The position numbers were made by a program, and so were the translations under genes. From Burkholderiales bacterium (GTDB lineage: Bacteria > Pseudomonadota > Gammaproteobacteria > Burkholderiales > WYBJ01), in contig JALHQN010000001.1 of NCBI GenBank assembly GCA_022841915.1, positions 558,001-622,000 on the forward strand: DNA of 64,000 bases, written 5' to 3'. The notes beneath the pieces are model-generated. The model made no database searches. It was not told the origin of the DNA and worked only from the letters and a program-made list of their open reading frames with translations. Positions 1 to 64,000 of this stretch are shown piece after piece (position 1 is the stretch's first letter; every line of letters starts with the position of its first letter).

Positions 1-54
1 CTTCCCGGGACGCGACCGCCATGATGTTCAGTTCGGACTGTCCGGCATCGGCCA
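1..54 (-). CDS. N-terminal fragment of an unknown protein running off the window
   Basis: Only the first 18 codons are inside the window; they start MADAGQSELNIMAV. The start is supported by a strong Shine-Dalgarno (GGAGGAGG) about 7 bases upstream of the ATG at 54. The gene follows the L,D-transpeptidase on the same strand after a gap of about 118 bases. No family can be recognised from so few residues. Confidence 0.5.
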
Positions 55-172
55 TCCTGCCTCCTCCTGCGCCTTCGATGATGGTGGAGCATTGTAGCCT
101 GCGCACCGCGCGTTGCGGCGCCAGGATCCGACAGCCGAAGATCGATGATCGAACGCGAGCGAGGCTGCGTGC

Positions 173-1855
173 CTACATCGACGGGGGCAGACTGACCGGC
201 GCCGTCAGGGCCGCGGCAACGGCCGCATCGCGCCCGTAGAGGTCAGAACGAAAGTGCACCGTACCTCGGTCGTCCACATCGACGGTACGATAGAGGAGCA
301 GAATCGGAGTGCGGCGCTTCAAGAGCAGGGTGCGCGTCTGGCGGGTCGCGATGTCGGCACGCAAACGTTGCTCATCCCAGCGTTCGGGGTCATCGAGCAG
401 CGCCACGGCCAGCGCATGCGCGGTCTCCACGCGAATGCATCCGGAACTCGATGCGCGGTCGGCTCGGCGGAACAAGCCGCGGGCCGGCGTATCGTGAAGA
501 TAGATCGCATGCCGATTGGGCAGCATGAACTTGATCGATCCGAGCGGATTCGTCGGCCCCGGCGCCTGGACGATGTCGTAGGGCAGGCCGCGCCCCAGGA
601 AGCGCTTCCAGTCGACCGTCGCCGGATCGACCTCCTTGCCTGCCCCGTCGAACACCCGCATGTCGTTTTTGGCCAGATACAGCGGATCGCGCACGACACT
701 GGGCACGATGTCCTCGCGAAGTATCGTCGGCGGCACCGTCCATGTCGGATTGAGCACCAGCGAGCGCAGCGTGGACCGAAAGGCGGGCGTGCTCCGGTAC
801 GGGCGTCCGACCACCACGCGCGAGGACCAGGCCAGCTGACCGTGGATGTACAGACGGGCCACGAAGCCGGCGATGTCGACCAGCAAATGATCGGCCGCCA
901 GATCGGTCGCCACCCAGCGCACCCGCTCGAGATTCACGCGGATTTGCTGGACTCGATCCGCAGCACTGAGATTCAGTGCGGCCAAGGTCGCCGGCCCGAC
1001 AACGCCGTCGGGTTCCAGGCCATGGCGCGACTGGAAACGCTTCACCGCTGCAACGAGCGTGGCGTCGTAAACGCCTTGCGTGCCCGCTTGCTCGGCCGCA
1101 GGCAAGTCACCGGTCGCCAGCAGTCGGGTCTGCAATGCCGCAACCCGCGCGTCATGCGCTCCCGGCCGCAGGAGGGCCCCGGCCCCGACCGGCAACCATC
1201 CCCCGCGCCGATCGATCTCCCGATACCGCGCCAACGCCTCGCGCAAACGCCGATAGAGCGGCGCCTGCGGGCTGTATGCGCCCAGCTCGTCACGAATCCT
1301 GTCTGCCGACAACAGCGCGCTCAGCGCATCGACCGTCAGGGCGCGTGCCGGGGTGAAGTTCCAGTCCGGCTCCAGCTGTCGAGGGTCCACTTTGCCGTGA
1401 CGCAGATGATGGACCAGACGCACCAAGGCATCGGTGAGCAGAAGCTCGCGCTCCGCAATCGCCGCCGCATCGCCTGGCGGCTGAGCCCGAAAACGCGTCA
1501 ACGCGAGGAGGTGATAGTCCTGCGGATCGAGCCCGTGCGTTGCAGCCGACTCGACCATAGCAAGGAATTCGCTCGCCCTCTGCGCCTCCCACGCCGGTTG
1601 GAATGCCCGTTGCTGGTAGAAGTCGGCAAGCGTCTGCCGTGCCGCCACCTGCCCGAGGAGACCGCCCGCCCGACCCTCCCGCAATGCCGTGACCTGCTGC
1701 TCGATCGATCGCGCGATGGCCTCGTCGGCGCTCGCTGCGCCCTGCACAGAGCCTAGCAGGCTGGCCCACAGACTCATGACGGCCAGCAAGCGCACCCACA
1801 GATCGGAGCGACGAATCGCAAAACTGGCGTCGATACGCTGCTCCCGACGGTTCAC
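173..1855 (-). CDS. YcbB/LdtD-like L,D-transpeptidase with peptidoglycan-binding domain
   Basis: Predicted periplasmic enzyme forming 3-3 cross-links in peptidoglycan. From a GTG start at 1855 it is 560 residues, close to the length of YcbB-type enzymes (about 615 in E. coli). Visible order: basic N-terminus and hydrophobic signal segment ending near VQGAASA, an alpha-helical scaffold, a peptidoglycan-binding repeat (LQTRLLATGDL...FQSRHGLEPDGVVG), then the YkuD catalytic domain with SSSGCIRV, in which Cys473 is the nucleophile. The frame stays open 396 bases further upstream, but that stretch lies antisense-free inside the preceding protease gene and gives arginine-rich nonsense. An ATG at 1777 is the alternative start. 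It is the second gene after the M48 protease, so the pair is probably an envelope-maintenance unit. Confidence 0.85.
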   Translation of the reverse strand: MNRREQRIDASFAIRRSDLWVRLLAVMSLWASLLGSVQGAASADEAIARSIEQQVTALREGRAGGLLGQVAARQTLADFYQQRAFQPAWEAQRASEFLAMVESAATHGLDPQDYHLLALTRFRAQPPGDAAAIAERELLLTDALVRLVHHLRHGKVDPRQLEPDWNFTPARALTVDALSALLSADRIRDELGAYSPQAPLYRRLREALARYREIDRRGGWLPVGAGALLRPGAHDARVAALQTRLLATGDLPAAEQAGTQGVYDATLVAAVKRFQSRHGLEPDGVVGPATLAALNLSAADRVQQIRVNLERVRWVATDLAADHLLVDIAGFVARLYIHGQLAWSSRVVVGRPYRSTPAFRSTLRSLVLNPTWTVPPTILREDIVPSVVRDPLYLAKNDMRVFDGAGKEVDPATVDWKRFLGRGLPYDIVQAPGPTNPLGSIKFMLPNRHAIYLHDTPARGLFRRADRASSSGCIRVETAHALAVALLDDPERWDEQRLRADIATRQTRTLLLKRRTPILLLYRTVDVDDRGTVHFRSDLYGRDAAVAAALTAPVSLPPSM

Positions 1856-1902
1856 GAGTAAGCGGCTCGATCGCGGTGCGACACAAGGGCTCTCGACAAC
1901 GT

Positions 1903-3258
1903 CTACTTGAGATAGCCCCACGATTGCAGCCGGCTGACGGCGACCTTGGCCTGCGAGCCCTGCGGCACGGCGGCCAGATAGCGCCGGTACTCCTGCGCGG
2001 CACGCCCTCGATCCTGCATCGCCTCGTAGGCCACCCCCTTGAAAAAGGCCGCGTTCGGATCGCCGGGCAAGGCGCGCTCGTAATTGCTGAACTCCTGCAG
2101 CGCAGCCGGGTGCTGTTTGAGAGTGAGATTGGTGATCCCGGCCAGTTGCATCGCCTGCCCTTCGCCGGGATAAGCGCGTCTGGCCTGCATGACGTAGCTG
2201 TGTGCTTCGCTGTAGCGCTTCTGAGCCATCTTGCACTTGGCCATCAGGCACAACCCGGCGTAGTCGCTCGGCGCGGCGCGCAGCGCGCTCGCGAATGCAG
2301 CGTCCGCCTCGTCGAGCTTCTTGCTTGCCATCGCGCGCTCGCCCCGCTGTTGGTCCTCGACGACGGGTCGCAGGCGGCGCAAGGCCGCCGTGTTGTCCAT
2401 GTAGCGCTCCCGGTTGAGCGGCACGGATGCCATGGAGGCATATTTGCCGGCCGCTTCGGCCTGCATGCTGGCATAGCGCTCGGCCGACATCGGGTGCGAG
2501 GCGAACATCGTGTCGAGCAGCCCGGGCTTCTCCTTGGACTGCTGGACCAGGATCTGCGTCAGCCCCACCATGCCTTGCGGCGAGTGGCCGCCTCGCGTCA
2601 TGTAAGCCATGCCGAGGCTGTCGGCCTCGCGTTCGTTTTCCCGCGAATAGGAGGCCAGCAATGCACTGGCGCCGATCTGCCCTGCGATGTTCACGAGCGG
2701 CGCGTAGCCTGCTGTTCTGTCGGAGGTCGAGGCTGCAATCGCCACGCCGGAGACAACCAGGCTCGCGATCATGCCCTGCCCGGCCCGCTGCGCCGTATGG
2801 CGCGCATTGACATGGGCGATCTCGTGCCCCATCAGTGCGGCGAGCTGAGCCTCGTTGTCCATCTGCAGCAGGATGCCGCGCGTCACGCCTATGCTGCCGG
2901 CGGGGAAGGTATACGCGTTCACATAGTTCGCATTGAGTGCGCGATACGAATAGGGCATGGTGGGCCGATGCGAACGAGCGGCCAGATTCGCGGCAACACC
3001 GCTGACATAGCTGTTGAGCCGATCGTCTTGCACGGCGCCGTAATCTTTCGAGAACTGATGCGGGGCGTGTTGCCGGTCGAGCGCAATCTCCTGCTGTTCC
3101 GACAGCCCGACAACAACCGTTTCCCCCGTGACCGGATGCGTCGCACAGCCCGATATCGTGGGCACCACCACGGAAGCAGATGCGGCCGACAGCAGCCAGA
3201 GAAAATCGCGGCGAGTCATTTCGCCGCGGTAGACACGATCACCGAGAGCCCTGGACAC
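1903..3258 (-). CDS. M48 family metalloprotease lipoprotein with C-terminal TPR repeats (BepA-like)
   Basis: Predicted periplasmic zinc protease of the BepA/YfgC type, which works on misfolded outer-membrane proteins. The zinc site HEIAH is at residues 145-149, with the third ligand in the ENEREAD motif downstream. The C-terminal third has TPR-like helices (for example DYAGLCLMAKCKMAQKRYSEA). The N-terminus combines a twin-arginine motif (TRRDFLW) with a lipobox (TISGC, Cys38), so it looks like a Tat-exported lipoprotein. Start: the GTG at 3258 has AGGA nine bases upstream; a GTG at 3264 and an ATG at 3219 (beginning MTRRDF) are alternatives. It is followed after 47 bases by the L,D-transpeptidase gene. 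Confidence 0.87.
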   Translation of the reverse strand: MSRALGDRVYRGEMTRRDFLWLLSAASASVVVPTISGCATHPVTGETVVVGLSEQQEIALDRQHAPHQFSKDYGAVQDDRLNSYVSGVAANLAARSHRPTMPYSYRALNANYVNAYTFPAGSIGVTRGILLQMDNEAQLAALMGHEIAHVNARHTAQRAGQGMIASLVVSGVAIAASTSDRTAGYAPLVNIAGQIGASALLASYSRENEREADSLGMAYMTRGGHSPQGMVGLTQILVQQSKEKPGLLDTMFASHPMSAERYASMQAEAAGKYASMASVPLNRERYMDNTAALRRLRPVVEDQQRGERAMASKKLDEADAAFASALRAAPSDYAGLCLMAKCKMAQKRYSEAHSYVMQARRAYPGEGQAMQLAGITNLTLKQHPAALQEFSNYERALPGDPNAAFFKGVAYEAMQDRGRAAQEYRRYLAAVPQGSQAKVAVSRLQSWGYLK

Positions 3259-3365
3259 GATCACTCTTCCTCATAGTCGAAACGTTCGAAAGTATCTCGC
3301 CGCCAGACGCGCACGGTCAATCGAGCGCCTCGGCGGCCGCCATGGATAAAACGAGGTATGCGCCG

Positions 3366-4262
3366 CTAGGTTTCGAACGTCCGCGTCAAGTCGTCGAACA
3401 GTTCATCGACGGCGAACCTGCGATCGATGAGCCGCTGCCGGAAAGCATACTCGATCGCGATATCGAGATTGCGACGATTGGCGGCGACACCGAGGGGGAT
3501 CGGATCCGGCTCACCGGGCAGGGGCAATCCGCCGGCACGCTTGCTCTCGGCCAACAGCCGGTAAACCTCGCGCACGGCAGCGGGCTCGGACTTCGACAGG
3601 CTCTCCTTCACCACCACCATATGGTTGATCTGCAAGGCACGGTTCTTCGCCTGCCAGGCCTTCGCCGCAGCCGCAGGGTCTTCGATCACCGGCTGCAGGC
3701 GCGGATCGTCCGGTATCGCGCCCAACACCGCGGCATCGATCTCCCCGTCGAGCAGCATGCGCGTGAGATCCTTTCCCGCGGGGGCGCGCTGCGCGTTGGG
3801 CGGATCCTGAAACTCCGCGACATGCGGCTCCTCGAAGGTCACCCAGCGCACGCTGTCCGGATCGAGTGCGTAGTCATCGAGGAGTATGCCGCGTATCCAG
3901 GCGACCGTCGTGACCGAGTAAGCCCGGATTCCGATACGCCGGCCAGCCAGATCGCCCGGACGCACGCACCCGCGCTCGGCGTTGTACACAAGATAAGGGT
4001 GCTGGCTGCGAGAGAACATGATCACCGGCAGCAAACTCAGCGGCTTGCCGTGAGCCTTGGCGATCAGGAAGGTGACCAAAGCCAGTTCGGCCACGTCGAA
4101 TTCGAGGTCGCGCACCACGCGCTTGAACGCCGTATGGGGCGCCTTGACGTCGGCGAAATCCAACGCGATGCTCGACGATCGCACGACGCCGCGCTTCAAG
4201 GGCAAGGTATTGGGATAATCTCCCAGCAAGGTGCGAAGGCGTCTGATTGGCGGTTCGTTCAT
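3366..4262 (-). CDS. Periplasmic-binding-fold protein of the 4,5-dihydroxyphthalate decarboxylase-like family
   Basis: A 298-residue protein without a signal peptide. Sequence such as GIRAYSVTTVAWIRGIL, VTFEEPHVAEF and LLDGEIDAAVLGAIPDD resembles proteins annotated as 4,5-dihydroxyphthalate decarboxylase or ABC substrate-binding-like. That family mixes true decarboxylases with paralogues of unknown role, so no reaction is claimed. The ATG at 4262 is chosen because AAGGA lies eight bases upstream; 43 further codons are open upstream but of non-coding character. It is divergent from the DUF6134 gene. No aromatic-catabolic genes are adjacent to support phthalate chemistry. Confidence 0.7.
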   Translation of the reverse strand: MNEPPIRRLRTLLGDYPNTLPLKRGVVRSSSIALDFADVKAPHTAFKRVVRDLEFDVAELALVTFLIAKAHGKPLSLLPVIMFSRSQHPYLVYNAERGCVRPGDLAGRRIGIRAYSVTTVAWIRGILLDDYALDPDSVRWVTFEEPHVAEFQDPPNAQRAPAGKDLTRMLLDGEIDAAVLGAIPDDPRLQPVIEDPAAAAKAWQAKNRALQINHMVVVKESLSKSEPAAVREVYRLLAESKRAGGLPLPGEPDPIPLGVAANRRNLDIAIEYAFRQRLIDRRFAVDELFDDLTRTFET

Positions 4263-4545
4263 CGGTCGTTTCCTTGGTGGAAGAGCGTGTGGGAATTCGT
4301 CGAACGCAGCCGGGCTCGTGTCCAGTACGATGGTAAGGGCGGCCTGCGATCCGGAATCGCGCTGGGCGTCGACCCAACCCAAGCGCTGCACCGACGATGC
4401 CGCGGGAACGATTGTGCATCAAGCGTGTCCAGGCGGGTAGCGGCAAGCGCACGCAAACCGAATCTCGCGCGTCGGCGAAACGATCGAAAGTCGGCGCAGC
4501 GGCCTCGCGATGCGAGCCGCAGACCGAGCGGAAGGAAACAAGCGC

Positions 4546-5223
4546 ATGATGGAATGGATGGCTGGGCCCGGCAACCGGGTCCGTCTGTTGGCAAGTATCT
4601 TGGGCATCGCCTGCGTCGCCGTCGGCACAGCGGCAACCGCCGAACCGACGCGCGGCGCCTCGGAGTGGCGCTTCGCCGTGCTGCTCGGCGAGCGTGAGAT
4701 CGGACAGCATCGCTTCCGGATACAGCCTCGGGGGGACGGCACGGAAGTCCGCAGCGAGGCCCGCTTCGACGTCAAGTTCCTCGGCTTCAACGCATTCGCT
4801 TATCGGCACGAAGCCACCGAGCGCTGGCGGGGCGACTGCCTCGAAGGCATCGAGTCACGCACCGACCATAACGGCCGCCCCTACAGCGTCACCGGAACGC
4901 GCGAGACCGAGCGCTTCCGCCTGCGCACCCTGACCGCATCGACGGAGCTGCCTGCCTGCGTCATGACGTTCGCTTACTGGAATCCGAAGATGCTCGGCCA
5001 GCGACAACTGCTCAACTCGCAAACCGGGGAGTTCATCGATGTCCGGATCGAGGCGAAAGGCACCGAAAGCCTGCGTGCGGCGGGCGCGACCGTCGATGCG
5101 CGCAGGTACACGATTACGGGCCGCGAACTTCAGATCGATCTGTGGTACGGTCCGGACGGCCGCTGGGTCGGGCTCGAATCGCTGACCGAAGGCGGCCGCC
5201 GCTTGCGCTACCTGCTCATGTAA
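4546..5223 (+). CDS. Exported DUF6134-like protein
   Basis: A 225-residue protein with a hydrophobic export signal (LLASILGIACVAVGTAATA) followed by a beta-rich domain: WRFAVLLGEREIGQHRF, RSEARFDVKFLGFNAFAYRHEATERW, ending in ELQIDLWYGPDGRWVGLES. This layout matches the DUF6134 family, which has no known function and probably a periplasmic location. The ATG at 4546 has AGGA nine bases upstream; the ATG at 4510 lacks such a site. The stop is 11 bases before the lipocalin gene, so the two are probably cotranscribed. Confidence 0.75.
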   Translation: MMEWMAGPGNRVRLLASILGIACVAVGTAATAEPTRGASEWRFAVLLGEREIGQHRFRIQPRGDGTEVRSEARFDVKFLGFNAFAYRHEATERWRGDCLEGIESRTDHNGRPYSVTGTRETERFRLRTLTASTELPACVMTFAYWNPKMLGQRQLLNSQTGEFIDVRIEAKGTESLRAAGATVDARRYTITGRELQIDLWYGPDGRWVGLESLTEGGRRLRYLLM

Positions 5224-5234
5224 CGAAAGTACCC

Positions 5235-5789
5235 ATGCCATCCTTGCGCGCGCTCCTTCCTGCCTCGCTCTTGCTCGCCCTCGCGGGCTGTCACACCGCG
5301 CCTCATCCGCCCATTCGCACCGCGGCGCACGTGCAACTCGAGCGATTCATGGGCGACTGGTTCGTCATCGCCAACATTCCGACTTTCATCGAGCGCGGCG
5401 CGCACAACGCCGTCGAACGCTACGAACTCTCCCCCGACGGCACGATCGCCACCACGTTCACGTTCAACGCCGATGCGTTCGACGGCGAGTTGAAGACCTA
5501 TCACCCGCGCGGCTTCATCAAGGATGCCAAGTCCAACGCGGTATGGGGCATGCAGTTCATCTGGCCCATCAAGGCCGACTACCGCATCGTGTATGTGTCC
5601 GACGATTACACCCGCACGATCATCGGGCGCGAGCGTCGGGACTACGCGTGGATCATGGCACGCACGCCCCAGATCGCCGAATCGGAGTATCGCGCCCTGC
5701 TCGACATCCTGCAGGCCGAGGGCTACGACATATCGCGAGTCCAGCGCGTCCCGCAGCAATGGCCCAACGCGGTCAAGCCAGGCCGCTAG
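5235..5789 (+). CDS. blc: Lipocalin family outer-membrane lipoprotein (Blc-like)
   Basis: A 184-residue lipocalin, predicted to bind lipids or other hydrophobic ligands at the outer membrane. The signal peptide ends in a lipobox (LALAGC). The mature part carries the lipocalin signature FMGDWFVIANIPTF, the strand motif YELSPDGTIATTFTFN, and WIMARTPQIAESEYRALLDILQAEGYD typical of Blc. It lies 11 bases after the DUF6134 gene. The TAG stop is formed by the TA flank and first G of the MITE-like element at 5789, so the original C-terminus may have been altered slightly. Confidence 0.9.
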   Translation: MPSLRALLPASLLLALAGCHTAPHPPIRTAAHVQLERFMGDWFVIANIPTFIERGAHNAVERYELSPDGTIATTFTFNADAFDGELKTYHPRGFIKDAKSNAVWGMQFIWPIKADYRIVYVSDDYTRTIIGRERRDYAWIMARTPQIAESEYRALLDILQAEGYDISRVQRVPQQWPNAVKPGR

Positions 5790-5977
5790 TGTCCTGAGTC
5801 AGAGATTCGTTGACGAGTGGCTGAACGGTATCGATGATGCAGACGGTACAAAAGGGTCGAAATCGGCGTCAGACGCGAAGGAAACCGCAGCCAGGTTGGA
5901 CACCTGGCGAGGATTTCCGACAAAGTATGGCGTCGATTCTCCGCGGTTTTGGTCAGCGAATTTCTGACTCAGGACAC
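5789..5977. mobile_element. 189-bp MITE-like element with terminal inverted repeats and TA flanks
   Basis: The left end (from 5789, GTGTCCTGAGTCAGAGATTC) and the reverse complement of the right end (to 5977) match over about 25 bases with 2 mismatches. Both ends are flanked by TA (5787-5788 and 5978-5979), the target duplication typical of IS630/Tc1-mariner elements. The inside has no credible gene. A similar left end occurs alone at 53470. Seen: inverted repeats and TA flanks. Inferred: a non-autonomous IS630-type element. Confidence 0.7.
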
Positions 5978-6089
5978 TAGAGCACGTACGCCGCAGATCC
6001 GCCTGTCCGCAAGCGTTTCCGACGGCGCGGTATCGCGTCGGGGTACCGCATCTGGTAGAACCTTCCTGGTCCCACACCGGAGTTCCGCC

Positions 6090-6476
6090 ATGGACGACAG
6101 TGCCGCCTATGCGATCGTGCAGCGTTTCGGCAAGGCCTTCTTCAACCGCGATGCCGCCTTGCTGGCTCAAGCCATCACCGACGATGCCGAATGGCATTTC
6201 GCCTTCGGCCCCGACGCACCCCATGGCCGTGTCCGCCGGGGCGTCGAGGGCTTCATGCGCGGCATTGCGGAGAACGACGCGCTATTCGATAAATTGCGCT
6301 TCAACGACGTGGTGATCCGCGCGCTCGGGGATACGCACATCGTGATGACCTACGTGCTCGACGGACGCTATCGCACCGGCGAAGCGATCTCGCTGCGCGG
6401 CATCGAGCTGATCACGGTGCGCGACGACAAGGTGGCGAAGAAGGATGTCTTCTGGAAGCAACTCGCCGCGGATTGA
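6090..6476 (+). CDS. NTF2-like / SnoaL-fold protein
   Basis: A 128-residue single-domain protein of the nuclear transport factor 2 fold: YAIVQRFGKAFFNRDAALLAQ, then DAEWHFAFG, GVEGFMRGIAEND and RGIELITVRDDKVAKKDVFWKQL. Family members include ketosteroid isomerases, SnoaL cyclases and many small-ligand binders; nothing here identifies a ligand. The ATG at 6090 is preceded by GGAG eight bases upstream. The open frame extends 47 codons upstream into the MITE, but that part is not protein-like. It appears to be monocistronic. Confidence 0.82.
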   Translation: MDDSAAYAIVQRFGKAFFNRDAALLAQAITDDAEWHFAFGPDAPHGRVRRGVEGFMRGIAENDALFDKLRFNDVVIRALGDTHIVMTYVLDGRYRTGEAISLRGIELITVRDDKVAKKDVFWKQLAAD

Positions 6477-6845
6477 GCGATTTCCAGAATCGGAGGGGCA
6501 AGGCAGGTCTGGGAGTCACGAGACCGAGGCCGCGGTCTGCTGTGCCGTTGAAACATCCACACAGAAGCGGTCGCTGAGAGTCGTTGGTGGCGACCACCCG
6601 AGGGCCACCACGCACCTTTACCTTTACCTTTGCCCGCTTGGTCGACACTGCACGCCGCGACAGCGGGCAGCGGGTAACTCCCGCCGCATCATGCGGAACC
6701 GCATCGGTACACTCCCTCGTATCCCGCGCGAAGCACCAAGGGATCATGCGATTTTCACACAGGCGTCACGCCAGGGTCATCGTGCAAGGTTAGGCTCGCC
6801 GAGAGAACCCGGCTGCGTCTGGGCTGCGAACCCACGGAGAACTTC
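6477..6845. other. Intergenic region, no gene seen
   Basis: 369 bases between the NTF2-like gene and the glycerophosphodiesterase gene. It contains a short run of imperfect CCTTTA hexamers near 6613-6632 but no credible open frame, RNA or clear terminator. Presumably it carries the promoter of the downstream gene. Confidence 0.5.
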
Positions 6846-8162
6846 ATGCGCAAGTTGATCCAGGCTCTCGCCGTGATAGCCGCCTTCGGCCCGCTTTCGG
6901 CGGTTTCGATCAGCGCGTGCGCCGACGCCACCGGCAATCACGGCCAGGCCCAGAGAGTCGACTCGGTTCAACTCGGGGCACGCCCGTTCTATCTGATCGA
7001 GGGCATGGATCGGGGCCCCCTGAAGGACAAGCTGTTGCAATGCCGAAACGGTCCGTTCAGAAAGTCGGACTTCTCGATCGGGCACCGAGGCGCACCGCTC
7101 CAGTTCCCCGAGCACACACTGGAGTCGTACCAGGCTGCTGCGCGCATGGGCGCGGGTATCGTCGAATGCGATGTGACCTTTACCAGCGACGGTGCTTTGG
7201 TGTGCCGACACGGCGAGAACGACTTGCATACCACCACCAACATCCTGTTGACCGATCTGGCACAGAAGTGCACGCAACCGTTCAGGCCAGCCGTTTCGGA
7301 CAGCAATGGAAGAATCGTCGCCCCGGCCAGCGCGGAGTGCAGGGCTTCGGACATCACGCTGAAGGAGTTCAAGTCGCTGCGCGGCAAGATGGACGCCTTC
7401 AACCCTGCCGCGCAGACACCCGAACAATACGTGCGCGGGACCGCCCATTGGCGCACCGACCTCTACACTGGCCGCGGCACCCTCTTGACCCTGCGCGAGA
7501 GTATCGAACTCAACCAGCGCAACGGCGTGAAGCACACCCCGGAACTCAAGCGCGGCGATCCGGCCCGCATTCAGGCTGTATTCGGCGGCCAGGCCCAATA
7601 CGCTCAGAGGCTCGCCGACGAGATGCGTGACGCCGGCGTGCGCCCGCGCGACACCTGGCCGCAATCGTTCAACGTGAACGACGTCATGTACTGGATCGAG
7701 AACACGCGCTACGGCGAACAGGCCGTCTTCCTCATCGACTACGATGCCGCGAACGACAGCATCCTGCTCTTCGATACGATGGGGACGAAGCTCGATACGC
7801 GCGCGGAGCAGCTCGCGTTCCTCGCGCGACTGAAGAAATCCAAGGTGCGGATCGTCGCGCCCCCGATACCGGCGCTGCTGTCCGTCCGCGGAGACCGTAT
7901 CGTGCCGTCGCAGTTCGCCGTGGACCTGAAACGCATCGGCTTCGACATCATTACCTGGACGCTCGAGCGTTCCGATCTGCGCCGAGGCGCATCCGACGCG
8001 GGCTTCTACTTCGACTTCGACCCGACGGGTGCCGCGATCAGGAAGGACAGCGACCTGTATGAAGCGCTCGACGTGCTGGCGAAGGACGTGAAGATCGTCG
8101 GCATCTTCTCCGACTGGCCCGCGACGGTCACGTATTACGCCAACTGCATGGGACTCAAGTAG
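6846..8162 (+). CDS. Periplasmic glycerophosphodiester phosphodiesterase
   Basis: Hydrolyses glycerophosphodiesters to glycerol-3-phosphate and an alcohol. It is 438 residues with an N-terminal signal peptide (MRKLIQALAVIAAFGPLSAV), so probably periplasmic. The GDPD catalytic motif is clear: GHRGA with His80 and Arg81, PEHTLES with Glu89, ECDVTFTSDG with Glu107 and Asp109, and CRHGENDL with His122. It is longer than GlpQ (358 in E. coli), with an insertion after His122, as in eukaryote-like secreted GDPDs. GGAG precedes the ATG. Its 3' end overlaps the tail of the convergent FRG-domain gene by 8 bases. Confidence 0.9.
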   Translation: MRKLIQALAVIAAFGPLSAVSISACADATGNHGQAQRVDSVQLGARPFYLIEGMDRGPLKDKLLQCRNGPFRKSDFSIGHRGAPLQFPEHTLESYQAAARMGAGIVECDVTFTSDGALVCRHGENDLHTTTNILLTDLAQKCTQPFRPAVSDSNGRIVAPASAECRASDITLKEFKSLRGKMDAFNPAAQTPEQYVRGTAHWRTDLYTGRGTLLTLRESIELNQRNGVKHTPELKRGDPARIQAVFGGQAQYAQRLADEMRDAGVRPRDTWPQSFNVNDVMYWIENTRYGEQAVFLIDYDAANDSILLFDTMGTKLDTRAEQLAFLARLKKSKVRIVAPPIPALLSVRGDRIVPSQFAVDLKRIGFDIITWTLERSDLRRGASDAGFYFDFDPTGAAIRKDSDLYEALDVLAKDVKIVGIFSDWPATVTYYANCMGLK

Positions 8163-9024
8163 ATCGCAAGCAATCCCCGGACGCGATCATCTGCACTCCG
8201 GCCGCGGCAGATGCCGCCTGTGCATCGCGCTCCGCGTCGCGCGGCGTATAGTGACGCTTGAGCCACTGCGACAATCCGTCCAGGCCTGGAAACAACACGC
8301 GCTCGTTGACGTTCGACTGGTCCAGCTTGTCCCGGAACTCCCACTTCATCTGCCGGGGAATGATGATCTTCGTCCACAAACCGGGGTGCGCCGCGAGCCA
8401 ATCCTCCATCGCCAGATCCGGACGGGACAAGGCGGAGAAATAGGCGAACTGGTTGACGATGCGCTCGTCGAACGACGGCGGTTCGAAGAAGAGTGCGAAA
8501 TCGCCCGCCGGGCTGGAGAGGCCGTCCAGGTCGTGCAGCGTCGTGACCGTTTCGGACAGCATTTCGACCGTGAAGATGTGCGCACCCTCCATATCGAGCA
8601 ATGCGCGAACCTTGCGCGGCAGTAGCGCGTGCACCTTGGCGTAGTCGACCTTCCAGATCGCACCATCCTTGTCGTACTTGTCCATGGCACTCGTGGCGAA
8701 GTGCAACGCGACTAGAGGCGAGTACGTCCAATCCAGCAATCGCGTGGGCAGACCGTGATGCTGTGCGACAGACAACCAGTGCCACAGCGAATCTCGCTCG
8801 ACGACGGAACGGTGCGCATACTTCTTGAAGTTGCGCAGCAGGTGGGATTCAAGGCGCGCGTAAGGCCCCCCGAGCCGCATGAGTCCGGTCTCCAGACGAT
8901 GCGCCTGGTCGCTCAAACCGCGAAAGGCATGCCGGGAGCGGTGGCGGCCGATGGCGGCATCCCACGAATCGGCAAAGATATGCTCCTGCAGCTCGGACCA
9001 GGAGGTCGCCACTTCCACCGCCAT
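8155..9024 (-). CDS. FRG-domain-containing protein
   Basis: A 289-residue cytoplasmic protein with the FRG domain: HAFRGLSD with the name-giving Phe34-Arg35-Gly36, then WLSVAQHHGLPTRLLDWTYSP followed by LVALHFA. FRG domains are widespread and of unresolved biochemical function; some sit in defence or stress islands. The true start is the ATG at 9024; the TTG at 9027 only extends the frame by one codon. It is convergent and overlapping with the phosphodiesterase gene, with no defence genes nearby. Confidence 0.85.
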   Translation of the reverse strand: MAVEVATSWSELQEHIFADSWDAAIGRHRSRHAFRGLSDQAHRLETGLMRLGGPYARLESHLLRNFKKYAHRSVVERDSLWHWLSVAQHHGLPTRLLDWTYSPLVALHFATSAMDKYDKDGAIWKVDYAKVHALLPRKVRALLDMEGAHIFTVEMLSETVTTLHDLDGLSSPAGDFALFFEPPSFDERIVNQFAYFSALSRPDLAMEDWLAAHPGLWTKIIIPRQMKWEFRDKLDQSNVNERVLFPGLDGLSQWLKRHYTPRDAERDAQAASAAAGVQMIASGDCLRST

Positions 9025-9700
9025 CAAGCGCGCCTCTCGACATTGAAAACCCGCGGATTATCGGGTCGGCGCGTTACGTCATCGTGACGCCATGCGAGGC
9101 GCACCCTCGCGCGCAGTTTCGCTTGAGCGATCGAATCTCGATGACGATGGCACATAGACCGGGTCTCGCAGCACCACGCTTGGGTTGCTGCGCCCGCCTG
9201 CACGCTCTACCAACTTTCTGCACGCCAACACGATCGCCGTCGATTGTCGCATCGAGAATGGTGGAACGACGTGCCTCACCACACATGATCACGGTGGCGC
9301 ATCGGTTCTCTGCCGGAACTTATCGGTGCGCGGTCATGCCAGCCCGCGAGCAACGGTCGCATGGTACGGGTCTTGCTGAGTCGCATTCATCATGAAGTGA
9401 TTGGCGGTGCGGACCGGGATGGTGCGGGGTGTATGCCATCGATCCGGCAGCAAAGACCTTTCGCACCTGTCCAATAACCTGCTTTCGAGGGCGGATGCAA
9501 CGCAGCGTACCGACGAATGCCGCAAGACGCTTTTCCGCGCATGTGCGCGAGTGGGATGACGCCGGAGGTTCGCCTCAAACCGAGACCCCATCGCTCATGC
9601 GCACCGGCTCAGTGCGTCAGTCGGACGCAGATGCGGGAATGCGGTGCATTCACGGGCCTGCGGGACATCGATTTCCGAACTAGCGAAGGGGCATACGAAG
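9025..9700. other. Long intergenic region, no gene supported
   Basis: 676 bases between two divergent genes. Short open frames exist on both strands but are rich in Arg, Ser, Cys and His, with no recognisable motif or good ribosome site. It must contain the promoters of the FRG gene and the hydrolase gene. I see no repeat or RNA structure that I would defend. Confidence 0.5.
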
Positions 9701-10411
9701 ATGGCCGGATGGGACGACTTTCTGACCGAACGCGACAAGGAACACCTCGCTGTCTGGGGCAAGAAGGGCCGCGACGACTTCGGCACCAAGCCGTTGTTGC
9801 TCGTCATCGACGTGTACTACGCGTCGGTCGGTCACGAGCGAAAGCCGCTGATGGAATCGATCAAGGACTGGCCGATGAGCTGCGGGCTCGATGGCTGGGA
9901 AGCGATCGACCGCATGGTCGGACTGATCGCCGGGGCACGCGCACACGGCGTACCGGTGGTCTACGTGCGCGGCCTCGACGGGTTCCCGAGCGACCCCTCC
10001 CGCGTCGTCGAGCGCGGCAAGAAGGTCAATCGCGGCGTGGATCACTTGTCGGCCGAAGTCCGCGCGCTCGCCAACGAGATCGTCGCTGAGGTCGCGCCGC
10101 GGCCCGGCGAACTCGTCATCGGAAAGACAGCGCCGAGCGCCTTTGCGGAGACCCCGCTGCTTCATTACCTGCGCCAGGTGGGCACCGACACGGTGATCGT
10201 GTGCGGCGAATCCACCAGCGGCTGCGTACGCGCCTCCGTGCTCGATGCGCAGCGGTACCGCTACAAGGTCGGGATCGTCGGCGAGTGCTGCTTCGATCGC
10301 ACCCAGGCCTCGCACTGGATGAACCTCTTCGACATGAATCAGAAGTACGGCGAGGTGATCGACGTCCAAACGGCCGTCGACTACTTCGCGGCCACTGGCA
10401 GCACTGCGTGA
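9701..10411 (+). CDS. Isochorismatase-fold cysteine hydrolase (N-carbamoylsarcosine amidase-like)
   Basis: A 236-residue cysteine hydrolase with the complete isochorismatase-superfamily triad: Asp37 (LLLVIDVYY), Lys142 (VIGKTAPSAF) and Cys175 (CGESTSGCVRAS). The STSGCVRAS context is typical of N-carbamoylsarcosine amidase and related ureido- or amide-hydrolysing members. The ATG at 9701 follows AAGGGG. It is followed by a TctC-type receptor and a nitrilase-fold amidase on the same strand, suggesting uptake and hydrolysis of an N-carbamoyl or amide compound. The exact substrate is unknown. Confidence 0.85.
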   Translation: MAGWDDFLTERDKEHLAVWGKKGRDDFGTKPLLLVIDVYYASVGHERKPLMESIKDWPMSCGLDGWEAIDRMVGLIAGARAHGVPVVYVRGLDGFPSDPSRVVERGKKVNRGVDHLSAEVRALANEIVAEVAPRPGELVIGKTAPSAFAETPLLHYLRQVGTDTVIVCGESTSGCVRASVLDAQRYRYKVGIVGECCFDRTQASHWMNLFDMNQKYGEVIDVQTAVDYFAATGSTA

Positions 10412-10455
10412 GCTGCGCCTGCTCCCTTACGCCCACGCATCCACCGGAGACCTGA

Positions 10456-11433
10456 ATGTATCTGCAACGAGCTTTCCTGCTGGGGGGTGCCCTCGGCGCG
10501 ACCCTCGGCGCCCTGCCTGTCCATGCGCAGTCGGATGCCTATCCGAACCGGCCGATCCGCATGATCGTGATGTACCCGCCGGGCGGCGGCGTCGATCTTG
10601 CCGCCCGCATCATCGGACAGAAGCTCGTTGCGGCACTCGGCCAGCAGGTCATCATCGACAATCGCGGCGGCGCGGGCGGCAACATTTCCATGCAGTTGCT
10701 CGCGAAGGCCCCGGCCGATGGCCACACGCTGCTGATGGCCGGCGGCGCGATCGCGATCAACCATACGCTCTATCGAAACCTGCCTTTCGACACGCTGCGC
10801 GACTTCACCCCGATCGTTCGGGTCGCCTCGACCGTGTACGCCATGGTCGCCTCGCCGACGCAGAACGTGCGCTCGGTGAAAGAACTGATCGCCCTCGCCA
10901 AAGCCCAGCCCGGCAAGCTGACGTTCGCCTCCGCGGGCGTCGGCGCGCCGCCCCATCTCGCCGGGGAGTTGCTGAAGATGACGGCAGGCGTCGACATGGT
11001 CCACGTGCCCTACAAGGGCACCGGGCCGGCAATGGCCGATGTCATGACCGGACAGGTGAACTGGATGTTCTCCGATGCGCTCGCAGCGGCGCCCCAGATC
11101 GCTGGCGGCAGGCTGCGCGGGCTCGCAGTGACGAGCACCAAGCGCTTCCCGCTGGTGCCGGACCTGCCCACCATGATCGAGGCGGGCGTCCCCGGTTTCT
11201 CCGCGACAGGCTGGACGGCGCTGCTCGGCCCTGCCGGCATCCCGCGGCCGATCGTTACCCGTCTCAATGCCGAGGTGGCGAAAGTGCTGCCGCTGCCGGA
11301 GGTCAAGGAAAAGCTCGCTGGCGACGGCAGTGAGTTCGGCAACAACACCGCCGATGAATTCGCGGCCTATTTGCGCGAAGAGATCACGAAATGGGCGAAG
11401 GTCGTCAAGGCCTCCGGCGCGAAAGTAGAATGA
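10456..11433 (+). CDS. Tripartite tricarboxylate transporter family receptor (Bug/TctC)
   Basis: A 325-residue periplasmic solute receptor with a signal peptide (FLLGGALGATLGALPVHAQ). Bug-family signatures are clear: YPNRPIRMIVMYPPGGGVD, QQVIIDNRGGAGGNI, MVHVPYKGTGPA and RLRGLAVTSTKR. No TctA or TctB membrane component is nearby, which is usual for this family in betaproteobacteria, where many orphan receptors exist. GGAG precedes the ATG by seven bases. Its stop codon overlaps an upstream candidate start of the amidase gene (ATGA at 11430). Its ligand is probably the substrate of the flanking hydrolases; this is inferred from context only. Confidence 0.92.
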   Translation: MYLQRAFLLGGALGATLGALPVHAQSDAYPNRPIRMIVMYPPGGGVDLAARIIGQKLVAALGQQVIIDNRGGAGGNISMQLLAKAPADGHTLLMAGGAIAINHTLYRNLPFDTLRDFTPIVRVASTVYAMVASPTQNVRSVKELIALAKAQPGKLTFASAGVGAPPHLAGELLKMTAGVDMVHVPYKGTGPAMADVMTGQVNWMFSDALAAAPQIAGGRLRGLAVTSTKRFPLVPDLPTMIEAGVPGFSATGWTALLGPAGIPRPIVTRLNAEVAKVLPLPEVKEKLAGDGSEFGNNTADEFAAYLREEITKWAKVVKASGAKVE

Positions 11434-11462
11434 GCGAACCAGCCAAGAAAAGGAACAACGGC

Positions 11463-12332
11463 ATGGGACGCATGATCACGGTAGCGGCGGCGCAGACGGG
11501 GCCAGTGCTCGCAGAGGACTGGCGCACCGCCGTGCCGGGCGCATGCGAGATGATCGAGACGGCGGCGAAGAAGCAGGCGCAGATCGTTTGCTTCCCCGAA
11601 CTATTCATGACGCCATTCTTTCCCAACCGACTCACACACGATTTCGACCGCTACTTCGTGTCGCTGCCCGATGCGGATTTGCAGCCTGTTCTCGACTGCG
11701 CAGCCGACCATCGAATCGCCCTGCTGCTGCCCTTCGGCGAGAAGAACGATCGGCACTACTACAACTCGTGCCTGGTCGTGAACGGGGACGGACGCCCGCT
11801 CGGCATGTACCGCAAGACCCACATTCCCGCCATCCTGCCCTCCGCGCTGGCAGGCGGCACCGGCAGCTACGAAAAGTTCTACTTCTCGCCCGGAACAGCC
11901 TTCCCGGTGTTCGACCTTGCCGGCGTGCGGATCGGCATCCAGATCTGCTACGACCGCAAGTATCCGGAGGGATCGCGCCTGCTGGCGCTGCAGGGCGCCG
12001 AGATGCTGTTCATGCCGATCTGTGCGGCGACTTACGGCGAAACCATGTTGCGCGGCAACACCTGGGAGCTGCCGCTGCAGGCACGCGCCTACGAAAACGG
12101 CGTGTTCGTCGTGGGCGTGAACCGCTCGGGCGACGAGAACGGCCGCAAGCACATCGGCCGCAGCATGATCGTCGACCCGATCGGGGCAGACATCGTCGCA
12201 GAGGCCTCGGTCGATCAAGCCGAAGTGCTGGTGGCCACACTGGACCTCGATCACGTGCGCACGGCGCAGACGAGCCTGCCCTGGTGGCGCGACCGGCGGC
12301 CGGAACTCTATGGCGAGCTGAGCGCGCGTTGA
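11463..12332 (+). CDS. Nitrilase-superfamily amidohydrolase (N-carbamoyl-amino-acid hydrolase-like)
   Basis: A 289-residue carbon-nitrogen hydrolase with the Glu-Lys-Cys triad of the superfamily: Glu46 (CFPELFM), Lys118 (YRKTHIP) and Cys162 (IQICYDRKYPEG). The CYDRKYPE context fits N-carbamoyl-amino-acid or N-carbamoylputrescine/beta-ureidopropionase-type enzymes, which release CO2 and ammonia from a ureido group. The ATG at 11463 is preferred because AGGA lies eight bases upstream; an ATG at 11430 overlaps the receptor stop but has no good ribosome site. It is the last gene of the three-gene catabolic unit. Confidence 0.88.
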   Translation: MGRMITVAAAQTGPVLAEDWRTAVPGACEMIETAAKKQAQIVCFPELFMTPFFPNRLTHDFDRYFVSLPDADLQPVLDCAADHRIALLLPFGEKNDRHYYNSCLVVNGDGRPLGMYRKTHIPAILPSALAGGTGSYEKFYFSPGTAFPVFDLAGVRIGIQICYDRKYPEGSRLLALQGAEMLFMPICAATYGETMLRGNTWELPLQARAYENGVFVVGVNRSGDENGRKHIGRSMIVDPIGADIVAEASVDQAEVLVATLDLDHVRTAQTSLPWWRDRRPELYGELSAR

Positions 12333-12629
12333 TCGCCGCCCGTTAGTCCGATACCAGGACCTTGTTTCGGGAAGCATGCCGAAACCACCGGGCCTGCCGT
12401 GCATCGCCACTGGCATGCGCGGCGAGCACGGCGCGATCCGGCACCGAGTCGCCAAGATCGCCTGTCCGCCATGGGCACGCCGCCCCGAACGCTCCGGGCA
12501 TGCTTAACTGCCGGACTTCACAGCCTGACCCGGCGCCTCCCCGACTGTAATCGGGAACCATTTCGCCGCGTTGTGGTATACACACGTAGTCGACATCATC
12601 GACCGTCCAATCACTCGAGGAGGATTGCC

Positions 12630-13115
12630 ATGAATGCCATGCAAGTTGAAGCAATCGTCGGTCAGCCGGCCGAACGTAGCGTCTCCACGCAGCAACTGGT
12701 TCTCGCCCTCGGCGGTCTGCTCGCATGGCTGGGCGGATTCGCCGTCGCAGAGTATGCGCACGATTTATTGATCGCCGCCCATGCGGCCGGCGCCCCCCCG
12801 TCAGAGACCGCTCATATCGCGTATGAGGTATCCGCGGGATATGTGCTCGGCGTAGTGACCGCGCTTGCACTGGGGTTGCTCGGCCGCCTGTTGCAGGGAC
12901 GCGACGCCGACCTCTTCATCGACCTTCCGTGGCTGCGCTGGGCTGCGATCGCCGGTCTGGGCGTCGTGGTGCTGGCTTGCGTCGCCGGGGTGGCTTCGCA
13001 TAATGCGAATGGCCTGACTGTCGCTTACGACCTCGCATTCGCGTGCGGCCTTGTCGTTGTTTTCGGTGGCGTCCTGCCTTTGTACCGCCAGCTCGAATAC
13101 CGCCTGCGTCGCTGA
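12630..13115 (+). CDS. Small integral membrane protein of unknown function
   Basis: 161 residues with about four hydrophobic segments: LVLALGGLLAWLGGFAVAEYA, AGYVLGVVTALALGLLG, WAAIAGLGVVVLACVAGVA and LAFACGLVVVFGGVLPL. No family was recognised. The start is secure: GAGGAGG lies six bases upstream of the ATG at 12630. It stands alone, with convergent transcription toward the methyltransferase gene. Confidence 0.7.
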   Translation: MNAMQVEAIVGQPAERSVSTQQLVLALGGLLAWLGGFAVAEYAHDLLIAAHAAGAPPSETAHIAYEVSAGYVLGVVTALALGLLGRLLQGRDADLFIDLPWLRWAAIAGLGVVVLACVAGVASHNANGLTVAYDLAFACGLVVVFGGVLPLYRQLEYRLRR

Positions 13116-13294
13116 GGTTCAGTCCTGATCCCGTCGGTGGCGCAACGCGCGGCCGGCGGGGCTGCGCCAGCGGGGCGCCGGCCAGCAATCTCGGGGTGAC
13201 GAGGATTACGTCGGGCGACGTGCTTCCCGCCGCAGGCCTCCGAACCCGAAGCCACAGCGGTCGCCAGTCACGCAGCCCCTCGGGCAGCAGGGTC

Positions 13295-14251
13295 TCATTT
13301 CGTTGCAGCGCGCAACTGCGGACGTTCCGAGATACGTTTCGCCACCCAAGGCAAACGACGCTCGCTCCCGGCAACCATGGTGCGCAGCGTGCCTGTCATG
13401 ACTTCCCCATCGACACGCGCATCGATGTATCTGGGCGCTGGATGCGCCTCGTCGGGCACGATGCCAAAGCCGATGCGCTCCCCGTCGATGCGTGTGTCGA
13501 CGAAGGCTGAGTTGCGCGCATTGCGATGGGCCGCGCCCTCGAAGCGCTGATAGGTCTGCGAGATGCTGAACTCCTCGCTGCGGGTTGCCCCGGCGTCTTC
13601 GATCTGCGCGCGCCAGCGTCCGTGGATACGCGCAGGCACGCGCCAGAGCATGACCACGCTTTCCCCGCCGCGGCCGAAGTTCTTCTCCGGCACGTCGAAG
13701 CGCTCGATGCGATCCGGCTGCCAGCCGCCTAGCGGGAAGTCATGCGAGATCACCCGCGCACCCGGCCGCATCGTCCCCAGGATGCGGGGCATCAGCCTCT
13801 CGTTCAGATCCGGTCCGAGATAAAGGGTGAGCACACTCGCTTCGGCGAGATTCGTGGTAAGCGCATCCTGCATTTCGAAGCGGGTACGTTCGGCCACGCC
13901 CGCCTCGCGCGCCAGTGCCCGCGCTTTGGCGACGAGCCCCGCATCGATTTCGACGCCGAAACCTCGCGCTCCGAAGCGTCGGGCTGCGGTGATCACGATA
14001 CGTCCGTCGCCGCAGCCCAGGTCGATCACGAAATCGTCCTTCGTAACCTGGGCGATTTCCAGCATCCGGTCGACGACCTGCTGCGGTGTCGGAATATAGG
14101 GCGGGGGCCTGTCCTCGCGCAGCACGGTGGCCGCGGATGGGAGCGCGCGCAGCGCCAGCAGGCCACCGAGCAGCGTACCGCAAATGCGTCGACGTGCCTG
14201 CCAAAGTGCTCGGGTATCGTGCGAGTCGGACTGTGCGTGTTGGTCTGACAA
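13295..14251 (-). CDS. Class I SAM-dependent methyltransferase with N-terminal hydrophobic segment
   Basis: A 318-residue protein. The SAM-binding motif I, VIDLGCGDGRIV, is followed by FGVEIDAGLVAKARALA, MQDALT and LYLGPDLNERLMPRIL, as in methyltransferases. The C-terminal 120 residues (ESVVMLWRVPARIHGRWRA onward) form an additional beta-rich part. The N-terminus has a basic-hydrophobic segment (RRRICGTLLGGLLALRALPSAA), suggesting anchoring or export, which is odd for a SAM-using enzyme. The start is probably the TTG at 14251, with GAGG seven bases upstream; a TTG at 14296 is also open. Substrate unknown. Confidence 0.8.
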   Translation of the reverse strand: MSDQHAQSDSHDTRALWQARRRICGTLLGGLLALRALPSAATVLREDRPPPYIPTPQQVVDRMLEIAQVTKDDFVIDLGCGDGRIVITAARRFGARGFGVEIDAGLVAKARALAREAGVAERTRFEMQDALTTNLAEASVLTLYLGPDLNERLMPRILGTMRPGARVISHDFPLGGWQPDRIERFDVPEKNFGRGGESVVMLWRVPARIHGRWRAQIEDAGATRSEEFSISQTYQRFEGAAHRNARNSAFVDTRIDGERIGFGIVPDEAHPAPRYIDARVDGEVMTGTLRTMVAGSERRLPWVAKRISERPQLRAATK

Positions 14252-14693
14252 GTGTGAGCCTCGTGGTACGAAAGTGCGCCGGCTGAGCGTACACAATCCT
14301 ACACCACCGGAGCACCTGTCCTGTCGGCCTCGTGCTGCTGCGAAGGCACGGTTCGAAACGCTTCATCCGGTCGCTTCAGCGGGAGGCGCTCTCTTGCGAG
14401 ACCCGCGCCTGCAGCAGACCATACGCGAGCACGACACGAACAACGCTCGCCCGGGACGAGAACGTTCGCCATTCGCAGCGCACGCTGCTCACATCGCTCC
14501 GTGCGCGCGCACCTTCGTGACGCAATCCACAACGTGCAAGAGGGGGCGAACGCGGCGCTGTGGATAGTCCTTTGCGATCATGCTTCGCCTTGTGCTCAAC
14601 GACGGCGCGTCATTTGTTCCCGCTAGGCTTAATCTGCTCGCGCACGCATCGAACGTTGCGAGACCATCCGAAAGTCGCTACCTGGAGAAAACA
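14252..14693. other. Divergent intergenic region, no gene seen
   Basis: 442 bases between the methyltransferase and PEP-CTERM genes. Small open frames on both strands have no family resemblance and no ribosome sites. It should contain both promoters. I see no convincing RNA or repeat. Confidence 0.5.
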
Positions 14694-16103
14694 ATGAGAT
14701 CGATCGTCACACCGCTTGCCCTTGCCTTCGGTGCAGCCATCGCGTTGCCGGCAGCCGGAGCCGGCACGCTCACGGGTTTCGCCGTTCTTCCCGCCAACAC
14801 CTTCGCTGAAGGACCGACCTCCGGACAGTTCGCAGGGGCCGGTGCATTCGGCAACGCGCTGCCTCTGATCGACAAGCAACCTGTGCAGGGCTTCTCCGCC
14901 GTGCTCGATGGTCCGGTGGCGGGCAGCTACTACGTCATGCAAGACAACGGCTTCGGTGCGAAGGGCAACTCGGCTGACACGCTCTTGCGCATGTTCGCCG
15001 TCAAGCCCGACTTTCGCACCGCGTCCGGCGGCACGGGCACCGTCGCACCCGTCGACTTCATCAACGGCACGCCGTTGCCGAGCTTCAACGCGAGCAGCTT
15101 CATTCAATTGCGCGATCCGGACCAAAAGCTCGGCTTCAGCATCGTCGCGAGCATGACGAACTACCCCAACGGCGCGAACAACATCCCGGTCAGCAGCGTC
15201 ATCTCGTCCGGGCGACTGCTTACCGGCACGGACTTCGATCTCGAATCGGTACGCAAGGACAAGAACGGCAACCTGTGGTTCGGCGAAGAGTTCGGGCCCT
15301 ACCTCATCAAGACCGATGCCACCGGCAAGGTCTTGCGCAGCGAGATCGCGTTGCCGCGACCCACGCAGGTGGGCGGCGTCGTTGTCGACCTCGGCACCAA
15401 CCCGATCGTCCAGGCCCCGCAGAATCCGAATCCGGCGGGCGCAAACAACCTGCCCGGTTCCGGCGGCTTCGAGGGCATGGCGATCAACGCCAGCGGCACG
15501 AAGCTCTACCCCATGCTCGAACGCCCCTTGACGACCGATCCCGATCAGTCACGGCTCATCATCAGCGAATTCGACATCGCCTCCGAGACCTATACCGGAC
15601 GCACGTTCGGCTACAAGCTCGATCCGCTGGGCACGGCCATAGGCGACTTCACCGCCGTCTCCGACACGAAGTTTCTGGTCATCGAGCGTGACGGGCGCCA
15701 GGGCGATCCGACGATCCCCGAGTTCGCCAATCCGGCTCAGTTCAAGAAAATCTTCATGATCGACTTGAGTCAACTCGACGGCAACGGCTTCGCGAAGAAG
15801 ACCGAGGTGCTCGACCTCATGAACATCGCCGACCCGCACGACCTCAACGGCGACGGCAAGACGACGTTCAACTTTCCGTTCGTGACGATCGAGGACGTGC
15901 TGGTGGTCGATCCGAACACCTTGCTCGTCATCAACGACAACAACTACCCGGGCAGTTCCGGCCGCGCCTTCGGCCTGAGCGACAACAACGAGTTCATTCT
16001 CGTGTCGCTGGCGCAACCCGTGCCCGAACCCGGAACGTACGCCCTCATGCTGGCAGGTTTGGTGCTGGTCGGCGGGTACGCGCGCCGTCGCAAAGCGGTC
16101 TGA
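14694..16103 (+). CDS. Esterase-like phytase-domain protein with PEP-CTERM sorting signal
   Basis: A 469-residue secreted protein. It starts with a signal peptide (SIVTPLALAFGAAIALPAAGAG); the body matches the esterase-like phytase beta-propeller domain (ESVRKDKNGNLWFGEEFGPYL, FEGMAINASGTKLYPMLERPL, DTKFLVIERDGRQGD, DPHDLNGDG). The C-terminus is a textbook PEP-CTERM signal: VPEPGTYALML, a hydrophobic stretch and then RRRK, recognised by exosortase and usually linked to exopolysaccharide secretion. GGAG precedes the ATG at 14694. No exosortase lies in the window. Enzymatic activity is unproven for this domain. Confidence 0.9.
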   Translation: MRSIVTPLALAFGAAIALPAAGAGTLTGFAVLPANTFAEGPTSGQFAGAGAFGNALPLIDKQPVQGFSAVLDGPVAGSYYVMQDNGFGAKGNSADTLLRMFAVKPDFRTASGGTGTVAPVDFINGTPLPSFNASSFIQLRDPDQKLGFSIVASMTNYPNGANNIPVSSVISSGRLLTGTDFDLESVRKDKNGNLWFGEEFGPYLIKTDATGKVLRSEIALPRPTQVGGVVVDLGTNPIVQAPQNPNPAGANNLPGSGGFEGMAINASGTKLYPMLERPLTTDPDQSRLIISEFDIASETYTGRTFGYKLDPLGTAIGDFTAVSDTKFLVIERDGRQGDPTIPEFANPAQFKKIFMIDLSQLDGNGFAKKTEVLDLMNIADPHDLNGDGKTTFNFPFVTIEDVLVVDPNTLLVINDNNYPGSSGRAFGLSDNNEFILVSLAQPVPEPGTYALMLAGLVLVGGYARRRKAV

Positions 16104-16256
16104 GATACGGCGGACAAGCCGCGATCGGCAGCGCTGTCCGCAGCGAGCGTCTGAGCCGGCCGCCAGTGCCGGCATCGACCACGTTCCCGGCGACGCTGCT
16201 GCATTGCTGCCGACTGCGCGCGGCTTTCGTCACTCGAAGGCCCGCGCAGTGGATGC

Positions 16257-16943
16257 TCATGGCGTGGCGCCGGAGGCAGCCCGTTGATGTGCCGGCGGCA
16301 GGTGCTGCTGCGCGGTGACCCCCATCGACACGTAGATGCTGGTTAGCGCCTCCATGCCCACCTCGGCCGCCTGCACCCAGGCGTGGGGCACGAACATCAA
16401 GCCTCCGCCCACCGGCACGGGTGCGGTCGGCACGATCACCGCCAGATGCGGGCGGCCCTGCAGCATGACGGGCTCGGGACTGGACAGCAACGCCAGTACG
16501 GCCACGCCTTCCTGGCCGACGCCGCCGAAATAGACCCATACCGCCGACATGGACTTCGGTCCCTCGCGGTCGCTTTGGCGCATCAGGTCGGCAAGACGTT
16601 TGGCGAGATCGTAGACCGTGCGCACCAGGGGAATGCGCCGCACGGCACCGTCGAGCAGGCGACTCGCCCCTTGCTGCACGCCAGTGCGCACCAAAGCGCC
16701 CAGCAGCACCAGCGACAAAGCGACCAGGCCGACCCCGATGAAATAGCCTATCAACACGGACCCGCTGACGCCCAAGCCCAGCGCCACCATGCCGTGACCG
16801 ATCGAGCTGTCCGGGCCCAACCAGCGCATGAGCATGCTCGCGGCCCACCAAAAGATTGCGAAGGTGGCAGCCAGGGGCATCGCTGCCAAGGTACCGGTCA
16901 CGAACAACTGCATCAATTGGCGAGAAGTGCGGCGCAGGGGCAT
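16257..16943 (-). CDS. DUF502 family membrane protein
   Basis: A 228-residue inner-membrane protein: two hydrophobic segments (LMQLFVTGTLAAMPLAATFAI and LIGYFIGVGLVALSLVLLGAL), then RRIPLVRTVYDLAKRLADLM, FGGVGQEGVAVLAL, and VPVGGGLMFVPHAWVQ with TSIYVSMG at the end, all characteristic of DUF502. Function is unknown. The ATG at 16943 fits the family N-terminus; upstream open codons are not conserved-looking. It is followed (convergent) by the PEP-CTERM gene tail and is divergent from the DUF2459 gene. Confidence 0.85.
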   Translation of the reverse strand: MPLRRTSRQLMQLFVTGTLAAMPLAATFAIFWWAASMLMRWLGPDSSIGHGMVALGLGVSGSVLIGYFIGVGLVALSLVLLGALVRTGVQQGASRLLDGAVRRIPLVRTVYDLAKRLADLMRQSDREGPKSMSAVWVYFGGVGQEGVAVLALLSSPEPVMLQGRPHLAVIVPTAPVPVGGGLMFVPHAWVQAAEVGMEALTSIYVSMGVTAQQHLPPAHQRAASGATP

Positions 16944-17191
16944 GGCGATCCAGAAAGTTGATCTGAAGGAATGATGCCAGTGACCGGCCTGCCCCGCCAG
17001 CGAGGGGCCGGGCGGCGGCTCGAACACGCGCTCCAGCGCAGTCGACGGCGAAAGAAAGACACCCGGGGGCATCTCTTGCCGGGTGGGTCGAGGCGAAGAA
17101 GCGGCTCGATGCAAAGGGGCCTCGCATCCGTCGCAAAGCCTCGCCTGCGTCTTTATCCCGGCGTTGCGCCGTCGGAAAAGAAACCCGTGAT

Positions 17192-18109
17192 ATGGTCGAC
17201 GGGGTGATGAGCGCCCAACGAACCCCTACTGTCCGAGCCGACGGCGCGGGCAAGCCTCGTCTTCGCCGCGCCGCATGCGATCGGATCGGCGGATGGTGGC
17301 AGCCCTCGCGTTGGTGGCGGGCATCTCTGTTTGCCCGGCTGGAGTGGCCGAAACCGGCCGCCGTTTGCCTGGGTGAGCCGGTTCGAGTCTCGCCGCGAGA
17401 CTCGAATCATCTCAGTAGAGCGAGCGGATGGCGCTCATCCGCCCGAGCCTTCGTGCTCGCCCTCGGCCTCGCCCTCGCCGGCGCGGGTTGTGGCGTGCCC
17501 GCGGCGCGACCGGCGCCGGACCAGCCGGAGCACCGTGTCTGGGTCGTGCATCACGGGCACCACAGCGGCATCGTCGTGCGTGCCGCCGACGTTGCCTCGC
17601 ATGCGTGGCCGGCAAGACGCGATTTCCCGCATGCCGAGTTCCTGGAGATCGGCTGGGGCGACCGCGCCTACTACATGGCGCAGGCACCGGGGATCTGGCT
17701 GGGTCTGCGCGCCCTCCTGACGCCGACACCGGCCGTGCTGCACGTGGCGGCGTTCAATGGACCTCCAGAACGCACCTTCGCCGCAGCGGGCATCGTGGAA
17801 CTCACATTGACGGCGTCCGGCTTCACCGCACTGGTGAGCGCTGTGCGCGAAAGTCACGAGCGCGTACCGGCACCCGACGGACAGGACCTTCGGGAGGACT
17901 GGCCACCGCCACTGGGACAGGGACTGTACGGCGTCAGTCGCTTCTACGCCTCGCACGAACGTTTCCATCTGTTCAAGACCTGCAACGTTTGGACTGCAGG
18001 CGTGCTGGCCGCGGCAGGCGTCCCCGTGCGGCCACGGACCGCCTTCACCGCGAATGCGCTGTTCGCCCAGCTGCGTCCCTATGGCCGCGTCGTGCGCGAG
18101 CCGCCCTGA
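17192..18109 (+). CDS. DUF2459 family lipoprotein, N-terminus uncertain
   Basis: Residues from about 85 onward form a typical DUF2459 protein: lipobox LALAGAGC, then VWVVHHGHHSGIVVRAADV, FLEIGWGDRAYYMAQ, and LFKTCNVWTAGVLAAAGVPV near the end. Function unknown; probably membrane-anchored in the periplasm. The reported start is only the longest open frame. The first 80 codons are arginine- and tryptophan-rich and include a perfect DNA hairpin at 17382-17406, so the real start may lie after 17406, for example at a GTG near 17453, or the reading frame may be disturbed there. It is convergent with the broken aldehyde dehydrogenase. Confidence 0.75.
   Translation: MVDGVMSAQRTPTVRADGAGKPRLRRAACDRIGGWWQPSRWWRASLFARLEWPKPAAVCLGEPVRVSPRDSNHLSRASGWRSSARAFVLALGLALAGAGCGVPAARPAPDQPEHRVWVVHHGHHSGIVVRAADVASHAWPARRDFPHAEFLEIGWGDRAYYMAQAPGIWLGLRALLTPTPAVLHVAAFNGPPERTFAAAGIVELTLTASGFTALVSAVRESHERVPAPDGQDLREDWPPPLGQGLYGVSRFYASHERFHLFKTCNVWTAGVLAAAGVPVRPRTAFTANALFAQLRPYGRVVREPP
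17382..17406. repeat. Perfect 11-bp inverted repeat with 3-base loop
   Basis: TTCGAGTCTCG at 17382-17392, loop CCG, and its exact complement at 17396-17406. It sits within the doubtful 5' part of the DUF2459 frame and could be a terminator-like or regulatory hairpin in the true leader. No T-run follows. Confidence 0.5.
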
Positions 18110-18208
18110 GCCAAGCGAGCACCCAGCAGAGCAATGTCGCCCCTCGGAGCGCGTCGATGCCCCGCCTCGAGCCCTTGGCGCTACTTGCGGCGATGCCAAG
18201 CCGCGCGC

Positions 18209-19323
18209 TTACCAGCGCATGTGGACGTTCTTGATCTGGGTGTAGCTCAGCAGTTCGTCGAAGGTTTCCTCGACGCCCAGGCCGCTGTTCTTCCAGCCGC
18301 CGTAGGGCGCACCCAGATAACGACCATGGCCGTTGATCCAGACATAGCCGGCTTCGACGCGCTCGGCGGCTTCCATCGCCTGGGCCAGGTCGCGGGTGAC
18401 GATTGCGGCCGCAAGTCCGAAGGAGAGGCTGTTCACCTGTGCCAACACGTCCTCGGTCTCTCGCCAGGTGATGATCGACATCACCGGTCCGAAGATCTCC
18501 TCGCGCGCGATCCGCATAGTCTGATCGACGCCATCGAACACGGTAGGCATTACGAAGTAGCCGTTCTGAAGTTCGGGCGCCGCGGGCCTTGTGCCGCCGG
18601 CGACCAAGATGGCACCTTCACGCTTGCCCGCCTCGATGTAATCGATGACACGGTTGTACTGTTTCTCGGAAACGATGGGACCCAGCTCGTTGGGTTCGAT
18701 CCACGGGAAGCCTACCGGCAGCGCCTGGGCCAACCGCACGCTCTCCTCGAGCACGGGCTTGTGCAGCGACGCTTGATGCCCACGCAGTTGCCAGCGGCAA
18801 GGGGAGCGGCGGCTTTCTCGGCGCAAAATCGGAACGGATGGTTGAACGGATTGATCTTGCCGACCACCCCGTAGGGCTGACGCCGCGTGAAGTTCAGGTG
18901 GCGCGGCCCCTGCGAACTGGTCTCACCCTTGATTTCGGTCACGAGGCCAGCGAAGTACTCGAGGCTGTCGGCGGTCCAGTCCATGTCGCCCCGCATACCG
19001 GTCACCGCATTGCCCGCGTCGACAGCGTCCATCAGGCCGAGCAGATCGCGCTGCTCGCGGATGCGCTTGGCGAGGGCTTCGAGGCATTTCGCGCGCTCGC
19101 GCATCGGCACGCGACGCCAATCGACGAAGGCCTTTTTCGCCGCCTGCACCGCACGGTCGACGTCAGCGGCGCTTGCATAAGGCAGCTCGCCGAGTTTCTT
19201 GCCGGTCGAGGGATTGAAGGTCGCGAAGGTGCGACCGTCGGCGGCGTCCTCCCACTTGCCACCGATATACAGGCCCTTCGGGGTGTATCCCAGTTCGGGT
19301 TCTGCATCTTCGCCTGCTGCCAT
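18209..19323 (-). pseudogene. Aldehyde dehydrogenase of the phosphonate cluster, internal deletion and frameshift
   Basis: The N-terminal part (19323 to about 18772, 184 codons) runs to PLAAGNCVGIK, the NAD-binding lysine region. The C-terminal part (about 18770 to 18209) starts at SLHKPVLEESVRLAQAL in another frame and runs through IAREEIFGPV to the end. Together they give about 370 residues instead of the usual 480-490. The missing 110-120 residues contain the catalytic Glu and Cys, so the product cannot be active. Position and neighbours suggest it was a phosphonoacetaldehyde dehydrogenase (PhnY-type), but related betaine-aldehyde-type enzymes fit equally. GGAG precedes the ATG at 19323. 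It is the last gene of the phn operon. Confidence 0.88.
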
Positions 19324-19351
19324 GGAGTGCTCTCCGAAGTGGGGCTGGTAA

Positions 19352-20455
19352 TCAGGGAACGATGGCCGCGCGCAGCACGCGGCGCTCTTCGGCGTCCTTC
19401 ATGGCCTGGCCGACTTGATCGAGCCGGTACTTGCCGTCCACCAGTTCATGGAAAGGGTAGCGCCGGCGGTTCGCATGGACGAAATCCAGTGCCTCGATGA
19501 GATTGCGGGGGTGGTAGTTGTGTACGCCCTGCAGCGTGATCAGTTTGCGCAAGATCAGGTTCACGTCGATGTTCACGAACGACTCCGGGTTGACCACGCC
19601 GCCCAACACGTAGCGCCCGCCGGTGCGCAGGAACTGCAGGCCCGGCACGATGACTTCGGGATAGCCGCAGACCTCGATCACCGCATCAGCGCCTTCGGGC
19701 TGGCACAACGCCCGCACCTGCCCGACGAGGTCGGCTTCGCTCATCGCCTGCGGGTCGAGCGCATGGTCGACGCCGAAGCGCAGGCCGAGCGCGCGGCGCC
19801 CGGCGACGGTATCGAGCCCGATCACCAGACGCGCACCGCGAGCCTTGGCGATGGCCGCTCCATACAGCCCGAGCAGACCCAGACCCTGCACCACCACAGT
19901 GTCGCCCATCCGGATCTCGGCGCGTTCCGTTGCGCAGATCATCGTCGCCACCCCGCAGTTGATCGGTGTGGCCTCTTCGTCGGTGAGTTCTTCCGGCAAC
20001 TTCAAGATCCATGACTGCGGCAGCACGTAGCAGTACTCGCCGAATCCGCCGTGATGATGCGGCTCGGTGGTGACGGCCATGTGGCCGTACTTGTCCACAC
20101 CCGGCGACTTCTGCGGCAGGTCGAGCACCTCGGTGTAGTAGTTGGCACCCGGGATGAAATATTCACTCCATGTGATGCGATCCCCGGCGGCGAGCAACGC
20201 TCCGCGCATGTCGCGGGAAACCCCGGCACCGAGCGCGACGATGTCCCCGATGATTTCGTGACCGAGCACGCCGGGACAGGGATTGGGACGATGACCGAGG
20301 TAGGAGTGGATGTCGGAACGGCAGATCGTCGACATGCGGATTCTCACCAGCACTTCGCCGGATTGCGGGTCGCGCAGAGGCCACTCCTGGATTTCGAAGG
20401 GCTTGTTCGGAGCCTCGTAGACAGCCAGCCGCCCCTTGCGGACGATGGGACTCAT
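19352..20455 (-). CDS. Zinc-binding alcohol dehydrogenase associated with phosphonate catabolism
   Basis: A 367-residue medium-chain dehydrogenase. The catalytic zinc ligands are visible as Cys45 (TICRSDIH) and His66-Glu67 (GHEIIGD), and the NAD(P)-binding motif as VVQGLGLLGLYG. The four-cysteine structural zinc lobe is absent. Sequence and context match the clade named phosphonate catabolism associated alcohol dehydrogenase, whose reaction is not established. Its ATG overlaps the stop of phnA (TGATG at 20453-20457), and the aldehyde dehydrogenase pseudogene follows after 28 bases, so all three are translationally linked. Confidence 0.88.
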   Translation of the reverse strand: MSPIVRKGRLAVYEAPNKPFEIQEWPLRDPQSGEVLVRIRMSTICRSDIHSYLGHRPNPCPGVLGHEIIGDIVALGAGVSRDMRGALLAAGDRITWSEYFIPGANYYTEVLDLPQKSPGVDKYGHMAVTTEPHHHGGFGEYCYVLPQSWILKLPEELTDEEATPINCGVATMICATERAEIRMGDTVVVQGLGLLGLYGAAIAKARGARLVIGLDTVAGRRALGLRFGVDHALDPQAMSEADLVGQVRALCQPEGADAVIEVCGYPEVIVPGLQFLRTGGRYVLGGVVNPESFVNIDVNLILRKLITLQGVHNYHPRNLIEALDFVHANRRRYPFHELVDGKYRLDQVGQAMKDAEERRVLRAAIVP

Positions 20456-21726
20456 CAGCGCACGGTGCCGTTGAGAGCGAAGTCGAAAATCCGATAGCTC
20501 CTCAGTATCGCCGCCCCGGCTCTCAGTTTATAGGCGTCGTTGAGCGGCGCACTGATGATGAACGGCACTTTGGCTTCCGAAACGCCGCCGTGGGTGCGCA
20601 ATCGATGGCCCTCGAGCCCGGAGAGGTCATGCTCGGCCTCGGACGCGCCGACACATACATCGGCGGTGGCAATCACGACGACGTCGGCTTCGCGGTCCGG
20701 CGGCAGGTCATGGACCTTGCACGCGGTCTCCTTGTCGAGCACCGATTCGAGCCCGGGAAGTCCGCGGATTTCCGCGATGATCTGCTGCGGCGTGGCCTGG
20801 CCGCGGCACCACACGCGGACGAAACCGCCGAGCGCGCCGTGATGGGCGACGAAGGCATCGGTGATCGGACAGATGACTTTGGTGTCTCCTGCACCGAATT
20901 TCTTGTCGAGGATGTCCTGCAGCCAGATGACGTTGGGCTTGCCGTCGGCGTCGGACTTGTCGTTCATGCCGTGATCGGCCGTGAGCGCGACCACCGCACC
21001 GAGGTCTGCCAACTTGCCGAAGCGCCGGTCGAGTTCCTGGTAGAAGCGTCGTGCTTCGGATTCGTCCGGCGCATACTTGTGCTGCACCCAGTCGGTCAGC
21101 GACAGATACATGATGTCGCGGTGCGACTGTTCGAGCAGCTTGATGCCGGCATCCAGGACGAACAGCGAGAGTTCCATCGAATACATGTCCGGCTGCGGCG
21201 CACCCACGAAATCCAGCACGTTGTCGATGCCGTTCTCCTCGAGCGTACATCTCGAAGCGAACTCCGACGAAAAGCTGACGTTGCCCCGAGCGACATCGAG
21301 ATTCTTGCCCAGTTGCTTGCGCAGTTTGTCCTTGGCGGTAATCGAGACCACTTTCGCGCCGGCCTCGGCAAACTTGGTGATGATGGTGTCGCCGCGCAGC
21401 AGTTCCGGACCGGTCATCACTACGGCTTCGCCCGTCCGAGTGTCGAGGTAGAAGTTCCCCGAGATGCCGTGTCTGGAGGCCGGGGTCCCGGTGATGATGG
21501 ACATATTGTTGGGGCAGGTGAAACTCGGCACCGTCCCATCGGCAATCACGCTGAATCCGTCCTTCATGAATCGCGCGATATTGGGAATGGCGCCGTCCTG
21601 CAGGAATTGCCTCAGGTAGGCCGGATCGCCGCCATCGATGCAGACCACGACCACGGGTCGCTCGGGCCACTGGTACTCTATGGCGTTGACGATGACCGTT
21701 CTCGATCCTGTTGCTTGACTGCTCAT
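20455..21726 (-). CDS. phnA: Phosphonoacetate hydrolase
   Basis: Hydrolyses phosphonoacetate to acetate and phosphate. The 423-residue protein belongs to the alkaline phosphatase superfamily: Asp31 (CIDGGDPAY), nucleophile Thr70 (PSFTCPNNMS), the metal-binding LSLTDWVQHKYAP, LTADHGMND and RTHGGVSE. The spacing of Asp31 and Thr70 agrees with characterised PhnA of Pseudomonas fluorescens. CGGAG precedes the ATG. It sits directly downstream of the phosphonate transporter genes and is coupled to the alcohol dehydrogenase. The hydrolysis step itself looks intact even though the upstream-acting aldehyde dehydrogenase is broken. Confidence 0.93.
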   Translation of the reverse strand: MSSQATGSRTVIVNAIEYQWPERPVVVVCIDGGDPAYLRQFLQDGAIPNIARFMKDGFSVIADGTVPSFTCPNNMSIITGTPASRHGISGNFYLDTRTGEAVVMTGPELLRGDTIITKFAEAGAKVVSITAKDKLRKQLGKNLDVARGNVSFSSEFASRCTLEENGIDNVLDFVGAPQPDMYSMELSLFVLDAGIKLLEQSHRDIMYLSLTDWVQHKYAPDESEARRFYQELDRRFGKLADLGAVVALTADHGMNDKSDADGKPNVIWLQDILDKKFGAGDTKVICPITDAFVAHHGALGGFVRVWCRGQATPQQIIAEIRGLPGLESVLDKETACKVHDLPPDREADVVVIATADVCVGASEAEHDLSGLEGHRLRTHGGVSEAKVPFIISAPLNDAYKLRAGAAILRSYRIFDFALNGTVR

Positions 21727-21777
21727 GTGATCTCCGTACTTCGTGGGATGAGGGTTGATGCCTGCTGAGACCCGCGC

Positions 21778-22617
21778 TCAGCCGATCGCACGGGAGATGC
21801 TGTTGCGTATCCAGGCCGAAAGCAGTTCGGCGACGAATACGATGAGAACGATCGAGAGCACGATAGCCGCGACTTGCTGCGATTCGACGCGCTGGACGCT
21901 CTCACGCAGGAAATGCCCCATGCCGCCAGCGCCGAAGAATCCGACCACGGTTGCGGCACGGAACACGACGTCCCAGGTATAGATCGCGATCCCGGTCCAG
22001 GCCACCCGCACCTGGGGCAGCACGGCGAATACGAAGACCTGCAGTTTATTGGCACCGGACGCACGCACCGCTTCGACCGGACCCTTGCGGATCGCCTCGA
22101 CGGCTTCGGCTAGGAGCTTTCCAGCGAATCCGACGCAGAACAGCGTCATGGCCAAGGTACCCGGCAACATGCCGAATCCGATGATGGCCACCAGCAGGAT
22201 GATCCAGATCATTTCATGGATCGACCGGCACGCCATCACGATGAGGCGGGCGGCGGGATACAGGAAGCGCCGGCTGGGCGTCATGTTGAAAGACCCGAAC
22301 CAGGCCAGCGGCATCGCAATCAGCAGTCCCAGGATCGTGGCCACATAAGACATCTGAAAGGTATCGATGACCGCATCGATGTAGGCGGACTCCAGCACAT
22401 GGTGAACGTGCGGCGGCCAGTAACGGTCGGAGAGCACCTCGAACATTCGGCCCAGGATCCCCGGCAGGCGCTCGACGTCGATGCGCAGCACATCGAGGGA
22501 CCACGCGAGGAACCCGAGGGTTGCCAGTGCGACGGCGTATTTGTACAAGCTCTGCGGAAAGCGGAAACGCCGCCATTCGGGCAAAGGTTTGGCAACGGCG
22601 CAGACGGGCGCATTCAT
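21778..22617 (-). CDS. phnE: Phosphonate ABC transporter permease, second PhnE
   Basis: A 279-residue inner-membrane permease with several transmembrane helices and the cytoplasmic coupling motif EAVEAIRKGPVEAVRASGANKLQVFVFAVLPQVR (shown in pieces: EAIRKGPVEAVRASGA, FAVLPQVR), matching PhnE. It starts within the stop of the preceding permease gene (TGATG at 22615-22619) and is followed 51 bases later by phnA. Two adjacent phnE genes are common in phosphonate transporters, and the products probably form a heterodimer. Confidence 0.92.
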   Translation of the reverse strand: MNAPVCAVAKPLPEWRRFRFPQSLYKYAVALATLGFLAWSLDVLRIDVERLPGILGRMFEVLSDRYWPPHVHHVLESAYIDAVIDTFQMSYVATILGLLIAMPLAWFGSFNMTPSRRFLYPAARLIVMACRSIHEMIWIILLVAIIGFGMLPGTLAMTLFCVGFAGKLLAEAVEAIRKGPVEAVRASGANKLQVFVFAVLPQVRVAWTGIAIYTWDVVFRAATVVGFFGAGGMGHFLRESVQRVESQQVAAIVLSIVLIVFVAELLSAWIRNSISRAIG

Positions 22618-23444
22618 CAGATCACGGCCCTGCGCGCGTAATACGAGATGATCTCGCCCGCGACGATCAGCAACAGGATCACCAGCAGCACGGTGGCAAT
22701 CCCACCGTAGTTATAGGCGGCCATCTGCCGGTGCAGAGCGAGTCCGAGCCCCCCCGCACCGACCAATCCCATGATGGTCGAGCGGCGGATATTGACGTCC
22801 CATTCGAAGATGACGTTGCCGATGAAGACGGGGACGACCTGCGGCACAATGCCGAAAAGCAGGATCTGGAACCGGCTGGCCCCCACCGCGCGCATCGCCT
22901 CGACCGGACCCGGATTGACGTCTTCGATGGCCTCGGCCACGGTTTTGGAGATGAACCCGATAGAGCGGATGCCCATCGCCAGCACTCCCGCCAGAGCCCC
23001 CAGCCCGACGGCTGCGACGAAAATCAGGGCCCAGACAACCTCATGCACGGAACGCGACAGAGTCATCAGGCCGCGGCCGAGGGTGTAAGTTGCGCGGCCG
23101 AGCGGCGAAATGTTCATGGCACCCAGCCACGCTACCGGCACGGCCAGCACCAGTCCCACCAGAGTGCCCAAGGTGGCCATCAATGCGGTTTCGAGCGCAG
23201 GCTCCATCAGACTGCCGACGATCGAGAGATCCACCGACATGAACTGGCTAGCCGACTTGAGCATGCTGGCCCAGGAGATTCGGCTCCAGTCGGTGTCGCC
23301 GACGACGATGGCTTCGATGCTCCATGCGATCAGCACGGTTATGATGAAGTAGGTCGCGTAACGCATCCTGCGCGAGCGGTTGCGCCAAACCGCGATACGC
23401 TCGACATGGCGGTCGTACCGCGACAGGTCGGCTAATGCCGCCAT
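22617..23444 (-). CDS. phnE: Phosphonate ABC transporter permease, first PhnE
   Basis: A 275-residue permease: an N-terminal cytoplasmic stretch, a transmembrane helix (YFIITVLIAWSIEAIVV), then the core membrane domain with the coupling-loop motif EDVNPGPVEAMRAVGASR and FGIVPQVVP. The ATG at 23444 has GGAGGTG about nine bases upstream and lies 3 bases before the last base of phnC on the opposite reading order, so translation is coupled to phnC. It pairs with the adjacent PhnE. Confidence 0.92.
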   Translation of the reverse strand: MAALADLSRYDRHVERIAVWRNRSRRMRYATYFIITVLIAWSIEAIVVGDTDWSRISWASMLKSASQFMSVDLSIVGSLMEPALETALMATLGTLVGLVLAVPVAWLGAMNISPLGRATYTLGRGLMTLSRSVHEVVWALIFVAAVGLGALAGVLAMGIRSIGFISKTVAEAIEDVNPGPVEAMRAVGASRFQILLFGIVPQVVPVFIGNVIFEWDVNIRRSTIMGLVGAGGLGLALHRQMAAYNYGGIATVLLVILLLIVAGEIISYYARRAVI

Positions 23445-23446
23445 GC

Positions 23447-24199
23447 TCAGAGCACCTCCATCGAGTAGATGTCGGCCAGCACATGCTTGTCGATTTCGGA
23501 CGGTGGCCCATCGAATCGCTTGGTACCCTCCTGCAGACCGATGACGCGGCTGCAAAACTCGAGTGCCAGATCGACATCGTGGATGTTGCACAACACCGGC
23601 ACGTTGAACTCGCGGGCGATTTCGCGGATCAGCGTCATCACTTCGCGGGCGATTTTCGGATCCAAACTGGAGGTGGGCTCATCCACCAGCAGCATTTTCG
23701 GATTCTGGATCAACGCGCGCGCGATGCCGACGCGCTGACGCTGGCCGCCCGAAAGTTGATCGGCACGCTTGTCCAGATGCTCGATCAGTCCGACGCGATC
23801 GAGCAACCGCACGGCATTGCGGATGTCATCCTTGCTGAAGGCGCGAAACAAGCTGCGCCAGGTTCCGGTATAGCCCAGGCGCCCGGTCAGCACGTTGTCG
23901 ATCACCGACAGGCGTTCGATCAGGTTGAATTCCTGGAAGATCATACCGATGTTGCGGCGTTCGGCACGCATTTTGGATTCGCCGAGCTTGAGTAGGTCTC
24001 TGCCTTCGAACAGGATCTGACCGCCGCTGGGCTCCACCAGCCGATTCACGCAGCGGATCAGCGTGGATTTGCCCGAACCGCTGGGACCGATGATGGCCAG
24101 GAAATCATCGGCGTCGACGGTAAAGTTGATGCCCTTGAGGACCTCCCGGCCCGCCGTATAGCTGACCCGGAGATCCTGCACCTCGAGGATTGCGGGCAT
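23447..24199 (-). CDS. phnC: Phosphonate ABC transporter ATP-binding protein
   Basis: A 250-residue ABC ATPase with Walker A GPSGSGKST, Q-loop FQEFNLIERLSV, signature LSGGQRQR, Walker B MLLVDEPTSSLD and switch His in CNIHDVDLA. The segment GRLGYTGTWRSLFRAF is typical of PhnC. It starts 4 bases after the phnD stop and ends next to the first phnE, in a tight operon that powers phosphonate import. Confidence 0.95.
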   Translation of the reverse strand: MPAILEVQDLRVSYTAGREVLKGINFTVDADDFLAIIGPSGSGKSTLIRCVNRLVEPSGGQILFEGRDLLKLGESKMRAERRNIGMIFQEFNLIERLSVIDNVLTGRLGYTGTWRSLFRAFSKDDIRNAVRLLDRVGLIEHLDKRADQLSGGQRQRVGIARALIQNPKMLLVDEPTSSLDPKIAREVMTLIREIAREFNVPVLCNIHDVDLALEFCSRVIGLQEGTKRFDGPPSEIDKHVLADIYSMEVL

Positions 24200-24203
24200 C
24201 GCG

Positions 24204-25103
24204 CTACTTCTTGTTGGCTTCGCGAACGATGTCGTAGTCCGAATCTTTCATGGGCACGATCTTCAACGACTTCACGTTCTGGAGGTATTTCTGGCCGGCT
24301 TCGGTTTTGTCCACCGACATGAAGGTATCGATGATGGCTTTCTTGACGTCCTCGCAGAGGGTGTTGCGGAGAACGAAGGGATCCTGAGGGATCATCGGCG
24401 ACTGCCACAGGATGTTGAAGTCTTCGAGCTTGACCTTGCCTGCGTTGACGGTTTCCATGAAGCGGTGGCTGGCGGCGAAGCCGGCATCGGCCTTGCCTTC
24501 AGCGACCGAAATGGCGGCAAGATCATGCGCCCCGGCGTAGACCACTCGCGAGAAGTACTGCTTCAGTGGCGGGATATTGGCCGCCTTGGGGAACACCTTT
24601 TCGGGAACAAGGCCGCCGGAGGTGCTGGCGGGATCGACCAGAGCGAGCACCGAGCCCTTCAAGGACTCGATGCTGGTGAACTTGCTACCCTTTTTGGTGA
24701 TCAGGATCGACCGGTAACCCGGGCCCTCCTCCTGAATGCCGTCCTTGGCACGATGATAGGTCGCGAACACCTCGATGGCGGGGGATTTGCTCTTTGCGAT
24801 GACATAGGATTCCGGGCCCAGCACGCCGAAGTCCACCCATTTTCCCAGCATGGCCTCCACGACCGATGAATAGGACGTGGGCATGTAGAACTCTATTTTT
24901 CGTCCAGTGTTCTTGACCAACTGGTCGAGTACGGGTTTGTAGTAGGACAGCTCGCGGACGCTATCCTGCGTCGGAACCATGGAGAAGCGCAGAACTTTCG
25001 GGTTTTCACAGCTTTGTGCGGACGCCGCTCCCGCGGTTGCGAACATTGCGAGTGCGCCCGCAGCAGCTGACAGACGTTTGATCCGATTGATCCAAGTGTT
25101 CAT
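24204..25103 (-). CDS. phnD: Phosphonate ABC transporter substrate-binding protein
   Basis: A 299-residue periplasmic binding protein with signal peptide (RLSAAAGALAMFATAGAASA). PhnD hallmarks: LRFSMVPTQD, WVDFGVLGPESYVIA, ALVDPASTSGGLVPE and VYAGAHDLAAISVAEGKADAGF. It binds the phosphonate and delivers it to PhnE/PhnC. AGGGAG precedes the ATG at 25103. It is the first gene of the minus-strand phosphonate operon, and its promoter shares the divergent region with the HD-domain gene. Confidence 0.94.
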   Translation of the reverse strand: MNTWINRIKRLSAAAGALAMFATAGAASAQSCENPKVLRFSMVPTQDSVRELSYYKPVLDQLVKNTGRKIEFYMPTSYSSVVEAMLGKWVDFGVLGPESYVIAKSKSPAIEVFATYHRAKDGIQEEGPGYRSILITKKGSKFTSIESLKGSVLALVDPASTSGGLVPEKVFPKAANIPPLKQYFSRVVYAGAHDLAAISVAEGKADAGFAASHRFMETVNAGKVKLEDFNILWQSPMIPQDPFVLRNTLCEDVKKAIIDTFMSVDKTEAGQKYLQNVKSLKIVPMKDSDYDIVREANKK

Positions 25104-25196
25104 GGTTTCTCCCTGATTGGAGGTCGCAGATGGCGCGCCGCAGGACAATCTGCGCCGCGGGTCGATGTGGTCGCGCGATATTGACGTCGACTGGCG

Positions 25197-25213
25197 TGAT
25201 ATTGACAATATCA
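25197..25213. promoter_or_regulatory. 17-bp palindrome, candidate LysR or phosphonate-responsive operator
   Basis: TGATATTGACAATATCA is symmetric around its central base. A second half-like copy, GATATTGAC, lies at 25177-25185. The site is in the divergent region between phnD and the HD-domain gene, and the TTGACA inside it (25202-25207) could be the -35 hexamer of the HD gene, with CATTAT at 25227 as a weak -10. A T-N-A symmetric site next to a locally encoded LysR regulator makes an operator likely; binding is inferred. Confidence 0.5.
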
Positions 25214-25254
25214 ATACTTCGTCTCGCATTATTTACTTTATAAATTTCATTTTC

Positions 25255-25812
25255 ATGACAATTCCACCCGCACTGCTGCCACTGATCGAGATCTACCGAA
25301 AGAACGGACTGCGCCGATACGGATTGACCGGCGTGACGCAACTCGAGCACGCTCTGCAGGGGGCGCGACTGGCCGAGTTGGATGGATGCCTGCCGCACCT
25401 GATCGTCGCGACGCTGCTGCATGACATCGGCCACATGGTCCACGACCTCGGGGAGACGCCCGCCGCGACGGGCGTCGATGACCTGCACCAGCGACTGGGC
25501 GCCGACTTTCTGTCGCGGTGGTTCGGCGGAGGAGTCACACGTCCGGTGCGACTGCATGTAGCCGCCAAGCGTTATCTGTGCCGAGCCGAGACCGGCTACG
25601 CGGAGAGCCTCTCCGACGATTCGATACGCAGTCTGAAATTGCAGGGCGGGCCCATGAGTTCGGAGGAGGCCGCGCGTTTCCGCAGCACCGCGGGATTCGA
25701 GGACGCTGTGCAACTGCGTCGTTACGATGATCGCGCCAAGATCGCCGGTCTACCGACGCCGGAAATCGAGCACTTTCTTGGCTACATGGCGGACTGCGCC
25801 GTTTCGGGCTAA
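25255..25812 (+). CDS. Phosphonate-associated HD-domain protein (PhnZ/TmpB-like oxygenase family)
   Basis: A 185-residue HD-domain protein. HDIGH gives His56, Asp57 and His60; TQLEHALQGARLAE supplies Glu31 and His32; and RLHVAAKRYLC has His101 and Lys105. This matches the phosphonate-degradation-associated HD family, which includes the mixed-valence di-iron oxygenases PhnZ and TmpB that cleave 1-hydroxyphosphonates. Whether this member is such an oxygenase is inferred. The start is taken at the ATG at 25255, from family fit; no Shine-Dalgarno is seen, and the upstream open codons are AT-rich promoter-like DNA. It is divergent from phnD and ends 4 bases from the LysR stop (convergent). Confidence 0.85.
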   Translation: MTIPPALLPLIEIYRKNGLRRYGLTGVTQLEHALQGARLAELDGCLPHLIVATLLHDIGHMVHDLGETPAATGVDDLHQRLGADFLSRWFGGGVTRPVRLHVAAKRYLCRAETGYAESLSDDSIRSLKLQGGPMSSEEAARFRSTAGFEDAVQLRRYDDRAKIAGLPTPEIEHFLGYMADCAVSG

Positions 25813-25816
25813 AGCG

Positions 25817-26722
25817 TCAGGTCGTGGTCGAAGCCTTGAGGAAGGCAGCGATCGCGGGCAGCGCTGTGGTGCCGTCGAGGCATACCGCGTAGACGCCGGC
25901 CTCGGTTGCCGGTGCGGTCAGGGTAATGGTTTCAAGGCGCTCGTCGCTGCCGAATTCTCCGCTGAGAACGATGCCTGCACCGAGCCCGGCAGCCACCGCC
26001 TCCTTCAGCGCCTCCCGCGAGCATACTTCGAGATTCTCGCGGGGCTTGAGTTTCGCCGCCGCCCAGGCGCGCTCGAACATGCGCCGTGTCATCGATCCTG
26101 GTTCTCGCAGCACGAGGGGTTGGCCATCCAGTTGTTCCATGCGTATCGTGCGCCGTCCAACCCAGGGATGGTCTCTGCGCACACAAAGCAACAACCGCTG
26201 CCGAGCCACGGGAAGACAATGAAACCCCGCGGGCAGGTTCTCTAGAGTCACGACAGCCACGTCGACCCGACAGGCGGCGACACCTGCAAGCAGGGAATCT
26301 GTGTTGCCCGACTGCGTGCTGACTTCAACCAGGGGATGACTCCTGAGAAATCGCGCCAGCATCGGCAGGGCATGCTGTGGACTGCTGAAGCCGAGGGCGA
26401 GGCGGCCATGTGTCAGATTGCGAAAGCCACTGATCGCAGTTTCCAACTCTCGCATCCCGCTCAGTACCAACCGCGCCTTCACCAGCAATTCACGACCCTC
26501 GCGGGTCAGCGTCGGTGTGCGCGAACGGTTCAGGAGACGTACGCCGCAGGCCTGCTCCAGAGCCTGTACCTGCAGCGAGACCGTGGGCTGACTGACGCCG
26601 AGTTTCGCGGCAGCCTTGGAAAAGCTCTCTTCCTCGATCACGGTGACGAACGCGCGCAATCCGCCGAGGCTGAGCGTATCCGCCCGCGTGCCGCCGCTGC
26701 CTTTGATTCTGTCGATTGCCAC
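25817..26722 (-). CDS. LysR family transcriptional regulator of the phosphonate cluster
   Basis: A 301-residue LysR regulator: a winged helix-turn-helix (LRAFVTVIEEESFSKAAAKLGVSQPTVSLQVQALE in the first 60 residues) and a periplasmic-binding-like effector domain (LALGFSSPQHALPML, VDVAVVTLENLP). The GTG at 26722 is chosen because AAGGAA lies ten bases upstream; a TTG at 26779 is also open. It is convergent with the HD-domain gene with only 4 bases between the stops, and is the obvious candidate to control the phn operon in response to a phosphonate or intermediate. Confidence 0.88.
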   Translation of the reverse strand: MAIDRIKGSGGTRADTLSLGGLRAFVTVIEEESFSKAAAKLGVSQPTVSLQVQALEQACGVRLLNRSRTPTLTREGRELLVKARLVLSGMRELETAISGFRNLTHGRLALGFSSPQHALPMLARFLRSHPLVEVSTQSGNTDSLLAGVAACRVDVAVVTLENLPAGFHCLPVARQRLLLCVRRDHPWVGRRTIRMEQLDGQPLVLREPGSMTRRMFERAWAAAKLKPRENLEVCSREALKEAVAAGLGAGIVLSGEFGSDERLETITLTAPATEAGVYAVCLDGTTALPAIAAFLKASTTT

Positions 26723-27524
26723 CCGTCGATCGTTCCTTGAGGCCTGTGTTCGAGTCGCCGCTAATGAGGGCGCCAGCAACTCCGGACTGAATGCGCCAGA
26801 GTATAGACAATGCGGCTGGTCGCATCAGAGCGAGCATGACGCAGCACGGGACAGATGCAACGTGGCCCGCAGACCGTAGCAGACCGATTTGATCCGCCGA
26901 CGTAGCGATACATACGGACCGCACCGAAGAAACGGCGGCATAGAACTTCGGGGCTACCGCCCTTTTCGCGCTGTCTCGACGGAACCGCACGAGCGTCCGC
27001 GACCCAATCGCAGCGACCTCGGAACGGAAATGACGGGCCTACCGGATTTCCATAGAGGCGGGAGAACCCACCCACCGGAACCCCGGCGTAACCGCGAACT
27101 AAAAAGGCCTAGAGCTCTCTCTAAGCATTTGATTTTTTGTGCTGTTGGTGGGACTCGAAATCGCGACCTACTGATTACGAATCTTCGAGAAAACAACCTT
27201 TTCTCGATTAGTTAGTGCCAATCCGGTTCATTAAATTGGGGGGTATTTCAGCCCGGATCGAGAAGATTTCATGAACCACTCTTTCGGCTTGTCGGACCGA
27301 GCCCCCGAAGCCGGGCGGGAGAACAGATCGGCATTCGTACTGGCGTCACAGTTTCCCCAGGTTTCAGGTCTGGAATCGACCGACTCTCGTGACGCTTGCG
27401 CTCGGCAAGGCGCATATGCTCACTGTGAGCGTCGGCACGACTTAGTTGCCAAACCAACGCCCCCCCCCGCATTGGACACCCTGACTCGGTTAAACTTCAA
27501 TCCAACGAGGCTGGAGATCTCCCC
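26723..27524. other. Intergenic region holding the left island boundary
   Basis: About 800 bases with no gene I can support. It includes the tRNA-Thr 3' fragment (27121-27183) that may mark an integration junction. From about 27070 onward the base composition is visibly less GC-rich than the surroundings. Confidence 0.5.
27121..27183 (-). repeat. tRNA-Thr 3'-end fragment, candidate attachment-site repeat
   Basis: These 63 bases match 29519-29581 in the same orientation at 57 of 63 positions. That second copy covers the 3' half of the intact tRNA-Thr gene plus about 16 bases beyond it. The fragment stops right after the anticodon region; the 5' half of the tRNA is missing and the encoded CCA is mutated. 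A displaced 3' tRNA piece is what integration at a tRNA 3' end leaves behind. Confidence 0.75.
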
Positions 27525-27746
27525 ATGGGTATCGCCGAGCGAATCTACGAAATTGTAAAAGGACTTCCTGAGGATAGTGCCGCCGAGGTGCTCGATTATG
27601 CACAAGCGAAATGCGTGAAGTCTGCGGCGGCTGCAGTTGCGACGCGCAGGGCGGCGGCCCTTGCCGTGCTCGACAAGCATTCCAGGAAGTTTAAAGCTGC
27701 CAGGCTAGACCGAGACGAACTGCACAATCGTGCGAGCCTTCGCTGA
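27525..27746 (+). CDS. Antitoxin of a PIN-domain toxin-antitoxin pair
   Basis: A 73-residue protein starting MGIAERIYEIVKGLPEDSAAEVLDYAQ, the pattern of DUF2281/VapB-like antitoxins that precede PIN toxins. The C-terminal half is basic and would wrap the toxin. GGAG lies eight bases upstream and is part of a perfect palindrome GGAGATCTCC (27513-27522). It overlaps the toxin gene by 17 bases, so the two are coexpressed. It lies inside the tRNA-Thr-flanked island. Confidence 0.82.
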   Translation: MGIAERIYEIVKGLPEDSAAEVLDYAQAKCVKSAAAAVATRRAAALAVLDKHSRKFKAARLDRDELHNRASLR

Positions 27747-28128
27747 TACGAACCTCATCGTCTATGCGGAATCAGACGATGGGGAAAAGTCTGCGCGAGC
27801 ACGGTCCATTGTCGAGAGCGGACCGGTCATAAGCACGCAGGTCGTCAACGAAACAATCGCGGCACTCACGTCGAAGTTCCGGTTCACTCGGCCCGATGCC
27901 TACGAACTCGCAAACGCACTGATGGACTTATGCGAAGTCGTCCCAGTCGATCAGAGAACAGTTCGAGAGGCGATGGCGCTTGCGCTTAGATATCAGCTAT
28001 CGCATTGGGATGCGCTGATCGTTGCCGCAGCGCTGAACGCCGGTTGCGCTGTTTTGTATTCGGAGGACATGCAGCACGGCCAGAGAATTGATGACCGGCT
28101 GACGATCGTCAATCCGTTCATAGCTTAG
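27730..28128 (+). CDS. PIN-domain ribonuclease toxin (VapC-like)
   Basis: A 132-residue PIN-domain protein with all four acidic residues of the nuclease site: Asp6 (FADTNLIVY), Glu41 (VNETIAAL), Asp94 (HWDALIVAAA) and Asp113 (YSEDMQHG). Members cleave RNA, often tRNA or rRNA, and are neutralised by the upstream antitoxin. The start is the GTG at 27730, inside the antitoxin gene. The pair may stabilise the small island. The RNA target cannot be told from sequence. Confidence 0.9.
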   Translation: MRAFADTNLIVYAESDDGEKSARARSIVESGPVISTQVVNETIAALTSKFRFTRPDAYELANALMDLCEVVPVDQRTVREAMALALRYQLSHWDALIVAAALNAGCAVLYSEDMQHGQRIDDRLTIVNPFIA

Positions 28129-28253
28129 GCGTGGATGACATCGCACGCGGGAGAGACAACCGGCGGTGACCGTGGCGAATGCGGAAAGTCTATAGGATAG
28201 GGCCGCGTCCGTGCAGTCTTGCGCACCACAGCAGGCGTGATACCGTGCGACGC

Positions 28254-29349
28254 ATGCGTGATCTACTCCTCTTGGTGATCCATCTGATCGTTACGGTAGC
28301 AAAACTGCTCCAGCCCGGCGGGGTGCGCGCAGTCGCCGCAGAATCATTGTTGCTCAAGCAGCAGATCATCATCGGCAATCGGTCTCGGCGCCGGGCTCCG
28401 AATCTCACCCCGCTCGATCGCTTTGTCCTCGGACTACTCACCCTGTTCATCAGGCCACACCGGATTCCGAAGCTCTCAGCCATCATCAAATCATCGACGC
28501 TGCTCAAGCTCCACAAGGCCCTCGTCGATCGCAAGTACCGGATTTCTCTTCTCGTCCACAGGCCATCGCCGTAAGCCCGGTCCGAAAGGTCCCTCCGCTG
28601 AGCTCATTGCCGCAATCGTCGAGATGAAGGTGCGCAACCCGAGATTCGGTTGCGTGCGCATCGCGCAGCAGATCTCTCAGGCCTTCAGCGTCGAGATCGA
28701 CAAGGATGTCGTTCGGCGCGTCCTGGAAAAGCACTACCGGCCCGGTGACAGTAATTCACGTGGCCCATCCTGGTTGACGTTGATTGCCCAATCCAAGGAC
28801 AGTCTCTGGAGCGTGGATCTGTTTCGCTGCGAATCGATCCTGCTTCGAAGCTACTGGGTGCTCGTGGTCATGGACGGCTTCACCCGCCGAATCATCGGCT
28901 TTGGCGTTGCGCGCGAGCACATTGACGGCGTGACCGTATGTCGGATGTTCAATCAAGCTGTTTCTGGCCAACCCCGCCCAAAACACCTCAGCACCGATCA
29001 CGAACCACTCTTCCGCTTCCACCGCTGGCTCGCCAACCTGCGCGTCCTCTAGATCGATGAGATCAAGTCGGTACCCTATGAACCGACTTCCCATCCTTTC
29101 ATCGAACGGCTGATCGGCACTATCCGCCGCGAGTATCTCGATCGGCCGTTCTTCTGGAACTCGGTCGACCTGACGCGCAAGCTCGACGCATTCCGGGATT
29201 ATTACAACGAATTCCGCGTCCACCGCTCGCTCGACGGCGCCATGCCGGCGCAATGCGCTGGCATGGCGCCACCCGCCCCCGCCGTGCTCAGCTCCTACGT
29301 ATGGCGCTCGCATTGTCACGGACTATTCCAAACTCCGATCGCCGCTTGA
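28254..29349 (+). pseudogene. DDE/integrase-core transposase, frameshifted and with an amber stop
   Basis: Three pieces of one transposase are visible. The N-terminal part (28254-28574) begins MRDLLLLVIHLIV and drifts into another frame near 28550. The catalytic part (to 29052) contains KPGPKGPSAELIAAIVEMK, the first Asp in WSVDLF and the second in LSTDHEP. After a TAG at 29050-29052 the same frame continues with the catalytic Glu in HPFIERLIGTIRREYLD and YYNEFRVHRSLDG, ending at 29349. At least one frameshift and one nonsense codon make it inactive. No clear terminal inverted repeats were found. Confidence 0.82.
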
Positions 29350-29490
29350 CTACGAATTCGCCACCCACACGTCCCACCTTGCCGCGCTGATGGAGGTTTT
29401 CGAGGCGCATGGCCTGGATGCCGCCCTTAACTGGGTGCCCGAGGACCGGGATTCGGAAAACGGTTACACAGCGCTTACACGGCCCCCAGA

Positions 29491-29520
29491 AACGACAAAG
29501 CCCGGTGATGTAACCGGGCT
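29491..29520 (-). terminator. Intrinsic terminator of tRNA-Thr
   Basis: On the minus strand AGCCCGGT, loop TACATC, ACCGGGCT is followed by TTGTCGTTT, about 15 bases after the tRNA 3' end. A perfect 8-bp stem with a moderately T-rich tail. Confidence 0.7.
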
Positions 29521-29534
29521 AAGTGTTTGATTCT

Positions 29535-29610
<76 letters not shown>

Positions 29611-29621
29611 AGTGGGCGCCG

Positions 29622-29650
29622 ATTATATTCGCCGAGCCAGGGGGCAGCAA
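29622..29650 (-). promoter_or_regulatory. Sigma-70 promoter of tRNA-Thr
   Basis: On the minus strand TTGCTG (29650-29645), a 17-base spacer and a perfect TATAAT (29627-29622), ending 11 bases upstream of the tRNA 5' base. Spacing and position are right for a tRNA promoter. Confidence 0.7.
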
Positions 29651-29654
29651 TCGA

Positions 29655-30080
29655 TTATGAGGGTGATCTGGACTTGATCCGGACGATGATGTCGATTCCG
29701 TCGGCCACCATGCCGGGGGGCAGCGTCGGCAGTCGGGTGACCTCGATTTGCTGAACGTCGATATCGGTCAACTCGCCCGTATCCACATCGTAAAAATGGT
29801 GGTGCGGCAAGGTATTGGAATCGTAGTACACCTTGTTCGGGTCGGCGATCACCTCCCGGATCAGGCCGCGCTCCGAGAACAGGTTCAGCGTGTTGTAGAC
29901 GGTCGCCTTCGACGTTGCCGGGCGCTGCTCGTTGACCAGGGACCAAACCTGCTCCGCCGATAGGTGCCCGGCACGCGAAAACAAAACGCGCGCGATCACG
30001 ACTCGCTGTCGCGTCGGACTTACGCCGTGACGCTTCAGCAAACCGACGATGTCTTCAACTGATTCGCAATAATTCTGCAT
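29655..30080 (-). CDS. Fur family transcriptional regulator (PerR/Irr-like)
   Basis: A 141-residue Fur-family repressor: a winged helix with TRQRVVIARVLF and TSKATVYNTLNLFSERGLIREV, then the metal-binding HHHFYDVDTGELTDI. No CxxC pairs are present, so the structural Cys4 zinc site of classical Fur and PerR is missing; in this it resembles Irr-like members, but identity as Irr is not claimed. The ATG at 30080 fits the family N-terminus. It is divergent from the pilin operon and is followed by the tRNA-Thr promoter. Confidence 0.88.
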   Translation of the reverse strand: MQNYCESVEDIVGLLKRHGVSPTRQRVVIARVLFSRAGHLSAEQVWSLVNEQRPATSKATVYNTLNLFSERGLIREVIADPNKVYYDSNTLPHHHFYDVDTGELTDIDVQQIEVTRLPTLPPGMVADGIDIIVRIKSRSPS

Positions 30081-30266
30081 ACTCTTGAAGTATAAGCAAA
30101 AGCATTTTGGGCGTCTAACAAAAAGCGGCTGCATACCCCACTTGAGGAAGGTCTTGCACGACCCGAACCCGCTCATTCCAGGCATCTGACCGCTTATCGG
30201 CTTCGCCTGGATCGGTATAGCGACCGGGCCGTAAGATCCAGCGCGTACATCCTTAGAGCCCCACCC

Positions 30267-30743
30267 ATGCGTCTGCCTCGCGGCTTCACCTTAATCGAAC
30301 TGATGATCGTCGTGGCCGTGGTCGCCTTGCTGGCGGCTGTCGGCTATCCCTCCTATAGAGACCACATCGCAAAAGGCCAACGCTCTGCAGGACAGCAACT
30401 CATGTCCGACATCGCGCAGCGGCAAGAACAATATCTGCTGGATCGGCGGCAATACGCCACGGTGTTCGGATCAGGCGCCGGCGGTCTGGGCATGAATCTC
30501 CCCGCCGGCATCAAGTACGACGCACCCAGCTTCGCCGGCGTCGACAACGCCACGACACCGCCGTCCTACTCGATCTGCATGGCCCCGGCCGCAGGCTCCG
30601 GATTGGCCGCACGCAACGACGGCCGCCTCTGCATCAATAACCAAGGGCAGCAATGGCGCGAGGCGCTGCCCGGCAACGGCGTTTTCGACGCAGGCGAGTG
30701 CCCATGGACTGACAGTTCCTGCCGCATCGCCGGCGAAGGTTAG
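30267..30743 (+). CDS. pilE: Type IV pilin-like protein (PilE-type)
   Basis: A 158-residue prepilin with a six-residue leader and class III cleavage site (MRLPRG/FTLIELMIVVAVVALLA), followed by GYPSYRDHIAKGQRSAGQQLMSDIAQRQEQYLLDRRQYA, shown here in outline, which matches PilE-type minor pilins. It is cleaved and N-methylated by PilD and assembled by the type IV pilus machine. It is first in the minor-pilin operon here, whereas pilE is often last in such clusters. Cys pair near the C-terminus (GECPWTDSSC). Confidence 0.88.
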   Translation: MRLPRGFTLIELMIVVAVVALLAAVGYPSYRDHIAKGQRSAGQQLMSDIAQRQEQYLLDRRQYATVFGSGAGGLGMNLPAGIKYDAPSFAGVDNATTPPSYSICMAPAAGSGLAARNDGRLCINNQGQQWREALPGNGVFDAGECPWTDSSCRIAGEG

Positions 30744-30763
30744 CGATACCCTTGTCTTCCTCG

Positions 30764-31309
30764 ATGACATCCATGTCGCCCCAACGCCGAGCAGAGCGCG
30801 GCTTCACCTTGGTTGAACTGATGGCCACGCTGGTCATCATGGCGATCGTAATCACGATCGGGGTGCCGGGTTTGACGGACTTCATCGCCTCTCAGCGCGT
30901 GCGGACGACCGCGTCGGATCTCGTGGCCGACATGGCGCTGGCCCGTGCGGAAGCCATCAAGGAAAGTCGCCAAGCCATCATGGAACGTCTGGCGGGCGCA
31001 ACGAGCACCTGGAAAGACGGCTGGCGCATCTGCGTCGACATCAACGGCAACGGCACATGCGACGCCGCCGAGGTCCGCAAGGCGACCACACCGGTTCCCG
31101 GACGGACGGCGGTCTGCGCGACCACGACCGACTTGGACGACCGAATCGTGTTCCGTCCGGATGGCCGAGTGCTTCGCGCCTCAGCGCCGGGGGCGAGCGA
31201 TGGCATCAAGGTGAGCGACGACAATGATCGAATCAGACTGATCTTTCTTGGTATCTCGGGGCGCGCCAGCATGGAAATCCAAGACTCAGTAGGCACAGCA
31301 TGTCCGTGA
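30764..31309 (+). CDS. fimT: Minor pseudopilin FimT/GspH-type
   Basis: A 181-residue prepilin with leader ending RRAERG/FTLVELMATLVIMAIVIT, then VPGLTDFIASQRVRTTASDLVADMALARAEAIK, the FimT/GspH signature (in part DLVADMALARAEAIK), and a beta-rich C-terminal domain. Probable role: initiation complex of the type IV pilus, or DNA binding in uptake as known for FimT. The start is uncertain: ATG at 30764 or 30773, or a TTG at 30752; none has a clear ribosome site. Its end overlaps pilV by 10 bases. Confidence 0.85.
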   Translation: MTSMSPQRRAERGFTLVELMATLVIMAIVITIGVPGLTDFIASQRVRTTASDLVADMALARAEAIKESRQAIMERLAGATSTWKDGWRICVDINGNGTCDAAEVRKATTPVPGRTAVCATTTDLDDRIVFRPDGRVLRASAPGASDGIKVSDDNDRIRLIFLGISGRASMEIQDSVGTACP

Positions 31310-31995
31310 CTTCGGCCTTCCGGAGACCCGTAGACCTCGGCTTCACCATGATCGAGGTATTGGTGACGCTCGTAATATTGATGATCGGGCTGCTCGGCAT
31401 CGCGGGCCTGATGGCCCAGGGTCAGCGCACCTCGTTCGAGGCTTATCAGCGCCAGCAGGCGCTGGCCCTCGCGAGCGACATGGCAGAGCGCATCAAGGCG
31501 AACCGGCCGGGCGTCGACGCCACGCTCGTCACAACCACCTACGCCGCAGCCGTTCCGCTGGCCACGCCGGCCGGCACAGGCACGCGATACACCGCCCTCA
31601 CGACGGGCACGATCACGAACTGCATGACGACCAACTGCACCACGACCGATGCGGTTGCCTACGACGCGGCCCTGTGGGACGGTTTGCTCTCCGGCGGCGC
31701 CGCCGAAACGGAAACCGCGACGGGCAACGCACTGGGCCCGCTGCTCAACCCCCGCGGTTGCATCGAAAGCATCGCATCCACAGCCTGCCCGGCCTGCACC
31801 GGCAACGCGGCCAGCCGCCAGGAGACCTACCGCATCAGCGTTGCCTGGCAGGGCAACTTTGCCACGGCAGCGCCTGTCAATTCGGCCTGCGGCGTGGATC
31901 AGTACCGTGATCCGCGGACGGGCAACGTCGACAACACGTATCGGCGCCTGGTGAGCGTGGACGTGTATACGGTCATTCCCTGCGCATGCCCATGA
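31300..31995 (+). CDS. pilV: Minor pilin PilV
   Basis: A 231-residue prepilin with leader MSVTSAFRRPVDLG, cleavage before FTMIEVLVTLVILMIGLLGIAGLM, and QQALALASDMAERIKANRPG directly after, the pattern of PilV. Several cysteines in the C-terminal half (for example STACPACTGN and IPCACP at the end). It overlaps fimT upstream and pilW downstream by 10 bases each, so translation is coupled along the operon. Confidence 0.92.
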   Translation: MSVTSAFRRPVDLGFTMIEVLVTLVILMIGLLGIAGLMAQGQRTSFEAYQRQQALALASDMAERIKANRPGVDATLVTTTYAAAVPLATPAGTGTRYTALTTGTITNCMTTNCTTTDAVAYDAALWDGLLSGGAAETETATGNALGPLLNPRGCIESIASTACPACTGNAASRQETYRISVAWQGNFATAAPVNSACGVDQYRDPRTGNVDNTYRRLVSVDVYTVIPCACP

Positions 31996-33098
31996 AGAAC
32001 GCTCACATGCTTACCCGCCTTGCCTGCCAGCGCGGCTTGACGCTGGTCGAATTGATGGTGGCCCTCACCATCGGCCTTTTCCTCACGCTCGGGCTCATCC
32101 TCATGATGGGCGACACTTCGCGCACCTTCAAGATCCAGGACGATTTCGCGCGCATGCAGGAGAACGCGGTGAGCGGCCTGCGCTATATCGGCGATACGCT
32201 CCGCCATGCCGGCTTCTACGGACCGATGGCAGAAACAGGCGCACTGACGCAGTACGGGACCATAGGCGCCATCACCAACGACTGCGGCAATACGTTCACC
32301 ACCACCGTTCCGCTGTTCGGCTACAACGCGCTCACCACCGCCAACGTCGCGGCGACCGTCCCCTGCATCCTGGCCACGAATTTTCAGCCCGGACCGGTCT
32401 TGATCGCGCGCCTGACAACCGGCTTGGCCGTTGCCGATCCCAACGCAGACGGCAATTTCAGCGACGGCTTGGTCGCGCAGGCCGGCTACACCAACACGTT
32501 GTACGCGCAGTCCAACGTCCGGGGCGGTTTCGTGCTGCGAGGCGAGGATTTCGCGACATTCGTATCCTCGGAAACCGTTCTGAAACTGGGCAATGGCGCG
32601 CAGTTTCCGGTCTTCCCCTACCAAGTGCATGTGTACTACATCCGCCCATGCAGTCGGCCGACCGGCGGGGCGAGCAACAATCAGTGTCAGGCCTCGGATG
32701 ATTCCGGTCGCCCTGTGCCCACCTTGGTGCGCCAGGAGCTGCAAGGAACGACGATGGTCGAGCGCCCCTTGGCCGAGGGCGTGGAGCGCATGAGCCTGCT
32801 CTACGGCGTCGATCTGCTGCCTGCCGGTGACGGCGACGGCGTCGCGGACCGCTTCGTGGCCGATCCGCTCTCCGTCGCCGGCGACGGATGGGCGCGCGTG
32901 GTTTCGGTCCGGGTGACTTTGCTGGTCCGGTCCCCGACGGTCGTGACGGGCTATGACGACAGCGGCAAGAGCTACGACCTCGACGGCGACGGCACCGCCG
33001 ATTTCACTTGCGGCAACGCGATCGAATGCGCTTACAAGCGTTCGATCTTCAGTCAGGTCATTCAGGTCCGTAATCTAGCTTTCCGAAGAGGCGCCTAA
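31986..33098 (+). CDS. pilW: Minor pilin PilW
   Basis: A 370-residue prepilin: leader ending ACQRG, then LTLVELMVALTIGLFLTLGLILMM, with Leu rather than Phe at position +1 of the mature protein, as is common in PilW. It is followed by DDFARMQENAVSGLRYIGDTLRHAGFYG (characteristic pieces RMQENAVSG and DTLRHAGFYG) and a large beta-rich domain. It is part of the priming complex at the pilus tip. It starts inside pilV and is 2 bases from pilX. Confidence 0.92.
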   Translation: MPMKNAHMLTRLACQRGLTLVELMVALTIGLFLTLGLILMMGDTSRTFKIQDDFARMQENAVSGLRYIGDTLRHAGFYGPMAETGALTQYGTIGAITNDCGNTFTTTVPLFGYNALTTANVAATVPCILATNFQPGPVLIARLTTGLAVADPNADGNFSDGLVAQAGYTNTLYAQSNVRGGFVLRGEDFATFVSSETVLKLGNGAQFPVFPYQVHVYYIRPCSRPTGGASNNQCQASDDSGRPVPTLVRQELQGTTMVERPLAEGVERMSLLYGVDLLPAGDGDGVADRFVADPLSVAGDGWARVVSVRVTLLVRSPTVVTGYDDSGKSYDLDGDGTADFTCGNAIECAYKRSIFSQVIQVRNLAFRRGA

Positions 33099-33100
33099 CC

Positions 33101-33616
33101 ATGAATCGTCTCCAACTCGCTGCGATGCGGCAACGCGGTGCGGTGCTGATCGTCGGCTTGGTGATGCTGGCCGTCATGACGCTGCTCGTCGTCTCCATGA
33201 TCAAGACGTCCGTCGTGGAACTGAAGATCGGCGGCGCCCATCAGATCGCCCAGCAGAACCTCACCAACGCCGAGCGCCTGATCAATACCTTCATCGACGT
33301 GAACAACGGACGCTTCGCCGCCGACTACCTTGCCCTGGCCACGGCCGCCGGCGGTCCTGTCGCCCCGGCATCGGGGACAGCCACGTATAGCGCAACCGGG
33401 CTGACTTACAACATCGCCCCCGTGAATCTGCATGGCGGCAGGGCCGCGCTGCAAGTTCGCCAGTTGCAATGCACAGGGCTGCGCGTCGTAGGTGTCGGCA
33501 TGGGAAGCATCGAGTACGTGTTTTTCGATGTCCGTTCCACCGCTACGGGCGATCTGGGCGGATCCACCACGGTCCATCAAGGCATCCGTTCCATCGTGCC
33601 TGCGGGTTCCTGTTAA
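33101..33616 (+). CDS. pilX: Minor pilin assembly protein PilX
   Basis: A 171-residue protein with the PilX N-terminus: RQRGAVLIVGLVMLAVMTLLVVSMI, then VVELKIGGAHQIAQQNLTNAE. It lacks the canonical Glu5 environment of major pilins, as PilX proteins do. It works with PilV, PilW and PilY1 in pilus priming. It lies 2 bases after pilW and 32 bases before pilY1. Confidence 0.9.
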   Translation: MNRLQLAAMRQRGAVLIVGLVMLAVMTLLVVSMIKTSVVELKIGGAHQIAQQNLTNAERLINTFIDVNNGRFAADYLALATAAGGPVAPASGTATYSATGLTYNIAPVNLHGGRAALQVRQLQCTGLRVVGVGMGSIEYVFFDVRSTATGDLGGSTTVHQGIRSIVPAGSC

Positions 33617-33648
33617 GCGCACCGTGCTTTTTCCAAACGAGGTCAGAG

Positions 33649-36600
33649 ATGCTGCCTAAGAAGCGAAGCGCCAGAAATGCCACGGTATGGGCATTGATCG
33701 CGGCGCTCCTCAATCCCGCTGTCATGGTGCCCGGCGCCTTCGGCCGGGATACCGACATCTTCATGGGCCTCGCATCTTCGGTGACGACAGCGGAACCGAA
33801 CATCCTGCTGTTGCTGGACACCTCAGATTCGATGAACACCTACGAGGGCTGGCGCGAGTACGAAGGCGCGTACGACTCTCACGTCGAGTATCTCTGGAAC
33901 GATCCCAATTACATCAACACGATTACGACGACCGCGCCGAACGCCGACTTCAGCAACGTCGGCTCCTCGCCGAACAATTACTTCGTCGGCTACAGCGGCT
34001 CTTGCCCGAGCGCCACCAACACGCAGTGCCCGCGCGACTCGGGCTACTTCGCCGGATCCACGGATGCGATTCGTGCAGCGCTGAAGACGACCGTGCTCGC
34101 CTATGCGGGAGCGACCGAAAGCGGCGACCCGGGAGCGCGCTCGACCTTTCGCAATTACAACGACGCTTCGTGGATCTACTGGCTGCCCACAGGCACCGCC
34201 GAAACCGACAACCGGCTTTGGTCGCTCACGTTCAACCGTTTCGTCGGTGGTGTTCGGGTGTCGAACTTCAGCAGCACCAACGGCACCGCCAACCCTGTCG
34301 TGCGGGGTGGATTCAACTACGGCAACAACAACAATCGAACCGTCGGCACCACGCTGCATACGTCGAGCGGCACGCTGAACCGCTGCACCGCTTCGCTGGA
34401 CCAACTTCTGCCCTCCACGGTCTACGCCCCGACAGAGCACGCCCGCAACAGCGGAAAATGGACCAATCAGTCATGGCTGCGCTACGAGCGCTGGCTCAAT
34501 CTCGAGAACTCGCGCGCCTCGGCCTATCCGGGCGATCACAACACGGTGAATCTGGGCGGCACCAACTACCGGATCGGATACAGCGGCAGCTTGGGTTACG
34601 ATCCCGCGATCACGCCGTTCCCCGGCCCGACCGATCCCATCGTCAATGCCCCCGGCAGCACGCCGCGCGGCGTCGCGGCGCCGCCCGCTCCGACCATTAC
34701 GCGCTTCCGCGACAACGTCGGCACCAATGGATCGCAAGGACAGCCGATTCGCGTGCAGGACGACACGGGCTCGAACGGTTTCGCCGATGATCCCACGGAT
34801 TCGCATGCGGGCTGGACACCCCTCAAGGCAGACCTCGGCGGCTACGTCTTCCAGAGCGCAGTCAACAACTTGTCGCAGGCCAACCTCACAGCGCTCAGAG
34901 GCGTGTACGGCTATGGCCTGCTCGCGGTGAACGGCGCCAGCGCCGTCGAACTCGAGCGGTTCAGCGCCTGGCTCGGCAACCGGGATGTCGCGACAACGGC
35001 TTTCGGCTTGGTGACGGGCACCCCCGCTTACTACAACATTCGCCCGGGCGACATCAGCGTGACCAGCGGCACGACGACCAACACGTGCACCCGCACCTGC
35101 GGAGCGGTCGCCGTGGGCGCAGCCGGCCCCACCAGCGATGGTGCGGACGGCAACAACACCACCCGCTTCTACTACCAACCGAACGGCAGCGGTCAATACT
35201 GCAATCCTAACGGCACCCTATCGGGGAACTGCGCCAGCTTGGGCGGTAGCGTCGCCGATCCACCCTTGTGCACCACCGCAGGCATACAGAACTACGTCAA
35301 CCGCAACAATACGGGTTGCAGTTGGACGGGCCGCAGTTCCAAGTACGTCGAAGGGGTGGGCACGGTCTTTTACGGCGGCACCTGTTCGGGCAGTTGTCGG
35401 GGCGCGGGTTTCGTGCTGGGCGGCGCCGATTGCCCGTCGGGCGCGACGAGCACGTCGTACTGCAACCAACCCACGTCCGGGAACAGCGGTGCCAACTGGC
35501 TGGGCACGTTCACGGTCGACGGCACCACCTACAACGGCGTCACCAAGAACGTGATCGGCACCTGCTCCGATGTGGGCGACACTCAGCAGGACTGCGCTAC
35601 GCGCAAGGGCTTCGCCTGCGTCTACGCCTCGAACAACGTGGCAACCTTCTGCCCCAACCGCACGAGCAGCGTCACCACCGGCGGCTCGGTGCTCAACTAC
35701 CCGCGCTACAACCGCAATGCCAACGAGGACAATCTCGTGCACGATTGCAAGGCCGACGAGCCGGCCAACAACGGCGGCGCGAACGTCTTCATGACGAACC
35801 AGAAGCGGGATTTCGACCGCTCCTACAACACCGCGATCAACACCACCAACACCACCGCGTCTTATACGACCAGCGCCGGCAATGCCATCACCGATGCACC
35901 GGCGATCGACCTGTACTCGGTCAACTACCTCAACTGGAAGTACGGCCCCAAGGGCCCGAGCGGCCATCCCATCGGCCGCAAGACACGCCTGCAGATCGCC
36001 AAGGATGCGCTGGCCGACTTGATCGCGACCACCGATGGCGTGCGCTTCGGACTCGAGACGTTCAACGCCTTGCCCGACGACTCCACTTTGCGCTCCACGC
36101 AAGGCAGCCAAGGCGGGAAGATCGTGTTCCCGGTCAAGCGCATGGGCAGCAACGCCGCGGATGTCGATTACGCCAACCGGGCAGCCTTGATCAACGTCAT
36201 CAACACCCAGTTGGCCAAGGCAGCCACGCCGCTTACGGAATCGTTGTACGAAGCCTACCTGTACTACAGCGGGCGAGCGCCGCGCTTCGGCACCTCGGGT
36301 GCCATCACGGCGAATTTCGGCGCAGCCGCACTACCTGCGGTCGGCGGCGGCAGTGTGACCGACGGCGCGGATCCCACCGCCGTCAGCGCCGGCAACTACG
36401 TCTCGCCCATCATGCTGAATCCTACGTCGGCCACGCCCTCGTCGTGTCAGAAGAACTTTGTCATCCTGCTGACGGACGGCGGTCCTGACAAAGACGTGGA
36501 TGCCAACGACCAGATCACGCCGAAGCAATACACGGCGCTCGCGGGAACCATCGCCCCCGACACACGGATCGACACGATCCAGACCGATACGACCAGCGGG

Positions 36601-39162
36601 CAATTCGAAGTCGGCGATCCCCCCTTGCCTTATGGCCCGGCCAGCATCGGAGATACCGGTCGCACCGATGGCGGCTACGTCTGGCTCGACGAACTGGCGT
36701 ACTTCATGAGCAAGGCCGACATGAGCCCGGGTGCGCGGCATAGCGCGACCGAAACGACGACCGATCAGCTGCTCGGCACTCAGACGGTCACGACTTACAC
36801 GATCGGTTTTGCCGGCGCCAACTCGCCCGTGCTCGAAAACGCAGCCAGCCGTTCTGGCGGCGCCTACTATATCGCCGAGGACAGCGCCCAACTCGCCGCC
36901 GCATTGACCGACGCGCTGATTCAGATCCGCGCATTCACGCCGACCGTCGCAGCGCCCACGGTGCCGCTGTCGGCGCTCAACAGAGCGCAGAACGCCCTCG
37001 ACGTCTATCTCGCCTTCTTCGCGCCCTCCCCCAGTCAGGCCTGGAAAGGCACGGTGAAGCGATTCCGCATTGGTGTCGGGGCAACCGATTGCGGCCCCGA
37101 CAAGGAGCTCTGCCTCATCGGGCAAACCGCGCTCGACGGCGGCTTCAAGGACATCGAGCGACTGGAGACCGACGCCCTCACCGGCTTCGAACAAGTCGTG
37201 GTGAATCCCGAAGCGGTGAGTTTCTGGAATCCCGTGACACTGCAAGACGGAAGCAAGCCCGACAAAGGCGGCACGGGCCACCAGCTGATCTCGGTTGCTG
37301 CCTACACCCCGGCGGCTCGCAAGGTCTATACGTTCCTGAGCTCGAACTCCTCGTCTCCGCCAACCAGCGCCGCGCTGACCGACGCCACCAATCTGGTGAC
37401 CGAGGACAACACGCGCATCACCAAGACGATGTTGGGCAACGCCGGCATGTCGGATGCGGCGCGAAGCACGCTGATCAATTACATTCGCGGCGGCAATCCG
37501 GCCGATGCCTCCTGCAGCGATGCGTACGATCCAGGCAACATCACCGCATGCGCGGCGTGGCGGTCGTGGGCGCATGCGGACGTGCAGCATTCCCGGCCCA
37601 CGATCATCGCTTACGACACCACGCCGGTCGCCGATGCCCAGGCTCCCGGAAACGAGCGCGCGACGACGCAATACCTCTTCTTCCTGACCAACGACGGGCT
37701 GCTGCATGCCGTCGACGCCACCACCGGCCAGGAAAAATGGGTTTTCCTGGTCGAGGAGGCCTTGCCCTTCATCAACGCAGTCATGACCAACGCCAACGGC
37801 GCGTCGCTCGATCTGGCGGACGGCAGTCCGGCATTCTGGGTGGACCGCGGCGACCGCAACGGCATCGTCGATGGCTCGGAGCGCGTGTGGCTGTACTTCG
37901 GCCTGCGGCGCGGAGGCAAGGCCTATTACGCGCTCGACATCACCAACATCGATTCGCCGCAATTCATGTGGCGGGTCACGCCGACGGAACGTTGCGCGGG
38001 TGCTTCGTGCAGCGCCAGCACCGACTATTCGCTGCTCGCCCAGACCTGGTCGACTCCGGTGGTGGCGCGGGTGGCGGCCACGACGGGTGCGTCCGGCGCC
38101 CGACCGGCCGGCAACGCCGATCCCGTGGTCATGTTCGGCGGCGGGTACGACCCGCAGCAGGACACCGAGCCGCTGCCAGCGGGAACGACGGCCGACACCA
38201 TAGGCAAAGCGCTCTTCGTGGTCGAAGGCTCGAACGGCACGCTGGTCAAGCGCTTCAGCAATGTCGCGGGCGACTTCATCAATGCAAGCGGCATCGATTG
38301 GAGCATTCCATCGGACTTGACGGTGCTCAACACGGATCTGGACGCGCAAGGCTTCATGGATCGGATCCTCGTCGGCGACGTCGGCGGAAACTTGTGGCGA
38401 TTCGACATCGGCGCACTCGATGCCGCGTCGTGGAAAGCCAAGCGACTCGCCATACTTTCCGACCCCGGGGTGCCCAATCGCAAGATCCTGTTCCCGCCTG
38501 TGGTCGTCCCGCAGTACGCCCCCTTCCCCGTGGAATGGGACGCGGTCTATGTCGGCACCGGCGACCGCGAGCATCCGTTGACCATGACATCATCGGACAA
38601 GATCTTCATGGTGGCCGACTTCGATATCGGGCTCACGGCGACCGCAGGCACCGCAGCCACCTTCTCGGCCGGAGACTTCCTCGGTCTGTCCGTGACGGAT
38701 ACACAAGGGGTCCTGCCGACGACGCTGGTGACCAAGCGCGGGTGGTACCGCGACCTCGACCCAGGCGAGAAAGTGACCGGACCTCCGTTCGTGTTCAATC
38801 AGAAGCTCCGTTTCAGCAGCTACAGTCCATCGGCAATCTCGAGCGAGTGTCTGCCGCCGGGCGAGGGCCGCCTGAACGAGATCAGCGCACTTTACGGGAA
38901 CATGGTCGACTTGAACGGCGACGGCTCCCTGACGGCGCGCGATCGCTACTATCCGGGCGTCAGCCGCGGGTACTACTCGCCGCTGCAGACGGTGATCATC
39001 CGTGGTTCGATCTACACGATCGGCTTCGCCGGCGGTAACGTCACGAACACGGCCACTCCGCCGGCATCCGGATGCGGCGCGGGAGCCCAGCTATTCAGCT
39101 GCCGCGAAGGTGTCGTCGGGGTTGCAAGGCGGACCTACTGGTACATGGAGCCCGAGCAATAG
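33649..39162 (+). CDS. pilY1: Type IV pilus tip adhesin PilY1 with a large insertion in its vWA domain
   Basis: An 1837-residue secreted adhesin and pilus-tip protein. Signal segment near residues 10-32; the vWA metal-site motif DTSDS starts at Asp57. The helix that normally follows (RKTRLQIAKDALADLI) appears only near residue 777, so about 700 residues, including a cysteine-rich stretch, are inserted. The rest of the vWA fold follows (FVILLTDGGPD, TYTIGFAG). The C-terminal third is the PilY1 beta-propeller: LFFLTNDGLLHAVDATTGQEKW, a calcium-type loop DRNGIVDGSE near residue 1405, and VGDVGGNLWRFD. A second EF-like loop, DLNGDGSLTARD, is near 1750. GAGG precedes the ATG at 33649. Last gene of the operon. 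Confidence 0.93.
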   Translation: MLPKKRSARNATVWALIAALLNPAVMVPGAFGRDTDIFMGLASSVTTAEPNILLLLDTSDSMNTYEGWREYEGAYDSHVEYLWNDPNYINTITTTAPNADFSNVGSSPNNYFVGYSGSCPSATNTQCPRDSGYFAGSTDAIRAALKTTVLAYAGATESGDPGARSTFRNYNDASWIYWLPTGTAETDNRLWSLTFNRFVGGVRVSNFSSTNGTANPVVRGGFNYGNNNNRTVGTTLHTSSGTLNRCTASLDQLLPSTVYAPTEHARNSGKWTNQSWLRYERWLNLENSRASAYPGDHNTVNLGGTNYRIGYSGSLGYDPAITPFPGPTDPIVNAPGSTPRGVAAPPAPTITRFRDNVGTNGSQGQPIRVQDDTGSNGFADDPTDSHAGWTPLKADLGGYVFQSAVNNLSQANLTALRGVYGYGLLAVNGASAVELERFSAWLGNRDVATTAFGLVTGTPAYYNIRPGDISVTSGTTTNTCTRTCGAVAVGAAGPTSDGADGNNTTRFYYQPNGSGQYCNPNGTLSGNCASLGGSVADPPLCTTAGIQNYVNRNNTGCSWTGRSSKYVEGVGTVFYGGTCSGSCRGAGFVLGGADCPSGATSTSYCNQPTSGNSGANWLGTFTVDGTTYNGVTKNVIGTCSDVGDTQQDCATRKGFACVYASNNVATFCPNRTSSVTTGGSVLNYPRYNRNANEDNLVHDCKADEPANNGGANVFMTNQKRDFDRSYNTAINTTNTTASYTTSAGNAITDAPAIDLYSVNYLNWKYGPKGPSGHPIGRKTRLQIAKDALADLIATTDGVRFGLETFNALPDDSTLRSTQGSQGGKIVFPVKRMGSNAADVDYANRAALINVINTQLAKAATPLTESLYEAYLYYSGRAPRFGTSGAITANFGAAALPAVGGGSVTDGADPTAVSAGNYVSPIMLNPTSATPSSCQKNFVILLTDGGPDKDVDANDQITPKQYTALAGTIAPDTRIDTIQTDTTSGQFEVGDPPLPYGPASIGDTGRTDGGYVWLDELAYFMSKADMSPGARHSATETTTDQLLGTQTVTTYTIGFAGANSPVLENAASRSGGAYYIAEDSAQLAAALTDALIQIRAFTPTVAAPTVPLSALNRAQNALDVYLAFFAPSPSQAWKGTVKRFRIGVGATDCGPDKELCLIGQTALDGGFKDIERLETDALTGFEQVVVNPEAVSFWNPVTLQDGSKPDKGGTGHQLISVAAYTPAARKVYTFLSSNSSSPPTSAALTDATNLVTEDNTRITKTMLGNAGMSDAARSTLINYIRGGNPADASCSDAYDPGNITACAAWRSWAHADVQHSRPTIIAYDTTPVADAQAPGNERATTQYLFFLTNDGLLHAVDATTGQEKWVFLVEEALPFINAVMTNANGASLDLADGSPAFWVDRGDRNGIVDGSERVWLYFGLRRGGKAYYALDITNIDSPQFMWRVTPTERCAGASCSASTDYSLLAQTWSTPVVARVAATTGASGARPAGNADPVVMFGGGYDPQQDTEPLPAGTTADTIGKALFVVEGSNGTLVKRFSNVAGDFINASGIDWSIPSDLTVLNTDLDAQGFMDRILVGDVGGNLWRFDIGALDAASWKAKRLAILSDPGVPNRKILFPPVVVPQYAPFPVEWDAVYVGTGDREHPLTMTSSDKIFMVADFDIGLTATAGTAATFSAGDFLGLSVTDTQGVLPTTLVTKRGWYRDLDPGEKVTGPPFVFNQKLRFSSYSPSAISSECLPPGEGRLNEISALYGNMVDLNGDGSLTARDRYYPGVSRGYYSPLQTVIIRGSIYTIGFAGGNVTNTATPPASGCGAGAQLFSCREGVVGVARRTYWYMEPEQ

Positions 39163-39183
39163 GCCGCAAGGCCTGACGGGCTC

Positions 39184-39214
39184 GTGACGCAGGCAAGAAG
39201 CCCGCCTGCGTCAC
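39184..39214. terminator. Hairpin between convergent pilY1 and ispH
   Basis: GTGACGCAGGC (39184-39194) pairs perfectly with GCCTGCGTCAC (39204-39214) across a 9-base loop, 22 bases after the pilY1 stop and 20 bases after ispH on the other strand. No T-run, so a bidirectional stem-loop terminator is only likely. Confidence 0.6.
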
Positions 39215-39233
39215 ATCGATCGAGCGTAGGTCG

Positions 39234-40160
39234 CTAGCGCGATGCCAGCGCCTTGGGCAGATGGAAGGTCACGTTCTCAGGCGTGCCGCTCAACTCGGAG
39301 ACGCGGGTGACTCCAAACGCCTTGAGCTGATCGATGACGGCAATCACCAGATTCTCCGGCGCCGAGGCGCCCGCGGTCAGGCCGATGCGCTGCTTGCCTT
39401 CGATCCAGCTTGGTTCCAATTCCTCGGCCTGATCGATCATGTAGGCTGGAACGCCGTGGTTCGCAGCCACCTCCCGCAAGCGGTTCGAGTTCGAACTGTT
39501 GGGCGAACCGACCACGATGACGACATCGCATTGCTGCGCCAGCTGCTTGACCGCATCCTGCCGGTTCTGCGTCGCGTAGCAAATGTCGTCCTTCTTGGGT
39601 GCAAGGATCTTCGGGAAGCGCGCACGCAGTGCATCGATGATCGAGCGAGCATCGTCCACCGACAAAGTCGTCTGCGTCACGTAAGCCAGATGATCGGGAT
39701 TGCGCACCGCGAGTTTCTCGACGTCCGCAGCAGTCTCTACCAGATAAATGCCTTGATTCACCTGGCCCATGGTTCCCTCCACCTCGGGATGACCCGCGTG
39801 ACCGATCATGACGATTTCGCGGCCTGCTTCCGCCGTCCGGCTGACTTCGACATGCACCTTGGTCACCAGCGGACAAGTCGCGTCGAAGACGCGCAAATTG
39901 CGCTCCTCGGCCTGTTGGCGAACCCCCTGGGAGACGCCATGCGCGCTGAAGATCACTGTCGCCCCCTCGGGCACATCGTCGAGTTCCTCCACGAATACCG
40001 CGCCTTTGCGACGCAGATCCTCGACAACGAACCGGTTGTGAACGACCTCGTGGCGTACGTAGATGGGTGCTCCGTGCAGTTCCAGTGCGCGCTCCACGAT
40101 CTCGATCGCACGATCCACACCGGCACAGAAACCCCTGGGATTCGCAAGCAATACTTCCAC
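39234..40160 (-). CDS. ispH: 4-hydroxy-3-methylbut-2-enyl diphosphate reductase
   Basis: Last step of the MEP pathway: reduces HMBPP to IPP and DMAPP with a 4Fe-4S cluster. The 308-residue protein has the three cluster cysteines Cys12 (RGFCAGV), Cys96 (DATCPLV) and Cys194 ([11 protein letters not shown]), plus HEVVHN and [10 protein letters not shown] for substrate binding. It is the last gene of the murJ-ribF-ileS-lspA-ispH operon. Dxs and IspA of the same pathway are encoded near 57-60 kb. Confidence 0.97.
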
Positions 40161-40215
40161 GGCAAGTTCCTTTCGCTGAAGATCGACCTGTCTTGCGCAA
40201 CGTCTACGGTTGTGA

Positions 40216-40752
40216 CTAGCTCGGCGACGCGCCCGTTCCTGCCCGCGACTCTCTGCGGCCCTGCAGAAACGCGTCGATGATGAGCAATGCCGCGCCGCAG
40301 CTGATGGCCGTATCGGCGACGTTGAACGCCGGAAAGTAATACGGCCCCCAGTGGAAATGCAGGAAGTCCACCACGGCGCCCAGGCGCACGCGGTCGATCA
40401 CGTTGCCGATCGCACCACCCAGGATGAGGCTCAGGGCGAGGCAGAAAGCCCGCTGGCCGGCCTGCGCGCGACTGATCATCCACACGATCCAGATCGATGC
40501 GATGACGCCGATCGTGATGAAGAATTCGCGCTGCCAACCCGATGCCCCGGCAAGAAAGCTGAACGCAGCGCCAGTATTACGGACATGCACCAGATCGAAC
40601 ACCGGTGCGACATACACGCTCGCGCCGAACGGCAGCAGGCTCTCGACGAGCCACTTGGTCCACTGGTCGAGCGCGATCACCAACCCGGACAGCAGCAGCC
40701 AACCGGCGATTAGTCGGCGTTCAAGCATAGGGCCGGGACTCGCCGTCGCCAT
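40216..40752 (-). CDS. lspA: Lipoprotein signal peptidase
   Basis: Signal peptidase II, an inner-membrane aspartyl protease that removes signal peptides from prolipoproteins. 178 residues, four transmembrane helices, catalytic Asp120 ([10 protein letters not shown]) and Asp147 (FNVADTAI). The gene overlaps the 3' end of ileS by 32 bases, the usual arrangement. An internal ATG nine codons in is a possible alternative start. The window encodes several likely substrates with lipoboxes. Confidence 0.96.
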
Positions 40753-43579
40753 GAAGATTGCTCACGCAGCGCCCGCACAAGGAGGGATGCTCGGGCGCGA
40801 TCCCGACGTCATGACGATAATGCCAGCAGCGATCGCATTTCACGCCCGTGCTGGGTTGCACGCGCACGGCAACGCCGTTCAGCCGGCTGGCAACCGCCTC
40901 GGGGTGGGAGCCACGCAGGATGCGCACTGCGGACGTGATGAAGACGAAGCGCAGATGCTCGCCGAAACGAGCGAGCATCTCGTGCTCGGCGTCCGAAGTC
41001 ACATAGAGCTCGACCTCCGCGGCCAACGCGGAGCCGATCTTTCCGGCCACACGCAAACCCTCCAGTTCCTTGCTTACATCCGCCCTCAGGCCGAGCAGGG
41101 TCTCCCATTGTGCATCCAGACGTTCGGCCTGCGGCACCGGAGGGACGGAATGCCACTCCTGCATGAAGATGCTTTCCTTGGGCTTGTCGGTCAGATGCGA
41201 CCAAGCCTCCTCGGACGTGAAGCTGAGAATGGGCGAGAACAGCCGGATGATCGCATGTGCGATGTGATACAGCGCATTCTGCGCTGCGCGCCGAGCCTTC
41301 GAATCGGTGCCTGCAGTGTAGAGACGATCCTTCAGCACATCCAGATAGAAGGATCCGAGCTGCTCCGAGCAATACTCGTGCAGTCGCTGCGTGATGAAAT
41401 GGAACCGATACTGCTCATAATCCTTGATCACTTCGCTCTGCAGCCGCGCCAGTCGCGAGACGGCGTAACGATCGATTTCCGCCCACGCCTCGGGTGGCAG
41501 CGCGTGCTGCACCGGATCGAAATCGGAAATGTTGGCGAGCAGGAATCGCAGCGTGTTGCGGATGCGACGATAGCTTTCGACCACGCGCTTGAGGATCTCA
41601 TCCGAGATCGAAAGCTCTCCGGAGTAATCCGTGGAGGCCACCCACAGCCGCAGGATATCCGCGCCCAGCGTGCCGACAACCTTCTGCGGTGCGATCACGT
41701 TGCCCAGCGACTTGCTCATCTTGCGCCCGTCGCCGTCGACGACGAACCCGTGGGTAAGCAGACTCTTGTAGGGAGCAACACCGTTGAGCATGCAGGAAAC
41801 CAGCAGCGAAGAATGGAACCAGCCTCGGTGCTGATCCGAGCCTTCGAGGTAGAGGTCGGCTGGAAAGCTCAGGGTATCTGCGTGCGAACCGCCGGCGCGA
41901 TTGCCCGGACCGCCGAGCACGGTCTCGTGGGTGGCCCCGGAATCGAACCACACATCGAGCGTATCGCGCACTTTCTCGTAGCGTTGAGCGTCGGTGGCAC
42001 CCAGCACATCCTCGGCCGTGACACTCTGCCAGGCCTCGATGCCCTCTATCTCCACACGCTGCGCGATGCTCTCCAGCACTTCCAGCGTTCGCGGGTGCAG
42101 GGCGCCTGTCTCGCGGTGCACGAAGAAGGGCATCGGCACACCCCACTGTCGCTGGCGCGACAGCGTCCAGTCGGGGCGGCCTGCGATCATCGCATGCAGT
42201 CTCGCCTTGCCCCATTCAGGAAAGAACTGAGTCGCTTCGACCCCCCGTAGAGCCGACGAGCGCAACGCCTCTGCGGGCCTCGTCCCATTGAACCCGGGCA
42301 CCTCGTCCATGCCGGCGAACCACTGGGTGGTCGCCCGATAGATCACGGGGGTCTTGTGCCGCCAGCAGTGCATGTAGCTGTGCGTATTGCCTTCGCTTGC
42401 GAAGAGCACGCCTTGCTCGCGCAAAGTCTCGACGACCTTGGGATTGGCATCCCAGATCAGCATGCCCCCGAACAAAGGCAGCGAGTCGGCATAGCGGCCA
42501 TCGGACAATACGGGATTGATGATCTCGTCGTCCTTCATCCCGTAACGGCGGCAAGACAGGAAGTCCTCCACGCCGTATGCCGGGGCGCTGTGAACGATGC
42601 CGGTGCCCTGTTCGGTCGTCACATAATCGCCGAGGAAAACCGGCGACTTGCGATCGTAAAACGGATGCCTGAACGCGATCCGCTCCAGTGCGGCACCCTG
42701 GCAGCGAGCCACGATCTTCCCAGAGAAGCCGTAGCGCTTCAGACAAGCCTCGACCAAGTCCTCCGCCAGCACCAGCAAGCCGCGCGGCGTGGCGACCAGG
42801 CAGTACGTGATCTCGGGATGCGCATTGAGCGCCTGGTTCGACGGCAGCGTCCAGGGCGTCGTCGTCCAGATCACGGCGAAACAGCGCTCGTCGGGCAATT
42901 GATCGAGCCCGAAGGCCTCGGCCAGGCGCTGCGGTTCGGCCACCGGAAAGCCGACATCGACGGCCACGTCCTTTCGGTCGGCGTACTCCACCTCGGCTTC
43001 GGCAAGCGCCGACCGGCAGTCGAAACACCAGTTGACCGGCTTCAGTCCGCGATACAGGTAGCCCTGCTCGAGCAGCCGTCCAAGCGTGCGGATCTCGTTC
43101 GCCTCGTTGGCGAAGTCCATGGTGCGATACGGATTGCCCCAGTCCCCCAGGACGCCGAGCCGGATGAAGTCCGTTTTCTGCCGCGCGATCTGCTCGGTCG
43201 CATAAGCGCGAGCCAACCGCTGTGTCTTGCCAGGCTCAAGGTTCTTGCCGTGATCCTTCTCGATCTGGACTTCGATCGGCATGCCATGGCAGTCCCAACC
43301 CGGCACATACGGCGCATCGAAGCCCATCAAGGTCCGGCTCTTGACGATGATGTCCTTGAGCACCTTGTTGACAGCGTGTCCGATGTGGATATCGCCGTTC
43401 GCATAAGGCGGGCCGTCGTGCAGGATGAACTGCGGCCGTCCGCGCCTGGCCTCCCGAATGCGAGCATAGAGGCCCTCGCGCTGCCATTGCTCGAGCATCG
43501 CCGGCTCGCGCCGCGCGAGATCGCCCCGCATGGGAAACGCCGTATCCGGCAGATTCAGGGTTTTCTTATAGTCGGTCAT
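40721..43579 (-). CDS. ileS: Isoleucyl-tRNA synthetase
   Basis: A 952-residue class I synthetase. HIGH motif at residues 65-68 (GDIHIGHAV), KMSKS at about 620 ([10 protein letters not shown]), editing domain in between ([17 protein letters not shown]), and a C-terminal zinc finger (CDRCWHYR and SLCGRCV, near 905-935). Length is typical for proteobacteria. It lies between ribF (44 bases upstream) and lspA, with which it overlaps. Confidence 0.98.
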
Positions 43580-43623
43580 GAGCTAGCTCGCCAGAACGCG
43601 CAATGCATCGGGTGCGCGCCTGT

Positions 43624-44580
43624 TCATGGGGCCGCATCGCGAACGCACGATGCGGATGCCTCGTTGGAAAAATACTGTCGGGTGTGCGCGACATCGAGCG
43701 CGATTTGCTCACGCAGACTCTCGAGATCCGGGTACTTGAGTTCATCGCGCAGCTTGCTCAGAAACTCGACCTGGACGTGACAGCCATAGATGTCGCGCGA
43801 GAAATCGAGCAGATGCACCTCGAGCACAGGGATGCCCAGGCTGTCGATGGTCGGGCGAACGCCCAAGCTTGCCGCGCCCTCGACCGGCTCGCCGAGCCCG
43901 TGCACCCGCACAGCGAAAATCCCGCACAGCGCAGGCCGGTTGTGCCGCATGCGAACATTCGCCGTGGGAAACCCGAGCGTGCGGCCGATCCGGTTGCCCG
44001 CGACGACGCGCCCGCTGATCGTGTAGGGGCGCCCCAGGAGTTGGGTTGCCAAGAGCACATCGCCCGCGGCGAGCGCCTCCCGCACGGCAGTGCTGGACGC
44101 ACGACGGCCAGCAACCATCACGGAACTCATCGAGTGGACCTCGAATCCGAATTGCGAGGCGAGCGCGCGCAACAGCACGATATCGCCCGCGCGACGGGCG
44201 CCGAAGCGGAAATCGTCTCCGACCAGGAGCCAGCGCACGTCCAGGCCTCGCACGAGCATGTCCGAGACGAATGCCTCCGCCGCAGTGCGCGCAAAATCGA
44301 ATGTGAAGCGGCGAACGTAAACGCGATCGATGCCCAAGCTCGCGATCATTTCGATCTTCTCGCGCAAGGACGACAGGCGCGCAGGCGCCTGATCCGGCGC
44401 AAAGAACTCACGCGGATGCGGCTCGAACGTCATCACTGCTGCAGGCAATCCGCGCGCGGCCGCTTCTCGCTTGAGGCGCTCGAGCATCGCTCGATGCCCG
44501 AGATGGACACCGTCGAAATTGCCTATGGTTAGCGCGAGGGGGACGTCGGCGCGCGCCGGGATGTTACGGAAAACGCGCAT
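43624..44580 (-). CDS. ribF: Bifunctional riboflavin kinase / FAD synthetase
   Basis: Makes FMN and then FAD from riboflavin. 318 residues: N-terminal FAD synthetase with TIGNFDGVHLGHRAML and MTFEPHPREFF, and C-terminal riboflavin kinase with GRVVAGNRIGRTLGFPTANV, GIFAVRV and EVHLLDFSRDIYG. Position between murJ and ileS is conserved in proteobacteria. Riboflavin precursors come from RibBA encoded at 55-56 kb. Confidence 0.96.
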   Translation of the reverse strand: MRVFRNIPARADVPLALTIGNFDGVHLGHRAMLERLKREAAARGLPAAVMTFEPHPREFFAPDQAPARLSSLREKIEMIASLGIDRVYVRRFTFDFARTAAEAFVSDMLVRGLDVRWLLVGDDFRFGARRAGDIVLLRALASQFGFEVHSMSSVMVAGRRASSTAVREALAAGDVLLATQLLGRPYTISGRVVAGNRIGRTLGFPTANVRMRHNRPALCGIFAVRVHGLGEPVEGAASLGVRPTIDSLGIPVLEVHLLDFSRDIYGCHVQVEFLSKLRDELKYPDLESLREQIALDVAHTRQYFSNEASASCVRDAAP

Positions 44581-44622
44581 GACTACGCCGGCAAAAACGT
44601 GGATGTTACCTGAAATGGGCGC

Positions 44623-46161
44623 TCATTCGGCCCCGCGCCGGGTGAACTGCTTGACTCGGAATCCGAGCAGCCAGAGCACTAGAAAGTAAGCTGCGGCGCC
44701 TGCGATCACGACAATTGCAAGCCTGACCATGCGCTGCACACCGGAAGCATCGAGCCACCATTGCGCATCAGCGGCGGCTGCCCAGAGCACCGCGCACATC
44801 CCCAGGACAGCCGTCGACAGACGCGCGAAGAAAGCAAACCAGCCAGGCTCGGGCTGAAAAATGCCCGCTCGCCGCAATCCTCGGTAGAGCAAAGCGGCGT
44901 TCAGACACCCCCCCAGGCCGATCGCCAGTGCCAGCCCCGCATGCTTCAATGGCCAGATGAACGCGAGATTCATCAGCTGGGTGGCCCCCAAGGTGACGAT
45001 CGCGATCTTCACGGGTGTTCTGATGTTCTGCCGAGCATAGAACCCGGGGGCCAGAATCTTGACCAGGATGATGCCGACCAGACCGACGCTATAGGCGACC
45101 ACGGCGTTGCGCGTCATCATCACGTCGTGCGCCTGGAACTGGCCATGCATGAACAGCGTCGCCACCAGCGGCACGGCCAGAAGGGCGAGCGCAGCAGCGG
45201 CAGGCAATGCCAGCAGGAAGGTCACGCGCAAGCCCCAGTCGAGCAACCTCGAGTATTCCTCGGTCGATGCATTGGCATGATGCTTGGCTAGGCTGGGCAG
45301 CAGAATCGTGCCCAGGGCCGCACCCAGCATGCCGCTGGGAAACTCCATCAGACGATCGGCGTAATACAGCCACGACACACTGCCGGTCACCAGAAACGAG
45401 GCGAACACGACGTTGATGAGCAGGCTGATCTGGGCGATCGAGACGCCGAAGGCTGCGGGCGCCATCAGACGCAGGATGCGCCAGACCCCTTCGTCGCGCA
45501 GATTCAGCCTGAAGCGCGGCAACATTCCGATGCGAGCGAGAAACGGCAGCTGGAAAGCCAGCTGCGCGACGCCGCCCACGAAAACCGCCCAGGCCAGGGC
45601 CATCACTGGCGGCGAAAAATACGGTGCCAGGTACAGGCCGAAGACGATGAAGCTCACATTCAGAAATACCGGCGTGAAAGCAGGCACGGAGAAGCGACTG
45701 TACGTATTGAGAATGCCCCCGGCGAGCGAGGTCAGCGAAATGAACAGGATGTAGGGAAAGATGATCCGGAGCATCTCGACGGTGAGCGCCTGCTTCTCCG
45801 GGCTGCCGGCGAACCCGGGCGCGGTCACGTAGATGACGACTGGCGCCGCCAGCATGCCGATCGCGGTGACCACGACCAGGGCGAGAAACAGCAAGGTGGC
45901 GACGTGGTCGACGAGTTGTCGGGTGGCCTCCTGACCCCGCTGGTTCTTGTACTGCGCCAATACGGGAACGAAGGCCTGGGAAAAGGCCCCTTCGGCGAAC
46001 AGCCGGCGCAGCAGGTTCGGGATTTTGAAGGCGACGAAGAACGCGTCCGTGACCATCCCGGCCCCGAAGGCTCGCGCGATGACGACATCGCGGGCGAACC
46101 CGAGAATTCGCGACAGCAGGGTCATGCTGCTGACTGTGGCCAGCACCTTCAGCAGATTCAA
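44623..46161 (-). CDS. murJ: Lipid II flippase MurJ
   Basis: A 512-residue, roughly 14-helix inner-membrane protein that flips lipid II. It starts [33 protein letters not shown] (key part [14 protein letters not shown]) and carries [20 protein letters not shown] and [10 protein letters not shown]. The start is taken as the TTG at 46161, with AAGGAG six bases upstream, because it gives the family length (511 in E. coli) and N-terminus; an upstream frame to 46215 is open. First gene of the five-gene operon, divergent from rpsT. Confidence 0.95.
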
Positions 46162-46323
46162 TGACCACTCCTTCGAGGTATTTCGCAGCTCATGCGGCAA
46201 TGCATCATGCCGCACCGCCAGGCAATCTGCCTCCCCTTCTTTCGAAGGGCGTCTTGCACCTTGTCAAAGGCGGCCAACAACCGTATGATTTCACCCTTTT
46301 TTCCGCTTTCCCTCGAGGATTCC

Positions 46324-46587
46324 ATGGCAAACATCAAATCAGCACAGAAGCGCGCTCGGCAAAGCGAAGCTCTCAGAGAGCACAACGCCAGCCTGCGCTC
46401 GCGGATGCGCACAGCAATCAAGCGCGTTCGCAAGGCCATCTCCGACGGCGACAAGGGCGCTGCGCAGACCGCGTTGATCTCGGCCCACAGCATGCTCGAC
46501 TCGACCGCCGGCAAGCGCATCGTGCACAAGAACATGGCAGCGCGTAACAAGAGCCGGCTCTCGGCCGCAGTCAAGGCGATGGCCTGA
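46324..46587 (+). CDS. rpsT: 30S ribosomal protein S20
   Basis: An 87-residue basic protein: [20 protein letters not shown], then [14 protein letters not shown] and [24 protein letters not shown]. Matches S20, which binds 16S rRNA early in assembly. GAGG precedes the ATG at 46324. It is divergent from murJ, the usual arrangement, with about 160 bases between for both promoters. Confidence 0.97.
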
Positions 46588-46602
46588 TTCGGGCACTTTG
46601 CT

Positions 46603-46971
46603 TCAGCTCGAACGTTGCGGTGCCGGCTCCGCAGCACGCCGCTCGTTGTTGTCAGTGACCGCACCCACAGAATTCGGATCCCGACCCGGCCGCATCGTTA
46701 GTTCATTGTCATGGGCAAAGTCCAGCAGGAACTTGAAGGCCGAGGGATCCAGACTCTCCAGCTTCCTATCCACGACGACGCATGTCAGTCCGTCGGCGAT
46801 AACCGGCTTCAGGTAGGGCGAATACGAAAGATGTCTGTCCTCGCCGAATATCGACATCATCCCGCATAAACGTTCGGCCCAGTCGCTCGGCCGAAACGTC
46901 CGCCCCGACTGCGTCATGCCGACAATGACAATTTCGGGGGCGACAGCGCCCGGCCGCGCTTCTTGAGTCAT
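46603..46971 (-). CDS. DUF3579 family protein
   Basis: A 122-residue protein: IVIVGMTQSGRTFRPSDWAERLCGMMSIFG (core SGRTFRPSDWAERL), DRHLSYSPYLKPVIADGLTCVVVDRKLE and FKFLLDFAHDNEL. It belongs to the mostly betaproteobacterial DUF3579 family, function unknown. It is convergent with rpsT (15 bases apart) and upstream of, but opposite to, argD. Confidence 0.85.
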   Translation of the reverse strand: MTQEARPGAVAPEIVIVGMTQSGRTFRPSDWAERLCGMMSIFGEDRHLSYSPYLKPVIADGLTCVVVDRKLESLDPSAFKFLLDFAHDNELTMRPGRDPNSVGAVTDNNERRAAEPAPQRSS

Positions 46972-47490
46972 GCGTCGATTCTAGCAGACAGCACCCGCCC
47001 GCTTGGCCGCCGTCTCGTCGTGCGATATGCGTCTGGCAAATCGCCCTGCCAGTTTCACCTCCACGCGCCCTGACCAGCCGGCATCTAGGGCAGCCTCGAC
47101 GCCGAACGCTTCCTGCTGCGCACCCTTGACGGAAGCCTCGGCGCGCGCGCACCGCATCAACACTCGCCTGCCGCAAAGACCGACGGTCGAATCGAGCGCT
47201 AGCGAAGACGCCGTTCAGTCTGTCGCCCTTGAGCCGATTGCGCCGGATTCTCCGTGCAGCCGCCGAGACGAACATCCCGACTCCGGCAAAGCGCTCCACT
47301 TCCCGACGACACCTGACGACTGACCACGAGGTGTGTGGCCGGCCTGCGCGCGGCAATCCAGGCGGTAGCGCAGAAACAGAACGAGCCCGTTGCCGCCCTG
47401 GCGTTTCTCCTTCGGGCCCCCACCCTTGCGCATGGCGGTCGATTCGGCTAAATGTAGAGGTTTTCCCATTCACTCACCACGGGTTCGGCC
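46972..47490. other. Divergent intergenic region, no gene supported
   Basis: 519 bases between DUF3579 and argD. Short open frames on the minus strand around 46981-47163 and 47199-47423 have no recognisable domain or ribosome site. The region must carry the arg promoter, but I cannot point to hexamers or an operator with confidence. Confidence 0.5.
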
Positions 47491-48684
47491 ATGTCCCACG
47501 TCATGAGCACCTATGCACGGCAACCGCTCGCTTTCACGCGGGGCGAAGGCGTCTTCTTAATCGATGCGGCAGGCAAGCGCTACCTGGATGCCCTCGCCGG
47601 CGTGGCAGTGATCAGCATTGGCCATTGCCATCCGAAGCTCGCCAAGGCGATCTCGGATCAAGCGCACAGCCTGATCCACACCTCGAACATATTCAACATC
47701 ACGCTGCAGGAGAAGCTCGCCGATCGCCTGTGCGAGGTGTCCGGGATGGACAACGTGTTCTTCTGCAATTCCGGTTGCGAGGCCAACGAAGCGGCCATCA
47801 AGCTTGCACGGCTGCACGGGCACAAGAAAGGCATCGAGGTGCCGACCATCATCGTCACCGAGAAGAGCTTCCATGGTCGGACGATGGCCACGTTGACCGC
47901 GACCGGTAGCCGGAAGGTTCAAGCGGGGTTCGAGCCGCTCCTCGCGGGTTTTGCCCGTGTCCCGTATGACGATCTCACGGCCGTGCGTCAGGTGGCCGCG
48001 AACAACAAGGACGTCGTGGCGATCCTGGTCGAGCCGATCACCGGCGAAGGCGGCATTCACATTCCCGCCGAAAACTACCTGAGCGAATTGCGGGCCATCT
48101 GCGATCAGAACGGATGGCTCTTGATGCTCGACGAGGTGCAGACCGGCATGGGCCGCACGGGCAAGTGGTTCGGCCATCAGCACAGCGGCGTGCGCCCCGA
48201 TGTCATGACGCTTGCGAAAGGCCTGGGTGGCGGCATGCCGATCGGAGCCTGCCTCGCATCGGGGCCGGCAGCCAGCCTGTTCCAGCCCGGAAAACACGGC
48301 TCCACCTTCGGCGGCAACCTGCTCGCTTGCGCAGCCGCGCTGGCGGTGCTCGACGTGCTGCAAGAAGAGAAGCTGGTCGAGAACGCGACCAGCACCGGCG
48401 AGTACCTCATGAGCCGTTTGCGCAGCGAGTTCACCGGCGTACCCGGCGTGACGCAGATCCGAGGACGCGGGCTCATGATCGGCATCGAGCTCGATCGCAA
48501 CTGCGGCGAACTCGTCCCCATGGCGCTGGAACGCGGCCTGATCATCAATGTGACGGCGGACAACGTGGTCCGTCTGGTGCCGCCGCTGTCGTTTAGCGTT
48601 GAGCATGCGGATCTGCTCGGCTCGATCCTCGTCCCGCTGATTCGCGATTTTCTATCGAGTGCCCCCGCGCGCTCGGCAGCCTAA
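47491..48684 (+). CDS. argD: Acetylornithine aminotransferase
   Basis: A PLP-dependent class III aminotransferase of 397 residues acting in arginine (and probably lysine) biosynthesis. Motifs: NSGCEANEAAIKLAR, SFHGRTMATLTATG, EPITGEGGI, LMLDEVQTGMGRTG, the PLP lysine in MTLAKGLGGG, and HGSTFGGNLLACAAALAVL. An ATG five codons downstream is an alternative start. argF follows 4 bases later; argG is third in the block. Confidence 0.96.
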   Translation: MSHVMSTYARQPLAFTRGEGVFLIDAAGKRYLDALAGVAVISIGHCHPKLAKAISDQAHSLIHTSNIFNITLQEKLADRLCEVSGMDNVFFCNSGCEANEAAIKLARLHGHKKGIEVPTIIVTEKSFHGRTMATLTATGSRKVQAGFEPLLAGFARVPYDDLTAVRQVAANNKDVVAILVEPITGEGGIHIPAENYLSELRAICDQNGWLLMLDEVQTGMGRTGKWFGHQHSGVRPDVMTLAKGLGGGMPIGACLASGPAASLFQPGKHGSTFGGNLLACAAALAVLDVLQEEKLVENATSTGEYLMSRLRSEFTGVPGVTQIRGRGLMIGIELDRNCGELVPMALERGLIINVTADNVVRLVPPLSFSVEHADLLGSILVPLIRDFLSSAPARSAA

Positions 48685-48688
48685 GGCC

Positions 48689-49615
48689 ATGACTTCGTCC
48701 GTGAGGCATTTTCTCCAGTTCAACGACTTCTCGCGCCCCGAGATCGAGCATCTCTTTCGCCGCGCAAGCTGGATCAAGCAGCGCTTCAAGCGCTACGATC
48801 CCTACCGCCCCCTGTCGGACCGAACGCTCGCGATGGTGTTCGAGAAGCACTCGACGCGCACGCGAGTTTCGTTCGAGGCCGGCATGATGCAACTGGGAGG
48901 GCATGCGATCAACCTGGCTACTCGCGACACCCAACTCGGCCGCGGCGAACCCATCGAGGACGTCGCACGCGTCATCACGCGCATGGTCGACATCGTCATG
49001 ATCCGCACCTTCGAGCAGGCGATCATCGAGCGTTTCGCGGAGAATTCGCGCGTACCGGTGATCAACGGACTCACCGACGAATTCCATCCTTGCCAGATCC
49101 TGGGCGACATCTTCACGTACATCGAACACCGAGGGCCCATCAGCGGGCGCACGATCGCCTGGGTCGGAGATTCGAACAACGTGTGCAATACCTGGCTGCA
49201 GGCCGCATGCCTGCTGGACTTCAAACTGCACGTGGCGTCCCCTCCTGGATACGAAATCGAAACCACCCGCGCCGACGCAGCAGGCGATCACCTGGCCCGG
49301 TTCGCAGATCCTCACGATGCGGTGCGGGGTGCCGATCTGGTGACGACGGACGTATGGACCAGCATGGGCTTCGAAGAGGAAACCGAGGAACGCAAGCATG
49401 ACTTCGCCGATTTCCGCGTCGATGCGGAAATGATGGCGCTAGCCAAGCCGACTGCGCTATTCATGCACTGCCTGCCGGCGCACAGGGGCGAAGAAGTCAC
49501 CGCAGAGGTGATCGACGGTCCGAACAGCGTCGTTTGGGATGAGGCCGAAAATCGTTTGCACACGCAGAAGGCGCTGCTGGAGTTTCTCCTGCTGGGGCAG
49601 GTCGATCCGGCATGA
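48689..49615 (+). CDS. argF: Ornithine carbamoyltransferase
   Basis: Condenses ornithine and carbamoyl phosphate to citrulline. 308 residues with the carbamoyl-phosphate loop STRTRVSFE, the ornithine-side motifs DEFHPCQILGD and GDSNNVCNTW, and HCLPAHRGEEV at the active site. The start at 48689, 4 bases after argD, is chosen over an in-frame start inside argD. Clearly cotranscribed with argD. Confidence 0.97.
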   Translation: MTSSVRHFLQFNDFSRPEIEHLFRRASWIKQRFKRYDPYRPLSDRTLAMVFEKHSTRTRVSFEAGMMQLGGHAINLATRDTQLGRGEPIEDVARVITRMVDIVMIRTFEQAIIERFAENSRVPVINGLTDEFHPCQILGDIFTYIEHRGPISGRTIAWVGDSNNVCNTWLQAACLLDFKLHVASPPGYEIETTRADAAGDHLARFADPHDAVRGADLVTTDVWTSMGFEEETEERKHDFADFRVDAEMMALAKPTALFMHCLPAHRGEEVTAEVIDGPNSVVWDEAENRLHTQKALLEFLLLGQVDPA

Positions 49616-49790
49616 ACCTAGCCCTCGAACTCACATGCGCGCCATGCTGAAAGCTGGCTTTGACGCGCCACGCGAACACCCCATCTGACGCGCGCATACC
49701 GACGATCGCCCGTACTGCCGCTACGCAATCATCTCTTGCCACGCGTGACAATCACGCAACGCAGCTGACAATACTCGACAGGGAATGGAT

Positions 49791-51026
49791 ATGGCTCAGA
49801 AGAAAGTAAAGAAGGTCGTGCTCGCCTATTCGGGCGGACTCGATACCTCGGTGATCCTCAAGTGGCTGCAGGATGAGTATCAGTGCGAAGTGGTCACCTT
49901 CACGGCCGACATCGGGCAAGGAGAGGAAGTCGCGCCGGCGCGCCGCAAGGCCAAGCAGTTGGGCGTCAAGCAAATCTTCATCGAGGACCTGCGCGAAGAG
50001 TTCGTGCGTGATTTCGTGTTCCCGATGTTTCGCGCGAACGCAGTCTACGAGGGCGAATATCTTCTCGGCACCTCGATCGCCCGTCCGCTGATCGCCAAGC
50101 GCCTGGTCGAAATCGCTCGGGCGACCGGTGCCGACGCGATCTCCCACGGAGCGACGGGCAAGGGCAACGATCAGGTGCGCTTCGAACTGGGCGCCTACGC
50201 ACTGATGCCGGATGTTCGTGTCATCGCACCTTGGCGCGAATGGGACCTGCTCTCGCGCGACAAGCTGCTCGCCTACGCCGACCAGCACGGCATCCCGGTC
50301 GATTTCAAGAAGCGTCGCGGCGGCGGCGCCCCGTATTCGATGGACGCCAATCTGCTGCATATCTCCTACGAAGGCGGCATACTCGAAGATCCGGACTTCG
50401 AACCGGAAGAATCGATGTGGCGCATCACCGTATCGCCCCAGAAGGCGCCCAGCAAGCCGGAGTACGTCGATCTCGAATACCGTGGCGGCGACATCGTCGC
50501 CGTCAACGGCAAGAAGCTCAGTGCAGCCAAGGTGCTCGAGACGCTCAACCGCATCGGCGGGCGCCACGGTGTCGGTCGACTGGATATGGTCGAGAACCGC
50601 TACGTCGGCATGAAGTCCCGCGGCTGCTACGAGACGCCCGGCGGCACCATCATGCTGCGCGCCCATCGCGCCATGGAATCGATCACCCTGGATCGCGAGG
50701 TGCTCTCGCTCAAAGACGATCTCATGCCCCGCTATGCGCGCCTCGTGTACAACGGCTACTGGTTCAGCCCCGAGCGCCGCCTGCTGCAAGGCCTCATCGA
50801 CGAATCGCAGAAGGCCGTCAATGGCCATGTGCGGGTGAAGCTCTACAAGGGGACGGTGCTGGTCACGGGACGGCGCTCCGAAACCGATTCGCTGTTCGAT
50901 CCGCGCATCGCCACTTTCGACGACGACAAGGGCGCATACAATCAGGCGGACGCCGAAGGCTTCATTCGCCTCAATGCGCTGCGACTGCGGATCGAAGCGA
51001 ATCTGCGCAAGAAGCGTCGCCGCTAG
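49791..51026 (+). CDS. argG: Argininosuccinate synthase
   Basis: Joins citrulline and aspartate using ATP. 411 residues: the ATP pyrophosphatase loop AYSGGLDTS near the N-terminus, [26 protein letters not shown] and [22 protein letters not shown] (key part [11 protein letters not shown]). The ATG at 49791 has AGGGA six bases upstream; an ATG two codons earlier lies inside that site. It is separated from argF by 175 bases that may hold its own promoter. Confidence 0.97.
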
Positions 51027-51065
51027 TCATCCGACGGTCTCGCGTCGACAGCGATCGGAACGATC

Positions 51066-51644
51066 ATGACCACGATCGCCGTGGTGAAGAAGAACGGCTA
51101 CGCGGCCATCGCCGCCGACACCTTGACCAAGTGGGGTTCAGGCAAGGAGTCTGCGGCCTACATCGCGAACAGCGACAAGATCGTGAAGGTCGGCTCGACC
51201 TTTCTCGCCGGATCCGGCTCGGCCACCTTCAAGATCATCCTGCGCGACTACTTCTCACGGCCTCGCGTAGCGCCGAAGTTCGATGACCCCCTGTCGATCT
51301 TCCGTACTTGGCAGCGGCTGCATGCGGTGCTCAAGGACGAGTACTTCCTGCTCACCGGAAACGACAAGGACGATACGCTCGAGTCGTCGCGCTTCGACGT
51401 TCTTCTCGCCAATCCTCGCGGAATCTTCGGCATCGGCGCTCATCGAACCGTGCAGGAGTATTCGAAGTTCTACGCGATCGGCAGCGGCACGGATCTCGCT
51501 CTCGGCGCGCTCTACGCCACCTACGACGACCCTGGCCGCGACGCGCTGTCCCTGGCCCGGCTCGCTGTCGTGACAGCCGCGGAGTTCGACGATGCGACCG
51601 GCTTGCCGGTCACCGCGAACAAAGTAAAACTCGCCGCAACTTAG
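51066..51644 (+). CDS. Betaproteobacterial proteasome homologue (BPH), Ntn-hydrolase peptidase-like
   Basis: A 192-residue proteasome-fold protein related to HslV and Anbu. After Met removal the N-terminal residue would be Thr1 (TTIAVV), the nucleophile of the family. Asp17 ([11 protein letters not shown]) and Lys37 (NSDKIVKVG) sit in the positions of the proteasomal Asp17/Lys33 pair. The remainder ([45 protein letters not shown]) matches the HslV/BPH fold, where GSG is conserved. No HslU-type ATPase is adjacent. It sits 39 bases after argG and 19 bases before yajQ, all on one strand. Confidence 0.85.
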
Positions 51645-51663
51645 CCCCCTGAGGAGCCATGCC

Positions 51664-52149
51664 ATGCCTTCGTTCGATATCGTCTCGGAAGTAGATCAGG
51701 TCGAAGTGCGAAACGCCGTCGATCAATGCAACAAGGAGGTGACCAATCGATTCGACTTCAAGGGCTCGGATTCACGCGTGGAAATCGGCGACAAGATACT
51801 GACGGTGTTCGCCGACGACGAGTTCAAGCTGGGACAGGTCCGTGACGTACTGACCGGCAAGCTCAGCAAGCGCGGCGTGGACATCCGTTGCCTCGAAACA
51901 GGCGACTCTGAAAAAATATCCGGCAACAAGATGAAGCAGGCCGTCACGGTACGAGCAGGTATCGAGCAGGACCTCGGCAAGAAGATCATCCGGATGGTGA
52001 AGGACAGCAAGCTCAAGGCGCAGGCAAGCATCCAGGCCGACACCGTGCGCGTCTCGAGCAGCAAGAAGGACACGCTGCAAGAGGTCATGCAGCTGATACG
52101 CAAATCCGTGACCGACTTTCCTCTCCAGTTCAAAAACTTTCGCGACTAG
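51664..52149 (+). CDS. yajQ: YajQ family nucleotide-binding protein
   Basis: A 161-residue protein: [55 protein letters not shown] and a C-terminus [18 protein letters not shown]. It has the two ferredoxin-like lobes of YajQ, members of which bind c-di-GMP or nucleotides. GAGGAG lies upstream. It is the last gene in the argG-BPH-yajQ run; a 9-bp stem-loop follows 25 bases after the stop. Confidence 0.95.
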
Positions 52150-52507
52150 CTTCCCGAGTCGCAGATGCGTTTCCGATTCGGCGATCCCGCCGAATCGCCT
52201 GATGAGTGGCACAAGCGCCGCTGTCGATGCCAGAAGCGAGGCGAACCCAGTCGGACCGGACATCGGGCGAGGATTCGCAAGAACCGCCTGGCCCCGACCC
52301 CGACCGGAATTTTTGCGGTGCGTTTTCGCCCCGAACGCTGGCTCCAGGCGCCATAGCAATCGACTTACGTGCGGACGCATGTCGGCTCGCTTTACACCTG
52401 CACGCCCGTCTCGCGCAGGAATCTTTGATTTTTCTCACGATTGATGCTGGGCATCGATTCTGCTTGAGCAAGCGCTTTCAGTCAGTACGCGCCCGTGCCG
52501 CTCAACG
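52150..52507. other. Intergenic region with a stem-loop after yajQ
   Basis: 358 bases with no gene seen. At 52174-52197 CGATTCGGC and GCCGAATCG form a perfect 9-bp stem with a 6-base loop, 25 bases after the yajQ stop. It lacks a T-run, so it is only a possible terminator. Confidence 0.5.
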
Positions 52508-53470
52508 ATGCCTTACCCCGCAATATTCCTAGCCTTGCGCAACCCGGCGATCCTCGTCCTTGCAGCGCTCATGTCGACTGCCGCTGCGTCCGCGCCGCTA
52601 TTGATCGAGCGTAACGCGAGCCAAGTCTCGATGTCAGCCGAGGCGCCTCGCCTGAGCGACTCGGAGCTGGTCGATGCGCAAGCCGCGCACATGGACATGG
52701 GGGAGACCACGTCGAATCTCCCATCGACTTCCTCGGGCCCCGTCCAGGCTTGGGGCACCTCCGCAGATGCCCTGAAGGGCTTCGCTTCACCCTCGAGCAC
52801 CAGCCTCGCGTTCGATGCCCTGCGCGGCTTCGTAAACGTGCCTGCAGAGGGATTTGAGGCAAACACCGGGCGCTCTGGACCGCGCCGCCCGACCGGTCGC
52901 CCCGATGACATGGCCTTGATCGTCGCGCCAGAGGCACAGGCCTGGATTCACGACGCCGTGCGCAACATCGTCAATTCCACACTGGAATTGCACGAGCGCG
53001 AAGGCCACACCACCTTCTCAGTGTTGGGACAAGGCAATTTCGGCCTGATGGTCTCGGCAGACCGCTCCGAGGTAGCCTTCGTATCTGGCGAGGATGTGCT
53101 GTTCTCGGCGCACCGCATGCCCTACCCCCAGACGTCGAGCCACGCGGCTGGCGGCTACAGTGACAGGGATCCCTTCGGCGGTTCATCTGGGCCAGGCCCC
53201 GTCCGTGCCCCGACCAATGAAAATCCGCTACAGCAGGTGGTCGAAATCGCCGCCGAAATCAGTACACATCCGATCAGTCTGCTCGTCTACATCATCGTCG
53301 CGATCTACGCGCTGCTGTGGAGCGTCCTCAGCCGCCAGGCAAGAAAGGCGCCGCGCCACGCTCGTTCCCGTTCCCGTTCTCGTTCCCATGCCGCTCCAGC
53401 AGATCAAGCGCCTGCACCGCAGCGCACCGGGCGCAAGCGACGCCGTTTTCGCACACGTCGCGCGGCATAG
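52508..53470 (+). CDS. Unknown single-pass membrane protein with arginine-rich C-terminal tail
   Basis: 320 residues, family not recognised. Visible: an N-terminal signal-like segment (FLALRNPAILVLAALMSTAAASA), a low-complexity Ser/Pro/Gly region, a middle domain (VAPEAQAWIHDAVRNIVNSTLELHEREGHTTFSVL, in part), one transmembrane helix (ISLLVYIIVAIYALLWSVL) near residue 260, and a very basic tail with RSRSRSR and TGRKRRRFRTRRAA. The tail is coded by short CGTTCC-type DNA repeats at about 53361-53388. The stop TAG coincides with the start of a MITE end at 53470, so the last residues may not be ancestral. No Shine-Dalgarno seen. Confidence 0.6.
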   Translation: MPYPAIFLALRNPAILVLAALMSTAAASAPLLIERNASQVSMSAEAPRLSDSELVDAQAAHMDMGETTSNLPSTSSGPVQAWGTSADALKGFASPSSTSLAFDALRGFVNVPAEGFEANTGRSGPRRPTGRPDDMALIVAPEAQAWIHDAVRNIVNSTLELHEREGHTTFSVLGQGNFGLMVSADRSEVAFVSGEDVLFSAHRMPYPQTSSHAAGGYSDRDPFGGSSGPGPVRAPTNENPLQQVVEIAAEISTHPISLLVYIIVAIYALLWSVLSRQARKAPRHARSRSRSRSHAAPADQAPAPQRTGRKRRRFRTRRAA

Positions 53471-53495
53471 TGTCCTGAGCCAGAGATTGCTCGGA
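53470..53495 (+). repeat. Solitary left end of the MITE-like element
   Basis: GTGTCCTGAGCCAGAGATT repeats the left terminus at 5789 with a single difference, and is preceded by TA. I found no matching right end within the next few hundred bases, so this is a decayed or partial copy. Confidence 0.6.
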
Positions 53496-53648
53496 GAATT
53501 TCCCATCACCTCGAGCACCCTCGGGTTGGGAATGCATCGAAATCATCGCCAGGGGCGAGCGGACCTGCGACGAGGCGGCAGCCTGCCTGGCTATCCGCCG
53601 CTTTACGGCGACGGATTCGGCGCTATCTGGGCCGTGGATCTCGAGGCG

Positions 53649-54353
53649 CTAGCGCGCCAACCCCGCAACCCAATGCGCATTGACGCGATCGGCGATCCCA
53701 TGCAGGCGACTCAGCCGTCCCGCGAGGTCCCGCCGGATTTCCTCGGGTCGTTGAACCCCTTGTCCCGAGCTTGCGGCGATCTCGTCCGCACCGGAAACGC
53801 ACCAGGACTCGATCAGCTCGCATGTCATCTCGATGTGGCACTGCATGCCGATATGCTTGCCGACGGCGAACGCCTGGTTTTCGCACAAATCGCTGGCAAG
53901 CAGATGCGTCGCCCCGGCGGGTAGCGAGAAGGTATCCCCATGCCAGTGAAACACCTCGAACGTCGCCTCGGGGCCGAACCAGCGGCGCGCCACGACGCTC
54001 TCGGCAGCACGAACCTCGCCCCATCCGATCTCCTTGCAGTGGTGACGCGTCACGTTCCCACCCATCGCTTTCGCCATGAGCTGTCCTCCCAGGCAATGGC
54101 CGATGACCGGCACATCGGCGCTCACGCACCGCCGGATCAGCTCGCTGATCGGTGCGATCCATGGCAACGGGTCGTTCACGCTCATGGGGCCACCCATCAA
54201 GGCGATACCGCCAAATGGAGAAGGGTCGGAAGGGACAGGCTCTCCGGCATCGATCCTGATCAGCTGCCACGGCCGGCCGCAACGCGAAAGGTATGTGGCA
54301 AAATATCCGGGCCCTTCGGTCGGATGGTGCCTGAATATCGCAACCGGTTTCAT
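53649..54353 (-). CDS. Class I glutamine amidotransferase-like protein
   Basis: A 234-residue stand-alone GATase: GGIALMGGPMSVND, nucleophile Cys87 (VIGHCLGGQLMAKAMGG), WHGDTFSLP, and His173/Glu175 (MQCHIEMT). Such proteins (GMP-synthase-like GATases) include gamma-glutamyl hydrolases, and their substrate is usually unknown. GAGG lies five bases upstream of the ATG at 54353. Its start codon is only 9 bases from that of the divergent protease gene. Confidence 0.88.
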   Translation of the reverse strand: MKPVAIFRHHPTEGPGYFATYLSRCGRPWQLIRIDAGEPVPSDPSPFGGIALMGGPMSVNDPLPWIAPISELIRRCVSADVPVIGHCLGGQLMAKAMGGNVTRHHCKEIGWGEVRAAESVVARRWFGPEATFEVFHWHGDTFSLPAGATHLLASDLCENQAFAVGKHIGMQCHIEMTCELIESWCVSGADEIAASSGQGVQRPEEIRRDLAGRLSRLHGIADRVNAHWVAGLAR

Positions 54354-54362
54354 ACCCGCCTC

Positions 54363-55022
54363 ATGCGCTCGATCACGACGAATCTTAGCTTGGCGTTATG
54401 CCTCTGCCCAGGGCCGCTGCATGCGGCCCAGATCCAGGTCATCGCGCTGACCAACGGCAAAGCGACGCTTGTCATCAATACGGCCAAACCGCGTACCCTG
54501 TCCGCGGGCGAAGTCTCCCCCGAAGGCGTGCGGCTGCTCAGTGCCAGTTCGGAGGCCGCTGTCGTCGAGTTCGAGGGCAAGCGCCGGACCCTCCCTCTCG
54601 GCACCAACTATCGGGAAGGCCCGTCAACGTCGGCAGCAGGCGCCGTCGGTCGAAGCGTGGTCATTGCGGCCGATACGCAAGGTCACTTCCTGGTGACCGG
54701 CATGCTGAACAGCGCGGCCAGCGTGCGCTTTCTCGTGGACACCGGCGCGTCCCTCGTTTCGATCAGCGCCGACGACGCCCGACGAGCCGGGATCAACTAC
54801 CTCGCCGGGCAGCGAGCGCTGACGCAAACGGCCAGCGGCGTCACGTCGGTGTACCGGGTCAAACTCGACACCGTGAAGATCGGGGACATCGTCCTGCACA
54901 ACGTCGACGCGGCCGTGCATACGAGCGGGCAGTTGCCGATCGGACTGCTCGGCATGAGCTTTCTGAACCGCATGGAGATGCGACGAGACGGAGCAGCGCT
55001 CACGCTGACACGTCGCTACTGA
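54363..55022 (+). CDS. Secreted retropepsin-like aspartic protease (clan AA, TIGR02281-like)
   Basis: A 219-residue protein with a signal peptide (SLALCLCPGPLHA) and a retropepsin domain: FLVDTGASLVSIS with catalytic Asp126, LDTVKIGDIVLHNVDAAVH and GLLGMSFLNRMEM. A one-lobed aspartic protease that would act as a dimer in the periplasm. The ATG at 54363 is chosen because it begins the signal peptide; the open frame upstream is antisense to the amidotransferase gene. Confidence 0.85.
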   Translation: MRSITTNLSLALCLCPGPLHAAQIQVIALTNGKATLVINTAKPRTLSAGEVSPEGVRLLSASSEAAVVEFEGKRRTLPLGTNYREGPSTSAAGAVGRSVVIAADTQGHFLVTGMLNSAASVRFLVDTGASLVSISADDARRAGINYLAGQRALTQTASGVTSVYRVKLDTVKIGDIVLHNVDAAVHTSGQLPIGLLGMSFLNRMEMRRDGAALTLTRRY

Positions 55023-55065
55023 GCCGCCCGGTAAGGCGGTTTGCCGGAACGCACCGAAGAACCGC

Positions 55066-56346
55066 TCAACCGCTCTTTTCGCTGCCCGATCCTTCGTCGC
55101 TCGCCTGCGCATCGGCCAGCGACAACAAATGGCCGAATTTCGAGCGCTTGGTACGCAGGTAAGCGCGATTCGGCGCCCTGGGGGGAACCTCGAGTGCTAC
55201 CCGCTCCACGACGTTCAGACCGTACTCCTCGAGCGTGCGAACCTTGTCGGGGTTGTTCGTCATCAAGCGCACATGACGCGCGCCGAGATCGAAAAGGATA
55301 TGCGCGCCGGCGCTGTAGTCGCGCAGATCGGCCGCAAAGCCGAGTTCATGATTCGCTTGCACGGTGTCGTGACCGCGGTCCTGCAAGGCATACGCACGGA
55401 TCTTGTTGAGCAACCCGATGCCGCGGCCCTCATCGAAGGTATAGACCACGACGCCGCATCCGGCCTGCTCGATCAATGTCATCGCCAGTTCCAGCTGCTC
55501 GCCGCAATCGCACCGCTCGGAGCCGAAGACATCCCCGGTGAGACACTGTGAATGCAGGCGGACGAGCACCGGCTCTCCCGGCTTCCAGTTGCCCTTGATC
55601 AGGGCCACATAGGGTGTGGTTTCGAGCTCATCGCTATAGACCACCATCCGAAACTCACCCGCGCTGCGCGTGGGCAGAATGGTTTCGGCTTTGCGACGAA
55701 TCTGCCTCTCGTTGCGCCGATACGCAACCAGGTCGGCGATGCGCAGGATCTTGACGTCATGCAGCTGCGAGAACGCTTCCAGCTCCCGCATGCGGGCCAT
55801 GGTGCCGTCTTCGTTCATGATCTCGCAGATCACACCCGCCGGGCGCAATCCGGCCATGCGCGCCAAATCCACGGCGGCTTCGGTGTGACCGCGCCGCGCG
55901 AGTACCCCGCCCTCCACGGCACGCAGGGTCAACAGACGTCCCGGGCGAATCAGGTCGGCGGGGCGAGTGTCATCGGCGATCGCAACGGCGATGGTGCGCG
56001 CCCGATCGTGCGCAGACATTCCGGAGGCAACGCCTTGACGAGCATCGATGGGTGTGGCGAACGCTGTGCCGAATCGGGTGGTGTTTCCGGTATCGTCCGC
56101 GATGAGCTGCAACCCGAGTTCCCTGACCCGCTGCTCGGTGAGCGCCAGAGAAACCAAGCCGCGCGCATGCTGCGCCATGAAGTTGATCGCCTCCGGGGTC
56201 GCTCGATCTGCGGCCACGAACAGATCGCCTTCGTTCTCGCGATCCTCGTCATCGACGAGGATGATCATGCGGCCTTTGCGCACATCGATAAGCAGCTCTT
56301 CGATGATGCGCTCGCTGGTGCCGGAGGAATGCTGGTTCGATGCCAA
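55066..56346 (-). CDS. ribBA: Bifunctional 3,4-dihydroxy-2-butanone-4-phosphate synthase / GTP cyclohydrolase II
   Basis: Supplies both precursors of riboflavin. 426 residues: the DHBP synthase domain has the acidic loop DDEDRENEGDL (residues 32-42) and ATPIDARQGVASG and RRGHTEAAVDLARMAG; the cyclohydrolase II domain has the zinc cysteines Cys268, Cys279 and Cys281 in SQCLTGDVFGSERCDCGEQ and YTFDEGRGIGLLNKI. Both halves look intact. It is the last gene of the xseB-ispA-dxs-folE-ribBA run, 9 bases after folE. Confidence 0.95.
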   Translation of the reverse strand: MASNQHSSGTSERIIEELLIDVRKGRMIILVDDEDRENEGDLFVAADRATPEAINFMAQHARGLVSLALTEQRVRELGLQLIADDTGNTTRFGTAFATPIDARQGVASGMSAHDRARTIAVAIADDTRPADLIRPGRLLTLRAVEGGVLARRGHTEAAVDLARMAGLRPAGVICEIMNEDGTMARMRELEAFSQLHDVKILRIADLVAYRRNERQIRRKAETILPTRSAGEFRMVVYSDELETTPYVALIKGNWKPGEPVLVRLHSQCLTGDVFGSERCDCGEQLELAMTLIEQAGCGVVVYTFDEGRGIGLLNKIRAYALQDRGHDTVQANHELGFAADLRDYSAGAHILFDLGARHVRLMTNNPDKVRTLEEYGLNVVERVALEVPPRAPNRAYLRTKRSKFGHLLSLADAQASDEGSGSEKSG

Positions 56347-56355
56347 GCCTGTGCT

Positions 56356-56967
56356 CTAGTCGATTAAGCGCATGAACTCCGCGCGGGTCTTTTCCTGCTC
56401 GAACTCGCCTGTAAAGGCGGAGGTGGTCGCGATGGAGTGCTGTTTCTGGACCCCGCGCATGACCATGCAAAGATGCTGGGCCTCGATGACCACGGCGACA
56501 CCCAAGGGCTGCAGCGTCTGCTGGATGCAATCCCGGATCTCGGTCGTCAGGCGCTCCTGCACCTGCAGTCGACGGGCGAAGGCATCCACCACACGAGGAA
56601 TCTTCGACAACCCCACGATTTGGCCGTTAGGAATGTACGCCACGTGCGCCTTGCCGAAGAAAGGCAGCAGATGATGCTCGCACAGCGAGTAGATCTCGAT
56701 GTCGCGAACGATGACCATCTGACGATAATCCTCCCGGAACATCGCCGAGCGCAGGATCGCGGCCGGATCCAGATCGTGGCCGTGGGTCAGGAACTGCAGG
56801 GCCTTGGCGAAACGCTCGGGTGTCTTCGCGAGACCCTCGCGATCGGGATTCTCGCCGATCTCCTCCAGGATGCTGCGGAACGATTTCGCGATACGCGCAA
56901 CCGAACGGCCGTTGTAATGATCGACCTTCTGATAGCCGAAGTCGTCGTTGCCGTCGTGTCGATCCAT
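56356..56967 (-). CDS. folE: GTP cyclohydrolase I
   Basis: First enzyme of folate biosynthesis, converting GTP to dihydroneopterin triphosphate. 203 residues with zinc ligands Cys96 and His99 ([11 protein letters not shown]) and Cys167 ([11 protein letters not shown]), and [25 protein letters not shown] in part. The ATG at 56967 has AGGAG about ten bases upstream; 50 upstream codons are open but not family-like. Located between dxs and ribBA, so two GTP-consuming enzymes are encoded side by side. Confidence 0.96.
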
Positions 56968-57016
56968 GGGAAGGGGCTCCTGACGCACTGCGCTCGCCGC
57001 AGCCGTGAGGGCTATT

Positions 57017-58867
57017 CTACCCCGCGAGCGCTTCGCGCACCCGAGCCAGGATGCCCTCGGCGTCCAGGCCGCACTCGACGAGAAGCGCGGCAGGATCGCC
57101 ATGCTCGACGAAAGCATCGGGCAGCCCTATCTGCAAGACGGGCATGGCGATACGCTGATGCTGCAAACACTCCAGAATCGCGCTTCCGGCGCCGCCCATT
57201 ACGACGTTCTCTTCCACGCTCACCAACAGATCGTGAGAAGACGCAAGCTCCCGCACAAGCTCGGCGTCGATCGGCTTGACGAAACGCATGTTGACGACCG
57301 TCGCATCCAGAGCCTCCGCCGCCTGCAAGCAGGGCCGCAGCATCGAGCCGTAGGCCAGCAGCGCCACGCGCCGCCCGGTCGCCACGGCTTCGCTGTGGCG
57401 CCGACATACGAGCGCCTTGCCCAGGGGCACCTCGGTCATCTCCGCCTCGATGGCAACGCCCGGACCGGTGCCACGGGGGTAGCGCACGGCAACCGGCACC
57501 CCGAGCCTCAGGCCGGTGTAGAGCATTTGCCGGCATTCGTTCTCGTCGCTCGGCGTCATCACGACCATGTTGGGTATCGCGCGCAAGAAAGACAGATCGA
57601 ACGCGCCATGGTGCGTCGGGCCATCCGCGCCGACGATCCCGCCACGATCGAGCGCGAACAGCACGGGCAGATTCTGCAAGGCGACGTCGTGGATGAGTTG
57701 GTCGTAACCGCGCTGAAGAAAGGTCGAGTAGATCGCCACGACCGGCCGCATGCCCTCACAGGCCAATCCGGCGGCGAACGTAACTGCATGCTGCTCAGCG
57801 ATGCCTACGTCGAAGTAGCGGTCCGGAAATTTCTCGGCGAACTGCACCAGGCCGGACCCCTCACGCATCGCCGGTGTTATGCCGACCACCCGCTCGTCGA
57901 GAAGGGCCATGTCGCACAGCCAATCGCCGAACACCTGCGTATAGGTCGGCTTGCCCCCCGCCTTGGCGCCACTGATCCCGTCATCGGGCTTGAACTTGGA
58001 GACACCGTGATAGAGCACCGGATCGGCTTCCGCGAGCTTGTAGCCCTGCCCTTTGCGGGTGATTACGTGGAGGAACTGCGGCCCGCGCATTTCTCGGATG
58101 TTGCGCAGTGTAGGCACCAGAACATCCAGATCGTGGCCGTCGATGGGGCCGATGTAGTTGAACCCGAATTCTTCGAACATCGTCCCCGGCGTCACCATGC
58201 CCTTGACGTGTTCCTCCGCCCGTTCCGCCAGATCGCCCAGCACCTTGCGCCCGGCACGCCGCGCGGCCGTGTAGAAGCGCCCGGACATGAGCCGCGCCAG
58301 ATAGTTGTTCAGCGCACCGACCGCCGGCGAGATCGACATTTCGTTGTCGTTGAGGATGACCAGCAGGTCGGCATCCATGGCGCCAGCGTTGTTGAGCGCC
58401 TCGAAAGCCATCCCCGCCGACATGGCCCCGTCGCCGATGATGGCCGCGACCTTGCGGTCGCTCCCCTGCGCCGCAGCCGCCACCGCCATGCCTAGCGCAG
58501 CGCTGATCGATGTGCTCGAGTGCGCGGTGCCGAAGGTGTCGTACTCGCTCTCGTCCCGACGCGGAAAACCCGCGATACCGTGACGCATGCGCAGCCGGTT
58601 CATCCCTTCGCGACGGCCCGTGAGCACCTTGTGGGCATAGGTTTGATGCCCTACGTCCCAGACCAGGCGATCGTGCGGGGTCTGATACACGTAGTGCAGC
58701 GCGAGCGTCAATTCCACCGTGCCCAGGTTGGACGACAAGTGCCCGCCAGTCTGACTCACAGACTCGATCAGGAATTCGCGCATCTCGCGTGCGAGCTGAC
58801 GCAGCTGGCGCCGGTCCAGCGTGCGCAATTCGTGCGGCCAATTGATCTTATCGAGTAACTCGCGCAT
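57017..58867 (-). CDS. dxs: 1-deoxy-D-xylulose-5-phosphate synthase
   Basis: First enzyme of the MEP isoprenoid pathway. 616 residues: [19 protein letters not shown] with His43, the thiamine diphosphate motif [18 protein letters not shown] (from residue 145) with Asn173 in LNDNEMSIS, Glu358 in [17 protein letters not shown], and transketolase C-domain YGSML. It lies 41 bases after ispA and 49 bases before folE. Confidence 0.97.
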
Positions 58868-58908
58868 GGATGCTCTTGGTTGAATACTTGCGAAGCGGCG
58901 GTTGGCGC

Positions 58909-59826
58909 CTAGAACTCTCGCATTACGATGTAATCTGCCAACTGACCGAGCCTCAGGGCCCGGCCGCCTAAGGGCCTGAGCGCCGACGCGGCCTCTTCGC
59001 GCAGCTCGCGCGCCAGCGATTTCGCCGCAGGAATGCCCAAGGCGCTCACATACGTGGGTTTATCGCTGCGCGCATCCTTGCCTGCCGTCTTGCCCAAGGT
59101 CGCCGTGCTCGCCTCTGCATCCAGAACGTCGTCCACCACCTGAAAAGCAAGGCCGATGCATTTCGCAAAATGGTCGACACGCTGGTCGTCACCGTCATCC
59201 AGCGTGCGTCCGCACAACAGTCCCAGCCGCAGCGCCGCTCGTATCACGGCGCCCGTCTTGTGAATGTGCATGAACTCCAGTTCGGGCGCCCCCAGCTGCT
59301 TGCCGACAGCGTCGAGATCGATGGCCTGACCGCCTGCCATGCCGCGCGAGCCCGCAGCCGCCGCCAGTACACGCACCATCTCGATCTGCCTGGCGGGGTC
59401 GTCAGCGAGCCGATGCTCGGCCAGCACTTGGAAAGCCAAGCTCTGCAAGGCGTCCCCCACGAGCAAGGCCGTGGGCTCGTCGTATTCGACATGGCACGTC
59501 GGCTTGCCCCTGCGCAGCACATCGTCATCCATGCAGGGCAAATCATCGTGCACCAGGGAATAGGCATGGATCAATTCGACGGCTGCACCCGCGAGGAGAG
59601 TTCGCTCCAAGGGCGCGTCGGCAAGCTCGCCTGCCGCGCAGGCCAGCAATGGGCGGATACGCTTGCCGCCTCCCAGAACGGCGTAGCGCATCGCATCGTG
59701 CAACTTGCCGGGAGCGATTTCGGCCGACGGCAAGATTTCTTGCAGCCGCAGTTCGAGGGCGGTCTGGCGCTCTCGAGACCACGCTTGAAAGTCATTCACC
59801 GCTGTCTGCAACGGCAGGCTCCCCAT
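58909..59826 (-). CDS. ispA: Farnesyl diphosphate synthase
   Basis: Condenses IPP with DMAPP and GPP to FPP. 305 residues: first aspartate-rich motif DDLPCMDDD (residues 94-102), [10 protein letters not shown], and second motif FQVVDDVLD (Asp232, Asp233, Asp236). Overlaps the end of xseB by 35 bases and precedes dxs, the standard xseB-ispA-dxs arrangement. Confidence 0.96.
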
Positions 59827-60052
59827 CCACGCTGAAGTCTTTCAGCACGCCCGCCTCCAGTATTTTGATTTGCTGGCTCGCCGCGCTAAGCGAATTCTGG
59901 CAATACTGAAGTAGTTGGGCACCTCGCCGATACGCGGCAATCGAGTCTTCCAAAGGAAGCTGCCCCGCCTCCATCGAGTCTACGATCTTCTCCAGCTCTG
60001 CGAGAGCACTCTCGAAGCTTTTGGGCGGCTGGGACGGACTCGGCTTGGACAT
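59792..60052 (-). CDS. xseB: Exodeoxyribonuclease VII small subunit
   Basis: An 86-residue protein: FESALAELEKIVDSMEAGQLPLEDSIAAYRRGAQLLQYC (core LEKIVDSMEAGQLPLEDS) followed by LSAASQQIKIL. Matches XseB, which binds the large subunit XseA (not in this window). The ATG at 60052 gives the family N-terminus. First gene of the minus-strand isoprenoid/vitamin operon. Confidence 0.93.
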   Translation of the reverse strand: MSKPSPSQPPKSFESALAELEKIVDSMEAGQLPLEDSIAAYRRGAQLLQYCQNSLSAASQQIKILEAGVLKDFSVDGEPAVADSGE

Positions 60053-60463
60053 GCGCGGTGTTGAAATCAAACGGCAAAAATACCGCACCCGGGTCCTCGC
60101 GGTCAAACCGCGCGATTACCCCTGCTCCGACGCATGTCTTCGCGCAGACCATGCCGGCCATCGGGCAGCTCCAGGCATGCGCCCGATCCATCCCGCCTGA
60201 CGGGGCAGCCAGAACACAGCCCCGCCGGGAGGTCGGCGCGTCGAGCGGCAAGCCGGCCCGCAGCAGCGCTCTGAACACCCGCTGCGGGTCCTGTGCGTGC
60301 GAACCGCAGATCCAGCGTCAATCCCCTTGACCTGCGGGTCGTCACCCCCATTTCCCCCAGTGCGCTTCGAAATAATGCCTGGACCGGAGGCGATTTCGGC
60401 TTGCACGTTAAGGCCCATTTGGCACAATACGCCTTTACCCCTAACCGGAGAGGATCGTCTTTT
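60053..60463. other. Divergent intergenic region between xseB and the Rieske oxygenase gene
   Basis: 411 bases with both promoters presumed inside. A small perfect inverted repeat CGCGGT-CAA-ACCGCG lies at 60098-60112. No credible gene; the minus-strand frames here are cysteine- and arginine-rich without motifs. Confidence 0.5.
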
Positions 60464-61570
60464 ATGTCCGACTTGGCCGCGGTCAAGGCCTTGCAGGAAT
60501 CAAACGCGCAATTGCCCGTCCACTGGTACTTCGATGAACGGATCGCCGCCCTGGAACAGCGTCTGTTATTCGATGTGGGCCCCGGATACGTCGGACATGA
60601 ACTGATGGTCCCCGAGTTGGGTGATCACCACACCCTCAGTTGGCTTGGGGATTCGCACGCTCTGGTACGCAACGCGGCGGGGGTGCAGCTTCTGAGCAAT
60701 GTGTGCCGACACCGGCAAGCGACCATCCTGAAAGGCCGCGGAAACAGCAAGTCGCTGGTTTGTCCGCTGCACCGGTGGACCTACGGTCTGGACGGCAAGC
60801 TTCTGGGCGCGCCGCATTTCCCGACGCAACCTTGCCTGGATCTGGCTCGCGTCGATATCGAAGCATGGAACGGCCTGCTGTTCAGAGGCCCGCGCAGTCC
60901 GAACGAGGATCTGGCACAGTTGGGTTGTGTGGCCGATCTGGACTTCACCGGCTACCTGTTCGATCGCACGGAGATCACAGAATACAAGTTCAACTGGAAA
61001 ACCTTCATCGAGGTCTACCTGGAGGACTACCACGTCGAACCTTTCCATCCGGGGCTGAGCAATTTCGTCGACTGCGGCGGGCTCAACTGGGAGATGGGCG
61101 ATTGGTACAGCGTGCAGACCGTACCGGTGAAGCGGGAGTTGAAGCGTGCGGGATCGCCGGTATATCGCAAATGGCAAGAACAGGTGCTCAAGCAGGGTTC
61201 GGGACGAATCCCGCGCCATGGCGCCATCTGGATGCTTTACTACCCGAACATCATGATCGAGTGGTATCCCCAAGTTCTGATCGTCAGCACGGTCGTTCCC
61301 AGGGGCCCGGAAGCCTGCACGAACATCGTGGAATTCTACTTCCCGGAAGAAATCGCGCTCTTCGAACGAGAGTATGTCGAAGCCGAAAGGCAGGCGTACG
61401 TCGAAACCGCAGTCGAGGACGAGATCATCTGCAACCGCATGACCGAGGGAAGGCGCGCCCTATGGCTGCAGGGGCTCAACGAAGTGGGGCCCTATCAGTC
61501 GCCTACCGAGGATGGCATGCGGCACTTCCACGAGTTCCTGCGCAGCCGAATCGACCCCCACATGCCCTAG
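60464..61570 (+). CDS. Rieske non-heme iron oxygenase, alpha-subunit-like
   Basis: A 368-residue oxygenase. The Rieske 2Fe-2S site is Cys81-x-His83 and Cys100-x2-His103 (NVCRHRQ and VCPLHRWTYG). The mononuclear iron site begins with NWKTFIEVYLEDYHVEPFHPG (ligands His190 and His195, bridging Asp188; shown over residues 177-197). Substrate unknown; the family hydroxylates or demethylates aromatics, sterols, betaines and others. No reductase, ferredoxin or beta subunit is adjacent. GAGAGGA precedes the ATG. Divergent from the isoprenoid operon. Confidence 0.88.
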   Translation: MSDLAAVKALQESNAQLPVHWYFDERIAALEQRLLFDVGPGYVGHELMVPELGDHHTLSWLGDSHALVRNAAGVQLLSNVCRHRQATILKGRGNSKSLVCPLHRWTYGLDGKLLGAPHFPTQPCLDLARVDIEAWNGLLFRGPRSPNEDLAQLGCVADLDFTGYLFDRTEITEYKFNWKTFIEVYLEDYHVEPFHPGLSNFVDCGGLNWEMGDWYSVQTVPVKRELKRAGSPVYRKWQEQVLKQGSGRIPRHGAIWMLYYPNIMIEWYPQVLIVSTVVPRGPEACTNIVEFYFPEEIALFEREYVEAERQAYVETAVEDEIICNRMTEGRRALWLQGLNEVGPYQSPTEDGMRHFHEFLRSRIDPHMP

Positions 61571-62340
61571 TCGGCTCATTGCCTCGCGCAAAAAAAGCGC
61601 GGCCGTAGCCGCGCAAACGGAGGGGTCCGTTCAAGTCATCCATCAGGGCTGTCGAATCTTCCGAGAGCGCTCGGGGTCGGCCAGCCCTGCGTTCCGAAAG
61701 AGCGCTCGTCGTGACTCGCATGCGTCGGAGTCGATGCGGCGCACGCCTTGCCGATCGCGAACGGAGGACAACACAGGGGCATCTCCTTCGCCTCAGCCCT
61801 CATTGCTCGCCCACGATACCATCGACTTTCCCGCCCGCCCGTCGCCCCGCGGATCACGATCGAGTCAGGCTGCATTGTGGGACGGCCGGAAGTCCCCGCC
61901 AATCAGACCGACGACCTAGTACTCGGACCTGATGGGTAGGTCGCATCGCCCGGCACCCTGCTTGACAGATCCTCTCTCAGGACGAACGAGGGCATCCGAC
62001 TAGGCGGCCCTCCTCTTCGAGGTCGACACCGTCATCGCCGGCTTTCCTCCAGGCCGGGTGACGAACCGCCGCAGGTCAGCACCCGATGGCGAGCGCTGCA
62101 CCAGCAGACGGATTTAACCCCACCGCCCTCAGAACCTCGCGCCCAAAAACGCCCGCCACTAAGCCCGGCAAGACGCCCCGAAACGCGTCTACCATGATTG
62201 AGGCATACTCCAGAATCAATCGCGAACTCCGCCACCGCTCTAGTACCAAAGTCATATTCTCATGGCTTATGACAAAGCTATACTCTGAAACAGAAACAAA
62301 GCAACTTCTCAATCCATCCCCGGATGCAGCGGAGGAAGCC
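61571..62340. other. Long intergenic region with an orphan minus-strand terminator
   Basis: 770 bases without a supported gene. It contains the hairpin at 61590-61614 described separately, a low-grade minus-strand frame (61636-61902, TTG start), and, just before the response regulator, an inverted repeat GTCATA/TATGAC at 62251-62273 and a TATACT at 62279 that could be regulatory. Confidence 0.5.
61590..61614 (-). terminator. Intrinsic terminator reading on the minus strand
   Basis: GCGCGGC, loop TACG, GCCGCGC followed by seven T residues when read on the minus strand. The same stem lies 20 bases after the Rieske gene stop on the plus strand, where no T-run follows. No minus-strand gene upstream of it was identified. 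Confidence 0.65.
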
Positions 62341-63024
62341 ATGAAAGTACTTGTCATAGACGACCACCCCTTGATTCTCGAGGCCCTTAAGCAGGTACTG
62401 CGAGATCTCGACCCAGAGATAGAGGTCATCGAAGCACGGGATGGCCATCAAGCCATCGATCAAGCCAACCTGCATTCCGACCTTTCCCTCGTACTGCTGG
62501 ACCTCTCCTTGCCGTGCAAGCACGGTTTCGAACTGCTTGCCGAGTTGCGATCAGACTCGCCCGAGGTGCCCGTCGTCGTCCTGTCTGCTTCCGAAGATCG
62601 AGATACCGTGCTCCGAGCAATCAACGATGGCGCAATGGGCTTCATTCCAAAGTCATCGAAGACGGAGGTCTTGATCGCGGCGCTGCGGCTCGTTTTCTCC
62701 GGAGGAGTCTACCTCCCCCCTTCAGTGTTCACCTCGCCCAGCGGCGCCACGTTCGACCCGCGACTCCCGGCACCGGCCACACGCTCGCCCAAAGACGCCG
62801 GTCTAACCGAACGTCAAGCCCAGGTCCTGGCTCTACTGGTTCAAGGAAAATCCAACAAGCTTATCTGCCGAGCCCTCGATTTGGCCGAAGGGACCGTGAA
62901 GATCCATGTCACGGCCATACTTCGCGCGCTGAACGTCTCCAACCGCACCGAAGCTCTGGTCGCCGTGAGTCGGATGGGCTTGCGACTAGACACATTGGCT
63001 CCTGCACGGGCCCTCGCTCGTTGA
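62341..63024 (+). CDS. LuxR/NarL family response regulator
   Basis: A 227-residue two-component regulator: receiver domain with Asp7/Asp8 (VLVIDDHPL), phosphoacceptor Asp54 (VLLDLSLP) and Lys in FIPKSS, then a LuxR helix-turn-helix (LTERQAQVLALLVQGKSNKLICRALDLAEGTVKIH in part: GTVKIHVTAILRALNV). The ATG at 62341 has GGAGG upstream. The sensor kinase gene starts 36 bases later, so the two form a pair. Targets unknown. Confidence 0.93.
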   Translation: MKVLVIDDHPLILEALKQVLRDLDPEIEVIEARDGHQAIDQANLHSDLSLVLLDLSLPCKHGFELLAELRSDSPEVPVVVLSASEDRDTVLRAINDGAMGFIPKSSKTEVLIAALRLVFSGGVYLPPSVFTSPSGATFDPRLPAPATRSPKDAGLTERQAQVLALLVQGKSNKLICRALDLAEGTVKIHVTAILRALNVSNRTEALVAVSRMGLRLDTLAPARALAR

Positions 63025-63060
63025 GCGGCCTCGATTCGAACAACATCGGGAACGCCGACG

Positions 63061-64000
63061 ATGCCGACGGAGCAACCGAGTCGACCCGCCTTGACCAATG
63101 ACGTCGGAAGCGAATCGGGCAACGATCCTGCCCGCGCCCTGCAGGTGCGCGCAGACCTGGTGACCTCCATCTATAGCCACATCCCTCGCTCCTCGCTCGG
63201 CGTGCTTGCGGGCGCGCTGACCGTCACGTGGGGAATGTGGGGCCAGGTCAATCACGTCGCGCTGCTGACGTGGCTCGGCATCATCGGATGCATACTGATC
63301 TGGCGGTTGTTCCTCTACCGGGCTTTTCCGAAACCGAGTCCCGCGCTCGAACGCGTTGCCTTCTGGGAACGACACTGGACGTTGAGCACCGCCGTGCACG
63401 GAACGGTATGGGGAAGCAGCGCCTACTTCATGTATGTGCCGGGGTCGCCGGAGTATCAGGCGCTTCTTCTGGTATCGCTCTTCGCCATCAGCACCGCCGC
63501 GGTCCCGCTGATCGTGCGCCATCTACCCTCTCTCTACGCGTTCGTCTTGAGCGTTCTCGTACCCATCATCGTGCGACTGGCATTCGAAGGCGACGCGGCG
63601 CGAGTGGCGCTTGCGATGGTCAGTTCGCTGGTCATGTACGGAATATTTCTTTTCGGCGCGGAACTCAACCGCACCATCATCGAGTCGGTACGCAGGCGCT
63701 ATGAGAACCTCGACCTGATCGAACAACTGAAGCATCAAACGGCGCAGGCCGAAACCGCGCGCCGAGAGGCCGATCACGCCAACCTCATGAAGACCCGGTT
63801 CTTGGCAGCCGCCAGCCATGACCTGAGACAACCCATGCACGCGCTGGGCCTGTTCAGCGATTCCTTGCGGCGGCGCATCAACGATCCACATAAGCGCGCG
63901 CTCGCCGATCGCATCTGCCAGTCCGCCGAGGCGATCGAGCAGACCTTCGATGCATTGCTCGACATCTCCCGGCTGGACGCGGGTATCGTACAACCGCGCA
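63061..64000 (+). CDS. Sensor histidine kinase, N-terminal part (continues beyond the window)
   Basis: 313 codons are present and the frame is open to the window edge. A short cytoplasmic N-terminus (MPTEQPSRPALTNDV) is followed by about six transmembrane helices (SSLGVLAGALTVTWGMW, LLTWLGIIGCILIW, YQALLLVSLFAIST, LYAFVLSVLVPIIV, LAMVSSLVMYGIFLF), then a coiled-coil linker and the HisKA H-box FLAAASHDLRQPMHALGLF with the phosphorylated His. The ATPase domain, and possibly a receiver, lie outside. Partner of the upstream response regulator. Confidence 0.9.
   Translation, partial: MPTEQPSRPALTNDVGSESGNDPARALQVRADLVTSIYSHIPRSSLGVLAGALTVTWGMWGQVNHVALLTWLGIIGCILIWRLFLYRAFPKPSPALERVAFWERHWTLSTAVHGTVWGSSAYFMYVPGSPEYQALLLVSLFAISTAAVPLIVRHLPSLYAFVLSVLVPIIVRLAFEGDAARVALAMVSSLVMYGIFLFGAELNRTIIESVRRRYENLDLIEQLKHQTAQAETARREADHANLMKTRFLAAASHDLRQPMHALGLFSDSLRRRINDPHKRALADRICQSAEAIEQTFDALLDISRLDAGIVQPR

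Follow-up and report, generated by a model that had tools for sequence, protein, structure and literature searches.

A proteasome-like peptidase gene set between argG and yajQ raises the question of what that address says about the function of its product. The gene lies in a window of 64,000 nucleotides (the whole stretch of DNA analysed, from a contig of a Burkholderiales bacterium), and the original prediction read it as a betaproteobacterial proteasome homologue (BPH) with no ATPase partner nearby, whose tight placement suggested coexpression with arginine synthesis or with YajQ. Genome context has so far been one of the few clues to BPH. Three contexts were described as prevailing (PMC5777263, 2017), namely an argG operon adjacent to argD and argF in Thiobacillus denitrificans, a pyruvate dehydrogenase operon in C. 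metallidurans, and Hsp33 in Laribacter hongkongensis; the main text of that report has no occurrence of yajQ. Homologues added since were described as having no genome contexts suggestive of function (PMC8665760), and titles and abstracts among the papers listed by searches of the open-licence literature gave no later functional work on BPH. The reading favoured here, at a probability of about 0.78, is that the window gene, of a subfamily called type A below, would encode an ATPase-independent threonine peptidase, and that its address beside argG would reflect inheritance and co-expression, not a function tied to arginine synthesis or to YajQ.

Table 1. Features of the BPH locus in the window (window coordinates; residues numbered after removal of Met).
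Feature	Position	Strand	Basis
argD, acetylornithine aminotransferase	47491..48684	+	Pfam/NCBIfam
argF, ornithine carbamoyltransferase	48659..49615	+	Pfam/NCBIfam
argG, argininosuccinate synthase	49785..51026	+	Pfam/NCBIfam
BPH (type A) gene, 192 aa, N-terminal-nucleophile proteasome-like peptidase	51066..51644	+	ORF, PDB match, relatives, dN/dS
Thr1 codon, predicted nucleophile	51069..51071	+	translation and alignments
Asp17 codon	51117..51119	+	translation and alignments
Lys37 codon (equivalent of proteasomal Lys33)	51177..51179	+	translation and alignments
Acidic pore-loop stretch, residues 90-107	51336..51389	+	role suggested by analogy with Td-BPH
yajQ (DUF520, cyclic di-GMP-binding family)	51664..52149	+	Pfam/NCBIfam

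The BPH gene and its active site

The reading frame starts with ATG and is translated through 192 codons with no internal stop; the open frame extends to 205 codons, and the 13 extra codons hold no ATG, GTG or TTG. In a phmmer search of PDB chains with an E limit of 10, the protein matched just two sequences, both named BPH (E 1e-69 for 5ovs/5ovt and 1.3e-33 for 5ovu), and the predicted identity is thereby borne out. Among 399 genomes from the order, the window's own included, 152 have BPH matches, and those listed fall into two identity tiers: 55 loci at or above 54%, termed type A and including the window, and the rest at 36-47%. Because of the PDB matches, the presence of the gene in 54 other genomes at 54-81% identity (among the matches listed) and its low dN/dS, a chance ORF is ruled out; on this sequence evidence the ORF is a real gene, and an intact, ordinary member of the published BPH family. 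Comparison of eight close pairs gave dN/dS of 0.00-0.13 for BPH, within the range of the neighbouring genes and showing purifying selection at the sequence level; in the window's own pair, where synonymous sites are near saturation, BPH (0.120) exceeded ArgG (0.053). At E 0.001 the window protein had no match in Pfam and none in NCBIfam, and genes of this kind may thus go unnamed in annotation. The PF00227 profile misses it, its matches in the genome being confined to two other places, but recognizes a type B relative (L040) at 2e-8.

With the Met removed, the window protein carries T1, D17, K37, G50 and S139, the residues described for the active site of T. denitrificans BPH (Thr1, Asp17, Lys37, Gly50, Ser139; PMC5777263). 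The Thr and Asp17 of the original prediction are therefore in place, and the Lys that it left unnumbered is Lys37. Every type A row (55) and every type B row (46) has Asp17, Lys37 and Gly50, and in all 101 residue 1 is Thr or Ser; in a wider alignment of 117 rows that includes truncated ones, Asp17 is kept in 115 and Lys37 and Gly50 in 116 each. Ser139, described as hydrogen-bonding Thr1 (PMC5777263), is replaced in 8 of the 55 type A rows, by Ala in seven and by Thr in one, which weighs slightly against the favoured reading. The protein begins MTT, with Met directly before Thr1 as is characteristic of BPH; in relatives the Met is removed and Thr1 is free (PMC5777263). Residues 90-107 form an acidic stretch, as for a BPH pore loop, whose net charge averages -5.2 over the 55 type A rows (span -7 to -3) and -6.8 over the 46 of type B.

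The argG-yajQ locus with and without BPH

The comparison covered the 54 type A regions besides the window and 46 regions of the lower tier, with up to 7 kb of flank on each side as the contigs permitted. At type A loci argG lies upstream on the common strand in 53 of 55, the other two (L051, L100) running off their contigs, and yajQ lies downstream in 53 of the 54 with enough sequence, L051 being without it; at L050 and L052 about 2.7 kb separates BPH from yajQ. The survey of BPH neighbourhoods proposed with the original prediction thus found this one to be conserved. A ppnP gene (Pfam Ppnp) stands between argG and BPH at 32 of 53 loci and is absent there in the window, where the gaps are exactly those first read, 39 bases from the end of argG at 51026 and 19 to the start of yajQ at 51664. 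From the upstream stop to BPH the median gap is 8 bases (53 loci), and at 10 of 53 BPH overlaps argG or ppnP by 4 bases (gap -4); from BPH to yajQ the median is 21.5 bases (52 loci). These short gaps and overlaps support an operon. A consensus scan of 47300-52600 returned one promoter-like site (shuffles 1.0) and four terminator-like sites (shuffles 4.2), so that, being at the shuffled rate, it does not bear on read-through; Rfam gave zero matches at gathering score over 46500-53500. After yajQ, a 320-aa ORF at 52508-53470 (+) has no match in Pfam or NCBIfam.

The 46 lower-tier regions comprise 42 of type B and a separate group of four with Ser1 (L101, L105, L108, L120). Neither argG nor yajQ adjoins BPH in any of the 46; at L113 and L137 argG is several kb off on the opposite strand. 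Among 39 of the 42 type B loci, eight read aceF-BPH-lpd, hslO directly follows BPH in 16, and the neighbours differ from these in the remaining 15; the genes were named by clustering, with a Pfam check of a single example of aceE, of aceF, of lpd and of hslO. As a sequence-based pattern, the argG linkage of type A wherever visible, against none of the 46 other regions, is apparently new with respect to the reports cited here.

The control for this linkage was a set of 80 genomes picked from the order set, 55 without a BPH match and 25 with type B only. In 33 of the 45 BPH-negative genomes having both genes, argG precedes yajQ on the common strand within 3.5 kb (within 300 bases in 11), and the arrangement is absent in 12; it is present within 3.5 kb in 16 of the 25 type-B-only genomes. 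The window's own genus repeats the pattern, with BPH missing from two of four genomes though the cluster is intact, argG and yajQ being 128 and 159 bases apart in the BPH-negative G055 and G100. No BPH remnant was found between argG and yajQ in 20 hand-picked junction regions (18 BPH-negative, two type-B-only) in which the two genes are 32-1168 bases apart. Two weak hits considered as remnants, L159 (E 0.002) and L160 (E 0.001), were rejected since both lie outside the junction; only the L160 hit reappeared in a recheck at E 0.01, within a gene that resembles an unrelated synthase. With argG and yajQ linked in its absence, BPH is an optional member of the cluster, and since the cluster does not need BPH, conservation of the address alone cannot signal BPH function.

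These controls bear on the explanation that survives best after the favoured one, in which BPH works with its cluster by trimming or turning over ArgG, YajQ or another protein linked to arginine supply, this work being the reason for the fixed address. The near-constant flanking genes and the 4-base overlaps would be expected under it, and arginine synthesis has been tied to stress (PMC5777263). Against it stand the linkage of argG and yajQ in genomes without type A, the intact cluster in congeners lacking BPH, the other homes of type B, and pulldowns with C. metallidurans BPH, which as described recovered no partner (PMC5777263); such a role is accordingly judged unlikely. As for the coexpression first proposed, co-transcription is likely, as the overlaps at 10 of 53 loci indicate, whereas the link to arginine or YajQ does not follow, because argG and yajQ stay together without type A, and the BPHs of type B belong to other operons. 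The argG-linked synteny should therefore not lead experiments on BPH.

Under the favoured reading, in which the address is inherited, BPH would have a single entry into, or a long residence in, an argF-argG-(ppnP)-yajQ cluster, dating from an ancestor shared by some of the Burkholderiales, and would then have passed mainly by vertical inheritance with repeated loss. On a joined ArgF-ArgG-YajQ tree made by a quick method (69 rows, 49 with BPH and 20 without), BPH presence changes at least 10 times, six of them forced by starred branches; such counts cannot tell loss from gain, and loss is the probable direction. The window and G005 are sister there to the BPH-less G055 and G100 of their common genus. 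Distances between BPHs at 47 loci correlate with those of ArgG (r 0.53), YajQ (0.55) and ArgF (0.46), none of 999 permutations reaching as high; the comparison values were 0.70 for ArgG-YajQ and 0.59 for ArgG-ArgF, and with BPH-ArgG below ArgG-YajQ some transfer is possible. The single fixed position, together with monophyly of type A, favours one origin with repeated loss.

BPH subfamilies and the Thr1/Ser1 nucleophile

Type A forms one clade holding all 55 rows (FastTree 0.98; SH-aLRT 97), and a second clade (0.89) comprises the Burkholderiales rows of type B. A class-wide search of 369 genomes (own included) added 45 genomes with matches, at identities of at most 44%; four of these class-level sequences, four acidobacterial ones and the Ser1 group join type A (SH-aLRT 96), and the deepest split of the BPH tree is weakly supported (0.71-0.83). 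Thirteen alignment positions separate A from B, for example K21/T, W22/F, K26/R and E27/L. In G582, near 1041124-1041674 of contig C1, a BPH match is split over three segments that lie in different reading frames, and may be the trace of a decayed gene.

Ser1 has been reported for all BPHs outside Betaproteobacteria (PMC5777263). Of 140 rows, two HslV outgroups included, 104 have Thr at residue 1 and 36 have Ser, and on the tree of these rows the residue changes at least six times, three of them forced by starred branches. Outside the order, 28 of the 29 class-level sequences read (from the 45 genomes with matches) have Ser1, Thr1 occurring in L179 alone, on a long branch; the four acidobacterial BPHs are divided between Ser1 (L038, L046) and Thr1 (L037, L039, titled Pyrinomonadaceae). 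Inside the order, Ser1 is found in type A L064 and L073 and in the group of four described above. The Ser1 codons of L064 and L073 are AGC and AGT, and the other 34 are TCN. With Thr1 outside and Ser1 inside Betaproteobacteria, the published rule fails in both directions, most of the sequences concerned being metagenome bins whose taxonomy comes from record titles or GTDB grouping.

In three genomes (G118, G156, G341) the Thr1 type A copy at argG is accompanied by a second, Ser1 copy at another locus (L120, L108 and L105, respectively); these are three of the 12 g29 genomes with a BPH match. G192 and G392 were rejected as further cases, their second matches being partial (E 9e-4 and 2e-4). By tetranucleotide composition the contigs of the Ser1 copies lie at distances of 69-96 from the type A contigs of their own genomes. 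Two further genomes of the genus are at 135-153, three other families at 205 or more, and two acidobacterial loci at 373 or more. Homologous flanks are common to all three assemblies. Both the composition and these flanks speak against contamination from a distant source; a contaminant of the same genus is possible.

Taken jointly, these observations make it fairly probable that BPH comprises at least two subfamilies with different homes (A at argG-yajQ in Burkholderiales; B at aceF/lpd, hslO or elsewhere), that the nucleophile has toggled between Thr and Ser several times, including a Thr to Ser change in type A by way of AGY, and that Thr1 and Ser1 barrels exist side by side in some betaproteobacteria; that they might share mixed rings is speculation. 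The repeated changes at residue 1, and the three betaproteobacterial bins whose sequences carry both a Thr1 and a Ser1 BPH, are apparently new with respect to the reports cited here. If true, the published view of Ser1 as the mark of BPH outside Betaproteobacteria would fall, and natural Thr/Ser comparisons inside one cell would become available. The repeated switches, like the presence/absence pairs inside one genus, are better handles on the role of BPH than the synteny.

The proposed self-compartmentalizing peptidase among known systems

The BPHs of T. denitrificans (Td-BPH) and C. metallidurans (Cm-BPH) are tetradecameric double rings with an acidic pore loop (PMC5777263). By analogy with Td-BPH, the window protein would be a self-compartmentalizing, ATPase-independent N-terminal-threonine peptidase that forms a 14-subunit double ring without a propeptide. 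Removal of the initiator Met is predicted to expose Thr1, which Asp17 and Lys37 would activate inside an acidic chamber, and read-through from argG would supply the protein from an argG-BPH-yajQ transcript. Since the purified proteins showed no activity on casein or on the peptides assayed (PMC5777263), the case for proteolysis by BPH is drawn from the fold, the modification of relatives by epoxomicin and MG132 (same source) and conservation.

Of 22 other ORFs chosen between 33.5 and 63 kb of the window, none matched the profile of an AAA+ family, in agreement with the absence of a nearby ATPase partner first noted. A 1897-aa ORF at 33469-39162 (+) gave a weak PilY1 beta-propeller match below the cut-off. 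A partner encoded elsewhere, HslU or another AAA+ unfoldase, is an alternative less probable still than a role in the cluster: hslV and hslU do lie side by side on another contig of the window's genome (G000:C23), and HslU is missing from 16 of 152 BPH-bearing as against 89 of 247 BPH-less genomes (raw counts that ignore kinship), which is co-occurrence, not exclusion. Yet BPH persists in those 16 genomes, 15 of which are also without HslV over the cut-off, so that HslU goes with HslV, and G395 is the sole genome seen with HslU and BPH in which HslV was not detected. Moreover, residues contacting HslU are reported as not conserved in BPH, and HslU was not recovered in the pulldowns described (PMC5777263). 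Persistence without HslU, together with the co-occurrence, indicates that BPH is independent of HslU and that the two are not alternatives to one another. G100, of the window's genus and listed as 99% complete, has no BPH or HslV match and no HslU over E 1e-30. Least probable of all is a catalytically dead structural relic, which would account for inertness in vitro (PMC5777263) and patchy presence, but hardly for Asp17, Lys37 and Gly50 in 101 of 101 rows with Thr or Ser alone at residue 1, for low dN/dS, or for relatives that epoxomicin and MG132 modify (PMC5777263).

Among known systems, the proposed ATPase-independent peptidase stands closest to Td-BPH (PDB 5ovs/5ovt; Fuchs et al. 2017, PMC5777263), from a different species, which the window protein, known from its sequence, resembles in all five active-site residues. 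Td-BPH also has the type A signature residues K21, W22, K26 and E27, as do the type A rows, and its published operon places argG adjacent to argD and argF as in the window. Cm-BPH (Cupriavidus metallidurans, PDB 5ovu) shares family and catalytic residues with the window protein but differs in carrying a type B, T/F/R/L-like signature (V-T-F, R, L) and in its pyruvate dehydrogenase operon (PMC5777263); the assignment of 5ovs to Td-BPH and 5ovu to Cm-BPH follows the description in that report and the molecule names, and the trees above were built without either sequence. HslV (TIGR03692) has the proteasome beta-like fold and N-terminal Thr in common with BPH but, unlike it, is a dodecamer working with HslU (PMC5777263). 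The window protein was rejected as an HslV, having no NCBIfam (TIGR03692) match and argG and yajQ, not hslU, as neighbours. Anbu is, like BPH, a proteasome-like family, and differs in gene, N-terminus and context. The second PF00227 protein of the window's genome (24.6 bits) is ORF 1243-2355 of L210, near 140515-141054 of G000:C1, and carries MTYCVAIRLKAGLVFLSDSRTNAG in its N-terminal part. Judged from that N-terminus it is presumably Anbu; if so, the window's genome would hold HslVU, Anbu and BPH together.
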